A DNA stretch of 64,000 bases, taken from NCBI GenBank assembly GCA_001769195.1, contig MEOK01000001.1:1-64000 (forward strand). The letters run 5' to 3'. Source of the DNA: Bacteroidetes bacterium GWF2_40_14 (lineage in GTDB: Bacteria > Bacteroidota > Bacteroidia > Bacteroidales > UBA932). Of this stretch, positions 1 to 64,000 are shown piece after piece (positions within the stretch are counted from its first letter, which is position 1; every line of letters begins with the position of its first letter). The notes beneath the pieces were generated by a model that was not told the origin of the DNA, made no database searches, and saw only the letters and a program-made list of their open reading frames with translations. The translations under genes and the position numbers were made by a program.

Positions 1-112
1 TTTTAAACGCAAAATTAAGGATCACAAATACATATAAAAAGGCGGGGCTCAATGAACGGTTACGGGTTTATCCGAAAACTAAATTTGTAATGTGCAGATA
101 AACAGTTATTTG

Positions 113-2353
113 TTAAAACAACTGGCAGTTAATCACCTCTATAGCTTTTTCAATTAATTCATCCCTGTTTTCCTTAATTCCTTTTATTGTAGGTTTTACC
201 ACTATATCAGGCACAATCCCGACTCTTTGGGTCTCTCGCCCGTCGGGATAGTAAATACCGATTCCGCTTATAGCAGTACTAATGCCTCCTGGCAGGACGA
301 ATCTGGAAATGTTTCCATCTGCACCGGCAGTGGTTGAACCAATTACCTTTGCACCCGGGGCCGTTCTGAATGCCATTGTGTGATACTCAGCTGAACTTTG
401 AGTTGTTTCATTAACAAGAATCACAACCTTACCTTTATAGAAGTTGTCATTTTTCCTTCCAACACTCAATGTTTTGTTAAATGTGAAAAGACCAGGATTT
501 TGTATACTCCCGTTAGAAAATCTTACAAATTCGGTGCTGTTTGGTAATAGATATTCGCTTAAGGTAAATACAATAAATTCTGATGGATAGCTACGGAAAT
601 CAATTATCAGACCTTTTGTCTTCAGAACCTCCTTCATGATATCTGGCAGATAGGAGTTCTTTATTCTGCCGGGATTTAAATAAGCAATGTCAGTATTGAT
701 GTACCTGAAGCATGAGTCATTTTTCTGCCAGTATTCTGAAAAATTTATTTTACTGGAAGAATATGTCTTTAGAACCTTGTCTGTAAAAGTTCCGTCTCTT
801 TTAATGGTTATGTTTATTGTGGAGTCATTTGACCTTAATAACTGATCCGCAAGAATTCTCAGTTTGGTAGGAATATTTGAAGCAGGGGCATATTTGCTTT
901 TTTTACTTGCAATTTTACTGACGGGTTCTTTGTTAATCTTTGCAATGATATCTCCCTTTTGTAATCCGGTCTCCTTTCCCAGAACTTCATTGTAAAAGTC
1001 TGTAACTACAAGCTGTCCTTCAATAAATTTTACAGCAACCGGTGAATAGTTAACACCAATATATTTTCTTAGTGAATTATCTGTACCCCATATATTTGCA
1101 TGAGTGTCATTTACCCTTGCGATTAATTCCAGTACAGCAAGCTTGTATTGCAATTCATCTGAAGCATTTACGAAGTCAGGGATAAATTCTGTAAGAACGT
1201 CATTCCAGTCTTCTTCTATAAGGTTCTTATATGGGAAATAATATTGAATAATGTTCCAATATCTGAATAGCGATAGCAGACGAAACCCAGCATCGGTGTA
1301 TTGCATTGCAGTATAACCGTTTTCATGCTTGAAAACGGGATTGCCTATATTTCCATCAAACCCTATATAGTAGTGTTCATCAGATCTCTTTGCATTTTTT
1401 ACCTTTAGAAGCATCGCTTCAAGTTCAGGAGAGAATTTAGACTTAGTGATCCAATTAAGGTCGGGGTAGATTTTGATCTTTTCGGTATCTGATATTTCTT
1501 TAATGTCGGTTTTATAGTCCCCTAAACTCTCTATCCAGCTTAGTAGAATAGAATCTCTTTCATTCTGTTTTTTGGATTGGACAACTTTTGGCAAAATACG
1601 GAAAAGCTCATAGTCCCAGTTGAAGTCGCCTTTAGCTATGTTTGGATGGTGATACTTAAGAAATCCCCATATGAGGCCTACGGCCTTGATATCATCAATT
1701 TTTTTGTCGGAAAGCAGCTTGTTGTATATTCCAGATCCGTTATCAAATTCTGTATCCTTTTCAGCTTTAGCAGTAACAATCTCTTTTGTCTTAAATTCTT
1801 CTATATCCTTGCCATCTATCAATACCTCAAAATCATCGGCCCATAGTTTGCCGGAACCCTGCAATATGACACCTATATGAATATACTTTGCTTTTTCCGG
1901 GTAGGGTAGCTTAACGGAATATTGTGTCCAGTCTGCCGTACCTTTAATTCCTTTATCTTGCATGTTGTCAAAGGCTATTGACTCTGAAGCACCGTCTATC
2001 CTAAGCATGAGCCCAATGGGAGCATCATTGATGTTTTCCATTTTGATGTATGCCCTTAACTCAATCATCTTTCCCTCGTAACTGGCCGGAATAGTGCTTG
2101 CAAGGCATCCGAATGCATTTGGAACTATCTGCATTGGGTAGATTACTACTGAATTTTTTCCACTGTGCCTGACAACACTGTCAATGCCAATGTTATAGTA
2201 ATTGGCATTGCCCCATTTTTTCCAATTATCAGGCATTTTTCCGTTAACTGAATTCTCTAAACCAAAGTTAAAGCCATTTCCAGAAGACTGTGACTGGCCA
2301 TATCCTATGGATGCCAATAGGGTCAGCAATAGTGCAAAAAATAGTTTTTTCAT
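113..2353 (-). CDS. S41-family peptidase (C-terminal processing protease/tricorn-like), exported
   Basis: The 746-residue product begins with a clear signal peptide (KKLFFALLLTLLASIGYG) and should act in the envelope. The N-terminal third resembles a carbohydrate-binding-like jelly-roll. A PDZ-like segment follows (around residues 440-500, ending in GLQKGDIIAKINKEPV). The C-terminal S41 catalytic core carries the nucleophile context TTQSSAEY, with the likely catalytic Ser near residue 654, and the typical VIGSTTAGADG loop. The family cleaves proteins or peptides using a Ser/Lys dyad; the substrate here is unknown. It lies 24 bp downstream of the GH89 gene on the same strand and may be co-transcribed with it. 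The last codons and stop lie in a 20-bp sequence (113-132) that recurs inverted at 29618-29637. Confidence 0.88.
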   Translation of the reverse strand: MKKLFFALLLTLLASIGYGQSQSSGNGFNFGLENSVNGKMPDNWKKWGNANYYNIGIDSVVRHSGKNSVVIYPMQIVPNAFGCLASTIPASYEGKMIELRAYIKMENINDAPIGLMLRIDGASESIAFDNMQDKGIKGTADWTQYSVKLPYPEKAKYIHIGVILQGSGKLWADDFEVLIDGKDIEEFKTKEIVTAKAEKDTEFDNGSGIYNKLLSDKKIDDIKAVGLIWGFLKYHHPNIAKGDFNWDYELFRILPKVVQSKKQNERDSILLSWIESLGDYKTDIKEISDTEKIKIYPDLNWITKSKFSPELEAMLLKVKNAKRSDEHYYIGFDGNIGNPVFKHENGYTAMQYTDAGFRLLSLFRYWNIIQYYFPYKNLIEEDWNDVLTEFIPDFVNASDELQYKLAVLELIARVNDTHANIWGTDNSLRKYIGVNYSPVAVKFIEGQLVVTDFYNEVLGKETGLQKGDIIAKINKEPVSKIASKKSKYAPASNIPTKLRILADQLLRSNDSTINITIKRDGTFTDKVLKTYSSSKINFSEYWQKNDSCFRYINTDIAYLNPGRIKNSYLPDIMKEVLKTKGLIIDFRSYPSEFIVFTLSEYLLPNSTEFVRFSNGSIQNPGLFTFNKTLSVGRKNDNFYKGKVVILVNETTQSSAEYHTMAFRTAPGAKVIGSTTAGADGNISRFVLPGGISTAISGIGIYYPDGRETQRVGIVPDIVVKPTIKGIKENRDELIEKAIEVINCQLF

Positions 2354-2377
2354 TTTGTGCTGTGTTTGTTTATATTG

Positions 2378-4594
2378 TTAATAATGCAGAATCTCTTTCT
2401 TGTATTTTTCCAGAAGTTCCTTTGCTATAACAACACTGTTGCCTTCCGGTACTGATGTGAAATTTCCACGTCTCTCACTCCACCAGTACCCTTCAAAATC
2501 TATGGCCCGGCTTTTATACTTTTCGTTGTCGAAATCACGTTTCTCCTTAATAGCAAGATTTGCTTCGTCAAAGAACATTTGCCATCTTCTGGCATAGAAC
2601 GATGAAATGAGACCCGACCATGAGCGGTTGGCATAGTCATTGAGTTGCTGACCCTTGTCGCCCCACGATGTGAGTATGTTACGGGCATTTTTCTCAAAAT
2701 AATCTTCTTCTGTGTAATCTTTACCCATTTTTCGGGCGTCTGATATCCATTTTCCAAGAAGAAACGATGAGTTTGAAGCTAACATTCTGTCCGTATCATC
2801 CATTACACCCATCATCCTCTCTGCCAAATAGTTCATCTTTGCCTCATCTCTCAATTTGTATGCAAGTTTATATTTATCCCACAGATTGTCAAAATAGTTG
2901 CCCAGAACCTGACGCCCTATGTTGGTTATGTCAAAAAGATAAACATCTGTCTGCTTCCTGGATTTTAAATTTGCACTTAGCATAAGCTCCCATACATGCA
3001 GCAAAACTTCATTGTTGTATGATATTCCGCTTTTGGCATATCGTTCCTGCTTCTCCATATTGGGACGTGCGTTTACCATATTGCAGTGACCTGTCTTTGA
3101 AGTTGTGTTGTATACACTGTCATACAGTATTTTCCAGGCTTGTCTCATGTTGTCGTCTTGAATACCCGCCCTTCTGTCGGCCCATGCTTGCATCCACTTT
3201 TCGTCAGATATACAAAAGTCCCATGCCTTGTCAAATACATATTCATACATATGAGGATTGCAATCGAAACCCTCGAGGGTGGAACCAAGGCCCCAGAAGT
3301 TTGAACCACCGTTTTTCATGGTGTTTTCTATTCTTTCGCCAACATCCATTATATTGCCGGCAAGCATGGTGTTTCCCCCAAAGTTACCTAAGTAACACCA
3401 CAGATATGGTTGTCCGAAATACTTGTTTGTCAACTTCCAAACCTCGGACCTTTCGCAGAAGTAATCAAGAAGCAACATTTTGTCCTGAGGAACCGCCTTC
3501 ACAAAAGCCTCAATACGAGGGTTTGTCCAGTCTTTTCTCTGATAATAGTAGAGCCAGCTCATCTGAAGCCACGTTGCCTGAGGGTCCACCTGGGAGAGGG
3601 TTTCAAAGATTGTTTTGGAAACACGGGCCAGATATTCGGGCTCCCAGCTTGGAGGGACAATTTCGTTGAAAGGATCTATACCGTAGATATGATCCGTACC
3701 ATACAACTTTGTCTGCTCTTCAAGAAACTCTTTCTGAATTTTCTTGAAAAGTGGATCCATAGGGTCAAGGAAGCTGCTTCTGTAAATTGTGTCAAAACCA
3801 CCCCACTGGCTCAGTTTGCTGATTTTTGCCTGCGGATACAGCTGTTTTAGTTCGTATGGAACATGGCCGGCAAAAGCGGGTAATACCGGAGTCATGTTAA
3901 GTTCACGTTCCCTTTTAACAATCTCTTTCTGCAAAATCTCTTGTCCATCTAACCATGAGTGTGGGAGGGGACCCTGCCAGTAGTCCATGTTAAGCATCCT
4001 GTGCCATGGAAGATGGGCGGGACCGGTAAAGTATCCACGTATTGTCTCATCGCTGAGCCCCAGCTTTCTCCATACACGGTACCAGACAGACTCCTGACCT
4101 GTTATTGCAAGTGGAAGATTGATTCCATTAAGCGCCATCCAGTCTATCAGACGTTCCCAGTCGCGCCATTGCCACCAGGGCATTGTATATCCGAACGTGC
4201 AGTAGTTGAGGAAGAACCGGTTTTTGCATTTGGAATTTATCTTTATTCTTTCTTCAATCTGAGGCAAAGTTTCGGGCAGTATTATGTTATCATCTGCATA
4301 CCAGCTTACTGAGGTTCTGCAGTAGTACCTCAGATAGTGGTTCAGGGCCACTGCCATACTGTTTGCACTGTTTCCGCGGATTATTATCCGCATATCCGCA
4401 CTGTTCTCTATTTCAAAAGAGTCTGACTTATAGTTAGTGTCTCCGGCAGATTCATTTTTTATCTCTTCCAGAATGAAATGGTTGCTTTTATCTCCTAGTA
4501 TACGGTTGAAGAGTTGCCGGGCAGACTGGTTTTCTGCTGAAGCACTGCATACCGAAAAAACAAGAGCAATGATCAGGCTGATTTTGTGTTTCAT
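2378..4594 (-). CDS. Alpha-N-acetylglucosaminidase, GH89
   Basis: The product matches the NAGLU family over its whole length (738 residues). It has an N-terminal small domain, then a barrel with the acid/base context YGIDPFNEIVPPSWEP and a second acidic site in GSTLEGFDCNPHMYEY, then an all-helical C-terminal domain. The enzyme removes terminal alpha-linked GlcNAc, as found on heparan-type or mucin-type glycans. The open frame extends 12 codons upstream, but I chose the ATG at 4594 because it begins directly with a signal peptide (MKHKISLIIALVFSVCSASA); the extra codons look like untranslated leader. It is divergent from the ECF sigma gene at 4747 and upstream of the S41 peptidase. Confidence 0.93.
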   Translation of the reverse strand: MKHKISLIIALVFSVCSASAENQSARQLFNRILGDKSNHFILEEIKNESAGDTNYKSDSFEIENSADMRIIIRGNSANSMAVALNHYLRYYCRTSVSWYADDNIILPETLPQIEERIKINSKCKNRFFLNYCTFGYTMPWWQWRDWERLIDWMALNGINLPLAITGQESVWYRVWRKLGLSDETIRGYFTGPAHLPWHRMLNMDYWQGPLPHSWLDGQEILQKEIVKRERELNMTPVLPAFAGHVPYELKQLYPQAKISKLSQWGGFDTIYRSSFLDPMDPLFKKIQKEFLEEQTKLYGTDHIYGIDPFNEIVPPSWEPEYLARVSKTIFETLSQVDPQATWLQMSWLYYYQRKDWTNPRIEAFVKAVPQDKMLLLDYFCERSEVWKLTNKYFGQPYLWCYLGNFGGNTMLAGNIMDVGERIENTMKNGGSNFWGLGSTLEGFDCNPHMYEYVFDKAWDFCISDEKWMQAWADRRAGIQDDNMRQAWKILYDSVYNTTSKTGHCNMVNARPNMEKQERYAKSGISYNNEVLLHVWELMLSANLKSRKQTDVYLFDITNIGRQVLGNYFDNLWDKYKLAYKLRDEAKMNYLAERMMGVMDDTDRMLASNSSFLLGKWISDARKMGKDYTEEDYFEKNARNILTSWGDKGQQLNDYANRSWSGLISSFYARRWQMFFDEANLAIKEKRDFDNEKYKSRAIDFEGYWWSERRGNFTSVPEGNSVVIAKELLEKYKKEILHY

Positions 4595-4670
4595 AAGATT
4601 TTTATTTATAACAAATATACATACAAACAATGAGTTGCCTTTTTATTTACTAAAATTTTTCTTGTGCAGA

Positions 4671-4700
4671 TACCCATTTTCTCGTTGTTTGGTGTCTAAT
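4671..4700 (+). promoter_or_regulatory. Putative ECF-dependent promoter element, copy 1
   Basis: The segment starts TACCCA and ends TTGGTGTCTAAT, 47 bp before the sigma-factor start. A second copy with the same internal spacing (TACCCA to GGTGTCT, 20 bp between first bases) lies before fecR at 5305. Twenty-two of 30 positions are identical between the copies, and the conserved blocks sit where -35 and -10 elements would. The inference is an autoregulated ECF promoter; no start site has been mapped. Confidence 0.5.
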
Positions 4701-4746
4701 TGAGTAAATCATGCAAATTCTGGTGCAATATTACTAATTTTGACTG

Positions 4747-5298
4747 ATGAAATTTTCGGATGTTCATATAGGGAAGTTATCCAAAGGAGATAAAAGAGCT
4801 TTTCTCCTTCTATATGATAACTATTTTGCATCACTTACAATTTTCGCACAAAACTTTGGATTGTCACAATATGAATCTGAGGATATTGTTCAGGAAACAT
4901 TCTGCCGACTCAACAGCAATTATAATTTGCCCGATAATTTAAGCGCCTTTAAATCATATCTTTATACAGCTGTTAGAAACAAGAGTCTCAACTATATCCG
5001 TGACGAGAAGCGCAGGAGAACAAACGACAGCGTATTTCTTGACCTTCAGGATGATCTGCTGATTTTTGATAAAATAGTAGAGAATGAACTGTACAGACAG
5101 ATGCATTTGTTGGTAAACGAGCTGCCGCCACAGTGTAGAAACATTTTCCAACGAGTGCTCAAAGGCGATTCTTCGGAGAAAATTGCAAATGACCTCAATC
5201 TATCGGTTGAGACAATAAAGACACAACGCAAAAAAGCCAAGAAGTTATTGCGGGAGAAATATTCTCTTGTATACAGGTCGCTTTACACTTTTTTGTAA
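4747..5298 (+). CDS. ECF-type RNA polymerase sigma-70 factor (Bacteroidetes family)
   Basis: This 183-residue protein has sigma region 2 (LLLYDNYFASLTIFAQNFG through SEDIVQETFCRL, the usual core-binding and -10 recognition segments). A region 4 helix-turn-helix follows (LPPQCRNIFQRVLKGDSSEKIANDLNLSVETIKTQ). Length and order fit the Bacteroidetes subfamily that pairs with FecR anti-sigma factors. The fecR gene follows directly and a SusC protein with a signalling (STN) domain follows that, so the sigma factor is expected to switch on the downstream uptake genes when ligand reaches the outer-membrane receptor. Identical-spacing sequence elements precede both sigma and fecR, suggesting autoregulation. 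Confidence 0.95.
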   Translation: MKFSDVHIGKLSKGDKRAFLLLYDNYFASLTIFAQNFGLSQYESEDIVQETFCRLNSNYNLPDNLSAFKSYLYTAVRNKSLNYIRDEKRRRTNDSVFLDLQDDLLIFDKIVENELYRQMHLLVNELPPQCRNIFQRVLKGDSSEKIANDLNLSVETIKTQRKKAKKLLREKYSLVYRSLYTFL

Positions 5299-5304
5299 CT
5301 GGAA

Positions 5305-5334
5305 TACCCACTTTTCTGTCTGTTGGTGTCTTAT
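5305..5334 (+). promoter_or_regulatory. Putative ECF-dependent promoter element, copy 2
   Basis: It runs from TACCCA to GGTGTCTTAT, partly matching the element at 4671-4700 with the same internal spacing. It starts 6 bp after the sigma stop codon and ends just before the fecR start, so it could give fecR and the downstream genes a separate sigma-dependent promoter. The role is inferred from the repetition alone. Confidence 0.45.
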
Positions 5335-5343
5335 CTGAAAAAA

Positions 5344-6495
5344 ATGCTGATGAAGGATTATACACCTTTTGAGATAGCTGAACTCATTCTTGCAAAAAGA
5401 AATAATTCCATTACCGGGGGGGAGGAGAGAAATCTTAATGAATGGAAAAACCGTTCCGATCGTAATGAGCTTCTTTACAAGCGATTATTGGAAGAAAACA
5501 TCGATGCTGATGCTGTTGAAAGGAGATTTGAAGGATATGATTACGATAAATACTACAAAGATTGTTGTAAGAAAATCGACAAGTCAAAAAGAATAAAATC
5601 AATTGAGATTTTAAAATGGGCAGCACTTATACTAATTCCTGTGGCAGTGCTCTCACTTGTTTATTTCAGGGATAGCGGAACCAAAGTCTACCAGGCAATG
5701 GCCGATATCCGTCCTGGAACATCCAATGCCGTACTTATATTGTCTGACGGAGAAAAGGTGACACTAGGTGATAAGAATGCAGGGGATCTAATTGTAAAAG
5801 ACAACATAAAGGTAGAGAGCGATACTCTCAAGTACGAAAATGTTACAACAGAAAAAATTGCATTCAATACAATAATTATCCCAAGAGGGGGAGAGTTTGT
5901 GCTTAAGCTTTCTGACGGCACTAAAATATGGCTAAACGCAGAAAGTGAACTTAAGTACCCTGTTTCATTCACCGGAAATGAGAGAAAGGTATATCTTAAA
6001 GGCGAGGGCTTTTTTGAAGTAACCAAAAATGAAAAGTCACCATTCAAAGTTGTTACAAACGATCATGTAATATCGGTACTGGGAACCGAGTTCTCAATAA
6101 GGGCCTATTCAGACGAAAAATATATCACAACCACTCTGGAAAGCGGCAAGGTATCCATAGATGCCGGTAACCGTCATGCAGAGTTGCATCCCGGGCAACA
6201 ATCTAATGTAAGCAACAGCGAAATGACTGTAAAAGAAGTGAATACACAATTGTACACAGCATGGCGCAATAACAAATATGTATTCGACAATCAGTCTCTT
6301 AGAGAGATATTGCATACCCTTTCAAGATGGTATGACATGGAAGTTGACTATGACCAGTACAATCTTGGTGATATAAGATTCACCGGTGAATTGATGAAAT
6401 ATTCAAACATTACAGATTTTCTTGAAAAGCTTGAAACACTGGAGAAGGTCCGTTTTGATATAAACGGCAAAAAGGTTAGGGTAAGTCCTTATTAA
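5344..6495 (+). CDS. FecR-family anti-sigma factor
   Basis: The cytoplasmic N-terminal region (about 90 residues) is followed by one membrane helix (ILKWAALILIPVAVLSLVYF). The periplasmic FecR domain shows the family signature IPRGGEFVLKLSDGTKIWLNAESELKYP (first part) and then YLKGEGFFEV, and the C-terminal secretin/TonB-like segment follows. The reading frame is open from a TTG at 5323, but that codon lies inside the repeated promoter-like element. The ATG at 5344 (or 5350) is more likely. The protein should hold the adjacent sigma factor inactive at the inner membrane and release it on a signal from the STN domain of the SusC-like protein encoded next. Confidence 0.92.
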   Translation: MLMKDYTPFEIAELILAKRNNSITGGEERNLNEWKNRSDRNELLYKRLLEENIDADAVERRFEGYDYDKYYKDCCKKIDKSKRIKSIEILKWAALILIPVAVLSLVYFRDSGTKVYQAMADIRPGTSNAVLILSDGEKVTLGDKNAGDLIVKDNIKVESDTLKYENVTTEKIAFNTIIIPRGGEFVLKLSDGTKIWLNAESELKYPVSFTGNERKVYLKGEGFFEVTKNEKSPFKVVTNDHVISVLGTEFSIRAYSDEKYITTTLESGKVSIDAGNRHAELHPGQQSNVSNSEMTVKEVNTQLYTAWRNNKYVFDNQSLREILHTLSRWYDMEVDYDQYNLGDIRFTGELMKYSNITDFLEKLETLEKVRFDINGKKVRVSPY

Positions 6496-6528
6496 TGATA
6501 CAATTCTTTAAATTAACCATAACAGATT

Positions 6529-9500
6529 ATGAACAAAATGCGACAAAAGTTTCCCGTTAAAGGGATATTTAGTGTTCATGTAATAAAGCAAATCCGCAAC
6601 ATTCTGATTATGTTGGTTTTATTACAGTTGAGCAATTCTGTGTATGCTCAGGATATGATTAATATTGACATAAAAAAGGACAGTCTTAAAAATGTTCTGG
6701 CATTAATCCAATCACAGGGGAAATTTCGTTTTCTATATTCAAACGACGATGTAAACTCTGTATTTGTTGAGGGCATAAAAATGAAAAATGCCTCAATAAC
6801 TGAAGTATTGAATACCATATTTCAAAAAACCAGTCTTACATATCAGATAGGAAGTGATAATATAATCTACATAAAAAAAGTAAAACAGGAGATTGTAGTA
6901 AAAAAGGAAAAACACAAAATTGTTGGAAGGGTGACTGATTTTAGTAAACAGCCTCTGCCTGGAACTACGGTTATAGTAAAGGGGACAAAAAATGGTGTAG
7001 CGGCAGATCTTAACGGCAATTTTGAGTTAAGTGTGGATAATCCAACAAATGTTATACTACAGTTCTCTTTCATTGGAATGAAAAAAAAGGAAATTGCATA
7101 TAAAGGACAGGAGATGTTGATGGTTTTGCTGGAAGATGAAGCACTTGAAATGCATGAGTTGGTAGTAAACGGAGTTGTTACGAGAAGATCCGAAAGCTTT
7201 ACAGGATCAGCGATAATGATAAAGGGAGATGAGTTGAAGCGAGTAAGCAATCAGAATATTTTCCAAAGTCTAAAAAACCTTGATCCATCAGTTTTTGTAA
7301 TGGAAAATTTTGTTATGGGTTCAGACCCTAACACATTACCAAATTTGAGTATGAGAGGTGGTACTTCTTTTGATGAATCATTAGGAGATGATAATTTAAA
7401 GGGAAATTATCAAAATAAACCAAATCAACCGTTATTCATATTAGATGGATTTGAGGCGTCTGCTGAGAAGGTTTTTGACTTGGATATGAACATAATCGAA
7501 TCACTTACCATATTAAAAGATGCGTCTGCAAAGGCTTTGTACGGATCAAGGGCAGCTAATGGAGTAGTTGTTATTGAAACAAAAAGACTTAGCTCAAACA
7601 AACCAAGAATTTCCTATACAGGCAGTCTGGATTTAACTATGCCGGATTTATCCAGTTATGACTTATGCAACGCTTTGGAAAAGCTAGATGTGGAATTTAG
7701 AGAGAATGTATATTACAACGAAACCTGGCCTACAGGTTCGGATAACTATTATGTTTTACGCAAGAAAGTACTGGAAGGTCTGGACACTTACTGGCTATCA
7801 AAACCTGTACGTTTGGGTACAGGGCAAAAACATTCAGTCAACATTGATTTAGGTAAAGACGATCTCAGAACCTCTTTAAACATATCAGATTACAATAATC
7901 AGGGCGTTATGAAAGGTTCCGGTCGTAATACGTTAAGCGGGAGTTTTAATATTTTATACCTATTTAAAAAATTCCGTTTTCAGAACAATTTAAGTTTCAC
8001 TAATAATAATGCTTCTGATTCTCCTTACGGATCATTTTCGCGTTTTACAACGATTAATCCTTATCTAAATCCTTATGACGATTATGGTAATTTGTTACCT
8101 CTTTTAACAGGTAATATTCCTAATCCTTTGAATGACGGAACAGTAGGGACTTCATTAACATCTAAGTATTTTGAATTAACAAATAATTTTCAGACTGAAT
8201 ACGAGATAAGTTCCGGATTAAAAGTCAGAGCTCGTTTTAGTGTAACAAAGAAAAATAATAGCGCAGACAGATACTATCCTACTACTCATTCTAAGTTTGC
8301 GTCATATTCAACTGCCGATATACAGAGGAAAGGCCAGTATGAGGTAAATTATGGGAATAGCGATAAAATATCCGGGGACATATATGCGAACTATAGTAAA
8401 ACAATCAACGATAAACATAATTTTTTCATTACAGCAGGTTCCAATATAGCTGAAAGTAAGTATCGAGAAGAAATTCACTATACAGAAGGATTCCCTTCTA
8501 CGAATATGAACGATATTATGTTTGCCATGCAATATAATCAACTTAAAATCAGACCGAGCGGAACAAGTGGTTTTAACAGAGAAGTAGGGTTTTTGGGTAT
8601 GTTGTCTTATACGTATATGGACCGTTTTCTGTTTGATGGGACATATCGCATAAACGCATCATCGATGTTTGGAAATGTTAATCGTTGGGCTACTTTTTGG
8701 AGTTTGGGCATCGGTTGGAATATACACAAAGAGAAATTTATCGAAAATATCTTATGGATTAAGCAATTAAAAATCAGAGGATCCTTGGGTTCTACTGGTA
8801 ATCAGAACTTTCTTAACAATAAATCACTTACTGTTTATAAATATTATTCAACGGACCGATATACTAACCTAATTGGGTCTTATGCTGCTAATATGGAAAA
8901 CGAAGATTTAAAATGGGAACAGAAAATGGACTATGATATCGGTATTGATGCTGATTTTTTGGGCTTTAATGTAAAGATGGATATTTACAAAACCATAACT
9001 CAAAATATGGTAACAAGTGTATCAACAGCTCCATCGACTGGTTTTACAGATGTTTCCGCTAACTTAGGTAAGGTAGAAAATAAAGGAATCGAGCTATTTC
9101 TTGCATATACATTATTCCACAATAATAATGGTTTTTTTAGAGTAAATGGATCTTATATAAATTCAAAGAATACGATTCTTGAGATATCCGAAGCTATGAG
9201 ATCATACAATAACAAACAACTAGCAATTATAAATGATAGATCCAGTCAAACTGTTATAGGATCCAATACAAAACCAATTATTCTTTATTATGACGGTTTA
9301 CCAATGAATACTATTTGGGCCGTTCCTTCTTATGGTATCGATCCTATGACAGGTATTGAATTATTAAAAGGAGCAGATGGTCAGGCAACATATATCTGGA
9401 AGGCAAGCGATATGGTACCATCAGGAATCTCAGTTCCAAAATGGCGTGGCATACTGGGATTTAACGGTGAATACAAAGGATTTGGAATTAGTATTGCCTG

Positions 9501-9945
9501 TACTTATTTAGGGGGAGGACAATTATACAACCAAACATTAGTAGATAAGATTGAAAATATTGCCGTCACAAATAACTTTGACAGGAGAGTGTTGACAGAC
9601 CGTTGGTCAAATGTTGGTCAAATGGCACAATATAAGCGTAATACTGGAAATACTCCATATGATATGAATACGGGGTTGTATTTATTTTCAGTAGTAAGCA
9701 GCTGGCACCAAGAGCCAACTAGAGCTACTCAGCGATTTGTGCAAAATCAGAATGAATTTAATCTGTCTTCGGTAAGTGTATATTGCGATTTTAAAAGAAA
9801 ATGGATTACTTCTTTAGGAATGGAAAGACTAAAATTTACTGCTTATATGAACGATGTTGTTAAATTCTCTACAATTGGCATTGAAAGAGGTACGACATAT
9901 CCTTTTGCCAGAACAATTTCTTTCTCGCTGACAGCAACATTCTAG
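6529..9945 (+). CDS. SusC/RagA-type TonB-linked outer-membrane transporter with STN signalling domain
   Basis: The 1138-residue protein has a signal segment ending SVYAQ, then an STN domain (about residues 45-120, from INIDIKKDSLKNVLALIQ onward). A carboxypeptidase-regulatory-like beta-sandwich follows (IVGRVTDFSKQPLPGTTVIV), then the plug (SFTGSAIMIKGDELKRV) and a barrel ending in aromatic residues (SFSLTATF). SusC-type barrels import oligomeric nutrients together with a SusD lid. The STN domain is the part that talks to FecR, in agreement with the upstream sigma/FecR pair. The gene and the next six kilobases are visibly richer in A+T than the flanking genes. The SusD gene follows about 40 bp later. 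Confidence 0.95.
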   Translation: MNKMRQKFPVKGIFSVHVIKQIRNILIMLVLLQLSNSVYAQDMINIDIKKDSLKNVLALIQSQGKFRFLYSNDDVNSVFVEGIKMKNASITEVLNTIFQKTSLTYQIGSDNIIYIKKVKQEIVVKKEKHKIVGRVTDFSKQPLPGTTVIVKGTKNGVAADLNGNFELSVDNPTNVILQFSFIGMKKKEIAYKGQEMLMVLLEDEALEMHELVVNGVVTRRSESFTGSAIMIKGDELKRVSNQNIFQSLKNLDPSVFVMENFVMGSDPNTLPNLSMRGGTSFDESLGDDNLKGNYQNKPNQPLFILDGFEASAEKVFDLDMNIIESLTILKDASAKALYGSRAANGVVVIETKRLSSNKPRISYTGSLDLTMPDLSSYDLCNALEKLDVEFRENVYYNETWPTGSDNYYVLRKKVLEGLDTYWLSKPVRLGTGQKHSVNIDLGKDDLRTSLNISDYNNQGVMKGSGRNTLSGSFNILYLFKKFRFQNNLSFTNNNASDSPYGSFSRFTTINPYLNPYDDYGNLLPLLTGNIPNPLNDGTVGTSLTSKYFELTNNFQTEYEISSGLKVRARFSVTKKNNSADRYYPTTHSKFASYSTADIQRKGQYEVNYGNSDKISGDIYANYSKTINDKHNFFITAGSNIAESKYREEIHYTEGFPSTNMNDIMFAMQYNQLKIRPSGTSGFNREVGFLGMLSYTYMDRFLFDGTYRINASSMFGNVNRWATFWSLGIGWNIHKEKFIENILWIKQLKIRGSLGSTGNQNFLNNKSLTVYKYYSTDRYTNLIGSYAANMENEDLKWEQKMDYDIGIDADFLGFNVKMDIYKTITQNMVTSVSTAPSTGFTDVSANLGKVENKGIELFLAYTLFHNNNGFFRVNGSYINSKNTILEISEAMRSYNNKQLAIINDRSSQTVIGSNTKPIILYYDGLPMNTIWAVPSYGIDPMTGIELLKGADGQATYIWKASDMVPSGISVPKWRGILGFNGEYKGFGISIACTYLGGGQLYNQTLVDKIENIAVTNNFDRRVLTDRWSNVGQMAQYKRNTGNTPYDMNTGLYLFSVVSSWHQEPTRATQRFVQNQNEFNLSSVSVYCDFKRKWITSLGMERLKFTAYMNDVVKFSTIGIERGTTYPFARTISFSLTATF

Positions 9946-9985
9946 AAAATTGGATTTAATTAAGTATTTATTAAAATTTAATAGC

Positions 9986-11572
9986 ATGAAATCAACACTA
10001 TCTATGATAATATTGTCAATTAGTTTGATAATAGCAGGATCATGTAATAAATGGCTAGATATTAGTTCAAAAACAGAAATTGTTAGTGAACAACAGTTTA
10101 GTAATGTTACAGGGTTTAGAGATGCTGTAATCGGAGTCTATGTGAAGATGGCAAAACCAGAACTATACTCACATGAGATGACATGGAGAACTGTCGAGTT
10201 CTTATCACAACAATATGCAGTTGTTGCTGGGGCTCCGGACATAAATGTGCCAAAGTATTTATATACTTCAGATCCTTTGCCGTCTAAAAGAGAATCTTTG
10301 TGGTTAGGAGCTTACAATGTCATATCAAATATTAATCAAATATTAATATATCAAGAAAAGAACAGAGAAGTTTTTGCACAAACACCTATTACAGATTCTC
10401 TTATCAAAGGAGAGATGCTAGCTCTAAGAGCATTTGTTCACTTGGATATAATGCGTCTTTTTGGAAAAGGAAATCTTGGAAACAGGCCAGAAATTCAAAA
10501 TGAGTACACAGTACCTTATGTTACTGCTTTTTCAAAATACCCAACGCCTCAACGTTCATATAAAGAAACAATTGCTCTTCTAAGAAAAGATATTGAAGAG
10601 GCTATTGAATACCTTAAATGTGATCCTTTAAGCAAATTAAGGCCTTCTGGTTACTGGGATGCAGAAGTTGCAGGAGGATTTATATCAACAACAAGTGTAG
10701 GAACATCAATGCCCAATCGTAAAATGAGAATGAATTACTGGGCAGCAAAAGCACTATATGCTCGTATTTTAATGTGGGAAGGAACTTCTGAAAGTAAAGC
10801 AAAGGCTTTAAAGGAAGCACTGGAAGTTATGGGCAGCACTTTGAGCGATGGATTAGGTACGGGAGATGGAGCATATTATACATGGGTTACTTCCAGTGAT
10901 ATAAATGGATCCTATTGGTATACAAGCGACTTGGCGTTTGTTAATGAGCAGTTGTTTACTTTACAAGTGGAAAAATTTATGGATATTCAATCTGTAACTT
11001 CCACACAAAGTTGGTTTTATTGTGGGCCTCCTTATAGTCAGTATTCTGTAGCTTATTTAACAGATGCCAGAAGAAAAACGATTTTTGAAAACGGCACAAG
11101 TCTTATAGATGCTGATTGGCGAGCTACAAGATGTTTGTGGGCAGATGGTTCGTCACTAACCAGTTGGACAATTGCCAAGTTCTATAATATTGCAAATCAA
11201 AGTGCATCTTACAGTAAGAGAATGCCTTTAATTAGGATTTCTGAAATGTATTATATTGCTGCTGAATGTTTCTTAGAACAAGGTGCCAGTTATAATAAAG
11301 CATTAGCTGTTGCATGTTTGAATAAGGTTAGAAATCAAAGGAATATTCCAATTTCCTATAATTTATCTTCTACAATGTCTGAAACGGATATTCGTAATGA
11401 AATTACTAAAGAATATTTGAAGGAATTTATTGGTGAAGGTCAGTTATTCTTTTATTATAAACGTTTAGGTCTAAAATATATTCTGGATTATACAGGAGAA
11501 ATGACAGATGCCGAATACCAAATGCCAATGCCAGATTCTGAAATTGCAAGTGGTGGAGTTCGTGAAAACTAA
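9986..11572 (+). CDS. SusD/RagB-family surface lipoprotein
   Basis: The product (528 residues from this start) begins with a lipoprotein signal, SISLIIAGSC, followed by NKWLDI, the usual SusD opening. Helical repeats and the family C-terminal motif region (RISEMYYIAAECFLEQG, then ACLNKVRNQRNIP) are present. The frame is open from a TTG at 9950, but the ATG at 9986 starts exactly at the signal sequence and is preferred. SusD proteins cap the SusC barrel and bind the substrate at the cell surface. No associated polysaccharide lyase or endo-glycosidase lies directly downstream; the companions are DUF4843 and PKD-like lipoproteins and a metalloprotease, so a peptide-type substrate is possible. 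Confidence 0.94.
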   Translation: MKSTLSMIILSISLIIAGSCNKWLDISSKTEIVSEQQFSNVTGFRDAVIGVYVKMAKPELYSHEMTWRTVEFLSQQYAVVAGAPDINVPKYLYTSDPLPSKRESLWLGAYNVISNINQILIYQEKNREVFAQTPITDSLIKGEMLALRAFVHLDIMRLFGKGNLGNRPEIQNEYTVPYVTAFSKYPTPQRSYKETIALLRKDIEEAIEYLKCDPLSKLRPSGYWDAEVAGGFISTTSVGTSMPNRKMRMNYWAAKALYARILMWEGTSESKAKALKEALEVMGSTLSDGLGTGDGAYYTWVTSSDINGSYWYTSDLAFVNEQLFTLQVEKFMDIQSVTSTQSWFYCGPPYSQYSVAYLTDARRKTIFENGTSLIDADWRATRCLWADGSSLTSWTIAKFYNIANQSASYSKRMPLIRISEMYYIAAECFLEQGASYNKALAVACLNKVRNQRNIPISYNLSSTMSETDIRNEITKEYLKEFIGEGQLFFYYKRLGLKYILDYTGEMTDAEYQMPMPDSEIASGGVREN

Positions 11573-11599
11573 GCTAAAATTTTAATTAAATTGAAAATA

Positions 11600-12343
11600 A
11601 TGAAAAAAACAAATTATAGATTAGTTCTAAGTTTTTTAGTACTGATGACATTTTTTGGATGTAAAAAAGTAGAAGTACCATATTTTAGTGGCAGTAACTC
11701 TGCAAACTTTTGGCTACATCAGTATAATTATTCTCTGTTTGGAGCGACTACAACAGAATTACCTGAGGATACTATAATATTGGATATAGCAATTGTTGGT
11801 CGTCTTGCAGACTATGATAGATATGCAACAGCTAAAGCTGTTCCTGATTCAGCCGGAACTCCCGAAGATAAACGATTAACAACAGCAACTCCTGATCAAT
11901 ATAAGATTATTGGAGGGATAATTAAAGCAAATGAAAAAATTGGGAAATTTAAAGTTCTAATTAAAAACCCAGAAGTTCTAGCTACTAGAGAGTCTTTAAA
12001 ATTAAAAATCATGATGGCGGAAAATGAAGATTTTAAAATAGGACTTAGAGAAAATAATTGGGTAGCTCTTACATGGTCTCGTAAATTTTTACCTCCTGCT
12101 ACCTGGCACGCAATGCGTTTCTTCTTTTGTTCTGTTTATAGTACACAGGTCTATAAAATATTTATGTCAGTTACAGGACTTAAAGAGTTCTACTATTATG
12201 AAGGAAAGGTTACAATGCAAGAAGCCTATGTTATGGGGAAGAATTTCGGTGACCGAGTACGTGCATTAAGTGCAATTCAGGGTTCTCCATTATTACATGA
12301 CGATGGAGAAAATGCAGGATTGCCTATTATCCCAATATATTAA
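11600..12343 (+). CDS. DUF4843-type lipoprotein
   Basis: The product is 247 residues with a lipoprotein signal (LVLMTFFGC followed by KK). The body is all-beta in appearance and matches what is usually annotated as DUF4843, including the recurrent NWVALTWSRKFLPP segment. The start is the ATG at 11600; the upstream TTG at 11591 in the same frame is unlikely. Proteins of this family sit immediately after SusD in many Bacteroidetes loci together with PKD-like proteins and are presumed to be surface accessory binding proteins, but no biochemical role is established. It is 27 bp from susD and 18 bp from the next gene, consistent with one operon. Confidence 0.8.
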   Translation: MKKTNYRLVLSFLVLMTFFGCKKVEVPYFSGSNSANFWLHQYNYSLFGATTTELPEDTIILDIAIVGRLADYDRYATAKAVPDSAGTPEDKRLTTATPDQYKIIGGIIKANEKIGKFKVLIKNPEVLATRESLKLKIMMAENEDFKIGLRENNWVALTWSRKFLPPATWHAMRFFFCSVYSTQVYKIFMSVTGLKEFYYYEGKVTMQEAYVMGKNFGDRVRALSAIQGSPLLHDDGENAGLPIIPIY

Positions 12344-12361
12344 TTATAAAAACGAGAAATT

Positions 12362-13897
12362 ATGAAAAGAGTATTATATTTCTTTGTCCTTTTTAGCATA
12401 ATGGTTATATCGTTTACTTCGTGCGATTTTATTGATAAAGGGAATTATGACCTTACTCCTATAAGTGATATTATTATAGATACAACAGGAATCCCTCTTC
12501 AACATGTAGTTGTCAGACTAGAAGAGTTAACAATAAATCCTAAGGTTTCTCGAGTAGGTACAAAAGATGAAAATTTCTCATATGAATGGAAAATAACTCT
12601 TATGCCAGGTGAAGATTGGGAAAAATACAAGATTATTGGAACGGAAAAACACCTGAAGTCTGTTATTGAGTTGACTCCATCTGCCTCAAGTTATTCATTA
12701 TGGTATAGAGTTACCGATAAAACTACCGGCCTGCTGAAAAGTATTATTTGGAGAGTATTAGTTGATGCATCTTCCGGACAGGGTCTTGTTGTTGCAGATT
12801 CTCAAGATGGAATTACTTCGGATTTGTCAATTATTCAGGATACTATGTTTACCTATCAATGGTTTGAAAAAGGCACAACTACTCTCAAACCAACTTTATA
12901 TAAGCGTAATGAATTTTCGAAAGTGCATAAAACAAAATTCAATGGAGTGATTCACTCTATGTTTGCAAAAAGGTTATATCAGGATGGCAGATATACAAAT
13001 TTCTTACATGGAGCATCCAGAAACAATGCATTTCGCATAAATACCCTAGATTATTCTATAGTTTGTCAAGGAAAGGAATTATTTTATGACCCATTTATTG
13101 TGTTAGATATAGATTACTATTACCGAAATGGGTCTTCAGTATACATAATAAATTCAGGTAAGGTAAGTAATAGGATGACTGAAAATCAATCTGATGTGAG
13201 TTACAGGAGGTTTGGAATTTTCTCTCCGGGTGATTATACCTGTAATAAGTTTATTGCTTGTCATCCTATCACTTCCAGTCAAGCTGTTTTTTATGATGAG
13301 GGATTAGGTAAATTTTTGAAAATGGGTAGTTCAAATTCCGGAGCTGCTCCTAAGGACGTTGGAGTAGGAAGTTCTCCTTTTAATGCCCAGAACTTGCCCG
13401 GTTATCAAGTCCTGGGAGGTGGATTGGGAACATTTACTGAAGCTAGGTTTATTTTAAAAAAAGGTAACTATTACGGAGTATTCTGTCTGACCAATAATTC
13501 TGCAAGTACGCCAAGAAGATTGTTCGATATCAGTAATGCACCTAACATTGCCAATGCCATCGGTTTTGTTTTTCCTGCGGATCAATCTGTAGTTTATTAT
13601 TCAACCTCAAGTAAAGTATATTCCATTCGTATCCCCCAGGGAGGAGCGGCTGTATATACAGAGTTATATGCTAGCCCTGAACCAATTACTATGTTTGAGA
13701 TGTTACGCAAAACAGGAACAACTGAGCTACCGTATACTGAACGTTGCTTGCTTGTAATTACTTACAACGGAACAGAAGGTAAGATTACTACATTACCTAT
13801 TCCTTCTCAAGGTCTTGATTTAGGTTTAATTGATATAAATCGGAAAGCTACATTTGGGGGATTCAAGAAGATATCTGCTGTCGCAGTACAAGACTAA
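12362..13897 (+). CDS. PKD-like family surface lipoprotein
   Basis: The 511-residue protein has the lipoprotein signal VISFTSC and opens with DKGNYDLTPISDI, typical of the PKD-like lipoproteins that accompany DUF4843 proteins. The first about 130 residues look like two beta-sandwich repeats (FSYEWKITLMPGEDWEKY, then SSYSLWYRVTDKTTG). The remainder is rich in short beta strands and resembles a propeller. It is likely a surface-exposed binding accessory for the SusCD complex. I see no catalytic motif. The 50-bp gap before the FMN-binding gene holds no obvious terminator. Confidence 0.75.
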   Translation: MKRVLYFFVLFSIMVISFTSCDFIDKGNYDLTPISDIIIDTTGIPLQHVVVRLEELTINPKVSRVGTKDENFSYEWKITLMPGEDWEKYKIIGTEKHLKSVIELTPSASSYSLWYRVTDKTTGLLKSIIWRVLVDASSGQGLVVADSQDGITSDLSIIQDTMFTYQWFEKGTTTLKPTLYKRNEFSKVHKTKFNGVIHSMFAKRLYQDGRYTNFLHGASRNNAFRINTLDYSIVCQGKELFYDPFIVLDIDYYYRNGSSVYIINSGKVSNRMTENQSDVSYRRFGIFSPGDYTCNKFIACHPITSSQAVFYDEGLGKFLKMGSSNSGAAPKDVGVGSSPFNAQNLPGYQVLGGGLGTFTEARFILKKGNYYGVFCLTNNSASTPRRLFDISNAPNIANAIGFVFPADQSVVYYSTSSKVYSIRIPQGGAAVYTELYASPEPITMFEMLRKTGTTELPYTERCLLVITYNGTEGKITTLPIPSQGLDLGLIDINRKATFGGFKKISAVAVQD

Positions 13898-13946
13898 TAA
13901 AAAAGTCTTTCGTTTTTGTTATTGCAATAATCATAAAATTGATTAA

Positions 13947-14477
13947 ATGAAAAGTTCTATATCACTATTATTTATTTTCGTCACATTCATAACACAATCA
14001 TTTTCGCAGGGAACTATCAAAGGTAAAATGGAGGGTGCAGTTTTGAATGAAGTGTCTGGGTTGGAAGTTGTTCAGAGTATTTATCCGGAGGCCGTTGCTG
14101 TTGAAAAAGGGAAAGAAGTATGGTTCAAAGTAGTAGGTGCTGACAAAAAAGTTTTAGGATACTGTTTGTCCAGCAAACCTTATACGGATAGCATTATAGG
14201 ATACCATAATTCAACTCCAGTAATTATTGTTATAGACAAGAAAAAGGTTATTCAAAAGGTAGCTATATTGAGTAATTGGGAGACCCCGTTTTTCATAAAA
14301 AAACTTGAGAAACAAAAATATTTTAATACATGGGATGGACTAAAAGTAGGCGACGCATTGAAAAAGAAGGCTGCTGTTGATAGTTATAGCGGTGCAACAA
14401 TCTCTGCAAGAGCACTTTCAAAAAATGTAGTAATTATCCTTGATAGGGCTGTAAAAAAGAGTTCTAATAATGAATAA
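13947..14477 (+). CDS. FMN-binding domain protein, exported, with covalent-flavin motif
   Basis: This 176-residue protein has a signal peptide (SISLLFIFVTFITQSFSQ) followed by an FMN-binding domain. Two family features are visible: NWETPFF at 109-115, matching the H/N-x-E-T-P motif of RnfG/NqrC-like domains, and D-S-Y-S-G-A-T at 145-151. In related proteins ApbE attaches FMN through a phosphoester to the Thr of the latter motif, so T151 is the predicted site. The protein is expected on the outer face of the inner membrane or in the periplasm as an electron carrier. It overlaps the next gene (TlpA-like) by 8 bp, implying translational coupling and a shared redox function. No ApbE gene is visible in this window. 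Confidence 0.82.
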   Translation: MKSSISLLFIFVTFITQSFSQGTIKGKMEGAVLNEVSGLEVVQSIYPEAVAVEKGKEVWFKVVGADKKVLGYCLSSKPYTDSIIGYHNSTPVIIVIDKKKVIQKVAILSNWETPFFIKKLEKQKYFNTWDGLKVGDALKKKAAVDSYSGATISARALSKNVVIILDRAVKKSSNNE

Positions 14478-15588
14478 GCTTTCCAAAAATAGCATGAAGT
14501 ATATTTTATTAGTATTTATTTTGTTCCCATTATTAATTTGGGGAAAAGATGAAGCGGGTTATATAATAAAAGGCAATATTACAGGGGCACCAGATGGAAA
14601 GGTATTTATAATAAAAGCATTTAATAGTGACACCATAACCAGAGGTTTGATTAAATCAGGGATTTTTATTATTGAGGAAAACGGAAGTTTCAAAGGTGAT
14701 GCAGCGACATTAGTAATTAATAACGAGAGAGTATTAAAAAATCTCTTTATTGAACCTGGGGTTATTACAATTTCTGGAAATTATATAAATCCTAACACTA
14801 TCAAAGCGTCAGGAACTCCATCCAACGATGCCTGGAATGAGTATCTGATAGAAATTGCTCCCTTAAACACAAAAATCAGAAATTTGAAAATTGCTCTTGA
14901 CGCAGAAAAAGATCCGGCAACGAGAAAGATATTAACAGAAGAAAAACAGAAGTCTTACGATGATTTTTATAATTACAGGAAGAATTTTGCAAAGAAACAT
15001 AACAACACAATCATAGCCCCAATGTTTCTTTCTGAAAGTATTTACAGTCTCGATTATAAAGGTGTCACTGATTTAGTCGGGTTGCTTGATTCCAATATAC
15101 ATGATAACTGGTACACAAACAGACTTAAAGAAAGAGCAGATATTCTAAGCAGAATTGATTATGGGAAAAGTGCTCCTGATTTTACTCTTAAAAATATTAA
15201 AGGAGAAGAAATTTCACTATCCTCATTTAGGGGTCATGTTGTTCTGGTTGACTTTTGGGTGTCATGGTGCAAAATATGTAGGATTGAGGAAAAAAGCCTA
15301 ATACCACTATATGAAAAATATAAGCAAAAAGGATTCACGATATTGGGTGTTTCAATAGATAAAGACCGGGAAGAATGGATAAAAGCAGTAGAACAGGATA
15401 ATTTACCATGGAATCAGGTATCCAGTTTGACTGGATGGGAATGCCCTGTTGCAAAACAATATGGGATGACTTTCGGAATAACTGGAGTTTCATATTCGAT
15501 TTTATTGGATAAAGAGGGGAAGGTGTGTGGATACAACCTTAGAGGGGAAGAACTTAAGAAAAAATTGATCGGAATTTTCGGAGAGTGA
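14470..15588 (+). CDS. TlpA/ResA-like thioredoxin with N-terminal DUF4369-like domain
   Basis: The product (372 residues) carries a signal/anchor (YILLVFILFPLLIWG), then a DUF4369-type beta domain (YIIKGNITGAPDGKVFIIKA), a helical linker, and a C-terminal AhpC/TSA-thioredoxin fold (SAPDFTLKNIKGEEISLSSF). The active site is W-C267-K-I-C270, an unusual CKIC pair in place of the common CxPC. The loop that normally holds the cis-proline reads TGVSYSILLD, with Ser where Pro is expected. Both changes suggest altered redox potential or partner choice. Its overlap with the flavoprotein gene and the nearby DsbD-N-like gene point to an envelope thiol/flavin relay. The start could also be the internal ATG at 14494. 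Confidence 0.85.
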   Translation: MNKLSKNSMKYILLVFILFPLLIWGKDEAGYIIKGNITGAPDGKVFIIKAFNSDTITRGLIKSGIFIIEENGSFKGDAATLVINNERVLKNLFIEPGVITISGNYINPNTIKASGTPSNDAWNEYLIEIAPLNTKIRNLKIALDAEKDPATRKILTEEKQKSYDDFYNYRKNFAKKHNNTIIAPMFLSESIYSLDYKGVTDLVGLLDSNIHDNWYTNRLKERADILSRIDYGKSAPDFTLKNIKGEEISLSSFRGHVVLVDFWVSWCKICRIEEKSLIPLYEKYKQKGFTILGVSIDKDREEWIKAVEQDNLPWNQVSSLTGWECPVAKQYGMTFGITGVSYSILLDKEGKVCGYNLRGEELKKKLIGIFGE

Positions 15589-15655
15589 TAATTTGATATT
15601 TTTTTTTAAAATATTAATGAACAATAATATTTCTAATATTTAATCAAAAACCAAT

Positions 15656-16198
15656 ATGAAAAACCGATTAGTATTCGGATTTCTATTATTCTTAATTTCT
15701 TGTACGACATATGAATTGTCTGCTCAGATTGTTGCTCAGCCTGTAACATGGATAAGCAAAATAGTGACTTTTGAGAAAAATATTCATGAAATTCAATTAG
15801 TTGGCACTTTTGACGAAGAGTGTAGAGAGTGGCACATATATGACCTTGGTCCATATGAAGATGGACTCACACCGACATCATTGACGATTGAGACAATAGC
15901 TGGAGTTAAGCTTATCGGGAAACCATATCTTCTAACAAAAGTAACGAAGACCTTCGATGAAAGATTTGGCATGGAGATAGGTATTTGTGAAAATAGGGTT
16001 GTGGTTGTACAAAAAGTTAAAGTTACCTCCGTCGATTCTGTGGCATTTATAGCCGTCATTAAGTGGCAAGCCTGCGATTACCATTCGTGTCTTTCGCCAA
16101 TTTTGAAAGAGTTTGTAATAAAACTACCGGGCAATCATAATCATGCTTCAATATCAACGAAACCCGATGTTCCAAAGCAAGCTCTTTTCACGAACTAG
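15656..16198 (+). CDS. DsbD N-terminal (DsbD-alpha)-like periplasmic protein
   Basis: The product is 180 residues, with a signal peptide (LVFGFLLFLIS through YELSAQ) and a single immunoglobulin-like domain. The pattern WQAC140-DYHS-C145-LSP matches the paired cysteines of the DsbD N-terminal domain, which receives electrons from the DsbD membrane domain and passes them to substrate thiol proteins. Neither a membrane domain nor a C-terminal thioredoxin domain is present, so this is a free-standing alpha domain. The likely partner is the TlpA-like protein encoded just upstream. It is separated from that gene by 67 bp of very A+T-rich DNA. Confidence 0.75.
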   Translation: MKNRLVFGFLLFLISCTTYELSAQIVAQPVTWISKIVTFEKNIHEIQLVGTFDEECREWHIYDLGPYEDGLTPTSLTIETIAGVKLIGKPYLLTKVTKTFDERFGMEIGICENRVVVVQKVKVTSVDSVAFIAVIKWQACDYHSCLSPILKEFVIKLPGNHNHASISTKPDVPKQALFTN

Positions 16199-16300
16199 TA
16201 CAATGAGCTTTCATGGCAAGATTGAGAGAGGACGGTTTGCATTTCGAACCTTAAATTGTTTGATTATTTGTTAATCCTAAGATTAACCAGAAAATACATA

Positions 16301-18769
16301 ATGTTACGTTTAAAAATCATATCGTTTTATGCTCTGACTGTAATTATTTCAGCAGGCAATTATAATCTCTCTGTCCTACAAAATTTGTTTGCAGGAGACA
16401 CTACAAAGAAAATTGAGGAGAAAAGTCCTCAATCTCTTGAAGAGTTTATTAAAATAGGCTCTAAAATAATGAAGGGTATGACTTCGATTTGTGTTCAGGA
16501 TGGAAAATTCTACATTAATATAAATGATTCACTTTTAAACAGGGATATATTGCTGGTAACAAGAATTTCAAAGGCTGCTGCAGGAATTCGTAGTTCTTTT
16601 GCAGGTTATGCAGGAGATCAGATTAATTCCGGAACATACAGATTTAAGAAGGGTATCAACAACAAAATATTTTTAACAAAAAGTATATCGGGAGAAAGAT
16701 CTTCCGACACTACTCAGGCAATGTATTCTTCTGTTCAGAATTCAAACTTGCCGGCCATTATTGCCTCATTCGACATAAAAGCACAGTCTGCAGACAAAAG
16801 AGACAACTATATTGATGCTACTGATTTTTTTAATTCGGACGCAGAATCTCTCTTCTTCAGAAAATCAAGCAAAGCCACCTTTAAGTTGGGAGCAATTCAG
16901 AAAGAGAGTTCTTACATATTTTCACTGAATACATACCCCATCAATACAGAAGTAAAGTGCATTAAAACTTACGTTATGACAGATGATGGCGGAGAAACAG
17001 CAACTTATGAGCTCAATAACTCGTTTGTTTTGCTGCCAAAGGTACCCATGACACCAAGATATGCCGATGACAGAGTGGGCTACTTTACATACAGTTATAC
17101 AGACTTTGATCAAAATCCTCAGGGGATCAAGACTATTAGAATGATAACAAAATGGAAGTTAGAACCAAAACCTGAAGATGTAGGGAAGTACAAAGAGGGA
17201 CAACTGGTTGAACCGGAAAAACCAATAGTTTTCTACATAGATCCATCAACTCCAAAAGAGTGGGTTCCATATCTTATTCAGGGTGTCAACGACTGGCAGC
17301 CACTTTTCGAGAAAGCAGGTTTTAAAAATGCAATCTATGCTCTTGAGGCACCTTCTAAAGATAAGGACTCTACATGGTCACTAGAAGATGCAAGGTACTC
17401 TGCAATTGTATACAAGGCTTCGGACATTCCTAATGCCAGCGGGCCCCACATTATTGACCCCCGCTCCGGAGAAATAATTGAGAGCCATATAAATTGGTAT
17501 CATAATGTCATGTCGTTACTAAGAAACTGGTATTTTGTTCAATGCTCGCCTTCTGACACAGGAGCCAGAAAGATGACATTTGATCCAATACTCATGGGAC
17601 AATTGATAAGATTTGCCTCTTCTCACGAAGTAGGACACACTCTTGGACTATGGCATAATTTTGGAGGAACTGCCCATTATACGGTTAAACAGCTGAGGAA
17701 CATTGATTTTCTTAAAGAAAATGGTCATACAACCTCAATAATGGACTACTCGAGATTCAACTATGTTGCTCAGCCAGAAGACAGAATTCCAAGAGAACTT
17801 CTTTTTCCAAGATTAGGATATTACGATTATTGGGCCATTGAGTGGGGATACAGAAGATTCCCTGAGATAGACAACCCGGTTAAAGAACAGGCAACACTCA
17901 ACCAGTGGATAATTGAAAAGACTAAAGACAAGAGATATAGCTTTGGAACAGAGTCAAGTGCCAGTGATCCAAGGCTGCAGGCAGAAGATTTGGGTGAAAA
18001 CCAAATGGAAGCAAATGAACTGGGTATAAAAAACCTTAAAATGGTAATGGTAAACCTTGGAGAGTGGACGAAGGAGTCAAATACAGACTATGAAAACCTG
18101 AAAATCATGCACAATGAAGTAAACAAACAGTATCGCAGATATATAGGGCATGTAGTAAAATGGATAGGGGGAATTTATGAGAACCCGAAAACAATTGAAG
18201 ATTCAGGAGATGTCTATACTTTTGTAGAGAAGAAAAGGCAGGAAGAAGCTATGGATTTTCTTAACAGATACCTATTAACAGAGGCACCTGTGTGGTTGAT
18301 ACCTAACGAGTACATGAATAAATTTGCTGACAGACCTGAGATATTTCTGGAACGTGCATATACTACAGTTCTTGGTTCATTACTAAGTAAAAGGGTGATA
18401 ATAAACCTTATAAGCGCATAGAATGCTTTTGGAAGAGATGCATACACAGCCAAGAATCTTTTTAATAATCTGGAGCACACAATTTGGTCGGGGAAGGTTG
18501 TAAATGCCAACGAAAGAATATTGCAAAAGATATATGTTACGTCATTATGTGACCTTTATACAGGTGCTGAAGCAGTTCCGAAAATGGGAATGACAGCAGA
18601 ACCTACTTCAAATCCAAAGGACCTCACAGAATCGTCTTCGATAGCTTATTATCAGATTATTAAAGCATTAAAATATCTTAAGCGAATTAAGACGAATGAT
18701 TATAATTCAGATGCTCATTACACATATCTGATTCGTTATATTGAGAAAACACTGAGTTCTCAAAAATAG
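16301..18769 (+). pseudogene. Zinc-dependent metalloprotease (DUF5117/DUF5118/DUF4953 type) interrupted by in-frame TAG
   Basis: A single reading frame of 823 codons encodes a full-length metalloprotease but carries an amber codon at 18419-18421. The first part, 706 residues from the ATG at 16301, holds the N-terminal domains and the catalytic site H442-E-V-G-H-T-L-G-L-W-H452 with the Met-turn SIMDYSRF. After the TAG the same frame continues without another stop for 115 residues, and that part still reads as the family C-terminus (NAFGRDAYTAKNLF, then ERILQKIYV). A GAG or AAG codon one base away would restore it. Either the gene is newly inactivated or truncated, or the stop is read through, or there is a sequence error. 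TAG is the normal stop of susC (9943-9945) and of this gene itself, so codon reassignment is unlikely. The frame opens at a TTG (16256), but the ATG at 16301 begins the signal region. Confidence 0.82.
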
Positions 18770-18786
18770 ATTGTAAATTATTTACG

Positions 18787-20406
18787 ATGAATACAAAACT
18801 AATTTCATACTTAGCTACGATTGCGATTATTCTGGCATCATTTACGACTTGCAACAATGAATCAAAATCCGGTTTTAAATTAATGGGAAGTTTGGAGGGA
18901 ATTACTGAAGGCAAAGCTATTCTAATAACCGGGGGTATGGGAAATAGGGAGATCCCGGCAGATACGATGATAATTAAAAATGGTTCGTTCATTTTTACAG
19001 GTAGGGTTGCCGAACCCTCACTATACTCTCTGGTAATAGAAGGGAAAAGAGGTATGATATCATTTTATGCTGAAAATTCGGAGATGACAATTACTGGGCA
19101 CGCCGATTCTTTAGCTAAGGCAATTGTCAGTGGAGGAAAAACTCAGGATGATGCATATATTCTGGCAAAGAGGGTTAAGTACCTGTCAGAAAAATATAAG
19201 ATCAATGAACTTTATAAAGAGCTCTATCAAAGAGTAGACTCACTTAAAGCTACTCCACAGCGCGAAGCAGAAATCACTACCATTTTTGACAAATATAGGG
19301 CAGAATCAACCCAGCTTTCTGAGAATTTCGTTAAGGAGAATCCAAAATCATATTTTTCAGCAATTTTGGTAGCTCAGTTGACATCAGGTAAAAGTGCAAC
19401 TGAAATTGAGAGGTACATAAGTATGCTTGATCCTAAAATTGCTGCTTCTGCAAGAGTCACTAAGATGCGTGTTCAGACTGAGGAGATGAAAAAGACAGAA
19501 GTTGGTATTGATTCATTAATCACCAATGCTCATGATTTGGCTTATATGGTAGATGCCAATTTTGCTGGGAAAGAGCATAAAGATGTTATATACTTGTCAA
19601 TTTTTTCCAATGACAATGTTTGCGCACTCAAGAGTGACGGTAGTGTTCGCGTTATTGATACCAAAGGAGCCAAAGTAAGTGAATTCAAGACAAAAATGAC
19701 ATCCAAAGCTTCTGCAATAGCAGTTGACAAGAGTGACAATATATATGTTTTCGGCACAGTAATGGGCAAAAAGAAAGTAGAATCAAGAGGCACAACACGA
19801 GAGATTGATGCTCCTGTAGGTGTTGAGTGCGTGGTATTCAACGCTAAAGGTGCAAAAGTAAGGGAACTTAAGCTTGCCGACATCATATCTGCAACCGGCG
19901 CAAGAGTTGCTGCCGGCAAAATCATGGTTGCTGATTCAAGAACCAGGATGATAGCAATTTATAATGCTGAAACAGGCGAAAAAACATCTGCAATTGAAAA
20001 ATTACGTACCTGCTGTGGCATTCTGGATTTCAGTATCCGTAACAATGAAATTCTGGTAGCAAATCTAGGTGCTTTCAGGGTTAACGGATTTGATTATGCA
20101 GGTAAAGCTACAATTTCATTTGGTCAACGTGGAAACGGAATCAACGATTTCCACGGTTGCTGCAACCCTGTAAGCGTAGCATTCCTTTCAAACGGCGGTA
20201 TTGTTACAGTTGAGAAGGACCCTACACGTATAAAAGTATACAGCAAGGAGGGAGCAAAGAAAGTAGAAGGAATTGAGGAACTGGTTAAAGGCTGTGCTTA
20301 CATACCAATGGCAGTTGACACTAAAGACAACGTATACCTTGCTTCGATGACAGGCGGCCTTGTAAGATGTGTCATATTCAAATTATCTGGAGAAGATAAA
20401 AAATAA
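18787..20406 (+). CDS. Lipoprotein with DUF4369-like N-terminus and C-terminal beta-propeller bearing paired cysteines
   Basis: The 539-residue protein has a lipoprotein signal (IILASFTTC). The N-terminal domain resembles DUF4369 (FKLMGSLEGITEGKAILITG), followed by a helical region that in relatives leads into a thioredoxin domain. Here the thioredoxin is absent. In its place are about 280 residues of NHL/six-bladed-propeller-like repeats (KSDGSVRVIDTKG, DKSDNIYVFG, DTKDNVYLAS). Vicinal cysteines occur at 409-410 (TCCGILDF) and 458-459 (HGCCNPVSV), with a further Cys at 503. Such pairs could bind metal or form disulfides. It lies 17 bp behind the metalloprotease gene and is the last gene before a probable new promoter. 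No function is known to me. Confidence 0.7.
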   Translation: MNTKLISYLATIAIILASFTTCNNESKSGFKLMGSLEGITEGKAILITGGMGNREIPADTMIIKNGSFIFTGRVAEPSLYSLVIEGKRGMISFYAENSEMTITGHADSLAKAIVSGGKTQDDAYILAKRVKYLSEKYKINELYKELYQRVDSLKATPQREAEITTIFDKYRAESTQLSENFVKENPKSYFSAILVAQLTSGKSATEIERYISMLDPKIAASARVTKMRVQTEEMKKTEVGIDSLITNAHDLAYMVDANFAGKEHKDVIYLSIFSNDNVCALKSDGSVRVIDTKGAKVSEFKTKMTSKASAIAVDKSDNIYVFGTVMGKKKVESRGTTREIDAPVGVECVVFNAKGAKVRELKLADIISATGARVAAGKIMVADSRTRMIAIYNAETGEKTSAIEKLRTCCGILDFSIRNNEILVANLGAFRVNGFDYAGKATISFGQRGNGINDFHGCCNPVSVAFLSNGGIVTVEKDPTRIKVYSKEGAKKVEGIEELVKGCAYIPMAVDTKDNVYLASMTGGLVRCVIFKLSGEDKK

Positions 20407-20514
20407 TATTATTCTATATCATCTAGACAAGGTAAATTTAGTTTAGGTTAAGGTTAATGATGAAAAAGACTTTGGTAATGTTTGTTGTAATCCTCAAACG
20501 TTATCGAAGTCGCC

Positions 20515-20542
20515 TTGCTTTTCCCCATTTTAATTACATTTG
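20515..20542 (+). promoter_or_regulatory. Probable Bacteroidetes-type promoter for GH38 and MFS genes
   Basis: A -7 box TACATTTG (20535-20542) fits the TAnnTTTG consensus, with a TTG at 20515-20517, 17 bp upstream, as a possible -33 element. It is 44 bp before the mannosidase ATG. The rest of the 180-bp gap after 20406 contains a short frame starting MMKKTLVMFVVIL at 20457 that resembles a signal-peptide beginning but does not continue as a recognisable protein. Confidence 0.45.
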
Positions 20543-20586
20543 TAAGAGAAAGATTTTTAAATGGTTTAATTCGATATTCAATAATT

Positions 20587-23500
20587 ATGAAAAAATTCTT
20601 AATAGTTCTTTTTTTAATTTCGTCTGTGGGAGTATTCGCCCAGAAAAAGGAGGGTACCGTATACATGGTTTCGAATGCACACTTTGATACTCAATGGAAC
20701 TGGACCGTACAAACATCTATAAATGAGTATTTAAGGAATACCCTTAACCAGAATATCTGGCTTTTTGAAAACTATCCCAATTATGTTTTCAACTTCGAAG
20801 GGGGCATAAAATACAGCTGGATGAAGGAGTATTATCCTGCCGAGTATGCAAAAATAAAAGAGTACATCAAACAGGGTAGATGGCACATTAGCGGTAGCTC
20901 GTGGGATGCCACCGACCCAAACATACCATCGCCGGAATCTTTTTTCAGGAATATTCTAATTGGTCAGCAATATTACAAAGATGAGTTCGGAGTTAAATCG
21001 ACAGATATCTTTCTGCCTGACTGCTTTGGATTTGGATATACATTGCCAACAATAGCAGCACATTGTGGCCTTATCGGTTTCTCCACACAAAAACTTAAAT
21101 GGCGCACAAACCCTTTTTATGGTGATGCCAAGGTTCCGTTTACTTTCGGAATATGGCAGGGAATTGACGGCTCAAGGATTGCAGCTGCTCTGGATGGAAG
21201 GAACTATTCTCAGAGATATGACGAAGACCTGAGTCTGAACAAGGAGATTATCGACCTTGTTGCAAAGGCTCCCAACAATAAGGCATTCAGGTATTATGGG
21301 GTAGGAGACATAGGCGGTTCCCCTACAATTTTAAGTGTAGAATCTGTAGAGAGAGGAATAAAGGGTGCAGGCCCCGTTAATCTTGTAAGTGCAACTTCAG
21401 ATCAACTTTTTAAAGAGTATCTTCCTTTTGCCAAACATCCTGAACTACCTGTATTTAATGGGGAACTGTTAATGGATGTACATGCAACAGGCTGCTATAC
21501 ATCGCAGTCGGCAATGAAACTCTACAACAGGCGTAATGAACAACTTGCCGATGCTGCCGAAAGGGCATCTGTGATTGCAGAGTGGATGGGTGGAGTAGAA
21601 TATCCATCAGCAAAGCTTAATCAGGCATGGAAAAGATTTATATGGCACCAGTTCCACGACGACCTTACCGGTACAAGCATACCAAAGGCATATACATTCT
21701 CATGGAACGACGAACTTATCTGCCAGAGCCAGTTCACTGACATACTTACCTATGCCTCTGCAACAGTGTCCCGCAACCTTGATACAAGAGTAAAAGGTGT
21801 TCCGGTAGTCGTTTTCAACTCTCTATCTAATGCACGCAAAGATATGGTTCATGCACTAGTGCCATTTGCAACACAACCAAAGGGAGTTCAGGTTTATTCA
21901 CCAAAAGGGACAAAAGTCAATTCTCAGTTGATATCATACAAAGATGGTAAGGCAGAGGTAGTCTTTGCAGCAGAATCAGCTCCTATGAGCTACTCTGTTT
22001 ATGATGTCCGTCCATCGGGTAGCAGTTCGTCTGGTGTACTGAAGAGTGGAGAAAACTGGATCGAAAACTCAGTCTATAAAGTAACCCTCGACAAAAGGGG
22101 CGATATTGCATCAATAATAGACAAAAGGGGAAACAAGGAGCTTGTGGCAAAGGGAAAAGCAATAAGACTTGCCCTGTTTACAGAGAACATGTCTACCAGC
22201 TGGCCGGCATGGGAGATTCAGAAAAAGACTGTGGATCAGGTTCCTGAAGCCATAGGGGGTGATGTAAAAATTGGTGTTACAGAAAAAGGATCTGCAAGAG
22301 TCTCAATTACTGCCGAACGCAGTTACAAAGGATCGAAGTTTGTACAGACAATCTCGCTTACAAACGGCGGAGCCGATGAAAGGATAGATGTAAGGACCGA
22401 TATTGACTGGATGCAGACAAATGCACTGCTCAAGGTGGAGTTTCCTTTAAGCATTTCAAACCCTTATGCAATATACGATTTGGGTATTGGCAATATAAAA
22501 CGAGCAAATAACACTCTCACAGCTTATGAAGTTTATGCACAACAATGGGCCGACCTGTCGGAGAAGGACAACTCATACGGTGTTTCAATAATGAACAACT
22601 GCAAGTATGGTTGGGACAAACCAAATGATAACACCCTCAGACTTACACTTCTGCATACTCCGGGCACAACCGACAGATATTCATATCAGAACAAACAGGA
22701 TTTCGGACATCATACAGTTACATATTCAATTGTGGGACATAAGTCAGACTTTGTAGATGCCGGAACAGTACGAATGGCAGCTGCCCAGAATAATCCTCTG
22801 TATGCTTTCAACGCCTCTAAGCATAGTGGAGCATCAGGAAAAGTATTCTCTATGCTTAAGGTAAGCTCTGATCAGATTGACGTGAAGGCTTTCAAAAAAG
22901 CTGAGAATCAGAACGAATATGTTGTAAGGGTATATGAAACTGCCGGCAAGGGTGCAGAGAATGTAGAGATTGAATTTGCTTCTCCTATAGTTTCAGCTTC
23001 GGAACTGAACGGTATAGAGGAGGTTATGGGCAAGGCCGAGTTTAACGGCAACAAACTTATTGTAAACACAACGGCTTTTAAACCAAAAACATACAGCGTA
23101 AAACTTGCAGACTGCAAGAATCCATTAACACCAGCAGTTAACCAGATAGTTAAGCTTAAGTTTAATGCTGAAGGCTATACCAATGACGGATTCAGGGATA
23201 TTGCAGATTTTGATGGCAAGGGCAACTCATACTCATTCGACCTGCTGCCGGATAAGGTAGTTAATGAGGGTGTGGAGTTCAGGTTTGGAAAAATCGGACG
23301 CAAAAACATTCTGAGATGTTCTGGAGATACAATTATTTTACCGGAGAACAGCAAGTACAAAACACTCTACCTGCTTGCATCTTCTGCTGACGGCGACATC
23401 AACGCTACATTCACAGTTGACAGAAACCCAATCCAGCGCCTTGTTCCTTACTATTCAGGATTCTTTGGTCAATGGGGATGGCAGGGCAAGGGCTACATCA

Positions 23501-23727
23501 AAGATGCAACCATTGGATACGTAGGATCTCACAGACACAACAAGGCTTTTGGCAACGAACCGTATGTATTCACATATATGTACAAGATTGCAATTCCTGT
23601 AAATGGACATAACAAAATGGTTGTACTTCCTAAAGACCAGAAAATTGCAGTTTTTGCAGCAACCCTGTCAGAAGAGGAGAGCGATACATTCGGTGTTGCC
23701 TGTGAGTACCGTACCATACCTCAATAA
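20587..23727 (+). CDS. Alpha-mannosidase, GH38, exported
   Basis: The product (1046 residues) has a signal peptide (KKFLIVLFLISSVGVFAQ) and a complete GH38 layout. The catalytic barrel carries the zinc ligands in NAHFDTQWNW (H32, D34) and the nucleophile in LPDCFGFG (D145). A helical middle domain holds WKRFIWHQFHDDLTGTSIP, and a long beta-rich C-terminus follows. GH38 enzymes cleave alpha-mannosides of N-glycans. The frame extends 24 codons upstream of the chosen ATG, but only from 20587 does a signal peptide begin. It is followed 27 bp later by a sugar-type MFS transporter, so released sugar could be taken up directly. Confidence 0.93.
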   Translation: MKKFLIVLFLISSVGVFAQKKEGTVYMVSNAHFDTQWNWTVQTSINEYLRNTLNQNIWLFENYPNYVFNFEGGIKYSWMKEYYPAEYAKIKEYIKQGRWHISGSSWDATDPNIPSPESFFRNILIGQQYYKDEFGVKSTDIFLPDCFGFGYTLPTIAAHCGLIGFSTQKLKWRTNPFYGDAKVPFTFGIWQGIDGSRIAAALDGRNYSQRYDEDLSLNKEIIDLVAKAPNNKAFRYYGVGDIGGSPTILSVESVERGIKGAGPVNLVSATSDQLFKEYLPFAKHPELPVFNGELLMDVHATGCYTSQSAMKLYNRRNEQLADAAERASVIAEWMGGVEYPSAKLNQAWKRFIWHQFHDDLTGTSIPKAYTFSWNDELICQSQFTDILTYASATVSRNLDTRVKGVPVVVFNSLSNARKDMVHALVPFATQPKGVQVYSPKGTKVNSQLISYKDGKAEVVFAAESAPMSYSVYDVRPSGSSSSGVLKSGENWIENSVYKVTLDKRGDIASIIDKRGNKELVAKGKAIRLALFTENMSTSWPAWEIQKKTVDQVPEAIGGDVKIGVTEKGSARVSITAERSYKGSKFVQTISLTNGGADERIDVRTDIDWMQTNALLKVEFPLSISNPYAIYDLGIGNIKRANNTLTAYEVYAQQWADLSEKDNSYGVSIMNNCKYGWDKPNDNTLRLTLLHTPGTTDRYSYQNKQDFGHHTVTYSIVGHKSDFVDAGTVRMAAAQNNPLYAFNASKHSGASGKVFSMLKVSSDQIDVKAFKKAENQNEYVVRVYETAGKGAENVEIEFASPIVSASELNGIEEVMGKAEFNGNKLIVNTTAFKPKTYSVKLADCKNPLTPAVNQIVKLKFNAEGYTNDGFRDIADFDGKGNSYSFDLLPDKVVNEGVEFRFGKIGRKNILRCSGDTIILPENSKYKTLYLLASSADGDINATFTVDRNPIQRLVPYYSGFFGQWGWQGKGYIKDATIGYVGSHRHNKAFGNEPYVFTYMYKIAIPVNGHNKMVVLPKDQKIAVFAATLSEEESDTFGVACEYRTIPQ

Positions 23728-23754
23728 TTAACCATAAACTTCAAACTATAAAAC

Positions 23755-24930
23755 ATGAGTGAACTGAAAAATCAAAAGAGTGGCATGGGAAAAATACTTC
23801 CTGTTCTCTTCGGGTTCTTTGTAATGGGATTCTGCGACGTTGTAGGAATATCTACCAGCTATGTCAAGATCGACTTCAACCTAAGCGAGACACTTGCGGG
23901 CTTCATACCATCTATGGTATTTGCCTGGTTCTTTCTGCTATCTGTCCCTACTGCCATTCTTATGAATAAGATAGGAAGGAAGCGGACGGTTCAGATTAGC
24001 AATGTTGTTACAATCATTGGTATGATGATTCCGTTCTTTGCTTACAATCTCACAACCTGCCTCATTGCCTTTGGGCTCCTTGGTATTGGTAACACAATCC
24101 TGCAGGTTTCACTCAACCCATTACTGACCAATGTAATAAAAGGGGATAAGCTAACAAGTTCCCTGACAGCGGGTCAGGTTATAAAGGCAGTCTCATCTTT
24201 CTGCGGACCATTCATTGCAGCATTTGCAGTCTACTATTTTGGCAACTGGAAGGCACTTTTCCCAATCTTTGCAGCAATAACAGTTCTTGCTGCCATCTGG
24301 CTGATGCTTACACCTGTTCCCGAAGAGGAGAACAAGGTTAAATCTGCCTCGGTTGGTGATACTTTTGCTCTTTTGAAAGACAAGACAATATTGTTTTTAT
24401 TCCTGGGGATTGTTGCTGTTGTGGGTATAGATGTGGGTACAAATACACTTGCACCCAAATTGCTTATGGAGCGTTCTAACCTTGCAATTGAAACTGCCGG
24501 CTATGGTTCAAGCGTCTATTTCCTCTGCCGTACCGTGGGCGCATTTATCGGTGCATTCCTGCTAATGAAAATGTCAGACATCAGGTACTTCAGAATACAC
24601 ATTACCGCAGCACTGGTGTCGGTTATAGTGCTCTTTTTCATGTTCTCCAATCTGAGCATACTCATAGTACTTGGTCTTATAGGATTTTCATGCTCAAGCA
24701 TCTTTGCAGTAATCTACTCTTTGGCAATCAAACATCGCCCCGACAAGGCAAATGAGATTTCCGGCTTGTTGATAACCGGAGTTGTCGGCGGAGCAATAGC
24801 ACCACCACTCATGGGATTCTTCACCGACCAGGTGGGCAGTCAGGCGGGTTCGATAGCTGTGATTCTGTTTCTAGTGAGCTACCTGGTGTTGTTTGCTTTT
24901 ATGCAGAGGCCATTAGGCATTAGGCATTAG
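23755..24930 (+). CDS. MFS transporter, probable sugar permease (FucP/NagP-like)
   Basis: The 391-residue integral membrane protein has about 12 hydrophobic helices and the MFS loop signature [11 protein letters not shown] after helix 2. It resembles the sugar:proton symporter branch that in Bacteroidetes accompanies mannosidases, so mannose or a mannose derivative is a reasonable guess. The last residues (LGIRH) and the stop codon are encoded inside a heptanucleotide tandem array that continues beyond the gene, so the native C-terminus may have been altered by array growth. Confidence 0.88.
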
Positions 24931-25012
24931 GCAATAGGCAATGGGCAATAGGCAATTGGCAATTGGCATTAGGCAATTGGCATTAGGCAATGGGCAATAG
25001 GCATTAGGCAAA
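24915..25012. repeat. Heptanucleotide tandem array, 14 units of (A/T/G)GGCA(A/T)T
   Basis: Fourteen consecutive 7-bp units are visible: two aggcatt, two aggcaat, gggcaat, aggcaat, tggcaat, tggcatt, aggcaat, tggcatt, aggcaat, gggcaat, aggcatt and a degenerate aggcaaa. Variation is confined to unit position 1 (A/T/G) and position 6 (A/T), except in the last unit. A near-unit with one extra base (aggccatt) precedes it. The stop codon of the MFS gene lies in the second and third units. There are no spacers, so it is not a CRISPR array. It abuts the terminator at 25011. Copy number is likely to vary by slippage. Confidence 0.95.
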
Positions 25013-25044
25013 CGGGGATCCAGAATTTGGGTTCCCGTTTTTTG
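25011..25044 (+). terminator. Rho-independent terminator after the MFS gene
   Basis: An 11-bp stem (AACGGGGATCC at 25011-25021 with GGGTTCCCGTT at 25029-25039, two G-T pairs) with a 7-base loop is followed by a run of six T (25038-25043). It begins at the end of the heptanucleotide array and should end the GH38-MFS transcript. Confidence 0.85.
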
Positions 25045-25131
25045 TAACTATCAGTTAACTGGAATATACCAAAAAATGCGTTTAAATCCTATATCGAAAC
25101 TGCCAAAAGGTCTTTTCCCAGCAGAAAAATG

Positions 25132-25258
25132 ATCTGCCAGTTCTTTTAATAAAATTCAGATTTTGAGCGACTTATAAAAATAATTCCAAAGTTTTTTGCA
25201 GAAAAACAAAGTTGTAACACGCTCATAATGAGGATGATCATAAAACAACTGGCAGATA
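25132..25258. repeat. Inverted pair of the ATCTGCCAGTT element
   Basis: ATCTGCCAGTTCTTTTA at 25132-25148 is the inverse of TAAAACAACTGGCAGAT at 25242-25257, with one mismatch, enclosing about 93 bp. The same core, extended to 20 bp (TTAAAACAACTGGCAGTTAA), occurs at 113-132 and inverted at 29618-29637. The arrangement could be a small non-autonomous element or recurring protein-binding sites. Confidence 0.6.
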
Positions 25259-25378
25259 AAAACTGAGTCATGAAAATCAGCAAATGTTAGATAGAAGTAC
25301 ACTTGGTATCTGTAATATGTAGGCAAATAATGATGACTCAATTTTCTGTTTCTGTGGCTTAGTATTCATGATAAATAC

Positions 25379-25519
25379 TCAATTAATATTTACAATCACA
25401 ATTTTATCAATCTCTTTCATCAGTCTGTCCGTTTCTGTGAGTGCCACAATTATTTTCTGGTAATGTAGAATATCGTCGAACTCCAGCTTCCTGCCTATTC
25501 CCCAGTTTGTAACGCTTCC
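25379..25519 (-). pseudogene. Relic of a DNA methyltransferase/restriction enzyme C-terminus
   Basis: On the minus strand an open stretch ends in a stop at 25379-25381 and reads SGSVTNWGIGRKLEFDDILH, then YQKIIVALTETDRLMKEID. The LxFDDIxHYQKIxxALxET pattern resembles, from memory, the end of large type ISP/Eco57I-like restriction-modification proteins of Bacteroidetes. Upstream the frame is closed within a few codons and nothing further is recognisable, so only a fragment survives. Identity is a judgement from motif memory. Confidence 0.45.
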
Positions 25520-25720
25520 CGATGCTGTCTATGTATTGAGATAAAGTCATTTGAAGTTGTACTAGTTCTCTTCAATATTAGTTATTATGTTGTTAGAGAC
25601 AAAATTTGATTAGCATTTTTAGCATTCGAAGTAACAGAAAATAAGAATATTAAAAACAATGAAAAAAGGCAATCCTGCGGATCTCGGCCATTTCAAGATC
25701 GTGGCCACCCAGCAAAAATG

Positions 25721-26842
25721 TCATTTGAACGCTGGCATCAAGATCATCCCGGTCTTTTCTTTTACTATCGCATTGAATTTTTCGACCTCCTCCATAACCG
25801 GGCTGTGGGCAGAATTTTCGAAGTAAAAATACTCTTTAACAGGGGCCTTCAGCTGATCGAAGAACTCCTTAGCGACAGAGGTGGGTGTCTGATAATCATA
25901 TTTTCCCTGAAAGATATATACAGGCACCTGCATGCTGTCAATCTCATTAAAGAGGTTCTTGCCTATTACTTCTTTCCAAAGATGTTTGGAAGAGTAGAGA
26001 CTACCGGACATGTATCCCAGTTTCTCACCCAAGGTATACTCCCTGGCGCCAAGGACCATCTTTAATACCGGCCACAGACTTGTCATCTCATGAGTTACAC
26101 CACCGCCGAATTTTGACACATACAGCCTTTCATACATTATATACTTCATCCATACATCTACATTTGCCAAAGAATCGGGAAATGTCATTTCTGACAGTTT
26201 TTTAATTACTTTCACGTCGTTCTGTTTGTTTGCCTGCTCTTTAACCCACTCAAATGATATCTTTTCTGCCCTGTACTGGTCACATACCTGTCCAATCCCA
26301 AAGTATGCATGATAGAGTTCGGGATATCTGTAAGCTGTCTGAATCCCTAAAAATGAACCCCATGAGTGACCCATCAGAAAAATTTTCTCCTGTTTGAAAC
26401 GTTTTGCAAGAATCTGACTAAGTTCTCGGGTATCAGAAATGAACTGATCAACGTTCATGCTCTCTTCTGGTATTTTTTTTGAAAACGACTTGCCTGCTCC
26501 ACGCTGTTCCCAGTAAACCATCAAATAATCGTTTTCTATTGAGCGATTTGTGGCCTTCATAAATGTAAACTCGGGGCTTCCCGGTCCTCCATGCAGATAT
26601 AGCATTACAGGTTTGGTTGAATCAGCACCTCGGATAATTAGATATTGCTCCACTCCGCCAAGGGTCACCTTTTCAATAGTAGAGATGCTCTTAGGAAGAG
26701 TTTCTCCGTTAATGCCTGTTACAGGATCTGGTTTTCCCGGACTTATGATCCAGAGAAAAACGGTCAGGAACAAGAGAATTGCCAGAATAACCCCCAATGC
26801 GTAAAGGAGTATTTTCCCGATAGTTTTCAAAATATTTTTCAT
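25721..26842 (-). CDS. Alpha/beta-hydrolase, proline iminopeptidase-like (S33), membrane-anchored
   Basis: The product (373 residues) starts with a single hydrophobic anchor (ILLYALGVILAILLFLTVFL). The hydrolase domain follows, with the oxyanion-hole motif LYLHGGPGSPEF and the nucleophile elbow MGHSWGSFLG. A cap-domain insertion comes next, and the catalytic Asp/His are likely in FQGKYDYQTP and ENSAHSPVME. The HGGPG motif is characteristic of proline iminopeptidases, which release N-terminal Pro or other residues from peptides, but related esterases share it. It is the last gene of a minus-strand group of small enzymes. Confidence 0.85.
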   Translation of the reverse strand: MKNILKTIGKILLYALGVILAILLFLTVFLWIISPGKPDPVTGINGETLPKSISTIEKVTLGGVEQYLIIRGADSTKPVMLYLHGGPGSPEFTFMKATNRSIENDYLMVYWEQRGAGKSFSKKIPEESMNVDQFISDTRELSQILAKRFKQEKIFLMGHSWGSFLGIQTAYRYPELYHAYFGIGQVCDQYRAEKISFEWVKEQANKQNDVKVIKKLSEMTFPDSLANVDVWMKYIMYERLYVSKFGGGVTHEMTSLWPVLKMVLGAREYTLGEKLGYMSGSLYSSKHLWKEVIGKNLFNEIDSMQVPVYIFQGKYDYQTPTSVAKEFFDQLKAPVKEYFYFENSAHSPVMEEVEKFNAIVKEKTGMILMPAFK

Positions 26843-26923
26843 AATTGTTTTGAGAATTTTTTCAAAATGCCGTTCGTGTAAGTCTCTGTCAGATAAACAT
26901 TTGCTAAAATATAGTGCAAAGTA

Positions 26924-27337
26924 TCAGTCGCGTTTAAGGACACATGGCAGGAACCATGCCAATACCAGCACGATAACTCCGAATATAGCAGTAGCAGGTT
27001 GCATCCATGATATATAGCCAATTATGGACAATTGCACGGCCAGCCAGATATATACAATTACAACTGATGTAATTGCGAAAAACTTTGATATCCAGTGGCC
27101 TGAGAAAACAACTATACTGGCAGTCAGGAACGAACCGCCAATAATGACAAAGAGGAAAAGGCCTGGAATAAAATAATTATCAAACGGGCTCCCATCGAGC
27201 CATTCAAGGGGAACACCCTCTGCTCCGCTCATTCCGTAATAACCTCCGCCAAAAGCATTTAGCGCGCCAAATGCAAGCAGGACACCCAAAATTATTCGAA
27301 GTGCCCTTCCCGGTTTTTTCTGATTTTTTGTTTTCAT
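26924..27337 (-). CDS. Small membrane protein, four predicted helices, unknown function
   Basis: The 137-residue product has four hydrophobic segments (around IILGVLLAFGALNAF, YFIPGLFLFVIIGGSFLTA, FFAITSVVIVYIWLAV and ATAIFGVIVLVLAWFL). The frame is open 19 codons upstream, but the ATG at 27337 precedes a lysine-rich start (MKTKNQKKPGRALRI) typical of membrane proteins and is preferred. I do not recognise a family. It sits 81 bp from the hydrolase gene. Confidence 0.65.
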   Translation of the reverse strand: MKTKNQKKPGRALRIILGVLLAFGALNAFGGGYYGMSGAEGVPLEWLDGSPFDNYFIPGLFLFVIIGGSFLTASIVVFSGHWISKFFAITSVVIVYIWLAVQLSIIGYISWMQPATAIFGVIVLVLAWFLPCVLKRD

Positions 27338-27476
27338 GACTAAATTGTTCCAATGGAGTTTTTTGTAAAATAATGATAAACAGGTTTGTGCCAAATATTT
27401 TTCATAATGATTTATTTAAAAAAAAATTCATAAATAGCTATTTAACAATAGTATATAAAAAACTTCAAGGAAGTCC

Positions 27477-27974
27477 TTATTCTACATAGACGTTTTTCTG
27501 CATCCATATAATATCGAATTGTTTACCGTGTTTTGTTATGATTTTCTCAAACCTTCCGCACTGCCGGAATCCGTTATTTTCGTGAAATGACAGACTCTGG
27601 ATATTTTCCGATGATATACTGGCCAGAATTATCTTTATACCATTCTCCCTTGCCTCAGATTCCAGCTTGTCAAGGGCCAGTTTGCCTACACCTTTTCCGG
27701 TGAAGTCATTCTTTATGAAATAGGTTATCTCTGCACACTCTTTAAATGTTGGGTAGGGGTTATATGCCCTCAGAAAACAGAACCCGATAATCTCATCTTC
27801 TGAAAAAATTGTATAAGCCGGGTATCCTTTAGTAATTTCGAGGAACTTTCCGAAAAACTCATAAGGCATTGCTTTGTCGGGGTAAGCTGCCAGGCTGTTC
27901 TCAACGTAATAGTTGTATATGTCCATTGCTCCCATGCAATGGTCCATACTCATTGGCAAAAAATCAACGTGCAT
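27477..27974 (-). CDS. GNAT acetyltransferase, phosphinothricin-acetyltransferase-like
   Basis: The 165-residue protein has the GNAT core: a beta strand with EITYFIKNDFTGKGVGKLAL (acetyl-CoA-binding loop, Q/RxxGxG/A variant TGKGVG) and SFHENNGFRQCGRF near the end. The opening (MDIYNYYVENSLAAYPDKAM) resembles the Pat/MnaT group, which acetylate small amine or amino-acid analogues. The substrate cannot be read from the sequence. It is 11 bp from the OsmC gene. Confidence 0.82.
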   Translation of the reverse strand: MHVDFLPMSMDHCMGAMDIYNYYVENSLAAYPDKAMPYEFFGKFLEITKGYPAYTIFSEDEIIGFCFLRAYNPYPTFKECAEITYFIKNDFTGKGVGKLALDKLESEARENGIKIILASISSENIQSLSFHENNGFRQCGRFEKIITKHGKQFDIIWMQKNVYVE

Positions 27975-27985
27975 ATTTATCAGGT

Positions 27986-28420
27986 TTATTTGTCTATAGT
28001 AAATTTGGTATCAACTTCTACATTGCCCTTTATCATGGACCATACAGGGCAATAGGTGTCTTCCGACAATTTTATAACCTTTAACATATCACTATCAGTA
28101 ACATCTGGCGATTTTACCATTATATTCACAGTAATCTTACTGAAACCAGTAGGGTGTTCTTGCTTTCTCGTTCCGTCAGCATGAATTTCACAAGCCAGAA
28201 TGGTTTTGCCCATCTTTCTCAGGAATGTGAGAATGGCACTTCCCATGCACGAGGTAAGGCTCAGTAGCAATAACTCAAGCGATGTATAGCCAAGATTGTC
28301 GCCCAGGGGTGGGGTGTAGTCGATGGATACTGGTTCGTTTCCTGCAACATTTCCTGAGAAATGGAGTTTGTCATTCACAAGTATGACAGATGCAGTCAGC
28401 TCTTTAGATTTGTCTTTCAT
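27986..28420 (-). CDS. OsmC/Ohr-family peroxide-reducing or redox protein
   Basis: The 144-residue protein has the two family cysteines in SLTSCMGSAIL and EDTYCPVWSMI, the pair used by OsmC-type proteins to reduce organic hydroperoxides. The ATG at 28420 is preferred over an in-frame upstream start at 28468, which would overlap the neighbouring acetyltransferase gene. It sits between two GNAT genes in a compact minus-strand cluster. Confidence 0.85.
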   Translation of the reverse strand: MKDKSKELTASVILVNDKLHFSGNVAGNEPVSIDYTPPLGDNLGYTSLELLLLSLTSCMGSAILTFLRKMGKTILACEIHADGTRKQEHPTGFSKITVNIMVKSPDVTDSDMLKVIKLSEDTYCPVWSMIKGNVEVDTKFTIDK

Positions 28421-28460
28421 CTGAAATTGATTTTGATTTTTTCGAAGTAAAGATAAAAAA

Positions 28461-28991
28461 TTATTCAAAGAATTCTTTTGGATATTCTGCTGTCCCGCTA
28501 ACTCCTTTAAGCCCGTTTTCTACCAGTTCTATTGCCAGACAGCACTCATCAGGAGCCTCAAAAGATTGTCGGATGCCAAAATCGCTACTCTTCTTGTACC
28601 CGAATCTTGGATAGTAATTCGGATGTCCCACCAGCATCACAGACTTATAGCCTGCCTCTCTTGCTTTTAAGTGGGCCGCTTCTATGAGCTTACTGCCTAT
28701 ACCCATGTTCTGATATTCCGGTAACACAGATACGGGAGCAAGTGCCAGTGATTGAAATTCCTCTTTGCCATTGATGATTTTTAATTTTGTCAGAAGAATG
28801 TGTCCGACAATCTTGTTTTCATATTCTGCAACCAATGAAAGTTCCGGGACAAATGCCGATGAATTTCGCAATCGTTCTACAAGAAATTGCTCATTATGGT
28901 CACTTATCTCCAGTTTTTCAAATGCTCGTTCTGTCAAATCAAAAACTTGTTTGAAATCCGATATTGTCTCTTGTCTGATGTTGATATTCAT
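28461..28991 (-). CDS. GNAT-family N-acetyltransferase
   Basis: The 176-residue protein has a clear acetyl-CoA site (LAPVSVLPEYQNMGIGSKLI) followed by MLVGHPNYYPRFGYKKSSDF, the YprFGF-type motif seen in predicted N-acetyltransferases of the YhbS group. The substrate is unknown. Its start codon directly adjoins the stop of the upstream GNAT gene (28992), so translation is probably coupled. Confidence 0.85.
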   Translation of the reverse strand: MNINIRQETISDFKQVFDLTERAFEKLEISDHNEQFLVERLRNSSAFVPELSLVAEYENKIVGHILLTKLKIINGKEEFQSLALAPVSVLPEYQNMGIGSKLIEAAHLKAREAGYKSVMLVGHPNYYPRFGYKKSSDFGIRQSFEAPDECCLAIELVENGLKGVSGTAEYPKEFFE

Positions 28992-29549
28992 CTACTGTTG
29001 ATATTTAAGTTTCTTGAAATCTTTTTTTAACATACTGAAAACCTCCAGATCTGTGAATACACCGTCGGAAAGCAACTCACCATCGCGCTCTATACCCTCA
29101 AGAGAGAATCCGAGCCTCTGAGGAATACTCTTGCTAGGTATGTTTCCGGTGGCACACTTTATCTGTATCCTGTTTATTCCCAGCTCTTCAAATGCTAACA
29201 CCATCAGCCTTTTAACTGACTGGGATACAATTCCCCGTTTCTGATATTCTTCCGACAGCCAGTATCCGATTTCTGTTTTTTTATTTGCCTTGTCGGTATC
29301 TTTAAAACCGATAATACCGACGAATTTGCCATCGAGATGGATCACAAAGGTGAGTTCACTTCTCTTTTCCGGAGTGTCCAGAGTGGAAATTATAAATAGC
29401 CTGGTGTCTGTCACCTCCTTTGTATAATCTACAAACGGTAGCCATTTGCGTAGATATTCGCGTTGTGAGTCGATGATTCTGAAGATGTCAGGAGCATCAG
29501 ATAACTCAAGCTGCTTAAGTTTGATGGAGGGACTGACAGTGATGGTCAT
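28992..29549 (-). CDS. GNAT acetyltransferase, RimJ/RimL-like
   Basis: The 185-residue protein begins with the RimL-type pattern IKLKQLELSDAPDIFRII and contains EIGYWLSEEYQKRGIVSQSV (acetyl-CoA loop) and IQIKCATGNIPSKSIPQRLG. Members acetylate N-termini of ribosomal proteins or small molecules. It is the first gene of the minus-strand group 29549 to 25721, with a 640-bp non-coding stretch upstream. Confidence 0.87.
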   Translation of the reverse strand: MTITVSPSIKLKQLELSDAPDIFRIIDSQREYLRKWLPFVDYTKEVTDTRLFIISTLDTPEKRSELTFVIHLDGKFVGIIGFKDTDKANKKTEIGYWLSEEYQKRGIVSQSVKRLMVLAFEELGINRIQIKCATGNIPSKSIPQRLGFSLEGIERDGELLSDGVFTDLEVFSMLKKDFKKLKYQQ

Positions 29550-29617
29550 AAAGGCTGAATTTTGAACAATTATGTAAAACTATAAAATATTTTTAATAAA
29601 AATCAAACGCAAGGAGT

Positions 29618-29637
29618 TTAACTGCCAGTTGTTTTAA
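29618..29637. repeat. 20-bp element, inverted copy of 113-132
   Basis: The sequence TTAACTGCCAGTTGTTTTAA is the exact reverse complement of bases 113-132, which encode the final residues and stop of the S41 gene. A 15- to 16-bp version occurs twice near 25.2 kb. The core AACTGGCAGTT is itself nearly palindromic. Confidence 0.8.
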
Positions 29638-29787
29638 TATTTTGCTCATTTTAAAGTTTCCCACATGTCCGGCAAAATCATGTGAAAACTGCAAAGGGTG
29701 CTGAATAATGCGAAATTTCTCTCAAGAAGGTATGTGTCGGCAAGATTTGCCTCCACATGGTTTTATATTCAGCTGCAGGTTAGGTAT

Positions 29788-29818
29788 TTACTAACAGCTC
29801 TGGCAGAGCCGTTAGTAA
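29788..29818. repeat. 31-bp imperfect palindrome
   Basis: Arms TTACTAACAGCTCT and AGAGCCGTTAGTAA pair over 14 positions with one A/C mismatch and enclose GGC. It shares the core CTCTGGCAGAG with the larger palindrome 43 bp further on. Confidence 0.85.
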
Positions 29819-29860
29819 GAGACAGATTAATAGACCAGTACGTACACGTCTCATTTCTAC

Positions 29861-29911
29861 GAAAGTGCTAATGCCTCTGGCAGAGACTCTGCCAGAGGCA
29901 TTAGCACTTTC
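29861..29911. repeat. 51-bp perfect palindrome (25-bp arms, 1-base centre)
   Basis: The left arm (29861-29885) starts GAAAGTGCTAATGCC and the right arm (29887-29911) is its exact reverse complement, with a single A between them. No T-run follows on either strand, so it is not a standard terminator. It could form a cruciform or a long RNA hairpin, or be a REP-like element. Confidence 0.95.
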
Positions 29912-30189
29912 CTGATTTACATATACTTGAAAAAAGGTCTGAGAATCAAGTAAATATACAATTTACAGATTATCAGATACATATAAACTGATTTTTGTCA
30001 GAGTAGAGGTAAAAAATAGAATATTTGACGAATAAACATGTTGAGATCAGTATTAGTCGACGAAAATTGCTCCCATGAAGAAACACGTGGCACAATAAGT
30101 GGTATCTTGCTATAAATGAGTATATTAGTCAATATAATTGGTTAATAAATATTGAAAATATAACAAATGCCTGATATAAACATGATCAT

Positions 30190-32076
30190 TTAGTACGATC
30201 TCTCGTCTCTCTTCTCAACCCAGTTTATAAATGCAGTGTTTACAACCTTGTTGCCGCCCGGGGTAGGGTAGTCCCCGGAAAAATACCAGTCACCGCTGTT
30301 CTCCTTACATGCAACATGCAGGTTCTCCACTGTCTGAAACACAACTGTTACCTCGGCTTTTATATGGTCGTTTTTAACCATTTGGGCAATTTTGCCTGAA
30401 ACCTCTTCATTTGTGAACGGGGCATATATCTCCTTAACGTAATTTATATACTCCTCCTTCTGTAGCTCTTGCTGGGCCTTGCATTTTTTATAAACATCGT
30501 CAATTATACTCTCCATTCCCCTCTCTTTCAAAAGTTCAATGGCAGCATTGAAGGCAATGAATTCACCCATTCTAGTCATATCAATACCATAACAGTCCGG
30601 ATATCGGATCTGAGGGGCAGAGGAGACAATAATTATCCGTTTTGGATTCAGGGAGTCCAGTATCCTGAGTATGCTCTGTTTAAGGGTAGTTCCCCTAACT
30701 ATTGAGTCGTCAATAACAATTAGATTATCAGTCTCTTTGACTGCACCATAAGTTACGTCATAAACATGTCCTACCATCTCGTCGCGGTCACCGTCGGATG
30801 TTATGAATGTACGGAGCTTTGCATCCTTTATCACAATCTTTTCAATCCTTGGTTCGCGAGAGATAATCTCACCGAGTGTCTCCTCGCTCCACGAATCCTT
30901 GCCTGCCCTTATCTGACGCATTTTTTCCTCCACCATATACTTCTGGATACCTTTAACCATTCCATAGAATGAGGTCTCTGCTGTATTTGGGATAAAAGAG
31001 AATACAGTATTGTCCAGATCACCGTCAATAGCCTGGATTAGTTGCGGTGTAAGCAACTCTCCAAGTTTTTTACGCTCTTTGTATATGTTACGGTCATTTC
31101 CCCTTGAAAAATATATCCTCTCAAAGGAGCAGCTGCTTCTCTTTTGCGGGTCACGTACCATCTCCTCAGTTGTTGTGCCGTCTTTCTTGATTATAAGTGC
31201 ATAACCTGGTTTTATCTCCTGAATATTGGTGTCGTCTACCCTGAAGGCTGTTCTTATTACTGACCCTTCCGATGCAACAACCACAACCTCATCGTCCTTA
31301 TAGTAATATGCCGGACGGATTCCCCAGGGGTCACGGATTACAAAAGCATCGCCATGACCTACAACTCCGGCAACTGCATAGCCACCATCCCAATGGGCGC
31401 TGCTTTGCGAAAGTATGCTCACCCAATCCATATTCTCCTCAATCATAGGAGATATATCCAGCTTGGTATTGCCCTCATCTCTGTATTGATGGTACTTGTT
31501 CTGAATCTCTCCGTCCATGTAATAGCCAACCTTTTCCAGTAATGTAACAGTATCGGCATAGTTGCGAGGGTGCTGCCCGGCCTTTATGAGGCTTTGAAAA
31601 AGCTCATCTACATTGGTAAGGTTGAAGTTGGCAGCTAATGCAAGATTGCGGCTGCGCCAGTTGCTCGACCTCTTAAGAGGATGGACAAGGTCAATATTGT
31701 TCTTGCCAAATGTGGAATACCTCAGATGTCCAAGATATACCTCAGAGACAAACGGGAGATTCTGCTTTGCCCAAACTGCATCTTTTGCCTTTAAATCGCC
31801 AGTACGCAGTGGTTCATGAATTGTGTTGAATACCTCCTGTATTGGATTGGTACCGCAAGAACGGACACGGTCCATATACTTGAAACCGGGGGGCATGTCC
31901 AGTTTTACACCTACCACGCCTGCACCCTCCTGGCCGCGGTTCCTCTGCTTCTCCATCAGAATATAGAGCCGGTTTAGTCCGTAAAGGTATGATCCGTATT
32001 TCTTCTGGTAGAATTCAAGCGGTTTTAACAGCCGCACCAGTGCAATTCCACATTCGTGGTTAAGGACATCGCTCAT
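30190..32076 (-). CDS. PurF-like amidophosphoribosyltransferase (long Bacteroidetes paralogue)
   Basis: The 628-residue protein has an N-terminal class II glutamine amidotransferase domain with RNRGQEGAGV and the nucleophile Cys at position 9 (preceded by MSDVLNHE, so maturation would require removal of eight residues or differs from ordinary PurF). The phosphoribosyltransferase domain has the PRPP loop LIVIDDSIVRGTTLK. Classical PurF forms phosphoribosylamine from PRPP and glutamine. The extra length (about 150 residues over E. coli PurF) marks the long paralogue. Its start overlaps the thrC stop by 4 bp, making it the fourth cistron of the threonine operon, which is an unexpected place for purine synthesis. 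Confidence 0.85.
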   Translation of the reverse strand: MSDVLNHECGIALVRLLKPLEFYQKKYGSYLYGLNRLYILMEKQRNRGQEGAGVVGVKLDMPPGFKYMDRVRSCGTNPIQEVFNTIHEPLRTGDLKAKDAVWAKQNLPFVSEVYLGHLRYSTFGKNNIDLVHPLKRSSNWRSRNLALAANFNLTNVDELFQSLIKAGQHPRNYADTVTLLEKVGYYMDGEIQNKYHQYRDEGNTKLDISPMIEENMDWVSILSQSSAHWDGGYAVAGVVGHGDAFVIRDPWGIRPAYYYKDDEVVVVASEGSVIRTAFRVDDTNIQEIKPGYALIIKKDGTTTEEMVRDPQKRSSCSFERIYFSRGNDRNIYKERKKLGELLTPQLIQAIDGDLDNTVFSFIPNTAETSFYGMVKGIQKYMVEEKMRQIRAGKDSWSEETLGEIISREPRIEKIVIKDAKLRTFITSDGDRDEMVGHVYDVTYGAVKETDNLIVIDDSIVRGTTLKQSILRILDSLNPKRIIIVSSAPQIRYPDCYGIDMTRMGEFIAFNAAIELLKERGMESIIDDVYKKCKAQQELQKEEYINYVKEIYAPFTNEEVSGKIAQMVKNDHIKAEVTVVFQTVENLHVACKENSGDWYFSGDYPTPGGNKVVNTAFINWVEKRDERSY

Positions 32077-33386
32077 ATTATATTTTTATCTGCTGCAAAA
32101 GTAGCTAAGAACGATTTAAAATCCTCAAAATCGGAAGATATTTTTATGGACCTCTTATTCTTTTTCATGCATTGAGCCAGTCGGTCCGGCATATTTACCT
32201 CTTTACCAATGATTTTCTCAACAATGTCGCTGAATTTTGCCGGGTGGGCAGTCTCCAGAATGACTGAATTGTAAATACCGGGGAATTCACTTAAAAAATC
32301 CTTAAGTGCAGCATAACCGACTGCCCCGTGAGGGTCAGCAACATAGTCGTATGCTGTAAATAGTTCTTTTATAGATGCTTCTGTTTGTAGATTTGAATAT
32401 GACCTGCTGAAAACAACATCATCAATTCTCTCCCTGTTATTATCGTACATACTTACGATTCTGGCGAAGTTGCTCGGGTTGCCTACATCCATGGCATTTG
32501 ATATTGTCTGGACCGAAGGTTTTGGAACAAATTTGCCTGTATGCAGGTATTGTGGCAGAATATCATTTGCGTTCACTGCCGCAACGAACTTATGGACTGG
32601 CAGACCCATCTCCCTGGCAAGTAATCCTCCAGTAAGATTTCCCAGGTTACCGCTAGGTACAGAGAATATAACTGGTCTGCTTTTGTCTTTTAGCTGTGCA
32701 TAGGCATAATGGTAATAAAAAGACTGGGGAAGCAACCGGGCAATGTTTATTGAATTTGCAGAGGAGAGTTTTAGTGCACTTTTAATCTCGTTATCTGCAA
32801 ATGCTTGTTTGACAAGTCTCTGGCAATCGTCAAATGTTCCGTTGATTTCAAGTGCGGTTATATTCTTGTTCAGAGTTGTAAGCTGCTGCTCCTGAATGTG
32901 GCTTACCTTGCCGGAAGGGTAAAGCAGTACCACCTGAATGCCTTCTATGCCATAAAAACCGTTTGCCACCGCACTCCCTGTATCACCGGATGTGGCAACT
33001 AGTATAACTGTGCTATCTCTGGTGATATGTGAAAGCATCGCTGCCATGAACCTTGCTCCGAAGTCCTTAAATGCAAGTGTCGGCCCATGAAAAAGCTCCA
33101 GAATATGTAACCCTTCGTCCAATTTTACCAGCGGAACCGGAAAATCAAGGCTCCCGGAGATAATGTTTTTCAGGTCATTATCTGAAATTTCATCCTTAAG
33201 CAGCTCTTTTGAAATGATATATGCTATGTCCTGAAAAGAGAGACTCTCAATGTCTTTAAAAAACGATTGAGGAAGAGTCGGAATACTTACAGGGAGAAAA
33301 AGCCCGCCATCGTCTGCTATTCCTTTTACAACTGCATCTGAGAAGCTGACAATGTTGTTTCTGTTATTTGTGCTGTATAATTGCAT
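32073..33386 (-). CDS. thrC: Threonine synthase
   Basis: The 437-residue PLP enzyme converts O-phosphohomoserine to threonine. The PLP-lysine motif GPTLAFKDFGARFM and the phosphate-binding stretch VATSGDTGSAVANGF are clear, and the N-terminus (MQLYSTNNRNNIVSFSDAV) is typical. It follows thrB by 13 bp and overlaps the PurF-like gene by 4 bp, so all are expected on one mRNA controlled by the attenuator at 36849-36967. Confidence 0.95.
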   Translation of the reverse strand: MQLYSTNNRNNIVSFSDAVVKGIADDGGLFLPVSIPTLPQSFFKDIESLSFQDIAYIISKELLKDEISDNDLKNIISGSLDFPVPLVKLDEGLHILELFHGPTLAFKDFGARFMAAMLSHITRDSTVILVATSGDTGSAVANGFYGIEGIQVVLLYPSGKVSHIQEQQLTTLNKNITALEINGTFDDCQRLVKQAFADNEIKSALKLSSANSINIARLLPQSFYYHYAYAQLKDKSRPVIFSVPSGNLGNLTGGLLAREMGLPVHKFVAAVNANDILPQYLHTGKFVPKPSVQTISNAMDVGNPSNFARIVSMYDNNRERIDDVVFSRSYSNLQTEASIKELFTAYDYVADPHGAVGYAALKDFLSEFPGIYNSVILETAHPAKFSDIVEKIIGKEVNMPDRLAQCMKKNKRSIKISSDFEDFKSFLATFAADKNII

Positions 33387-33399
33387 ATTAGCTTCTGAA

Positions 33400-34341
33400 T
33401 TATTTTAGTTCAATAATACGGGGGCCGTTTTTATTTATTTTAGATACATACACCTCTCCGGACAGACCAAATCTTTCCAGTGCGGTTTTCATTGACTTGC
33501 CTGTTTCAACAGCAGTCTGCAAAGAAGAGGAGAGGGCAAACACAGATGGCCCTGAACCTGAAATGCTGCAGCCCAGTGCGCCTGAATCCATAGCCGCCTT
33601 TTTAATCTCATCGAAACCGGGAATCAGCATTGAACGCACCGGTTCAATTACAACATCCTGCAACGATCTTCCAATAAGACCAAAATCTTTCTTTAGCAGA
33701 CCGGCAACAAGTCCGGCTGTGTTGCCCCATTGAGTTATTGCATCTGATAGGGGAATTGTCTTTGGCAATATCTTTCTGGCCTCCTTTGTTGAAATCTCTA
33801 TCTGCGGATGTATTACCGTACAGTATAGATTTTCTGGCACCTCTATCTCTACAACATCAATTATCGGATTATACCCGCGTATTAACACAAAGCCTCCGTA
33901 GAGACACGGTGCAACATTATCGGCATGTACCGACCCACTTGCAATCTTCTCACCTTCAATAGCAAAGGGAAGGAGCTCCTCCTTGCTGAGCCCGAGGTCC
34001 AATAGTTCATTAAGGGCAAAGGCTGCTCCAACGGCACTTGCGGCACTAGAACCAAGACCACTGCCAAGAGGCATCTTTTTGTGAATCTCCATCTCTATAC
34101 CGCAAGTAATATGCAGCTTATCAATCATTGATAGGAGAGGGGCACCGGCAGTGTTCAGTTCTGCTTCAAGTGGCAATCTCCCGTTCTCACCAGTTATTTT
34201 TGTTATCGTAACACCCGGACGTTCCGAAATGCGTAAAACAATTTCGTCTCCCGGTTCATCTATAGCGAATCCCATCACATCAAACCCGCAAGCGATATTT
34301 GAGACCGATGCCGGTGCGAAAACTCTTATTTCATTTTTCAT
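33400..34341 (-). CDS. thrB: Homoserine kinase
   Basis: The 313-residue GHMP kinase shows the ATP-binding motif PLGSGLGSSAASAVGAAF and the C-terminal GHMP motif GCSISGSGPSVFAL. It phosphorylates homoserine for threonine synthase, the next gene. Length and N-terminus (RVFAPASVSNIACGFDVMG) are normal. It lies 21 bp behind thrA. Confidence 0.96.
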   Translation of the reverse strand: MKNEIRVFAPASVSNIACGFDVMGFAIDEPGDEIVLRISERPGVTITKITGENGRLPLEAELNTAGAPLLSMIDKLHITCGIEMEIHKKMPLGSGLGSSAASAVGAAFALNELLDLGLSKEELLPFAIEGEKIASGSVHADNVAPCLYGGFVLIRGYNPIIDVVEIEVPENLYCTVIHPQIEISTKEARKILPKTIPLSDAITQWGNTAGLVAGLLKKDFGLIGRSLQDVVIEPVRSMLIPGFDEIKKAAMDSGALGCSISGSGPSVFALSSSLQTAVETGKSMKTALERFGLSGEVYVSKINKNGPRIIELK

Positions 34342-34362
34342 ATTATTGTTGTGATTTTTCCG

Positions 34363-36819
34363 TTATGATAAAAAGTTACCTATTCTTATTATATCTGCAA
34401 AAATTCCTCCCGAAGTCACCTCTGCTCCTGCACCCGGTCCTTGAATTACAATAGGCCTTTCATTATAATAGATAGTCTTGAAGGAGATTATATTGTCATT
34501 TGAGTGCAGGGAGTAGAACGGGTGATACTTGTCAACAGCCTTAAGTGCCACCTCTGCTTTACCGTTTTCATAGCTGGCAATATATCTCAGAACCTTCCCC
34601 TCGTTTTGTGCGTTCTCTCTTCTTTCATTGAACAGCGAATCGTATCTCTCCATTTCAGATAAAAATTCCTCCACACTTCCACCAGGGCTTATATCCGCCG
34701 GAACAAGACTCTCCAGTTGAATATCTTCCATCTCCAGCTTATATCCGGCTTCCCGCACTAAAATTAATAATTTTCTTGCAACATCCAGCCCGTTGAGGTC
34801 ATCTCTCGGGTCGGGTTCTGTAAATCCCCTCTTTTGTGCATCCCTCACTATTTGGGAAAATGTCCTGCTTCTATCAAATGTGTTGAAGATATAGCTCAAT
34901 GTCCCTGACAATACCCCCTCGATTTTAAGTATCTTGTCTCCGCTCGCAACAAGGTCGTGAAGTGTGCTTATAATTGGCAAGCCTGCACCCACATTTGTCT
35001 CATACAGGAACTTTACATTGTGTTTCTGAGCAAGTTGCTTAAGTCTAAGATAAAAATCGTATTTGCTTGAGTTAGCTTTTTTGTTCGGTGTGACAATTGA
35101 GATACTGGAAGCAAGAATATCGGGATACCTGGCAAGAAGTAGTTCGCTTGAAGTGCAGTCTACAAAAATTGAGTTGGGAAGATTCAATTCACTCATTCTT
35201 TTTGTAAAAACATCGAGGTTGCTTTGTTCTCCTGTATTCATTAGCTGTGATTCCCAGTTTTCCAGAGAAAGTCCGTTTGTGTCGAAAAGCATCTTTCTAC
35301 TGTTTGCAACAGCAATTATCTTTAGATCAATCATTAGATCTGTATACAGAAAACTCAGTTGGTTCTTTATCTGGGTGAAAAGGGTCCTACCGATAAGACC
35401 GGTTCCAATAACAAACAGGTTTAAAGACTTATGTCCCGACAGGAAGAATGCATCATGGATTGCATTGAGTGCCTTTGATTCATCATTCTTTGAGATTACT
35501 GCCGATATGTCCAGTTTTGAAGATCCTTGAGCTATTGCTACAATGTTTATCCCGTTTTTACCGAGAGCCTGAAATATCTTTCCTGCATTCCCGGGTGTGC
35601 ACTGCATCTTGTCACCTACTACAGCAACTATAGAGAGATAATTTTCTACAGAGACCTCATTTACAATTTTTGCCTGAATTTCAAATTTGAACTCCTCTTC
35701 AATAAGCTTTTTAGCTGTACACGCATTTTTCGGAAGTACGGCAACACAGATTGAGTGCTCAGATGAGGCCTGCGAAATGAGTATCACGTTTATCTTGCCA
35801 TTTGCCAAGGCTCCAAATAGTCTTTTGGAGATACCTGCCACACCCATCAAACCGCTGCCCTGCACCAGTAAAACAGAAATATCGTCTATAGATGATATCC
35901 CCTTGATTGCGAATTTCTCCTCACCATTGCTTTTACCTATTACGGTCCCGGGGAAGCCCGGGTTGAATGTATTCATAATCCTTATTGGAACGTTTTTGTC
36001 CATTGCCGGTTGCATTGTCTGAGGGTATATTACCTTGGCTCCAAAATGGGACATCTCCATAGCCTCGTCGTATGTGAGTGAAGGTATGGAAAATGCTCTC
36101 TTTACCTTTCTTGGGTCGGCAGTCATCACTCCATCAACATCTGTCCACACCTCAATCTCGTCTACCTGCAGTGCAGCTCCCAGTATTGCAGCAGAGTAGT
36201 CAGATCCTCCTCTGCCTAATGTTATAGTTTCATCCTTTTGAGTAGAGGCTATGAATCCTGTAACAATTTGTAATTTCGAATGTTCCAGAAAGTAATCTGA
36301 TATTTTCTTATTTGTAAACTCAAAAATTACCCTGCCATATCCAAAGTTGTCGTCACACTTAATCAAACTCCTGCTATCCAGATATTCTGCCTCTATGCCT
36401 TTGTCTCTAAGTGCCTCACAGATTATTTTTGCCGATAGTCTCTCCCCGAAGCTAAGGACGAAATCGAGTGTTTTTGCCGATAATTCTCGGATCAGATAAA
36501 TACCATGCAGGAGATCTGTAAGTTCGTTCACCCTCACTTTTACACCGGCAATCACGGCACTTTGATTTCTGACCGAAATAAGCTCTCGTACTGCACAAAA
36601 ATGTCTGGTTTCAAAATCCTTGAGGGTAGGAAGGTATTTGTCGCTTCCCGTGGCAGCAATCGTACTCATTTGAATCAATGAGTCTGTGACTCCCTGAAAA
36701 GCAGAAAATACAACAGCCGTACAACCATTGTTCAGGTATGACTCAGTTACGATTTCAATGACACTTTTAATCCTTTCAGGATTGCCGACAGAAGAACCTC
36801 CGAATTTTAAAACTTTCAT
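34363..36819 (-). CDS. thrA: Bifunctional aspartokinase / homoserine dehydrogenase
   Basis: The 818-residue product combines an aspartokinase domain (MKVLKFGGSSVGNPERI, then FGERLSAKI and GRGGSDYSAAI), two ACT regulatory segments in the middle (around residues 310-460), and a homoserine dehydrogenase domain starting LFVIGTGLIGRTLF, with the catalytic region GVLSGTLSYIFNTF and GFTEPDPRDDLNG. It catalyses the first and third steps of the threonine branch. The ACT domains imply feedback inhibition, in addition to transcription attenuation by the leader 29 bp upstream. Confidence 0.96.
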   Translation of the reverse strand: MKVLKFGGSSVGNPERIKSVIEIVTESYLNNGCTAVVFSAFQGVTDSLIQMSTIAATGSDKYLPTLKDFETRHFCAVRELISVRNQSAVIAGVKVRVNELTDLLHGIYLIRELSAKTLDFVLSFGERLSAKIICEALRDKGIEAEYLDSRSLIKCDDNFGYGRVIFEFTNKKISDYFLEHSKLQIVTGFIASTQKDETITLGRGGSDYSAAILGAALQVDEIEVWTDVDGVMTADPRKVKRAFSIPSLTYDEAMEMSHFGAKVIYPQTMQPAMDKNVPIRIMNTFNPGFPGTVIGKSNGEEKFAIKGISSIDDISVLLVQGSGLMGVAGISKRLFGALANGKINVILISQASSEHSICVAVLPKNACTAKKLIEEEFKFEIQAKIVNEVSVENYLSIVAVVGDKMQCTPGNAGKIFQALGKNGINIVAIAQGSSKLDISAVISKNDESKALNAIHDAFFLSGHKSLNLFVIGTGLIGRTLFTQIKNQLSFLYTDLMIDLKIIAVANSRKMLFDTNGLSLENWESQLMNTGEQSNLDVFTKRMSELNLPNSIFVDCTSSELLLARYPDILASSISIVTPNKKANSSKYDFYLRLKQLAQKHNVKFLYETNVGAGLPIISTLHDLVASGDKILKIEGVLSGTLSYIFNTFDRSRTFSQIVRDAQKRGFTEPDPRDDLNGLDVARKLLILVREAGYKLEMEDIQLESLVPADISPGGSVEEFLSEMERYDSLFNERRENAQNEGKVLRYIASYENGKAEVALKAVDKYHPFYSLHSNDNIISFKTIYYNERPIVIQGPGAGAEVTSGGIFADIIRIGNFLS

Positions 36820-36848
36820 TTTTCTTTCATTTTCAATGGATTTATAAA

Positions 36849-36879
36849 TAAAAAAACCGCCTTCACGATGAAGCCGGTT
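36849..36879 (-). terminator. Attenuator terminator of the thr operon, with competing antiterminator
   Basis: On the transcribed (minus) strand AACCGGCTTCA pairs with TGAAGGCGGTT around a TCG loop (ten pairs, one G-G mismatch), followed by seven T. The proximal arm segment ACCGGCTTC (36878-36870) can instead pair over nine positions (two G-U) with GAAGTTGGT (36912-36904), which begins inside the leader-peptide stop codon. That is the geometry of a ribosome-controlled attenuator: stalling on Thr codons frees the upstream strand, while completion of the leader masks it. Confidence 0.85.
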
Positions 36880-36910
36880 TCAGTTTTCTTTAAGACAAAT
36901 GCTACCAACT

Positions 36911-36967
36911 TCAATCATATAAAGCTGTTGTTGTGGATGTAATAATGGTTGATGTGTGCATTGTCAT
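36911..36967 (-). CDS. thrL: thr operon leader peptide
   Basis: The frame ATG...TGA encodes 18 residues, MTMHTSTIITSTTTALYD, with seven Thr and two Ile. This composition directly before thrA, with a terminator hairpin between them, identifies it as a regulatory leader like E. coli ThrL, though the sequence is unrelated. Translation may start at the first or the third codon (both Met). Stalling would occur on the ACA/ACC codons when charged tRNA-Thr or tRNA-Ile is scarce. Confidence 0.85.
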   Translation of the reverse strand: MTMHTSTIITSTTTALYD

Positions 36968-36971
36968 GGAA

Positions 36972-37000
36972 CAAAAGTAGAGAAATATATTTATTTGCAA
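36972..37000 (-). promoter_or_regulatory. thr operon promoter
   Basis: On the minus strand TACTTTTG (36979-36972) fits the Bacteroidetes -7 consensus TAnnTTTG, with TTG (37000-36998) 18 bp upstream as the -33 element. It lies only 4 bp before the leader ATG, so the leader mRNA has a very short or no 5' untranslated region unless the second ATG is used. The -33 box overlaps the last codons of the upstream GHL10 gene. Confidence 0.6.
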
Positions 37001-38109
37001 CTATAATTTTTAAAAAAATCAGAAAAATTTTTCAATCCCTCAAAATAGAAAAAGCACTCTCCCTTTATTCCATTCCTGCGGTTTTCCATAATCATGCTGT
37101 CAAGTAATCCCTCTGTGGGAAAGATTTTCCCATCTGCCTTTAACAGTACTCCCGGAAAAAATTTCAGTTTGTCTGTCTCTCTTAATAACTTGATTTGTGC
37201 AGCCAATGTAGATTTGTAGTCTTTGAAATTTGCCCTGTATACCTGTGGAATTACATATTCTACATAACCCTTTTCAAACCATGCCGGCCAATCCTGCAGG
37301 TATTGCTCCCTGGCCCAGGGGTGTATGCTGGGAGCCATGCTTATAATAATACCGGGCTTTATGTTTTTAACTTGCCGGCAAAGATTTCCCAGATACCCGG
37401 TCAGCAGGTCGGCCCTCCACTGTACCCATTCGGGATTCTTTGATTCTGCCGGCGGTAAGGCGCCATTATGCAGTGACTTGTATAAGTTTACAGTATACTT
37501 GTCATAACCCGATTCTGAAGGGGCAGCCGGCAGCCTGTCGTCTCCCTGAATTCCATCTACATTATAGCCAGATACGACTTCTGTAATAAGGGATGTAATA
37601 AAGTCCTGCACTTCCGGGTCGAATGCATTCATCCATTGGAATCCGTTTTTTGTAACAAGTTTGCCTTCGCGATCAATCGCTGCCCAGTGAGGATATCTCT
37701 GAATAATTATGCCGCCATCGCTCTCCCTGTAAGAACAGGAAAATCCGAACTCAAACCATGCATGTACCTTAATCTGTTTTTTATGTGCCTCTTCTATAAT
37801 CTCCCTGAGAGGGTCCCGTCCGCTAAAGCGTTCCATTATTGGAATGCCGAACCTCTCCTTCATTATTTTACTTGGATATATAGTTCTGGCATTGTTCCAG
37901 GTAACTACATAGATATTGTTGATACCTGTTTCTGAGCAAAGTTTAACTGCTTCTCTTATATTTTCTCGGGAATCGAGTGCATCGCTCAAAACATTGGTCA
38001 CCCATACGCCTTTAACGGGGTGTGATTGGCTATAAAGAGGCGAAAAAAAGTCAATAAACAAAGACAAGCAAAATAAAACCGGTATCGCACTTAGTTTGTT
38101 TAATTTCAT
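36991..38109 (-). CDS. GHL10-family (glycosyl-hydrolase-like 10, YngK-type) exported protein
   Basis: The product (372 residues) has a signal peptide (AIPVLFCLSLFIDFFSPLYS) and a TIM-barrel of the GHL10/DUF187 family. Characteristic segments are VKGVWVTNVLSDAL, HAWFEFGFS, WMNAFDPEVQDFI and VDGIQGDDR. Related proteins are proposed to cut non-canonical glycosidic bonds, but the substrate is not established. The ATG at 38109 is preferred over the longer frame, which would run into rlmF. It is the last gene of the minus-strand run from 51588. Confidence 0.85.
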   Translation of the reverse strand: MKLNKLSAIPVLFCLSLFIDFFSPLYSQSHPVKGVWVTNVLSDALDSRENIREAVKLCSETGINNIYVVTWNNARTIYPSKIMKERFGIPIMERFSGRDPLREIIEEAHKKQIKVHAWFEFGFSCSYRESDGGIIIQRYPHWAAIDREGKLVTKNGFQWMNAFDPEVQDFITSLITEVVSGYNVDGIQGDDRLPAAPSESGYDKYTVNLYKSLHNGALPPAESKNPEWVQWRADLLTGYLGNLCRQVKNIKPGIIISMAPSIHPWAREQYLQDWPAWFEKGYVEYVIPQVYRANFKDYKSTLAAQIKLLRETDKLKFFPGVLLKADGKIFPTEGLLDSMIMENRRNGIKGECFFYFEGLKNFSDFFKNYSCK

Positions 38110-38117
38110 ATTAATGG

Positions 38118-39044
38118 TTATTCCTGAGTTGTATCTTGTTTTTCGGTAAAACTCCATGCAACTATCCTGCTTATCTTGTTGCCATGTTCCATTTGAATGG
38201 TTTTTATCATGCTGGCATTTACATCTCTAAGTGCAGCATACACCCCACCAAGACTCTCTTTTTTAGATACTAGTGAAGAGAATATTCGGCATTGCGACGC
38301 AAACTCCTTGCTCTGTAAAACCAAGTCGCGGACGAATTGTACCTCGCCTCCCTTGCACCAGAGCTCACTGTTTTGTCCTCCAAAATTGAGTACCCCTTCA
38401 AGCTCACGTGTAGGTTTGGATTTGCTGGTCATCCTTAGGTTTTTCAGCTTTTTCATGGTTGATTCCCTGGCCTCCTCTGCTGATGCGTGAAATGGAGGAT
38501 TGCAAATGCATATATCAAACATGTCTCCCTTTCTAATCACTCCCGTAAAAAACAATCTTGAATTTGTCTGGAACCTGAGTTTAATCTTACCTTCTAGCGA
38601 GGGGTTGTTTTTAACGATCTCTCTGGCAGATTCCATGGCTCTCTCGTCCGATTCAGATCCCGTAAATGACCACAAGTACTCATGTGTACCTATGATTGGA
38701 TAGATGCAGCTAGATCCTACTCCAATATCCAGACACTTTATTCCGCTCCCTTCAGGAACCACGCCATTGTTGAAATCGGCCAGAAGGTCAGCAATGTGAT
38801 GTATATAGTCGGCACGTCCAGGGATGGGAGGGCACAGATAACCTGCAGGAATCTCCCAAAAATTTACATCATAATATAGTTTCAATATTGCCTTGTTGAG
38901 CATTCTTACGGCAGCAGGGTCGAAGAAATCCACTGTCTGGTCGTTGTAGGAATTTATAATTACATATTTTTCCAACTCAGGAGTGCTCTTTATAAGCTCT
39001 TTAAGGTCATATCTTCCCTGATGTCTGTTTTTTGGGTGTAACAT
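38118..39044 (-). CDS. rlmF: 23S rRNA (adenine-1618-N6)-methyltransferase
   Basis: The product (308 residues from the ATG at 39044; the in-frame TTG at 39065 is less likely) opens with LHPKNRHQGRYDLKEL and contains PPIPGRADYIHHIADLL, LDIGVGSSCIYPIIG (SAM site) and the N6-adenine methyltransferase motif CNPPFHAS. All are hallmarks of RlmF. It methylates A1618 in the large rRNA. It is a housekeeping gene wedged between glycoside-hydrolase genes with 8- and 33-bp gaps. Confidence 0.95.
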   Translation of the reverse strand: MLHPKNRHQGRYDLKELIKSTPELEKYVIINSYNDQTVDFFDPAAVRMLNKAILKLYYDVNFWEIPAGYLCPPIPGRADYIHHIADLLADFNNGVVPEGSGIKCLDIGVGSSCIYPIIGTHEYLWSFTGSESDERAMESAREIVKNNPSLEGKIKLRFQTNSRLFFTGVIRKGDMFDICICNPPFHASAEEARESTMKKLKNLRMTSKSKPTRELEGVLNFGGQNSELWCKGGEVQFVRDLVLQSKEFASQCRIFSSLVSKKESLGGVYAALRDVNASMIKTIQMEHGNKISRIVAWSFTEKQDTTQE

Positions 39045-39077
39045 TGGTACAATTATTTTATGCAAAAGTAGGATAAA

Positions 39078-41657
39078 TTAACGGCTTTCTGTCTTTATTA
39101 CCCTAAGACCCCTCCGGAACTCCTCTAAGCTTCCCTGTGCCTTGCAATTTACAACAGCCTCCTTTCCCGGTAAAAGATCAAAAAAGTTATCGGAGAAGTT
39201 GACATCGTATTTGTCGCTTATAATCATAATATTTTTGCATAAGACTGCAGATGATACTGAAACATAGTAAAACCCATCTTTTTCCTCTGCTTTTATATTG
39301 ATGTCACCCTTAGGGAGAATGAGCTCTTTTGGCTCTGTAAAATACCTTATGTCAGTATCTATCACCTTATCTATATGTGTTAGACCCGACAGGAGCAGCA
39401 CCTCGTTCCTGGATTTGTCCTTGAGAAGCTCTTCAAGGGGAAGTTTAGTAAGAATTGCCGATCCGTTGGAAGGAACCTTTACATTAAATGATTTTTGAAA
39501 CAGGCTATTTCCACGGAAATCTATAAGGGCAACCGTTAAAACCGCATCAAGGTTCATTTCTGTATCTGAAACTGCATTAATCGTAACAAAGTTGCTGTCT
39601 CTCACGGTTGTCAGTATAGTGTTTTTGAAGGCCTCACGGGCAAAATAATGCAAAGCCTTCCATTTTAGATAGCTGTCTATACCCGACCACGAAGCAACCG
39701 GCCAACAGTCGTTCAGTTGCCAGTAAAGCGATCCCATACAGAAAGGCATATCTGTCCTGTGCGATTCAATGGCCATTTTTATAGCTTCGGCCTGAAGAAT
39801 TTGTCCGGTATAGAGCAACATTTCAAAATCAGCAGGAATCATGTAACTTTTCTCCATATATTCCCGGATCCGCAGGTTTCCTATTCCGCTGCGCTGATGA
39901 GAAGCCATAACCTTTGACTCAATGTCCCAATCCTCTGGCAATGTGTATTTTTTTACACTGGCAAACTCAGGAAATGACTGGAAACCGTATTCGCTCATGA
40001 ACCTCGCCTTATACTCGCGAAAAGCCTCAATAGGGTGTTTGGCGTGCCATACACCCCAGTAGTGTACATCGCCCTTGTTGCCACGGCTTCCTGCCAGCTG
40101 CATATATCCTTTGGAAGGGGAGGAGTGCCAGTATGGTTGCCCATCTGTATATTCCGAAATCACAGCGGGGAGAATCTTATGAAAAAGAGTGTCGTAGCTG
40201 TGCCAGATTGTCTTACGCCGTTCAGGATCATATTGTTGCTTCCATCCCCATCCAAGAATTTCGTCCCACTCTCCCCACGCGGTCTCTATCTCATTGTTCC
40301 CGCACCATAGAGCCAAAGATGCATGGTTACGTAGTCTTTTAACATTATCGACCGCCTCTAGCCTTACATTTTCGAGAAATGCGTCGTCTCCCGGATACAT
40401 TGAGCATGCAAACATAAAATCCTGCCAGATCATTATTCCATACTTGTCGCACAAATCATAAAAGAGATCATTTTCATAAACTCCTCCACCCCAGACCCGT
40501 AGCATGTTCATATTTGCCTGTGCCGCAGATTTGATAATAAATTCATACTTTTCAGGCGTGACAGAGGGTAGAAAAATATCATTGGGAATTATGTTGGCAC
40601 CTTTAGCGAAAACTGGTCGTCCATTCACCTGGAAGTAGAAACTCTCGCCATCGCCCTCTTTATCTGCTTTTCTGATATGCTTAATGGTTCGTACTCCGAT
40701 TTTCCGCGAAAAGATATCAGATTGAGATGTATTCTGTCCCACCTGAACAGAAATGTCGTAAAGTGTTTGATTGCCAAGACCATTTGGCCACCAAAACTCC
40801 GGATTCTGAATGCTGAATTCCAGCTGAACCTTGTTGTTTCCTTTTTCTAGTGTCTTTTTGACCGCTGCAGCTTTCTTTCCATTTACAGATACAGTATATA
40901 GATATTCTCCGGGTGTGCATGACTGAACTTCTGCCTCTGCCAGAAAATCTGCCCTGTTTTCCTGCATACTCTTCTGTTTTACAAACATGTCCGTTATCCT
41001 GATGTTGTCCCATGTCACTATTTTAACCTGTCTCCATATACCCGAAGTTACAAGACGCGGTCCCCAGTCCCATCCAAAGTGGTAACCGGCCTTTCTGGTG
41101 AAGATGCTCACCCGTTTGTCGCCCAAACCTCCGTTTTCCGACTGATCGTTTGAGGCAGGAAGCTGGTAGCCAAGCGCATCAAGCTTCTCCAGACCAATGT
41201 TTACTGGCGACCTGAGTAAAACCAGAAGCTCATTTTCCCCGGATTGAACAATACTTTTAATGTCAACTTCCCAGGTACGGAACATATTCTCGGTATGCAG
41301 GATTCTCTTTCCGTTCAACCATACATCTGCGTAAGTATCAAGCCCTTCAAATCTCAGTACTATATTGTTTTTTGAAAAACTCTCTTTCTCTATGAGCAGG
41401 GTGGTTCTGTATTCCCAGTCACTCTTGTCAATCCATTGCAGATCCTTCTCATTAAGTCTGTAATAGGGGTCATTAATAAGTCCTGCTGCAAGAAGGTCTG
41501 TATGGACAGTTCCAGGCACAGTGGCTTTAAGCCATTTATTGTCACCAGCCTTTCTGAATTGCCATTCACCCTCGACAGAAACAAACCTTGTCTGGCCGTA
41601 CAAGCCAGATTGCCAAAGAACTAATAATGTGCATAGAGCATTTTTAAAAATTCTCAT
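39078..41657 (-). CDS. Beta-mannosidase, GH2, exported
   Basis: The 859-residue protein has a signal peptide (ALCTLLVLWQSGLYGQ). The N-terminal GH2 sugar-binding domain contains WEYRTTLLIEKESF, an immunoglobulin-like domain follows, and the barrel holds the acid/base context ALWCGNNEIETAWGEWDE and the nucleophile context FMSEYGFQSFPEF. The W-x-G-N-N-E pattern and overall length fit beta-mannosidases, which remove the core beta-mannose of N-glycans or mannan oligosaccharides. It follows GH92 by 16 bp, consistent with sequential removal of alpha- then beta-mannose. Confidence 0.92.
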   Translation of the reverse strand: MRIFKNALCTLLVLWQSGLYGQTRFVSVEGEWQFRKAGDNKWLKATVPGTVHTDLLAAGLINDPYYRLNEKDLQWIDKSDWEYRTTLLIEKESFSKNNIVLRFEGLDTYADVWLNGKRILHTENMFRTWEVDIKSIVQSGENELLVLLRSPVNIGLEKLDALGYQLPASNDQSENGGLGDKRVSIFTRKAGYHFGWDWGPRLVTSGIWRQVKIVTWDNIRITDMFVKQKSMQENRADFLAEAEVQSCTPGEYLYTVSVNGKKAAAVKKTLEKGNNKVQLEFSIQNPEFWWPNGLGNQTLYDISVQVGQNTSQSDIFSRKIGVRTIKHIRKADKEGDGESFYFQVNGRPVFAKGANIIPNDIFLPSVTPEKYEFIIKSAAQANMNMLRVWGGGVYENDLFYDLCDKYGIMIWQDFMFACSMYPGDDAFLENVRLEAVDNVKRLRNHASLALWCGNNEIETAWGEWDEILGWGWKQQYDPERRKTIWHSYDTLFHKILPAVISEYTDGQPYWHSSPSKGYMQLAGSRGNKGDVHYWGVWHAKHPIEAFREYKARFMSEYGFQSFPEFASVKKYTLPEDWDIESKVMASHQRSGIGNLRIREYMEKSYMIPADFEMLLYTGQILQAEAIKMAIESHRTDMPFCMGSLYWQLNDCWPVASWSGIDSYLKWKALHYFAREAFKNTILTTVRDSNFVTINAVSDTEMNLDAVLTVALIDFRGNSLFQKSFNVKVPSNGSAILTKLPLEELLKDKSRNEVLLLSGLTHIDKVIDTDIRYFTEPKELILPKGDINIKAEEKDGFYYVSVSSAVLCKNIMIISDKYDVNFSDNFFDLLPGKEAVVNCKAQGSLEEFRRGLRVIKTESR

Positions 41658-41673
41658 GATATAATATTAACTT

Positions 41674-44562
41674 TTAATCAATAATAATTTCGTCAATGAA
41701 AATAAAAGCATTCTCGCCTGCACTCTCGTGCCATTCAGGAATTATACCAAGGTTTTTAGCAAGGACCTTCACATACCTGGCTTTAAGTGAAAGTCCATTT
41801 TTTACAAGATTGCTTATTTCCGGAGCAAGCTCCTTAGTATCAACATTATTATCAACCCTGCATGCATGTGTGTAATTCAAACCATCACAGGAGACTGCAA
41901 ATTCTACATATTGCGGCATCCATATCCACGACCTTGCGTCCTGCAGGAACCCGGCACCAAGTGTGGAGATATCTTTTACTGAACCCAAATCTACAATTGC
42001 CTCGAAATCTGTATCCTGATACCCTTGCCATCCGCCCAGCCTGAAGTTGCTTTCACCCCGTACACCATCCAGAAGGCCTTCGTTACCACCCGCTGTGTAT
42101 TGAGGGTTATATCTGGAAAGTATGCTTATTTTCCGCTCTCGGTTAATCTTGCTTAGGGTTGAAGTGACAACAAAGCTCCTTTCTCCTCTCTTGTTTTCTG
42201 AATATGCACTTAATGCAGAGCTTGTCCTGATTGTAAGGGGAGAGCTGTATTTAGCGAAGACATGATTCCCGGGCTCATCTGTCTTGTACCATACAATGTA
42301 GTCAGGATCACCCGCTTTAATGCTGACTTTTATTGAATCCTTAAAGATATTGCTATCCATTTCATACCACGGATTAGTCACAACAGGGTACTCCTCAATT
42401 GATGAACGAGGCCTGTCCGATTGCGATGTTCCAAATGAAAAATCAGGAGTAGGAGCCATTCTTAAATCAATTGTACTGCCGGCAATTATGTTACTATGAG
42501 TGATGTAGGATTTTGTATAATCATCCCCGTTTAGCAGGGCCGATTTTATATATATGTTCTTGTTATTAGAAGAGGGTGATTTAATAGTGAATTTTTCCCC
42601 GTTTTCAAGATTGATAATCACTTTAGAAAAGAGTGGCGAGCCAAGCACATATGTTTCATCGCCTGGTGTTACCGGATAGAATCCGATTGCACTTAATACA
42701 TACCAGGCAGACATTTGTCCACAGTCGTCATTTCCGCATAATCCGTCAGGAGCGGCACTATATAGGGTTCCCATTATTTTTCTGACCATCTCCTGTGTCT
42801 TCCATGGTTTTCCGGCATAGCTGTAGAGATAAGCTGTATGGTGACTTGGTTCATTTCCATGTGCATACTGGCCTATAAGACCGGTAATGTCGGATTGTGT
42901 CCTTCCAGTGGTTTTTGCAGGTGCAGAAAACAATTCGTCCAGTTTTGCAGAATATGCGTCATCGCCTCCTAACATTTTTATATGGGTTCCTATATCCTGA
43001 GGAACATAAAAGCTATATTGCCAAGAGTTTGCCTCTACAAAGTGAAAATTGACCTCGGTGGGATTAAACGGCGTCAGCCATCTTCCTTTTATCTTTGGTC
43101 GCATGAACCCTGTATTCGGGTCGAAAACATTTTTGTAGTACTGCGCCCTTTGCATATATTTTTCATAAAGGCCCACGTTTCCCAGTTGCTTTGCAACCTG
43201 AGCTATGCACCAGTCGTCATATGCATACTCCAGTGTCTTTGAGACAGATTCATGTTCCATTTGCGCGGGAATGAAGCCGTTTTTAATATAAATATCAATT
43301 CCATACTCATTTCTGTTTGAGCTGTTTACCATTGCATTGAGAGCCTCGGATATATCAAACCCGCCAATGTTCTTTTTAATTGCGTCTGCAATTACCGGTA
43401 TTGAATGGTAGCCAATCATGCAATTTGTCTCATTACCGGATAGTTCCCATATTGGAAGCTTGCCTGCCTGCTTATATATCGCAAGGAATGATTTTACAAA
43501 GTCGGTAGTGCGTCTCTGTTCTATAATAGTAAATAGAGGATGAAGTGCCCTGTAAGTATCCCACAAAGAGAATACTGTATACTGTTCATATCCATCCGCC
43601 TTGTGAACCCTCCTGTCCATACCGCGGTACTCACCATTTACATCGGAGTAGAGGTTAGGGGCCATGGCAGTGTGGTAAAGCGCAGTATAGAAAATTCTTT
43701 TATCTACTGAATTCAATGTTTCAACGTCAATTTTTCCCAGATACTCGTTCCATGCATTTTCTGTTTCAGAGCGCAATTTGTTAAAATTAAAACCTTTAAC
43801 CTCTGCCAGAAGGTTCATTTTTGCATTGTCCTCCGAGACAGATGAGATTGCTGTCCTGACAGTCAGATTATTTCCCTTTTGAGGGTCAAATGTAAGGAGA
43901 GCTTTGACCTTGCCATTAACAAGAGGGTCTTTAAAAGGCTCGGAAAATTCCATGTAGAAAAATACTATCTGATCCTGTGCCCATGATTTTGACCTTCTGA
44001 ACCCTTTTATTGTGTGGTTGTCAACTATTTCGAATCCAGAATCCAGAACCTCATCCCTGTGAGAAAGATCTATTATTACCTGTTTTTCTGAGTCTTTTCT
44101 GAATGTATAGCGATGCATGCCCACTCTTTTCCCTGCAGTAAGCTGTACCAGAATTTCCGGTTTGTCAAGAAAAACCTCATAATATCCGGGAGAGGCTTTC
44201 TCTCTCTTATGGCTGAATTGTGATTTGTAATGTTCTCTGTCAATATCAGGATGGTTATATCCGGAAACTGGCATAACCAGAATATCGCAATAATCTGGTA
44301 TTCCGGTTCCGCTAAGGTGAGTATGGCTGAATCCATAAATAGTAGAATCGGAATAGTGGTATCCGGAACATCCATCCCAGCCTGTAAGTCTTGTATCGGG
44401 GCTCAATTGTACCATCCCGAAAGGGAAGGTGGCACCCGGGAAGGTATGCCCATGGAAATCTGTGCCTACAAATGGATTTACATATTGGATTTTTGTTGTT
44501 TGCTGAGCAATTGAGGTAGTTATTGACAACAAAGTCAGAATAAATGGAAATAGCTGTTTCAT
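41674..44562 (-). CDS. GH92 alpha-mannosidase, exported, with C-terminal discoidin-like domain
   Basis: The 962-residue product starts with a signal peptide (KQLFPFILTLLSITTSIAQ) and the GH92 opening YVNPFVGTDFHGHTFPGATF (20 residues). The catalytic domain has SLWDTYRALHPLFT and CGQMSAWYVLSAIGFYPVTP. GH92 enzymes are calcium-dependent exo-alpha-mannosidases acting on high-mannose N-glycans or yeast mannan. The last about 130 residues (LDGVRGESNFRLGGWQGY onward) look like an F5/8-type carbohydrate-binding domain. It follows a TonB-dependent receptor gene by 31 bp. Confidence 0.94.
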   Translation of the reverse strand: MKQLFPFILTLLSITTSIAQQTTKIQYVNPFVGTDFHGHTFPGATFPFGMVQLSPDTRLTGWDGCSGYHYSDSTIYGFSHTHLSGTGIPDYCDILVMPVSGYNHPDIDREHYKSQFSHKREKASPGYYEVFLDKPEILVQLTAGKRVGMHRYTFRKDSEKQVIIDLSHRDEVLDSGFEIVDNHTIKGFRRSKSWAQDQIVFFYMEFSEPFKDPLVNGKVKALLTFDPQKGNNLTVRTAISSVSEDNAKMNLLAEVKGFNFNKLRSETENAWNEYLGKIDVETLNSVDKRIFYTALYHTAMAPNLYSDVNGEYRGMDRRVHKADGYEQYTVFSLWDTYRALHPLFTIIEQRRTTDFVKSFLAIYKQAGKLPIWELSGNETNCMIGYHSIPVIADAIKKNIGGFDISEALNAMVNSSNRNEYGIDIYIKNGFIPAQMEHESVSKTLEYAYDDWCIAQVAKQLGNVGLYEKYMQRAQYYKNVFDPNTGFMRPKIKGRWLTPFNPTEVNFHFVEANSWQYSFYVPQDIGTHIKMLGGDDAYSAKLDELFSAPAKTTGRTQSDITGLIGQYAHGNEPSHHTAYLYSYAGKPWKTQEMVRKIMGTLYSAAPDGLCGNDDCGQMSAWYVLSAIGFYPVTPGDETYVLGSPLFSKVIINLENGEKFTIKSPSSNNKNIYIKSALLNGDDYTKSYITHSNIIAGSTIDLRMAPTPDFSFGTSQSDRPRSSIEEYPVVTNPWYEMDSNIFKDSIKVSIKAGDPDYIVWYKTDEPGNHVFAKYSSPLTIRTSSALSAYSENKRGERSFVVTSTLSKINRERKISILSRYNPQYTAGGNEGLLDGVRGESNFRLGGWQGYQDTDFEAIVDLGSVKDISTLGAGFLQDARSWIWMPQYVEFAVSCDGLNYTHACRVDNNVDTKELAPEISNLVKNGLSLKARYVKVLAKNLGIIPEWHESAGENAFIFIDEIIID

Positions 44563-44593
44563 TATTCTTTGCAGTTAAAAATTTAGATTATGT

Positions 44594-46966
44594 TCAGAAT
44601 TCAATTTTTATGGATCCTATAGGAACAAGTCCTACACTTCTGGAATATGACTCGACAATACTGCCGGACTTATATGAGAATTTCTTTCTTATTATATTTT
44701 TTCTGTTTGTAACATTCTGTATATCAATCATGAATATCCAGGCTTTGTTTGCTTTATTGAGGCGGTAGCTGAAACCAAGGTCTATTCTCATATATGGTGG
44801 GAGGTGTCTGCTATAGGTTTCAGATATTTTATAAACGATCCTTTTTCTGGCTACTGTCAGTTGTTCATCTACAGGAGTGTATCTGAAACCTCCTCTGTCC
44901 AGAGCCTTTATGTTGAACCCAATCAGGTTTTGTCCTTTATGTCCTATTACAAATTCTTTACCTCCGGTAGCATTTAAGATATAACCATTGTTGTAGTAGG
45001 TATTGTACCAGTTGCCGTCTGCTGCCTTATACTTTGAGTCGAACAAAGAGGCTGCCAGAAGAAAATAGTAGTTGTGAGTGAAATCTTTTTCAATAGTCAG
45101 TTCAACACCATAATTCAATCCGTATCCATTGTTTTCCAGAATCATATCCGGCAAACCGTAGGATGAATTGAGGATTGAGTATTGACTAAGTTTATTTAAC
45201 GCAACGGGCACGTCATAGAGCGATTGCAGGTATGCTTCAAAACCAATGTTCAGATCGGGACCGAACTGAACGTTGTGACCTGCTGTAAAATGCAAAGCCT
45301 TGATTGTCTTAAGGCCGCTATTCTTTTCATCCCTGGTATTTCCTGTTTTTACTCTATAGCTATAGATAGAGAGAGGCTCAAGCCTTGAATGAAAACCTAC
45401 TCCAAGATTTACCGTCTGCCCATTATTCAAATGAAGAACGAAGCCTATGCGCGGTTCCCACACTAATTCGTTTGTTATGCCTGAATGGAAAAGGTGCAAG
45501 CCTGTATTAATCTCTACGGGTACCGACGGCCTGAATTTCCATTGAAAGTAGTAACTGTTGTACCAACCGCTGTTACTTGTATTTATAAGAGTGTCATACT
45601 GATTGCCGGATAGCAGTCTCCTGGCGTACATATTTCCATTGATAGAATTATGAGTAAAACCAACTCTCAGGCTCAAGGCAGAATTGAATTTATGGTTCAG
45701 CTGTGACGATATACGGAGCGCAGGGTATTTGAAAGAATCCTCATAGTATAGAGTTTTTTTAAGAGATGTGTCGGTTGTATAGTTATCCGAAACATTCTGC
45801 TCATAGGTGTAACCAATAGTTGTCCTTATATAGGTTTTGGAGTCTGGGAAGACAAGCAGATGTTTCAATCCGGCAACAGCCTTAAACTGCTCCTCCTTGT
45901 ACTCGTCCTTGTCTCCGCCACTCTTAATCTCTGCTGCATCGGTCGATGCAAGGTCACCCACCAGACTGGATCCTCCAATGCTGAAAAAATCGAAAGTGCC
46001 AAGTTTTTTTGTCTTAATGCTAGCTTTAAATGCCCAGTCCATAGAGCGTGGAATTATGCCTACATCTTCAATGTCAATTACTCCGTATTTGCTAAGGAAA
46101 CTAAAGTTTGCATATCTGAAATTACCAAAATAGGAACTTCCTGAAATTTTACTGAAGGGACCCTCTGCAGATATCTCTGCTCCTACAACACTTACTCCCA
46201 ACGAGTATTCCCTTTTTGACGAACTGCCGCTTCTTAAATTGAGGTCCATTACTCCGGAATATGCATTTCCGTATTCTGCAGGAAATGCAGCAGTGTAGAA
46301 ATCAAAACCAGCAAGAGAATTTGTAGTGATTGCAGAAAAGGCTCCGCTTGAAGCTCCCTGTCCTGCTGACAGATGATTTGGGTTTGGAATCTCTATACCC
46401 TCCAGCCGCCAGAGAAGTCCTGCGGGAGAATTTCCTCTTATGATTATCTCATTGCTACCGTCGTCATTACTTGCAGATACGCCGGGCATATTGGTAACCA
46501 TCCTCAAAGGGTCGTAATAACCACCAGCGTATCGGGCAGCATCCTGGCTGCGGAGCCTCCTGACACTTACAGATGCCATAGAGTTTATTGTTCGTCTGGA
46601 TTCGGCATTAACTACTATCTGAGAAATCTGTTGTCTTGATTCTGTGAGGTCTGCTGTTATAAAAATCTCTTTGCCTGTCCCTACCAGAATGTCTTTTATT
46701 ATTCGTGTATTGTAACCAAGGTATGATACTCTTATGCTATGTCTTCCAGGGGGAAGCATTAATGAAAACCGGCCTGTGGAATCGGTTATTGTCACACCGG
46801 CTTTTAAAAAGGTTTCGACAACTATGTCTGCTCCTTGCAAAGGTGAGCGGCTTTCAGAATCAATAACCAAACCAGTGAGTCTTTGGTTATATGTTTGTCC
46901 GTAAACTCCTCCGCTTACAAAAAGCAGAAACAATATCACAAATGATATATGTGATTTACTGTTCAC
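44594..46966 (-). CDS. TonB-dependent receptor with carboxypeptidase-regulatory-like N-terminus
   Basis: The 790-residue outer-membrane protein has a signal peptide (SFVILFLLFVSGGVYGQ) and a CarboxypepD-regulatory-like domain (LTGLVIDSESRSPLQGADIV, 20 residues). The plug contains NMPGVSASNDDGSNEIIIRG, and the barrel follows. It is not of SusC type, since no SusD gene is adjacent, and is shorter than SusC proteins. Its ATG overlaps the stop of the PEP-synthase-like gene (ATGA), so the two are translationally coupled. The ligand is unknown; downstream mannosidases suggest a glycan or a metal complex. Confidence 0.88.
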   Translation of the reverse strand: MNSKSHISFVILFLLFVSGGVYGQTYNQRLTGLVIDSESRSPLQGADIVVETFLKAGVTITDSTGRFSLMLPPGRHSIRVSYLGYNTRIIKDILVGTGKEIFITADLTESRQQISQIVVNAESRRTINSMASVSVRRLRSQDAARYAGGYYDPLRMVTNMPGVSASNDDGSNEIIIRGNSPAGLLWRLEGIEIPNPNHLSAGQGASSGAFSAITTNSLAGFDFYTAAFPAEYGNAYSGVMDLNLRSGSSSKREYSLGVSVVGAEISAEGPFSKISGSSYFGNFRYANFSFLSKYGVIDIEDVGIIPRSMDWAFKASIKTKKLGTFDFFSIGGSSLVGDLASTDAAEIKSGGDKDEYKEEQFKAVAGLKHLLVFPDSKTYIRTTIGYTYEQNVSDNYTTDTSLKKTLYYEDSFKYPALRISSQLNHKFNSALSLRVGFTHNSINGNMYARRLLSGNQYDTLINTSNSGWYNSYYFQWKFRPSVPVEINTGLHLFHSGITNELVWEPRIGFVLHLNNGQTVNLGVGFHSRLEPLSIYSYRVKTGNTRDEKNSGLKTIKALHFTAGHNVQFGPDLNIGFEAYLQSLYDVPVALNKLSQYSILNSSYGLPDMILENNGYGLNYGVELTIEKDFTHNYYFLLAASLFDSKYKAADGNWYNTYYNNGYILNATGGKEFVIGHKGQNLIGFNIKALDRGGFRYTPVDEQLTVARKRIVYKISETYSRHLPPYMRIDLGFSYRLNKANKAWIFMIDIQNVTNRKNIIRKKFSYKSGSIVESYSRSVGLVPIGSIKIEF

Positions 46967-49929
46967 CGGATTATTCCTTTGTTCTTACGTCCATCCATAT
47001 AGATATACAACGACTCTTTGAATGTTACATGGCGGAGATACTTGCTTTCGTGTACTGCTTCCATTGCATTCAGGCGCTCAATATCAAACTTACCATCGCC
47101 CATAAACGGATTTATTGTAAGGTATCCGATTCCGAATGATGTGAGGTTCTGAAAGAAGTGGGTTCCTTCACTTGGCTCTACTCGGAAATTCTTTAGCCCA
47201 CACTCCACAATTACCTTAGCCTCCGATATATGCGGCCACTTAATAGGTATACCCAGCCATGAATCACTAGAGCCCCAACGTCCCGGGCCGATAAGAATAT
47301 AGTGTTTATGCTGTTCCTTCATTTTTGCATTCAAATTATTTATCTCCTCTGCCATCTCCACAGTGTGGGCACTGTCAAAGTTATCCTCTCTCACATAAAT
47401 GATATCTGTTATGCCCTCTATACTGCCTGCCCCTAGTGCCTTTTGCGCATAGATGATGACATTTTCCTTATCTATGTTTTCCCAGTTAAGCGATTTATTG
47501 TCCATGCTGTCTGTAATGGGGCGAATCTGAAGAAAGCTGAAAATTTTATCCTGTCCCTCGGCAACATCCATGTTTACGGCAAACTCCAGTTCAACTGCAG
47601 AACGCATCTCTCGCTGGCTAATCTCCAGCATGTCGCTTATTATTTTTGCCAGAGGCATTGTATCGTACTTGAGAATATGGGCAAATGTGATAATCTTCCT
47701 TCCCTCTTCCAGATTGCTGTCAACTATAATCTGGTTCTGCATATCCCATGTAGAAGCCACAAAGTCCATGTTTTTGAACTGCTTTGCCTCATTAACATCA
47801 AACTTGTGCAGGTTTACCGAGTCGTCAATAGAGGTTTTGAACTCTTCTGGTTTCAGGTTGAGTGCAAACATCTCGTTCTGGGTATCCCTCAGAGCAAGCT
47901 GAGGTGTAGACAACTGTAAAATGTGTTTTGGATATTTGGGAGAGAATCGGAGAGTTTTACCACCTTCTACAACCAGCTTTCCCAGACCGAATGCCAGACT
48001 CACGATGCCATCCTCAGGTTTTTCGGAGCCAATCGGATAGAAATTGATGGATCTTGCAACCCCGGAAATTGTCGGGAAGAAAAACCCACTGTCCTCTGTT
48101 CCACAAACGTCCTGAATCACAACCGCCATCTTCTCTTCGCTTATGAGATTTGATGTAGCTTGAAGATACGCACGGCTCGATGCAAAATAGATAGATGCAT
48201 AAACACTCTTTATAGCCTTGCCTAGTAGCCTGAGCATCTGGTCGGTATTTTGAGTGAGGGGAATCATATAAGTAGAGTATATCCCCGCAAATGGCTGATA
48301 GTGTGAATCTTCTAGCTTGGAACTTGAACGTACCGCCAAAGGGCCCGTTGCAAATTTCAGATATACCTTAAGATCTGCCACAAGTGTCTCAGGAAGGCGG
48401 GAACTCACAAATTCCGATAAAATCTCATCGTCGGAAATATCTGAATTAATAACATACTGAAGGCCGTTTTCACGGATAAACTGATCGAAGTAGTCTGTGG
48501 CAATTACAACAGAGCGGGGAATAAGAATTTTTACACCCGTGTATTTGTTAAGCAGGTTGTACTTCTGGAGCATGTTGTTGATAAATGCAAGTCCTCTGGC
48601 CTTTCCGCCGAGAGATCCTTCGCCAAGTCTCGCAAACCATATGTACTGACTGTATGAGTTTGGATTAAAACGGGCAACAACACCATGTCCGAGCAAAATC
48701 CGGTAGTCTATGATCGCCTGTACAATATACTGTCTGAGATTGTCCATTGTCTTGAAGTGGCTCTCATGAGCAGTCTTCATCTTGTTTGCCAGGGTAAAGA
48801 GACCACGTGAATACATCCATTTTGACAGCCGGTTCCGTGATGTATGATAAAGCAGAACCTCTTCGGGAATCTCCATTACCAGATGTTGAAGGTCCTTCAG
48901 GTCCTTTGCCCGGCCAATTACCTCTCCGGTATTGAGGTCACGACAGACAAAGTCGCCAAATACAAACTCTTCGCTAATGTAGTCACTCAGCTCAATGAGC
49001 AGTGTTTTAGAGTATTTGAGTATAAAACCTACGCCAAGCTCCTGGGCAATATCCCGCATACTGTCCTGAGAAGACTGGAGTAGAAACGGCATATGAGGGT
49101 CGTCATTCTTGATCATCTTGCACAAATCAATCCCTGCATCTAGCTTTTCACTTATAGCGGGATCGTTTTTGTGAATTACAAAACCGACATCGGAGATCAC
49201 TCCCAGCAGGTTTTTTTTATAACGTTCATATATAAAGACAGCTTCATCGTAATTTGTTGCCAGAAGAATTTTTGGACGGGCCCTCTTTCTAAGCTTTTGC
49301 TGCTGTTCATTGAGTGCCTCCTTTAGGAATTCCGCACTCTGCAGAAGAACAAGCTTGTAAATTGCCGGAAGATATGTTGAATAGTACCGGATTGAGTCTT
49401 CTACCAGAAGTATAGATTGAACACCTGCACCAAGGATATCATCATCTGCATTCAGCCTGTCTTCGAAAAGCTTAATGATTGCCAGTATAAGGTCGGCATT
49501 CCCGTGCCAGCTGAATATATGGTCAATTCCGGAACAATCCTCATTTTCGATTATTCGTGAAAGCTCTTTTGAAAAATTGGTGAGCAATACAAATGGAATA
49601 TCGGGATAGTCCTCCTTGTATTTTTTGGAGAAGTTGAAAACATCAAGTTCTCCCACGTTGAACATGCTGATAATAAGGTCGAAATCATTGTCTTCTTCTA
49701 GTAGCTTCAAAGCATCAACAGAGGATGTAACCCATTTGAAAGTAGGAGGATTGCTCAGGTTCAGGTCTACATACTCTTTGTAAATCTGATCCTCTATGCG
49801 GCCATCCTCTTCCAGAGTATAAGCATCATAGCTGCTGCAGATCATGAGTATCTTGCGGATACGGATCTGCATCAGCGTTTTGTAATTGATTCTTGAAGGT
49901 CTGGTCTGACCGCCGTGACTCTGTCCCAT
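46963..49929 (-). CDS. Two receiver-like domains fused to a PEP-synthase/PPDK N-terminal-type ATP-binding domain
   Basis: The 988-residue cytoplasmic protein begins with a receiver-like domain lacking the phosphate-accepting Asp (LIISMFN, Met89 in that place). A second receiver follows with the key residues intact: E177/D178 in LLVEDS, D247 in VISDVGF, and K305 in FILKYS. After a linker comes the ATP-grasp part of the PEP synthase/PPDK family (SLGGKARGLAFIN, then GPLAVRSSSKLEDS and FAGIYSTYM). I find neither the phospho-histidine swivelling domain nor the PEP barrel, so it is unlikely to be a true PEP synthase. It could be a phosphorylation-regulated kinase or phosphotransferase. It precedes the TonB receptor with 4-bp overlap and follows hbd by 20 bp. 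Confidence 0.75.
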   Translation of the reverse strand: MGQSHGGQTRPSRINYKTLMQIRIRKILMICSSYDAYTLEEDGRIEDQIYKEYVDLNLSNPPTFKWVTSSVDALKLLEEDNDFDLIISMFNVGELDVFNFSKKYKEDYPDIPFVLLTNFSKELSRIIENEDCSGIDHIFSWHGNADLILAIIKLFEDRLNADDDILGAGVQSILLVEDSIRYYSTYLPAIYKLVLLQSAEFLKEALNEQQQKLRKRARPKILLATNYDEAVFIYERYKKNLLGVISDVGFVIHKNDPAISEKLDAGIDLCKMIKNDDPHMPFLLQSSQDSMRDIAQELGVGFILKYSKTLLIELSDYISEEFVFGDFVCRDLNTGEVIGRAKDLKDLQHLVMEIPEEVLLYHTSRNRLSKWMYSRGLFTLANKMKTAHESHFKTMDNLRQYIVQAIIDYRILLGHGVVARFNPNSYSQYIWFARLGEGSLGGKARGLAFINNMLQKYNLLNKYTGVKILIPRSVVIATDYFDQFIRENGLQYVINSDISDDEILSEFVSSRLPETLVADLKVYLKFATGPLAVRSSSKLEDSHYQPFAGIYSTYMIPLTQNTDQMLRLLGKAIKSVYASIYFASSRAYLQATSNLISEEKMAVVIQDVCGTEDSGFFFPTISGVARSINFYPIGSEKPEDGIVSLAFGLGKLVVEGGKTLRFSPKYPKHILQLSTPQLALRDTQNEMFALNLKPEEFKTSIDDSVNLHKFDVNEAKQFKNMDFVASTWDMQNQIIVDSNLEEGRKIITFAHILKYDTMPLAKIISDMLEISQREMRSAVELEFAVNMDVAEGQDKIFSFLQIRPITDSMDNKSLNWENIDKENVIIYAQKALGAGSIEGITDIIYVREDNFDSAHTVEMAEEINNLNAKMKEQHKHYILIGPGRWGSSDSWLGIPIKWPHISEAKVIVECGLKNFRVEPSEGTHFFQNLTSFGIGYLTINPFMGDGKFDIERLNAMEAVHESKYLRHVTFKESLYIYMDGRKNKGIIR

Positions 49930-49949
49930 CTTTCCAGTATAAGTTGAAT

Positions 49950-50795
49950 CTATTTTCTGTAATCGTAGAAACCAATGCCGGTTTTTCTACCTAGTTGCTT
50001 TGCTCTTACCATTTTACGTAACAACGGATGCGGTCGGTATTTGGAATCTCCATATTCCTGATAAAGAACCTCCATAATGGCAAGACATACGTCAAGACCA
50101 ATAAGGTCTCCCAGTGCTAGTGGACCCATAGGGTGGTTTGCACCCATCTTCATAGCCTCATCAATCTCGTCTCTTGTTGCAACACCATCGGCAAGAATAC
50201 CTATCCCTTCATTAACAAGAGGTACAAGTATCCTGTTAACTACAAATCCCGGAGCTTCGTTAACGCTTACTGGTGTTTTTCCAATCTGTTTTGCAATCCA
50301 TACAACAAAATCATGAACCTCAGGAGCTGTCAGTTGTCCCTTGATCACCTCTACCAGCTTCATGACCGGAGCAGGGTTAAAAAAATGCATGCCAATTACC
50401 TTGCCTGGCCTTTTTGTAGAAGCAGCAATCTCTGTTATAGAGAGAGATGATGTATTTGATGCAAGGATTGCCTCGGGTTTGCAAATATTGTCTAACGTCT
50501 TGAAAATCTCATGCTTCAGCTTCATATCTTCCAGCACAGCTTCTATAATAAGGTCGGCATCTGAGCACTCATCATATGATGTTGTCTCAATGATTTTCGC
50601 TGTTATTGAATTCATTGTCTCAGCAGTGATTTTCTCTTTCTCAACTAATTTGGAGAGATTTTTATATATGCTGTTGTGACCAATAAGAAGTTCGCTGTCT
50701 GATATTCCTTTCATTACAACGTTGAAACCGGCCTGAGCAAAGGCTAGCACTATGCCGCTACCCATTGTGCCTGTACCTATAACGCAAATTTTCAT
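49950..50795 (-). CDS. hbd: 3-hydroxybutyryl-CoA dehydrogenase
   Basis: The 281-residue enzyme has the NAD-binding start VIGTGTMGSGIVLAFAQAGF (20 residues) and the C-terminal domain with NRILVPLVNEGIGILADGV and GANHPMGPLALGDLIGLD. HGFNP-type catalytic residues are visible in GMHFFNPAPVMKLVEVI. It interconverts acetoacetyl-CoA and 3-hydroxybutyryl-CoA in butyrate or acyl-CoA metabolism. It is 13 bp downstream of a crotonase gene; thiolase and acyl-CoA dehydrogenase genes are not in this window. Confidence 0.94.
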   Translation of the reverse strand: MKICVIGTGTMGSGIVLAFAQAGFNVVMKGISDSELLIGHNSIYKNLSKLVEKEKITAETMNSITAKIIETTSYDECSDADLIIEAVLEDMKLKHEIFKTLDNICKPEAILASNTSSLSITEIAASTKRPGKVIGMHFFNPAPVMKLVEVIKGQLTAPEVHDFVVWIAKQIGKTPVSVNEAPGFVVNRILVPLVNEGIGILADGVATRDEIDEAMKMGANHPMGPLALGDLIGLDVCLAIMEVLYQEYGDSKYRPHPLLRKMVRAKQLGRKTGIGFYDYRK

Positions 50796-50808
50796 ACTTA
50801 AATTTTTA

Positions 50809-51588
50809 TTATCTGTTATTAAATTTTGGTTTTACTTTATTTAAAAATGCCGACATTCCGTCTTTCTGATCCTGTGTGCTAAAGCAGCTTCCAAAAAGAT
50901 TGTTCTCGTTTTCGAAAGCATCTTCTGCTTCGCATACAAGACCCTTTTCAATAGCAAGTTTAGCGTTCTTAACCGCAATGGGAGCTTTTGCAGCAATTCT
51001 GCCTGCCATTTTAAAGGTTACCTCCATTAGTTCCTCCGGTTTTACAACCATATTGACGAGCCCTATCTCATATGCTTCAGTTGCACCTATAGTACTTCCT
51101 GTAAATATCAGCTCCTTAGCCTTACCTACCCCAACCAGCTTTGGCAAACGGTATGTGGCAGAAAATCCGGGGATTATACCTAAATCAACTTCTGGTTGTC
51201 CGAACTTTGCATTTTCTGATGCAATACGGATATCACAAGCCATTGCAAGTTCGCATCCACCTCCAAGGGCAAAACCATTAACAGCGGCTATTACTGGCTT
51301 AGAAAGAGTTTCAATCTTTCTGAACACCCGTGTTCCGAATGCTCCAAAAGCCTTTCCCTCATCGTAATTCAAATTTACCATCTCAGAAATGTCTGCACCG
51401 GCAACAAATGCCCTACCTTCACCGGTTATAATCAAAACCAGTATTTCGCTATTGTTTTCCACCAGGTCGATAGCAATTTCAAGTTCCTTGAGAATAGAGG
51501 TATCAAGAGCGTTCAAAGCTGAAGGATTATTGATTTTTATTGTACAGATGTTATTTTCAGTCGATACCAATAATTTTGTGAATTCCAT
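50809..51588 (-). CDS. crt: Enoyl-CoA hydratase / crotonase
   Basis: The 259-residue crotonase-fold protein has the oxyanion hole VAGADISEM, the catalytic segments AAVNGFALGGGCELAMACDI (20 residues) and GQPEVDLGIIPGFSATYRLP. The two catalytic Glu positions (CELA; QPEVDLG) are conserved. It hydrates crotonyl-CoA-type substrates to 3-hydroxyacyl-CoA, the substrate of the next gene product. The ATG at 51588 is preferred over an upstream frame start at 51621 with a string of Ile codons. It is divergent from the pheA leader. Confidence 0.92.
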   Translation of the reverse strand: MEFTKLLVSTENNICTIKINNPSALNALDTSILKELEIAIDLVENNSEILVLIITGEGRAFVAGADISEMVNLNYDEGKAFGAFGTRVFRKIETLSKPVIAAVNGFALGGGCELAMACDIRIASENAKFGQPEVDLGIIPGFSATYRLPKLVGVGKAKELIFTGSTIGATEAYEIGLVNMVVKPEELMEVTFKMAGRIAAKAPIAVKNAKLAIEKGLVCEAEDAFENENNLFGSCFSTQDQKDGMSAFLNKVKPKFNNR

Positions 51589-51618
51589 AAATATGATGAT
51601 GATAAAATGTTTCTGATA

Positions 51619-51626
51619 CAAAAATA
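51619..51626 (-). promoter_or_regulatory. -7 box for the crt-led gene run
   Basis: The minus strand reads TATTTTTG at 51626-51619, matching TAnnTTTG, 30 bp before the crt ATG. I see no convincing -33 element at the usual distance. Confidence 0.4.
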
Positions 51627-51649
51627 GAACATTAATTCAATTTTATATT

Positions 51650-51657
51650 TAAATTTG
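51650..51657 (+). promoter_or_regulatory. -7 box for the pheA leader
   Basis: TAAATTTG matches the TAnnTTTG consensus and ends 7 bp before the leader-peptide ATG. No clear -33 box is present, but the position relative to the ATG parallels the thr and leu leaders. Confidence 0.4.
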
Positions 51658-51664
51658 CCGGACC

Positions 51665-51727
51665 ATGAAAATAATCAATACATATTTTTTCCGTTTCTGT
51701 TTCTGTTTTCCACAGGAGAGGGTCTGA
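51665..51727 (+). CDS. pheL: pheA leader peptide (Phe-rich)
   Basis: A 20-residue frame reads MKIINTYFFRFCFCFPQERV, with five Phe and one Tyr clustered at positions 7-15. It ends 70 bp before pheA, and a terminator hairpin lies between. Composition and location match the logic of E. coli PheL. The frame is too short for ordinary gene calling. Stalling at the TTT/TTC run would be the sensor for charged tRNA-Phe. Confidence 0.82.
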   Translation: MKIINTYFFRFCFCFPQERV

Positions 51728-51759
51728 TATGTTATTGCTGTTATAATAATAAATAATGT

Positions 51760-51789
51760 AAAGGTCCCTTAATACGGGGCTTTTTTTTT
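51760..51789 (+). terminator. Attenuator terminator before pheA
   Basis: AAAG-G-TCCC (51760-51768) pairs with GGGGCTTT (51776-51783) with one bulged G and one U-G pair, followed by a run of nine to ten T. An alternative partner for the proximal arm is the AGAGGGTCT stretch spanning the leader stop codon (51718-51726): about seven pairs with one mismatch to GGTCCCTT. The pheA ATG follows 8 bp after the T-run. Confidence 0.7.
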
Positions 51790-51797
51790 GTAAAAAG

Positions 51798-52679
51798 ATG
51801 AAAGAATCAGAAAATCACACAGTAAGCGTAGCAATTCAGGGTGGGTTTGGAGCATTCCACGAAATTGCCGCCAAACAGTTCTTTGGAAAAAATGCCATTA
51901 AAATAATTCCTTGCGACACATTTGCCGACTTGTTTCACGAACTTAAGGAAAAGAGGGTAGATTGCGGGATAGTTGCAATAGAAAACTCTGTTGCAGGCAG
52001 TCTTCAGCAAAATCACTCATTTCTTAGTGATAGCGGACTGCCTGTAATAGGGGAGCAATATCTGAGAGTTGTGCAGAACCTGATAGCACTGCCCGGACAG
52101 AGCATCGATGATATTAAAGAGATTCACTCTCATCCCGTTGCAATACAGCAATGTCATTTGTTTCTGAACGAATTGCGAAAAAAAGGGGTGAAAATTGTGG
52201 ATTCAATAGACACTGCTTTGAGTGCCAAAAGAATAAGGGATGAACACCTGTTAGGTTCAGCAGCATTAGCCAGCTCACTAGCTGCTGAGATGTATGATCT
52301 GGAGATTCTTCGCTCGGGAGTGGAGGACAACAAAAGGAACTTTACCCGGTTTATGATAGTAACACAAAGCGATAAGGTAAAGCGCATGGCAAAAATTGCC
52401 AACCAGTCTGTAAATAAAGCCTCTCTCTGCTTCTCTCTTCCACATCAGCAGGGAAAACTGTCACATGTGCTATCGGTACTATCCATCTATAACATGAACC
52501 TTACAAAAATACAATCTATGCCAATAGTTGGAATAGAGTGGGAGTATATGTTCTATGTAGACCTGATATTCTCAGATCACAAACGTTACAAGCAGGCACT
52601 GGAGGCTATAAAACCTCTTACCGACAAACTACAGATTCTTGGAGAGTATCAGAACGGTGAGCAGCCTCAACAGGATTAA
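51798..52679 (+). CDS. pheA: Prephenate dehydratase
   Basis: The 293-residue protein has the dehydratase domain (VAIQGGFGAFHEIAAKQFFG, 20 residues; GIVAIENSVAGSL; and the DNKRNFTRFMI motif with the catalytic Thr). A C-terminal ACT domain (SLCFSLPHQQGKLSHVLSVL, then ESMP-like KIQSMPIVGIEWEYMFYVDL) confers feedback control by phenylalanine. It lacks a chorismate mutase domain. It is preceded by a Phe-rich leader and attenuator, giving two layers of Phe control. It converts prephenate to phenylpyruvate. Confidence 0.95.
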   Translation: MKESENHTVSVAIQGGFGAFHEIAAKQFFGKNAIKIIPCDTFADLFHELKEKRVDCGIVAIENSVAGSLQQNHSFLSDSGLPVIGEQYLRVVQNLIALPGQSIDDIKEIHSHPVAIQQCHLFLNELRKKGVKIVDSIDTALSAKRIRDEHLLGSAALASSLAAEMYDLEILRSGVEDNKRNFTRFMIVTQSDKVKRMAKIANQSVNKASLCFSLPHQQGKLSHVLSVLSIYNMNLTKIQSMPIVGIEWEYMFYVDLIFSDHKRYKQALEAIKPLTDKLQILGEYQNGEQPQQD

Positions 52680-52721
52680 ATGCAGACAATGATATTTATT
52701 TATTAAATTTACTTCCATCCA

Positions 52722-53201
52722 ATGAATATTGATATGTCAGAAGAAATTGAAAGAAAGTTTCTGGTTAAAGGAGAATATAAAAATCTGTCCGTTAAGGAAT
52801 TTAAAATAATTCAGGGATATCTTTGCTCTGTCCCTGAAAGAACTGTAAGAGTGAGAGTTACTGGTGATAAAGGTTTTATAACAATCAAGGGAATTGTCAA
52901 TGAATCCGGAGCCAGTAGATATGAGTGGGAAAAGGAGATCTCTCTCGAAGATGCTCATGAGCTCCTAAAAATCTGTGAACCGGGTGTAATAGACAAGACC
53001 CGTTTTATTGTAAAAGCCGGTACTCATTCATTCGAAGTTGATGAATTTTATGGAGAAAACCTTGGCCTGACAGTAGCAGAAATTGAGCTGTCAGCAGAAA
53101 ACGAGTATTTTGAAATGCCTGAATGGTTGGGAGAAGAGGTTACTGGAAACGAAAAATATTATAATTCAAAACTTTTACATAATCCGTATACTAAATGGTA
53201 A
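52722..53201 (+). CDS. CYTH-domain protein (triphosphate tunnel enzyme family)
   Basis: The 159-residue protein shows the CYTH signature EIERKFLV near the N-terminus, then RTVRVRVTGDKGFITIKG and basic/acidic residues lining the predicted tunnel (RYEWEKEIS, DEFYG, AEIEL). Small CYTH proteins of this type hydrolyse inorganic triphosphate or related compounds. The start could also be the ATG at 52734. It is followed by two unfamiliar genes with short gaps. Confidence 0.88.
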   Translation: MNIDMSEEIERKFLVKGEYKNLSVKEFKIIQGYLCSVPERTVRVRVTGDKGFITIKGIVNESGASRYEWEKEISLEDAHELLKICEPGVIDKTRFIVKAGTHSFEVDEFYGENLGLTVAEIELSAENEYFEMPEWLGEEVTGNEKYYNSKLLHNPYTKW

Positions 53202-53205
53202 TCTG

Positions 53206-54195
53206 ATGATAGATATTCTGGCAAAAATACACGACAAATTCTCAATTGAGTTCAAGGTTGGCTTTCGTGCAAGGAGGAAAGTGAAAATCAACAACTTTGT
53301 CATGAATACATGGATATTTGTGCCTGATAGCCTGGATATCAATTCACAGACATATTCTAGAGAAAACTTTTACAGAGATATTAGAGATAATATCAGACTT
53401 ATAACTCCTATTTTTCTGCTCAGAGATATTTGCAGGGGAGATACACAGCCATTACAACATCTAGGAAACTCGCTGAATAACCTTGCATCGTTTCCTTCAA
53501 GAAGTTCATTGTCAGAATATGAGTACCAGATAAAGATGTTTTCTGCAATTTTCAAGAGTGCATTAAGAGATCAGGTTAAGTACATCTTCACCACTGCACA
53601 GGCAGATGACAGAGACTTTCTGTTCGACACTTTATTGGAAGAGGTGAAGGAGACTCTCTCCAAGTACCGTGGCCTTTCAAAAATAATCAAGACGCCGACG
53701 GTATCTAAGGAACATTACCTCTATTTTGAATTTGGAGATGAGTTTATGTCCAATATAGTTGAGCAACAGTTTTATACGCTTCTTGCATCACTGAATGTGC
53801 ACAACAAAGAGTTTGCAGACAAGTCCAGTGAGAAGATACTGAAAATAATTCAGTCAGAAATCAACCATAAGGTGGAGCACGGGTATCCGGTGGTCTCTCT
53901 GGATAGTCCTGACAGAAACCGCGACCTTGTCTTCAGAAGAGGTGTTTTAAAGAAATTTATAGAAAGCGATTTGTTCCTTACTGCAAAAAAGAAAAAAGAC
54001 GGAGTGCTCATAGAACAGATTTATTTCAGCCTTGCAGCAGGTGTGTCAATGATATTTGCCACAGCCATAGCATTCTCCTTTCAGATGAAATTCGGCAACT
54101 TTACAATGCCATTCTTTGTTGCACTTGTTGTAAGCTACATGCTTAAAGACAGGATTAAGGATCTTATGAGATACTATTTTGCTCATAAAAGATGA
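53206..54195 (+). CDS. Unknown membrane protein, two C-terminal helices
   Basis: The 329-residue product has a long soluble N-terminal region (about 265 residues, with charged, mixed alpha/beta sequence such as RRGVLKKFIESDLFL). Two closely spaced hydrophobic segments (IYFSLAAGVSMIFATAIAFSF and MPFFVALVVSYML) and a basic tail follow. I recognise no family. The frame opens much earlier (53083) but overlaps the CYTH gene; the ATG at 53206 lies 4 bp after the CYTH stop and suits translational coupling. It is probably an inner-membrane protein working with the CYTH enzyme and the next gene. Confidence 0.7.
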   Translation: MIDILAKIHDKFSIEFKVGFRARRKVKINNFVMNTWIFVPDSLDINSQTYSRENFYRDIRDNIRLITPIFLLRDICRGDTQPLQHLGNSLNNLASFPSRSSLSEYEYQIKMFSAIFKSALRDQVKYIFTTAQADDRDFLFDTLLEEVKETLSKYRGLSKIIKTPTVSKEHYLYFEFGDEFMSNIVEQQFYTLLASLNVHNKEFADKSSEKILKIIQSEINHKVEHGYPVVSLDSPDRNRDLVFRRGVLKKFIESDLFLTAKKKKDGVLIEQIYFSLAAGVSMIFATAIAFSFQMKFGNFTMPFFVALVVSYMLKDRIKDLMRYYFAHKR

Positions 54196-54222
54196 GCAAA
54201 GTATTTCGATAATGAAATAACG

Positions 54223-54669
54223 GTGAGCGTAAAGGAAAATATTATAGGCTGGAGTAAGGAGGGTTTTGACTTCATTTCAGAGAGAAACGTACCTAAGGAG
54301 GTAATGCAGATAAGAAACAGGTCTGCTCTTCTTGAGGCAGACAACAGGTATACAAAGGAGAAAATAATCCTTTACAGAAAACTTCTGCAGATTGACAGAG
54401 AGAAACTGGATGAAAACAGTAACTATTTTGTTGCAGGGATCAATGAAATCTTAAGGATAAATGTACAGTCATTCCTTAACAAGATGGATAATCCTGAAGT
54501 TCCTCTCTTTGTTACAAAAGATAACGGGGAAATTGAAAAACTGATGGGAGTGAAGGCATATTACCTGAACTTTATAATACAATTGAAATATCAGGACTTC
54601 GATATTTTCAAACGCTACAGGGTGGTCCTTAACAGAAATGGAATAAAAGAGATTGAAGAACTAAAATAA
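54223..54669 (+). CDS. Unknown small soluble protein
   Basis: The 148-residue product starts at a GTG (54223), as no ATG is suitably placed. The sequence is helical and charged (VMQIRNRSALLEADNRYTKE, 20 residues) with no signal peptide or membrane segment. I do not recognise a domain. It follows the membrane protein gene by 27 bp, and the pair plus the CYTH gene form a short unit. Confidence 0.6.
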   Translation: MSVKENIIGWSKEGFDFISERNVPKEVMQIRNRSALLEADNRYTKEKIILYRKLLQIDREKLDENSNYFVAGINEILRINVQSFLNKMDNPEVPLFVTKDNGEIEKLMGVKAYYLNFIIQLKYQDFDIFKRYRVVLNRNGIKEIEELK

Positions 54670-54737
54670 TTCCATCATTGTCACAAGTTGTCATTATCGA
54701 CCTTCATATTTGCATTATAATTTAAAATAAAAGCAAA

Positions 54738-54893
54738 ATGAAGATCGATAATTTTTTTGGAAAAGAGAACAGGAATTCTCAGCCAGATGAGCTTGATAAC
54801 AGAGATTTTTCTGAAATTTATGAAATTAAAGAAGGTGATTATCAGATAAACAGCGAATTTTTATTTGATCAGAGGCTTGTTGCCTTGTATTAG
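54738..54893 (+). CDS. Possible small acidic protein, 51 residues
   Basis: An ATG-initiated frame (starting MKIDNFFGKENRNSQPDELD, 20 residues) ends in TAG at 54891-54893. It is preceded by an A-rich stretch (aaaataaaagcaaa) of the kind seen before Bacteroidetes genes. Codon use is like the neighbours. No homology is recognised. Its end overlaps the -33 box of the leu leader promoter. Confidence 0.4.
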   Translation: MKIDNFFGKENRNSQPDELDNRDFSEIYEIKEGDYQINSEFLFDQRLVALY

Positions 54894-54916
54894 TAATATT
54901 ATTTTTTCTATATTCG
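54885..54916 (+). promoter_or_regulatory. leu operon promoter
   Basis: TTG (54885-54887) and TATATTCG (54909-54916, near TAnnTTTG) are separated by 21 bp, the normal Bacteroidetes spacing. The -7 box ends 8 bp before the leader ATG. Confidence 0.5.
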
Positions 54917-54924
54917 CAGCGGTT

Positions 54925-54990
54925 ATGGAAAGACAAAACTCTAATATTTTACTGAACATTCTCCTACTCTGTATTTGTGTCAAATACTGA
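54925..54990 (+). CDS. leuL: leu operon leader peptide (Leu/Ile-rich)
   Basis: A 21-residue frame contains NILLNILLLCICV: five Leu, three Ile and one Val within thirteen residues. It begins MERQNS and ends VKY-stop. It is the only coding frame between the promoter and the terminator before leuA. Composition identifies it as a branched-chain amino-acid sensor peptide. Leu codons used include CTC, CTA, CTG and TTA. Confidence 0.85.
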   Translation: MERQNSNILLNILLLCICVKY

Positions 54991-55040
54991 GGGGGTGTTT
55001 TATGTAATTTTGGAAAAATAGAATTTTAAATGAAATATAT

Positions 55041-55071
55041 AAACCACCTCTTACCGGGGTGGTTTTTTTTT
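55041..55071 (+). terminator. Attenuator terminator of the leu operon, with competing antiterminator
   Basis: AAACCACCTC pairs with GGGGTGGTTT over ten positions (one U-G) around TTACC, followed by eight to nine T. The proximal arm can instead pair with GAGGGGGT (54989-54996), which begins inside the leader stop codon (seven of eight positions). This is the same layout as the thr attenuator. leuA starts 12 bp after the T-run. Confidence 0.85.
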
Positions 55072-55082
55072 AATAAATAATT

Positions 55083-56579
55083 ATGAGCGAAAAACTATTT
55101 GTATTTGACACAACCCTCAGGGACGGTGAACAGGTTCCGGGTTGTCAGCTTAACACTATCGAAAAGATAGAGTTAGCCAGAGCTCTTGAAGTTCTTAATG
55201 TAGATATTATTGAGTGTGGGTTTCCAATATCAAGCCCGGGTGACTTCAACTCAATAGTTGAAATATCGAAAGTTATCCAAAGGGCCACTATCTGTGCATT
55301 GACAAGAGCAGTTGACAAGGACATAGATGTTGCAGCCGATGCACTTCATTATGCAAGACACAAAAGGATCCATACCGGAATTGGTACATCAGAGGCACAT
55401 ATTCTCCATAAGTTCAAATCTAATAAGGAGGATATTCTGGAAAGAGCGATCCACTGTGTGAAATATGCAAAAAAGTATGTGGAAGATGTAGAGTTCTATG
55501 CAGAGGACGCAGGACGGACCGAGAATGAATATCTGGCCAGAGTAATAGAGGCGGTAATAAAGGCAGGGGCAACGGTAGTAAACATACCTGATACAACCGG
55601 TTATTGTACCCCTTATGAGTACGGGGCAAAGATAAAATATCTTATAGATAACGTACCCAATATACACAAGGCAATAATATCAACACATTGCCACAATGAT
55701 CTTGGAATGGCCACTGCAAACACTCTTGCTGGAGTTATCAACGGAGCACGTCAGGTTGAGGTTACAATTAATGGTATTGGTGAACGTGCCGGAAATACTG
55801 CACTTGAAGAGGTTGTAATGGCAATTAAATGCAGGAAAGATATCCCTGTATTTACAGAAATAGATACAAAATCAATTGTAAAGACTTCGAGACAGGTATC
55901 CACTCTCATGCGTATGCCTGTCCAACCCAACAAGGCGATTGTCGGAAGAAACGCATTTGCACACTCCTCAGGCATTCATCAGGACGGAGTACTCAAGAAC
56001 AGGGAGAGCTATGAGATAATTGATCCGGCAGAAGTTGGTGTCAATGAATCGGTTATTGCGCTAACGGCCAGAAGTGGAAGGGCTGCTTTGAAACACCATT
56101 ATAACCGGTTGAATGTAGAGTTGACCTCAGAAGAACTCGACGAAGCATACAACAAGTTTCTTATTCTGGCCGACTGTAAGAAGGATATTCACGACGACGA
56201 CCTGCTTGTGATAGTAGGTGTCACCCGCTCAGTCAAATCACAGAGGATCCGTCTTAAATATCTGCAGGTTGTATGCGGCAAATCGGCTGTTCCAATGGCA
56301 ACAGTAAAACTTGTTATAGATGGAGAGATTTGTACAGCAACCAGTTCTGGAAATGGTCCTATAGATGCAGCGTTTTCTGCAGTCAAAATGCTTATCCATA
56401 GAAAAATAACTCTGGAAGAGTTTCTTGTGCAGGCAATTACAAAAGGAACCGACGACGTTGGAAAGGTGCATATTCAAATAGAAAACAAAGGAAACATCTA
56501 TTATGGTTTTTCTGCAAACACAGATATCATAACCGCTTCAGTAGAGGCACTTATAGATGCAGTATCAAAAATTATATAA
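55083..56579 (+). CDS. leuA: 2-isopropylmalate synthase
   Basis: The 498-residue enzyme opens [20 protein letters not shown] (20 residues), with the HMGL metal site in [18 protein letters not shown] and [14 protein letters not shown]-terminal regulatory LeuA dimer domain is present (about residues 370-498), so leucine feedback is likely. It condenses acetyl-CoA with 2-ketoisovalerate, the first committed step to leucine. First gene of leuACDB-ilvE. Confidence 0.96.
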
Positions 56580-56583
56580 GACT

Positions 56584-57951
56584 ATGAGCAAGACAATTTT
56601 TGATAAAATATGGGACTCCCATATAGTCAAGCAGATACCGGACGGCCCTTCGGTACTCTACATAGACAGACATTACATACATGAAGTTACAAGTCCACAG
56701 GCATTCTCCGGGCTGGAAAAAAGAGACGTAAAAGTGTTTCGTCCCAGTCAGACATTCGCAACATGCGACCACAACGTACCTACAATAAACCAGCACCTGC
56801 CAATTAAAGATGAATCTTCAAGGATTCCGGTAGAGAAGCTTGCAGAAAACACAAAAAAACATGGAATTACATATTTTCCTCTAGGGCACCCATCAAATGG
56901 AGTCGTTCATATAATAGGTCCCGAACTTGGAATCACCCAGGTGGGAATGACAATTGTCTGCGGAGACAGTCACACATCTACCCATGGAGCATTCGGGAAC
57001 ATTGCATTCGGCATAGGGACTAGCGAAGTTGAGATGGTTCTTGCCACACAGTCGCTGCTTCAGACAAAACCAAAAAAGATGCTTATTCAGGTAAATGGCC
57101 GGCTTAATGACTCAGTTTGCGCCAAGGATATAATCCTGCATATTATTTCTAAGCTTGGAACATCTTCAGGAACAGGATTTTTCATTGAATTTGCAGGATC
57201 TGCAATTTCATCCTTGAGCATGGAGGAGCGAATGACAATTTGCAATATGAGTATAGAGATGGGAGCAAGAGGGGGCTTGATTGCACCTGATGAAATCACC
57301 TTCAGCTATCTAAAAGGCAGAAGATACTCACCAAAAGGTGCCGATTGGCAAAAGGCTGTTGAAAAATGGAAAGAACTCAAAAGCGATCGGGATGCTGAAT
57401 ATGATACAAAATACCAATTCAAGGCAGAGGATGTTGAGCCAATGATCACTTATGGGACGAATCCGGGAATGGGTATGGCAATTGACTCCATTGTGCCGGA
57501 AACTAATGAATATATGGGATTTACCAAAGGGGAAAAACTGACAGAGAAGAAGATAGATTATGTATTTCTTGGCAGCTGTACAAATGGAAGGATAGAGGAT
57601 TTCAGAGCATTTGCAAATTTTGTGAAGGGCAGGAAAAAAGCAGATGATGTTGAAGTATGGTTGGTTCCGGGTTCAATAATGGTTGAGAATGAAATTGAGA
57701 AAGAGGGTTTGGGAGATGTTCTCAGAGGGGCAGGTTTTGAGATTAGGCAACCGGGTTGTTCAGCTTGCCTTGGAATGAATGATGATAAGGTCCCCGACAA
57801 AAAGTATTGCATATCTACTTCTAACCGAAACTTTGAGGGGCGGCAGGGACCGGGCGCAAGAACCCTTCTTGCAGGACCGCTGGTAGCAGCTGCTGCAGCA
57901 ATATATGGAATTGTAACAGATCCAAGAACAATAAAACAAAATATATCATGA
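56584..57951 (+). CDS. leuC: 3-isopropylmalate dehydratase large subunit
   Basis: The 455-residue aconitase-family protein has cluster-binding cysteines in [13 protein letters not shown] and in [13 protein letters not shown], and the motif [20 protein letters not shown] (20 residues). With LeuD it isomerises 2- to 3-isopropylmalate through a [4Fe-4S] cluster. The ATG at 56584, 4 bp after leuA, is preferred over the upstream frame extension. It overlaps leuD by 4 bp. Confidence 0.96.
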
Positions 57952-58526
57952 GTTTCAGCAAATTTACGATATTGGAATCGAAACCGGTTCTTATGCCGGC
58001 AGAAAATATTGACACCGACCAGATTATCCCTGCCAGATTTTTAAAGACCACTACCAGGAAAGGCTTTGGTGAGAACCTTTTTCATGACTGGATGTACAGC
58101 AAAAACGGAGAAAAAAATCCGGAATTTATTTTAAACAAAGAGAATGGCAAAGGTAAAATACTGGTTGCCGGCAGGAACTTCGGATGTGGTTCCAGCAGGG
58201 AACATGCAGCCTGGGCAATATATGACCACGGGTTCAGAGCAGTTGTATCAAGCTTTTTTGCCGACATTTTCAGGAACAATGCCCTAAATAACGGTCTTTT
58301 ACCTGTGCAGGTCAGTCCGGAATTTCTGCAAAAAATATTTGAAACTGGAGAATCCTCTCTTGTAGTGAATCTGCCAGAAAAAACAATAAAAATTTCATCT
58401 ACAGGAGATTGTGAATACTTTGAGATAAATACTTACAAGCAGGATTGTCTTATAAACGGATATGACGATATAGATTTTCTGCTTTCCAACAAAGATGCAA
58501 TTGAAAAATTTGAACAAAACAGATAA
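57948..58526 (+). CDS. leuD: 3-isopropylmalate dehydratase small subunit
   Basis: The 192-residue swivel-domain protein carries [14 protein letters not shown] and [20 protein letters not shown] (20 residues), the LeuD substrate-loop and hallmark motifs. Length is normal. It overlaps leuC (ATGA) and is followed by leuB 4 bp later. Confidence 0.96.
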
Positions 58527-58530
58527 ACAT

Positions 58531-59604
58531 ATGCAAAAAGTCATTACAGTGTTGCCGGGAGATGGCATAGGGCCTGAAATAACTGAACAGGCTGTGAAAG
58601 TATTAAAAGCAGTAGCCGGAAAGTTCGGACACAAGTTCATTTTTCAATATGGATTGATAGGGGCAGCTGCTATTGATGCCTGTGGAAATCCATATCCGGA
58701 GGAGACGCATAACATGTGTATTGCTTCGGATGCTATCCTTTTTGGAGCAATAGGAGATCCTAAATATGACAATGATCCTTCTGCAAAAGTACGCCCCGAG
58801 CAAGGATTGCTTAAAATGAGAAGAGAATTGGGTCTGTTTGCAAACATAAGGCCGGTGGAACTCTTTCCCTCACTAGCCAATCGTTCGCCACTTAAGGAGG
58901 AGATAATAAAGGGAGTAGATATGGTTGTTGTAAGAGAGCTTACAGGAGGGATATATTTTGGAGAGCCAAGGGGCAGGAGTGAGGATGGCTCAAAGGCTTA
59001 TGATACATGTGTGTATTCAAAACCGGAGGTAGAAAGGATATCAAGGGTTGCTTTCAATATGGCAACAGGGAGAAGAGGTGTCGTAACCTTGGTAGATAAG
59101 GCAAATGTCCTGGCTACTTCCAGACTGTGGCGCGAGGTTGTGACAGATATTCACAAGAATGAGTTTCCTCAGATAACATTGAATTTTCTTTTCGTAGATA
59201 ATGCTGCCATGCAACTAGTCACAAACCCGTCAAAATTCGATGTGCTCCTGACAGAGAATATGTTCGGTGATATCCTTAGCGACCAGGCCAGTGTACTTAC
59301 CGGCTCAATAGGACTTTTACCATCGGCATCTATCGGAGACAAAGTTCCTCTTTTTGAACCTATACATGGTTCTTACCCACAAGCTGCCGGCAGGAACATT
59401 GCTAACCCATTAGCCACAATTCTCTCAGCAGCAATGATGTTAAACGATGCATTCCATGCCAAAGATGAAGCAGAGATTATTAAAAATGCCTGCAGAGCCG
59501 CAATTGAACAAAAAATCCTGACAGAAGATCTTGCAGAGAGCGGAAAGGCATTTTCTACGACTGAGACAGGTGACTGGATAGAAGGATACATATTAAATAA
59601 TTAA
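58531..59604 (+). CDS. leuB: 3-isopropylmalate dehydrogenase
   Basis: The 357-residue NAD-dependent enzyme starts QKVITVLPGDGIGPEITEQA (20 residues). It contains the family signature NMFGDILSDQASVLTGSIGL (20 residues) and EPIHGSYPQAAGRNIANPLA. It oxidises and decarboxylates 3-isopropylmalate. The start ATG at 58531 is preferred; the in-frame extension overlaps leuD. Confidence 0.96.
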   Translation: MQKVITVLPGDGIGPEITEQAVKVLKAVAGKFGHKFIFQYGLIGAAAIDACGNPYPEETHNMCIASDAILFGAIGDPKYDNDPSAKVRPEQGLLKMRRELGLFANIRPVELFPSLANRSPLKEEIIKGVDMVVVRELTGGIYFGEPRGRSEDGSKAYDTCVYSKPEVERISRVAFNMATGRRGVVTLVDKANVLATSRLWREVVTDIHKNEFPQITLNFLFVDNAAMQLVTNPSKFDVLLTENMFGDILSDQASVLTGSIGLLPSASIGDKVPLFEPIHGSYPQAAGRNIANPLATILSAAMMLNDAFHAKDEAEIIKNACRAAIEQKILTEDLAESGKAFSTTETGDWIEGYILNN

Positions 59605-59632
59605 AAAATAAAAAAGCTAAACAAAGAATTCT

Positions 59633-60649
59633 ATGAAAAAAACAATGGATTGGTCTAAAATAGGCTTCGGTTACATAAAGACAAATACAATGATAACTTG
59701 TCTTTATTCAGATGGAAAATGGAGTGAACTACAAAGTAATACCGACGACAATATTTCTATAAGCGCATTGTCGGCATCGCTTCACTATGGTTTGCAAGCC
59801 TTTGAAGGACTAAAAGCTTATATGGGGGCCGATGGTATTGTCAGGCTTTTCCGCCCCGATGAAAATGCAAAGAGGCTTCAGAGTTCAGCCGGTTATCTTG
59901 GCATGGTAGCACCTGATACAGAACTTTTTATAAAGGCCGTAGAGATGGCAGTAAGAGAGAATATAGATTTTGTACCACCTTTCGGGTCAGGAGCAACATT
60001 GTATATAAGACCCCTCTTGCTGGGAGTTGGCCCCCAGATAGGTCTCGACCCATCAAAAGAATTTCTGTTTCTGGTAGCTGTGACTCCTGTTGGAGGATAC
60101 AACGACGTATCAGGTGCAACCAAGGTTGTAATAGACAGGGATCATGACAGAGCCGCACCGCATGGAACAGGATGTTATAAGGTGGGAGGAAACTATGCGG
60201 CAGCAATGATGTCGGGATACCGTGCAAAAAAAGATGGATACTCTTCGGTTTTATACCTCGACCCAAAGGAGAAAAGATGGATAGATGAGTGTGGCACTTC
60301 AAACTTCTTTGGAATAAGAGGAAATTCATATATTACCCCCCATTCATCCAGTATTTTACCTTCAATAACAAATAAATCAATCATGACTATTGCAGAGAGC
60401 TTTGGTATGGATGTCCAGAAGAGACCCGTTGAGATTACCGAACTAGACAGTTTTGATGAGGTGGGAAGTTGTGGAACCGCTGTTGTTATATCACCAATAT
60501 ATCAAATAGATGATCCTGCCGAGCATAGGATTTACACTTACAAAAATGCTGGTGCCGCCGGAACAACCTCCAACAAATTGTATGATGCTCTCTATAAAAT
60601 ACAGTTCGGAATATCACCCGATACATTTGGATGGATAAATACACTCTAA
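59633..60649 (+). CDS. ilvE: Branched-chain amino-acid aminotransferase
   Basis: The 338-residue class IV PLP enzyme has SLHYGLQAFEGLKAY near the N-terminus, the PLP lysine in GTGCYKVGGNYAAAM, and DECGTSNFFGIRG. It performs the last step of leucine synthesis, which suits its place 28 bp behind leuB. Length matches the large eukaryote/Bacteroidetes-type subgroup. Confidence 0.95.
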   Translation: MKKTMDWSKIGFGYIKTNTMITCLYSDGKWSELQSNTDDNISISALSASLHYGLQAFEGLKAYMGADGIVRLFRPDENAKRLQSSAGYLGMVAPDTELFIKAVEMAVRENIDFVPPFGSGATLYIRPLLLGVGPQIGLDPSKEFLFLVAVTPVGGYNDVSGATKVVIDRDHDRAAPHGTGCYKVGGNYAAAMMSGYRAKKDGYSSVLYLDPKEKRWIDECGTSNFFGIRGNSYITPHSSSILPSITNKSIMTIAESFGMDVQKRPVEITELDSFDEVGSCGTAVVISPIYQIDDPAEHRIYTYKNAGAAGTTSNKLYDALYKIQFGISPDTFGWINTL

Positions 60650-60661
60650 GCTTATTTTTTA

Positions 60662-60669
60662 TAGATTTG
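60662..60669 (+). promoter_or_regulatory. Possible -7 box before the corrinoid gene set
   Basis: TAGATTTG fits TAnnTTTG and lies 17 bp before the ATG at 60687. No good -33 element is seen, and the 37-bp gap after ilvE is too short for a cobalamin riboswitch. The set could be read from the leu operon, from this box, or both. Confidence 0.3.
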
Positions 60670-60686
60670 TAGAAAATACAAGTCAA

Positions 60687-61352
60687 ATGGACAATTTCAT
60701 CGATAGAATTTCAATTTCAATTCAAAGAGGCAAAATTGATGCTAACTCGCCATATCCACCGGATATGAAGGGAGAACCGGGGGCCGATGAACTTACAAGA
60801 GAGGCGCTGCAGAACGGAGTTGCTGCCAATGATATCCTTACACTGGCAATGATACCGGCAATGGGTATAGTAGGAGAGTTGTTCAAGGATAAAAAACTCT
60901 TTGTCCCGCAGGTTCTTATGTCGGCTAAGGCCATGAACAGTGCAATGCTCCATCTTAAACCATATTTCACATCGGGAGAGATAAAACAGAGGGGCACATT
61001 TGTCATAGGGACAGTTTCAGGAGACCTGCACGATATTGGAAAGAATTTGGTATCCATGATGATAGAGGGTTCGGGATGGAGAGTGATTGATTTAGGTGTA
61101 GACGTCAAAACCGAAAGGTTCATAGAAGCAGTACAAGAGAACCCGGGTTGCATTCTTGGTATGTCGGCCCTTCTAACAACAACTATGGAATCGATGGAAA
61201 AATCGGTGCGTCAAGTTCGCAGCAATTATCCTTCTCAAAGGATTCTTGTAGGCGGTGCGCCACTCAGTAAAGAGTTTGCATTCAGAATAGGAGCAGACAT
61301 GTATGCTCCAAATCCACAAGTTGCAGTTGAGTATATTAACAGTATAGCTTAG
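60687..61352 (+). CDS. Corrinoid-binding protein (MtbC/MttC/MtaC-like)
   Basis: The 221-residue protein has an N-terminal four-helix cap (PGADELTREALQNGVAANDI, 20 residues, to KAMNSAMLHLKPYF). The cobalamin-binding Rossmann domain follows, with the lower-ligand motif GDLHDIGKNLV (His115), then GMSALLTTTMESM and ILVGGAPLS. Such proteins carry the methyl group on cobalt between a substrate methyltransferase and an acceptor methyltransferase. It is directly followed by a UroD-type methyltransferase, a CobW-type GTPase and a MetH-activation-like protein. A substrate-specific methyltransferase is not seen before the window ends. Confidence 0.9.
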   Translation: MDNFIDRISISIQRGKIDANSPYPPDMKGEPGADELTREALQNGVAANDILTLAMIPAMGIVGELFKDKKLFVPQVLMSAKAMNSAMLHLKPYFTSGEIKQRGTFVIGTVSGDLHDIGKNLVSMMIEGSGWRVIDLGVDVKTERFIEAVQENPGCILGMSALLTTTMESMEKSVRQVRSNYPSQRILVGGAPLSKEFAFRIGADMYAPNPQVAVEYINSIA

Positions 61353-61353
61353 T

Positions 61354-62703
61354 ATGACAGGCAAGGAGTATATAATAAATGCATACAAACTATCTGAGTG
61401 CGACAGGACACCATGGCTGCCGTTTGTAGGTTGTCATGGAGCAGCATTAATCGGCAAGAATGCAGATACATATCTCTCATCGGCTGAGTTGATCATTCAA
61501 GGCCAGAAAGAGGCAATAAGAAGGTATTCACCCGATGGCATACCGGTTACATTTGACTTACAACTTGAGGCAGAAGCGTTGGGTTGCAGGATTTTTTTTT
61601 CTGAATCAAACCCACCGGCAGTTGTATCACATCCATTGGAGGATGGAGTAAAGTTGTCGGAACTTAAAATACCATCAAAGAGTGACGGAAGAGTGGGAGA
61701 GGTGTTGAGGGCAGCAGAGGTACTATGCAGGGAGCATCCCGATATTGCATTCTTCGGACTTGTAACAGGACCCTTTACCCTTGCGCTTCATCTTATGGGC
61801 ACCGAGATATTCACTGCAATGTTTGAAGATCCGCAAAAAGCCGAGGAGGTTATTGAATTTTGCTCACGAGTTGCTAAAAATGTATCTGACTACTATATAG
61901 AAGCAGGCTGTACTGTTATTGCCATAGTAGATCCAATGACCAGTCAGATAGATCCTTACTCGTTTGAAACATTTGTAAAGCAGCCTATGACGGGTATATT
62001 TGAGCATATAAGGCAAAAAAACTGCCTAAGCTCCTTCTTTGTCTGCGGGCAGGCCGAACATAACCTTGACTTGATGGCTAAGTGCCGTCCCGACAACGTC
62101 TCGGTTGACGAGAACATTCCTCTTGAATATGTAAGAGATGTGGCGTTGTCAAACGGTGTAAGCTTCGGGGGCAACCTCAAACTGACTACCACACTACTTT
62201 TAGGTACTCCTGAAGATTCAGAAAGGGATGCTCTTGAGTGCATCCTTATTGGTGGTAAAAGAGGTTTTATACTGGCACCAGGCTGTGACCTGCCAATGGC
62301 AACACCTGTAGAAAATCTTGAGGCGGTAAGTCGTTTGGTGAGAGACGAGTACCGTCAGGAATTTCTAAAAAGGACAAGTCAGGTTCAAGAAAACGAGGTA
62401 TTACCAGATTTAAGCAGCAGATGGACCAAGGGAAAGGTTATAATTGACGTAATTACGCTTGATTCATCATCCTGTGCACCTTGTCAGTATATGATGGAAC
62501 TTGTAGAAAGGCTCAAACCCCAGTTTAATGAAAAAATCGAGATATTTGAGCACAAGATTAAGACAAAGGAAGGATTGCTTATGATGAAAAGTCTTGGTGT
62601 AAGGAACATCCCGACAATTTGCATAAACGGTAAGGTCAGGTTCATATCCATAACTCCACCACTCAGGCAACTGATTGAATCAATAAAAGAGGAGATGATG
62701 TAA
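61354..62703 (+). CDS. UroD/MtaA-family methyltransferase fused to a C-terminal thioredoxin-like domain
   Basis: The product (449 residues) has an MtaA/CmuA-type barrel (residues about 1-345; PDGIPVTFDLQLEAEALGC and FILAPGCDLPMATPVENLEA, 20 residues, with Cys311). It then continues into an extra domain (about 362-449) with SSSCAPCQYMMELVERLKP, Cys374/Cys377, and VRNIPTICINGKVRFIS, a thioredoxin/glutaredoxin-like fold with the cis-Pro. In MtaA-type enzymes zinc is held by H-x-C plus a late Cys; here the first motif reads F-V-C-G (Cys231), so the His is missing. It would transfer methyl groups between the corrinoid protein and a thiol. The fusion suggests a redox-controlled or unusual thiol acceptor. 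Confidence 0.8.
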   Translation: MTGKEYIINAYKLSECDRTPWLPFVGCHGAALIGKNADTYLSSAELIIQGQKEAIRRYSPDGIPVTFDLQLEAEALGCRIFFSESNPPAVVSHPLEDGVKLSELKIPSKSDGRVGEVLRAAEVLCREHPDIAFFGLVTGPFTLALHLMGTEIFTAMFEDPQKAEEVIEFCSRVAKNVSDYYIEAGCTVIAIVDPMTSQIDPYSFETFVKQPMTGIFEHIRQKNCLSSFFVCGQAEHNLDLMAKCRPDNVSVDENIPLEYVRDVALSNGVSFGGNLKLTTTLLLGTPEDSERDALECILIGGKRGFILAPGCDLPMATPVENLEAVSRLVRDEYRQEFLKRTSQVQENEVLPDLSSRWTKGKVIIDVITLDSSSCAPCQYMMELVERLKPQFNEKIEIFEHKIKTKEGLLMMKSLGVRNIPTICINGKVRFISITPPLRQLIESIKEEMM

Positions 62704-63629
62704 TGGCCGCCAAACCAATTCCACTGTATTTAGTGTCAGGTTTTCTTGGGAGCGGGAAAAGCAGCTTCCTTAAGAACATTATTGAAAAACTGAGCGGACT
62801 AAAAAGAATTGGTATTGTACAGAACGAGTTTTCCTCTATAAACATAGACTCGAGGATACTTGCTCAAAGCGGATATTTTTCATTGATGGAGGTAAACAGA
62901 GGCTCTCTCTTCTGCTTGTGTCAGCTTAATGACTTTATCCCTAAACTTGCAGATTTTATAGACAAGGAACAGCCAGAAGTGATTTTCATTGAGGCATCCG
63001 GCCTCTCAGACCCTCTCTCTATCCTTCAGATGATAAATTCTCCATATTTATCAGACAGGGTAAGGTTTTCGAGAGCATATACAATAGTGGACTGCTCATT
63101 GTTTGATATGCAGGTAAAAATGTTGAAATCAGTATCCAATCAGATAAAAATTGCAGATACTGTTCTCATAAACAAATGTGACAAACTCCACAGTGAAGAT
63201 TGTCGGACAATTGGCAATAAAGTGGAGGCAATTAATCCATTCTGCAAAATTGTCTACACACAATACGCAGTTCTACCCGATTCTGAATATGATTCCATTT
63301 TTGAAAATTCTTTCACTGCACAAGCCATTTTGACAATCAGGGAAAAAGATAGCCAACCCTTGACAGCTCCCCCGGATATATTGGTAAAGGTACTCTCCAC
63401 AGCACGGAAAATATCAATAGAAAATATGGAAAGACTTAAGGACCATATAAAGCCATTGCTTAGAGCAAAAGGATTTATAAGGATGGCAAATGGTTCAGCC
63501 ATAACAATACAGGCGGTTTCCGGAGATATATCACTTCAGGAATACACTTTGCCTGTTCTCAGGAGCGAAATGGTTTTTTTTGGTGAATCAATTGATTTAC
63601 ACTACATATCCAATCTGTTTAACGCATGA
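62703..63629 (+). CDS. CobW/COG0523-family GTPase (metallochaperone-like)
   Basis: The 308-residue P-loop protein has Walker A GFLGSGKSS (13-21), a Walker B-like VIFIEASGLSDPL, and the guanine-specificity motif INKCDKL. The metal motif normally reading CxCC appears as F-C71-L-C73-Q. COG0523 proteins deliver zinc or cobalt/cobalamin-related metal to client enzymes. Here the client could be the adjacent methyltransferase or corrinoid protein. It overlaps its neighbours by 1 and 4 bp. Confidence 0.85.
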   Translation: MAAKPIPLYLVSGFLGSGKSSFLKNIIEKLSGLKRIGIVQNEFSSINIDSRILAQSGYFSLMEVNRGSLFCLCQLNDFIPKLADFIDKEQPEVIFIEASGLSDPLSILQMINSPYLSDRVRFSRAYTIVDCSLFDMQVKMLKSVSNQIKIADTVLINKCDKLHSEDCRTIGNKVEAINPFCKIVYTQYAVLPDSEYDSIFENSFTAQAILTIREKDSQPLTAPPDILVKVLSTARKISIENMERLKDHIKPLLRAKGFIRMANGSAITIQAVSGDISLQEYTLPVLRSEMVFFGESIDLHYISNLFNA

Positions 63630-64000
63630 GAGAGATCTTTGAATATAGGGTAATGCTCTCTTCCATTATACTGGGTAGAGAAGAGATAGCAAACCATATT
63701 GGTAAGGAATTCGTTGGACAAGCAAATAAGTTGATGACTCAACTGTCGTCAATAGAGGCAAAAGGAGCATTTACAATTATACAGAAAGAGGAATCGGATT
63801 TTATTTTTGGCAGGCAGATTGCTCCGATATTTGCCATGGCAGAAAAAATTGTACTTTTTGTTGCCACACTTGGAGAGGAGTCAAAAGAGATTATTGCCTC
63901 AAAAAAGACAGATATTCTGGAATATTATCTCGTTGATTTTCTGGCGTCTCAATTTGCAGAAGAAATGGCTGGGTATATGCATGAGAGAATAAAAGAGTAT
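63626..64000 (+). CDS. MetH-activation-domain-like protein (partial, cut by window end)
   Basis: The ATG at 63626 overlaps the CobW stop (ATGA). The frame stays open to the window end (125 codons). The sequence (LSSIILGREEIANHIGKEFV, 20 residues; VLFVATLGEESKEI; LEYYLVDFLASQFAEEM) resembles the vitamin-B12-dependent methionine synthase activation domain, which binds SAM and reductively remethylates cobalamin. In stand-alone form such proteins accompany corrinoid methyltransferases as reactivators. The C-terminus is missing, so the SAM-binding motif cannot be checked. Confidence 0.7.
   Translation, partial: MREIFEYRVMLSSIILGREEIANHIGKEFVGQANKLMTQLSSIEAKGAFTIIQKEESDFIFGRQIAPIFAMAEKIVLFVATLGEESKEIIASKKTDILEYYLVDFLASQFAEEMAGYMHERIKEY

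Follow-up and report, generated by a model that had tools for sequence, protein, structure and literature searches.

The 64,000-nucleotide stretch analysed here (the window; Bacteroidetes bacterium GWF2_40_14, contig MEOK01000001.1, positions 1 to 64,000) carries a leucine operon on its forward strand. As an earlier sequence-only reading had proposed, the order is leuACDB-ilvE, and all five genes are named by NCBIfam models above their cut-offs: leuA, encoding 2-isopropylmalate synthase, at 55083-56579 (NF002086.0, 709.6 bits, cut-off 532; TIGR00973.1, 655.8 bits, cut-off 598.7), leuC at 56584-57951 (TIGR00170.1, 629.7 bits, cut-off 560.25), leuD at 57948-58526 (TIGR00171.1, 184.5 bits, cut-off 116.25), leuB at 58531-59604 (TIGR00169.1, 484.7 bits, cut-off 353.2) and ilvE at 59633-60649 (NF009897.0, 374.2 bits, cut-off 307). 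Two open reading frames, at 54223-54669 and 54738-54893, lie further upstream in the same direction; for the second, of 51 codons, NCBIfam gives no match at E<=0.001.

Between these frames and leuA, a short leader ORF at 54925-54990 (+) encodes the 21-residue peptide MERQNSNILLNILLLCICVKY, with the five Leu, three Ile and one Val that the same reading had counted; the leucines occupy codons 9, 10, 13, 14 and 15, and the stop codon lies at 54988-54990. The terminator noted just before leuA is likewise present: an intrinsic hairpin of 10 pairs at 55041-55065 (+; regions 3 and 4), followed by a T-run to 55071, is the sole terminator found on either strand of 54600-55200, against a shuffle mean of 0.2. 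Over the leader stop codon lies a G-rich strand, 54989-55004 (+; region 2), whose duplex with the terminator 5' arm and loop is worth -13.6 kcal/mol. A further hairpin at 54963-54994 (+; region 1:2), a pause or protector candidate, runs over Leu codons and into the first part of the G-rich strand; the 54961-54995 fold amounts to -11.8 kcal/mol, and in the window, where this was computed, the hairpin also appears in the minimum-energy fold. Of 200 dinucleotide shuffles of 54918-55080, 199 fold less stably than the real sequence (z -2.79). A promoter -7-like box, TATATTCG, at 54909-54916 (+), ends 8 nt before the leader ATG. The element had been placed at 54885-55071; its parts were all located within this span, and its 5' boundary is now set at the promoter-like box rather than at 54885.

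The arrangement is conserved among close relatives. A Leu-rich leader followed by a terminator occurs at the same place in all 15 same-genus genomes with a full leuA, out of 25 searched. The comparative check suggested by the sequence-only reading, a broken frame beside a retained terminator, thus found both elements together in 15/15. In the one pair that was aligned, the window and L003, the indels in the leader frame are of 3 nt each. Over 13 same-genus-level pairs, leader differences number 28, 15 and 34 at codon positions 1, 2 and 3, and codon changes are 22 synonymous vs 41 nonsynonymous, so that the codon-position signal is modest.

Across a broader set of 162 leuA-upstream regions, a detector calling at least six L/I/V in 10 residues plus a terminator is positive in 53, compared with 13 of 1620 dinucleotide shuffles; the 162 include one duplicate (L018/L073) and related species. 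With other residue sets, the same detector returns 0 (F), 4 (KNE), 2 (SRT), 0 (AGP) and 1 (SPT) of 162. No leader is detected by this procedure at 91 loci. Terminator-like hairpins occur within 400 nt at 20 of these loci; 17 lie more than 180 nt from leuA, and a hairpin within 135 nt is found at just three such loci (L029, L062 and L173). Some leaders escape the detector: those of L162 and L166 are visible by eye, and that of L173 has a GTG start.

Within the family, where 83 of 199 genomes gave some match and 40 of 44 further full-length loci were retrieved, leaders are present in genera g1, g3, g4, g12 and g22 and at one locus each in g15 and g19; the loci read from g14, g9 and g25 carry none. 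The order search matched 124 of 295 genomes, of which 30 gave loci, 26 of them new. Among the best 80 of 589 named records, 13 of which were left out as belonging to other phyla or having too little upstream sequence, leaders precede leuA in Bacteroides gallinarum, Phocaeicola plebeius and Ancylomarina euxinus, and also in Tannerella, Prevotella and Prolixibacteraceae. The loci read from Flavobacteria, Cytophagia and other classes show no credible leader plus terminator upstream of leuA. Three loci were left out of the leuA set: L016 (a fragment, not leuA), L036 (11 nt of upstream sequence) and L169 (leuA start not located).

These counts bear on the explanation that the terminator merely ends upstream transcription, the short ORF being a chance frame. 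The two upstream ORFs do read in the same direction, and at L029 a terminator at -62 to -30 follows an upstream gene with the leader absent. Against this, a promoter-like box separates the upstream ORFs from the leader, and the combination of leader and terminator is far above shuffles, accompanied by the co-varying antiterminator pairing and the CTA bias described below. This explanation is therefore regarded as highly improbable.

That the G-rich strand at the leader stop could capture the proximal arm of the terminator had been read from the window alone; it is now borne out by co-variation over 59 loci. The pairing set was drawn from 63 loci scoring at least 5, with L104, L140 and L141 judged spurious by eye, L020 set by hand and L073 dropped as a duplicate of L018. 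In the 59 loci, the strand near the leader stop pairs with its own terminator 5' arm and loop at a mean of -16.3 kcal/mol, compared with -11.7 kcal/mol for cross-locus combinations, and none of 20,000 permutations reaches the own-pair mean; since the loci are related, such p-values overstate the case. The pairing letters themselves vary, being GAGGGGGUG in the window, GAGGGCAUCUUGU in close relatives, GGAAGUGAG in Bacteroides and GAGAAUGGU in Prolixibacteraceae, with the pairing kept throughout.

The geometry of the putative switch was explored with an equilibrium model of ribosome occupancy, assuming a footprint that reaches 16 nt upstream and 13 nt downstream of the A-site start. For the stage preceding synthesis of the 3' arm, the model predicts an average of 11.3 region 2:3 pairs when a Leu codon is occupied vs 1.0 when the stop codon is, and the direction is the same in 59/59 loci: a stall at Leu codons would free region 2, and a ribosome at the stop codon would mask it. 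This result partly follows from the position of region 2 over the stop codon. In the window, region 2 is predicted to be largely free (9.8-12.8 pairs) with the A site on codons 2-19 and masked (0.1-2.7 pairs) once the A site reaches codons 20-22 (Lys, Tyr, stop). For the full-length RNA at equilibrium, the terminator is predicted to form in the window and in most loci even with the ribosome on the Leu codons; consequently, the antiterminator would have to act kinetically.

In untranslated pre-terminator RNA, the 2:3 antiterminator is predicted to form (10.8 pairs), which does not support a strong protector role for the 1:2 pairing; the hairpin at 54963-54994 may instead serve as a pause signal. 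A pause consensus following region 2 barely exceeds shuffles in the 59 loci (strict, 4 vs 2.1; loose, 46 vs 34.9). The 6-mers GGTATG and GTATGT are enriched after region 2, at 14 occurrences each vs about 2 expected in the 59 loci, an excess that may be shared by descent. In many leaders of Bacteroidales, a GGUAUGU / UAUGUA-like element recurs immediately downstream of region 2, at about 54998-55006 in the window. It is perhaps a polymerase pause site, and its enrichment may partly reflect descent.

Codon usage within the leaders provides a further line of evidence. In the 60 of 62 leader loci with enough leuA for comparison (two had too little), the rare codon CTA accounts for 88 of 326 leader Leu codons vs 82 of 1999 in leuA of the same loci, and its share is higher in the leader in 45 of 60 (Wilcoxon p about 1e-8, with loci that are not independent). 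CTT and TTG are less used in leaders; CTG, CTC and TTA show no significant change. Because TTA is not raised, AT content does not explain the CTA excess. The leu attenuator of S. typhimurium also uses CUA codons, and according to the excerpted text of PMC1183508 their replacement by CUG lowered its sensitivity. The occurrence of the same control codon in Bacteroidales and enterobacteria suggests convergence.

The sequence-only reading had named a Leu/Ile/Val leader peptide and matched it to the end product of the downstream operon. Its leucine part is retained, and the label is narrowed to mainly Leu. Attenuation through the leader might nevertheless sense Ile and Val as well as Leu, as the three Ile and one Val of the window peptide and the Ile+Leu-rich leaders elsewhere in the order could indicate. 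Same-family leaders are mainly leucine, with a mean Ile share of Ile+Leu of 0.16 (n=22), and the CTA bias resides in the Leu codons; joint sensing is accordingly considered unlikely in the window. Given that same-family relatives carry mainly Leu, the Ile and Val of the window leader may be incidental.

Citramalate synthase provides a route to isoleucine via LeuCDB. A link between leader Ile and the presence of a citramalate synthase-like gene (cimA) in the operon is partly supported: the Ile share averages 0.48 in nine leader-bearing cimA operons, vs the 0.16 of the 22 same-family leaders without cimA (p 0.0019, uncorrected for kinship). The comparison omits the near-duplicates L003, L004, L011, L012, L019 and L024, together with L061 (g19; a CimA-like match in the genome and an Ile-rich leader) and L063 (g15). 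Among leuA loci L074-L106, leaders hold more Ile where the operon includes the citramalate synthase-like gene; the exceptions are L074 and L098, which lack cimA and have Ile shares of 0.58 and 0.62.

A different possibility is that the leader acts as a metabolite- or tRNA-binding RNA, a riboswitch or T-box, with the ORF untranslated. T-boxes and many riboswitches are generally known to end in a terminator before a biosynthetic gene, as this leader does. The window has no match to an Rfam family at the gathering score, and a permissive scan of the leader (E<=10) returns sub-gathering matches only, the most relevant being Phe_leader, with no T-box or riboswitch among them. Identity with any such family was rejected on these covariance-model scans, at the gathering score and at E<=10. 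Moreover, the features that recur in relatives are the Leu codons and the strand pairing. A ligand-binding RNA is hence given hardly any probability.

Collectively, the same-genus conservation, the co-varying antiterminator pairing and the CTA bias in Leu codons support the attenuator interpretation of the sequence-only reading, and the element is very probably a ribosome-mediated transcription attenuator of the leucine operon that senses mainly Leu. Its anatomy, conservation, co-variation and codon bias are observed; from them we infer the start site, ribosome stalling, termination and the response to leucine. RNA polymerase would initiate directly downstream of the 54909-54916 box, probably some 5 nt ahead of the leader AUG, with a ribosome translating the Leu-rich leader behind it. 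When charged tRNA-Leu is scarce, the ribosome would stall at Leu codons 9, 10, 13, 14 and 15, leaving 54989-55004 free to capture the terminator 5' arm while the 3' arm is still to be transcribed, and this antiterminator pairing would let transcription continue into leuACDB-ilvE. With leucine plentiful, the ribosome would reach the stop codon and cover the G-rich strand, so that the terminator at 55041-55065 could form and transcription would end in the T-run.

The position of the promoter-like box is a further feature. The consensus given for the Bacteroidetes -7 element in the excerpts of PMC7366714 is TAnnTTTG, and the form searched was TA(2-3 nt)TT[TC]G. Of the 59 loci, 52 have such a box in the 80 nt preceding the leader ATG, compared with 28 of 236 control windows. 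Among the 14 same-genus loci with a box, 13 have a gap to the ATG of 8 nt and the remaining one has 7 nt; a fifteenth locus, L015, has no strict box upstream of its leader. The 8 nt gap also occurs in L017 and L032, one locus each of two sister genera, and the other 36 loci with a box show gaps of 13 to 59 nt (18-25 nt in 27). A sigma-70 promoter scan gave one site, on the other strand and not above shuffles. Of 43 large ORF starts in the window, eight have a box within 60 nt, at gaps of 4, 17, 17, 18, 19, 30, 44 and 45 nt; as one of these is 4 nt, so close a spacing is uncommon without being exclusive to the leader. In B. thetaiotaomicron, 5' UTRs shorter than 10 nt make up about 3.7% of the total, according to the same excerpts (PMC7366714). 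With the leader ATG 7-8 nt from the box, the leu mRNA of the genus is probably almost leaderless, a prediction that depends on where transcription starts.

Comparable leaders precede other amino-acid operons in this genome. In the window, a candidate Phe leader, MKIINTYFFRFCFCFPQERV, at 51665-51727 (+) belongs to an element spanning 51665-51784, with a terminator from 51760 and an antiterminator pairing of -10.6 kcal/mol. It stands before a pheA-like gene at 51798-52679 (+), whose best NCBIfam match, a prephenate dehydratase model, scores 194.3 bits, below the cut-off of 359. Phe-rich leaders with an ATG start are found at nine of 15 same-genus pheA-like loci, the window included, and three more have one by eye with a GTG start; L188, L189 and L191 have no Phe-rich leader. 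Phe counts from L186, whose leader lies at a contig edge, were disregarded. By eye, the box-to-ATG gap is 6-7 nt in the nine loci with an ATG start and 7 nt in the window.

On the reverse strand of the window, a Thr/Ile leader, MTMHTSTIITSTTTALYD, at 36967-36911 (-) forms a candidate attenuator, with a terminator at 36879-36850 (-) and a pairing of -15.5 kcal/mol, before thrA (start 36819, -), the bifunctional aspartate kinase/homoserine dehydrogenase gene (NF006959.0, 1057.8 bits, cut-off 726). It resembles the thrL leader of E. coli. From the end of the promoter-like box, the gap is 4 nt to the first ATG and 10 nt to another ATG in the same frame.

Elsewhere in the genome, a His leader (HHHH) precedes hisG (L219), a Trp leader (WWW) precedes trpE (L228) and a longer Ile/Val/Leu-rich frame precedes ilvD (L194); by eye, all three are followed by a T-run hairpin. 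Of the 20 same-genus hisG loci read, 17 show a His-rich frame, and the trpE domain is found in this genome alone among the 25 same-genus genomes searched. The leader residues match the operon product each time: Phe, Thr/Ile, His, Trp and Ile/Val/Leu. In front of the his and trp frames, the box-to-ATG gap read by eye is an ordinary one of at least about 20 nt, which indicates that a near-leaderless start is not general.

These observations lead to a wider proposal that we hold at roughly even odds. Amino-acid operons of Bacteroidales would be governed by a broad, largely undescribed network of leader-peptide attenuators, with candidates for Leu, Phe, Thr, His, Trp and Ile/Val in this genome, and would have reached the CUA control codon of enterobacteria independently. 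In the genus, the leu, phe and thr leaders would be near-leaderless, with promoters 4-8 nt from the AUG, so that the first ribosome would need no Shine-Dalgarno step to load at the RNA 5' end and would be in step with RNA polymerase from the outset. The results, with their comparative tests, extend textbook attenuation to an order commonly found in the human gut, for which the prior papers found give hints. They also offer an independent test of why CUA makes a good leucine control codon, and the pairing of attenuation with near-leaderless initiation bears on transcription-translation coupling in Bacteroidota.

Among the matches listed in an open-access literature search, judged by titles and abstract openings, a leuA leader attenuator in Bacteroidales is not described, and an open-access full-text search for Bacteroides, leuA and leader peptide together returned no paper. 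Within the phylum, excerpts report strong clues for leader peptide attenuation before amino-acid operons in Flavobacterium psychrophilum (PMC9723704), and for Bacteroides thetaiotaomicron they describe 5' UTR sORFs that call leader peptides to mind (PMC7366714); the leu leader anatomy, the comparative test and the near-leaderless start are absent from those excerpts. The Bacteroid-trp RNA motif (RF01692, Weinberg 2010), a candidate cis-regulatory RNA of Bacteroidetes named for trp (PMC2864571, in excerpt), differs in that neither the window nor this genome's trpE locus matches it at the gathering score. Ten loci scanned with Rfam, the trpE locus and six leuA loci among them, gave no leader family at the gathering score.

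The element is like the pheA leader (Phe_leader, RF01859) in architecture, with a weak match of 26.8 bits over 54929-55071; unlike it, the residues here are Leu rather than Phe, and the score is far below the gathering score of 55. Among the closest known systems is also the leuL attenuator of Salmonella and E. coli (Rfam Leu_leader, RF00512). Both combine a Leu-rich leader ORF before leuA with a terminator, alternative pairing and CUA control codons, the last as given for S. typhimurium in the excerpt of PMC1183508. Unlike leuL, the present leader gives no Leu_leader match even at E<=10, the gene order is leuA-C-D-B-ilvE, the promoter box is of the Bacteroidetes type, and the window leader ATG lies almost at the predicted RNA 5' end. 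The leu attenuator is ordinary in kind, and its distinction is its breadth in Bacteroidales, the convergence on CUA and the near-leaderless start predicted for the genus.
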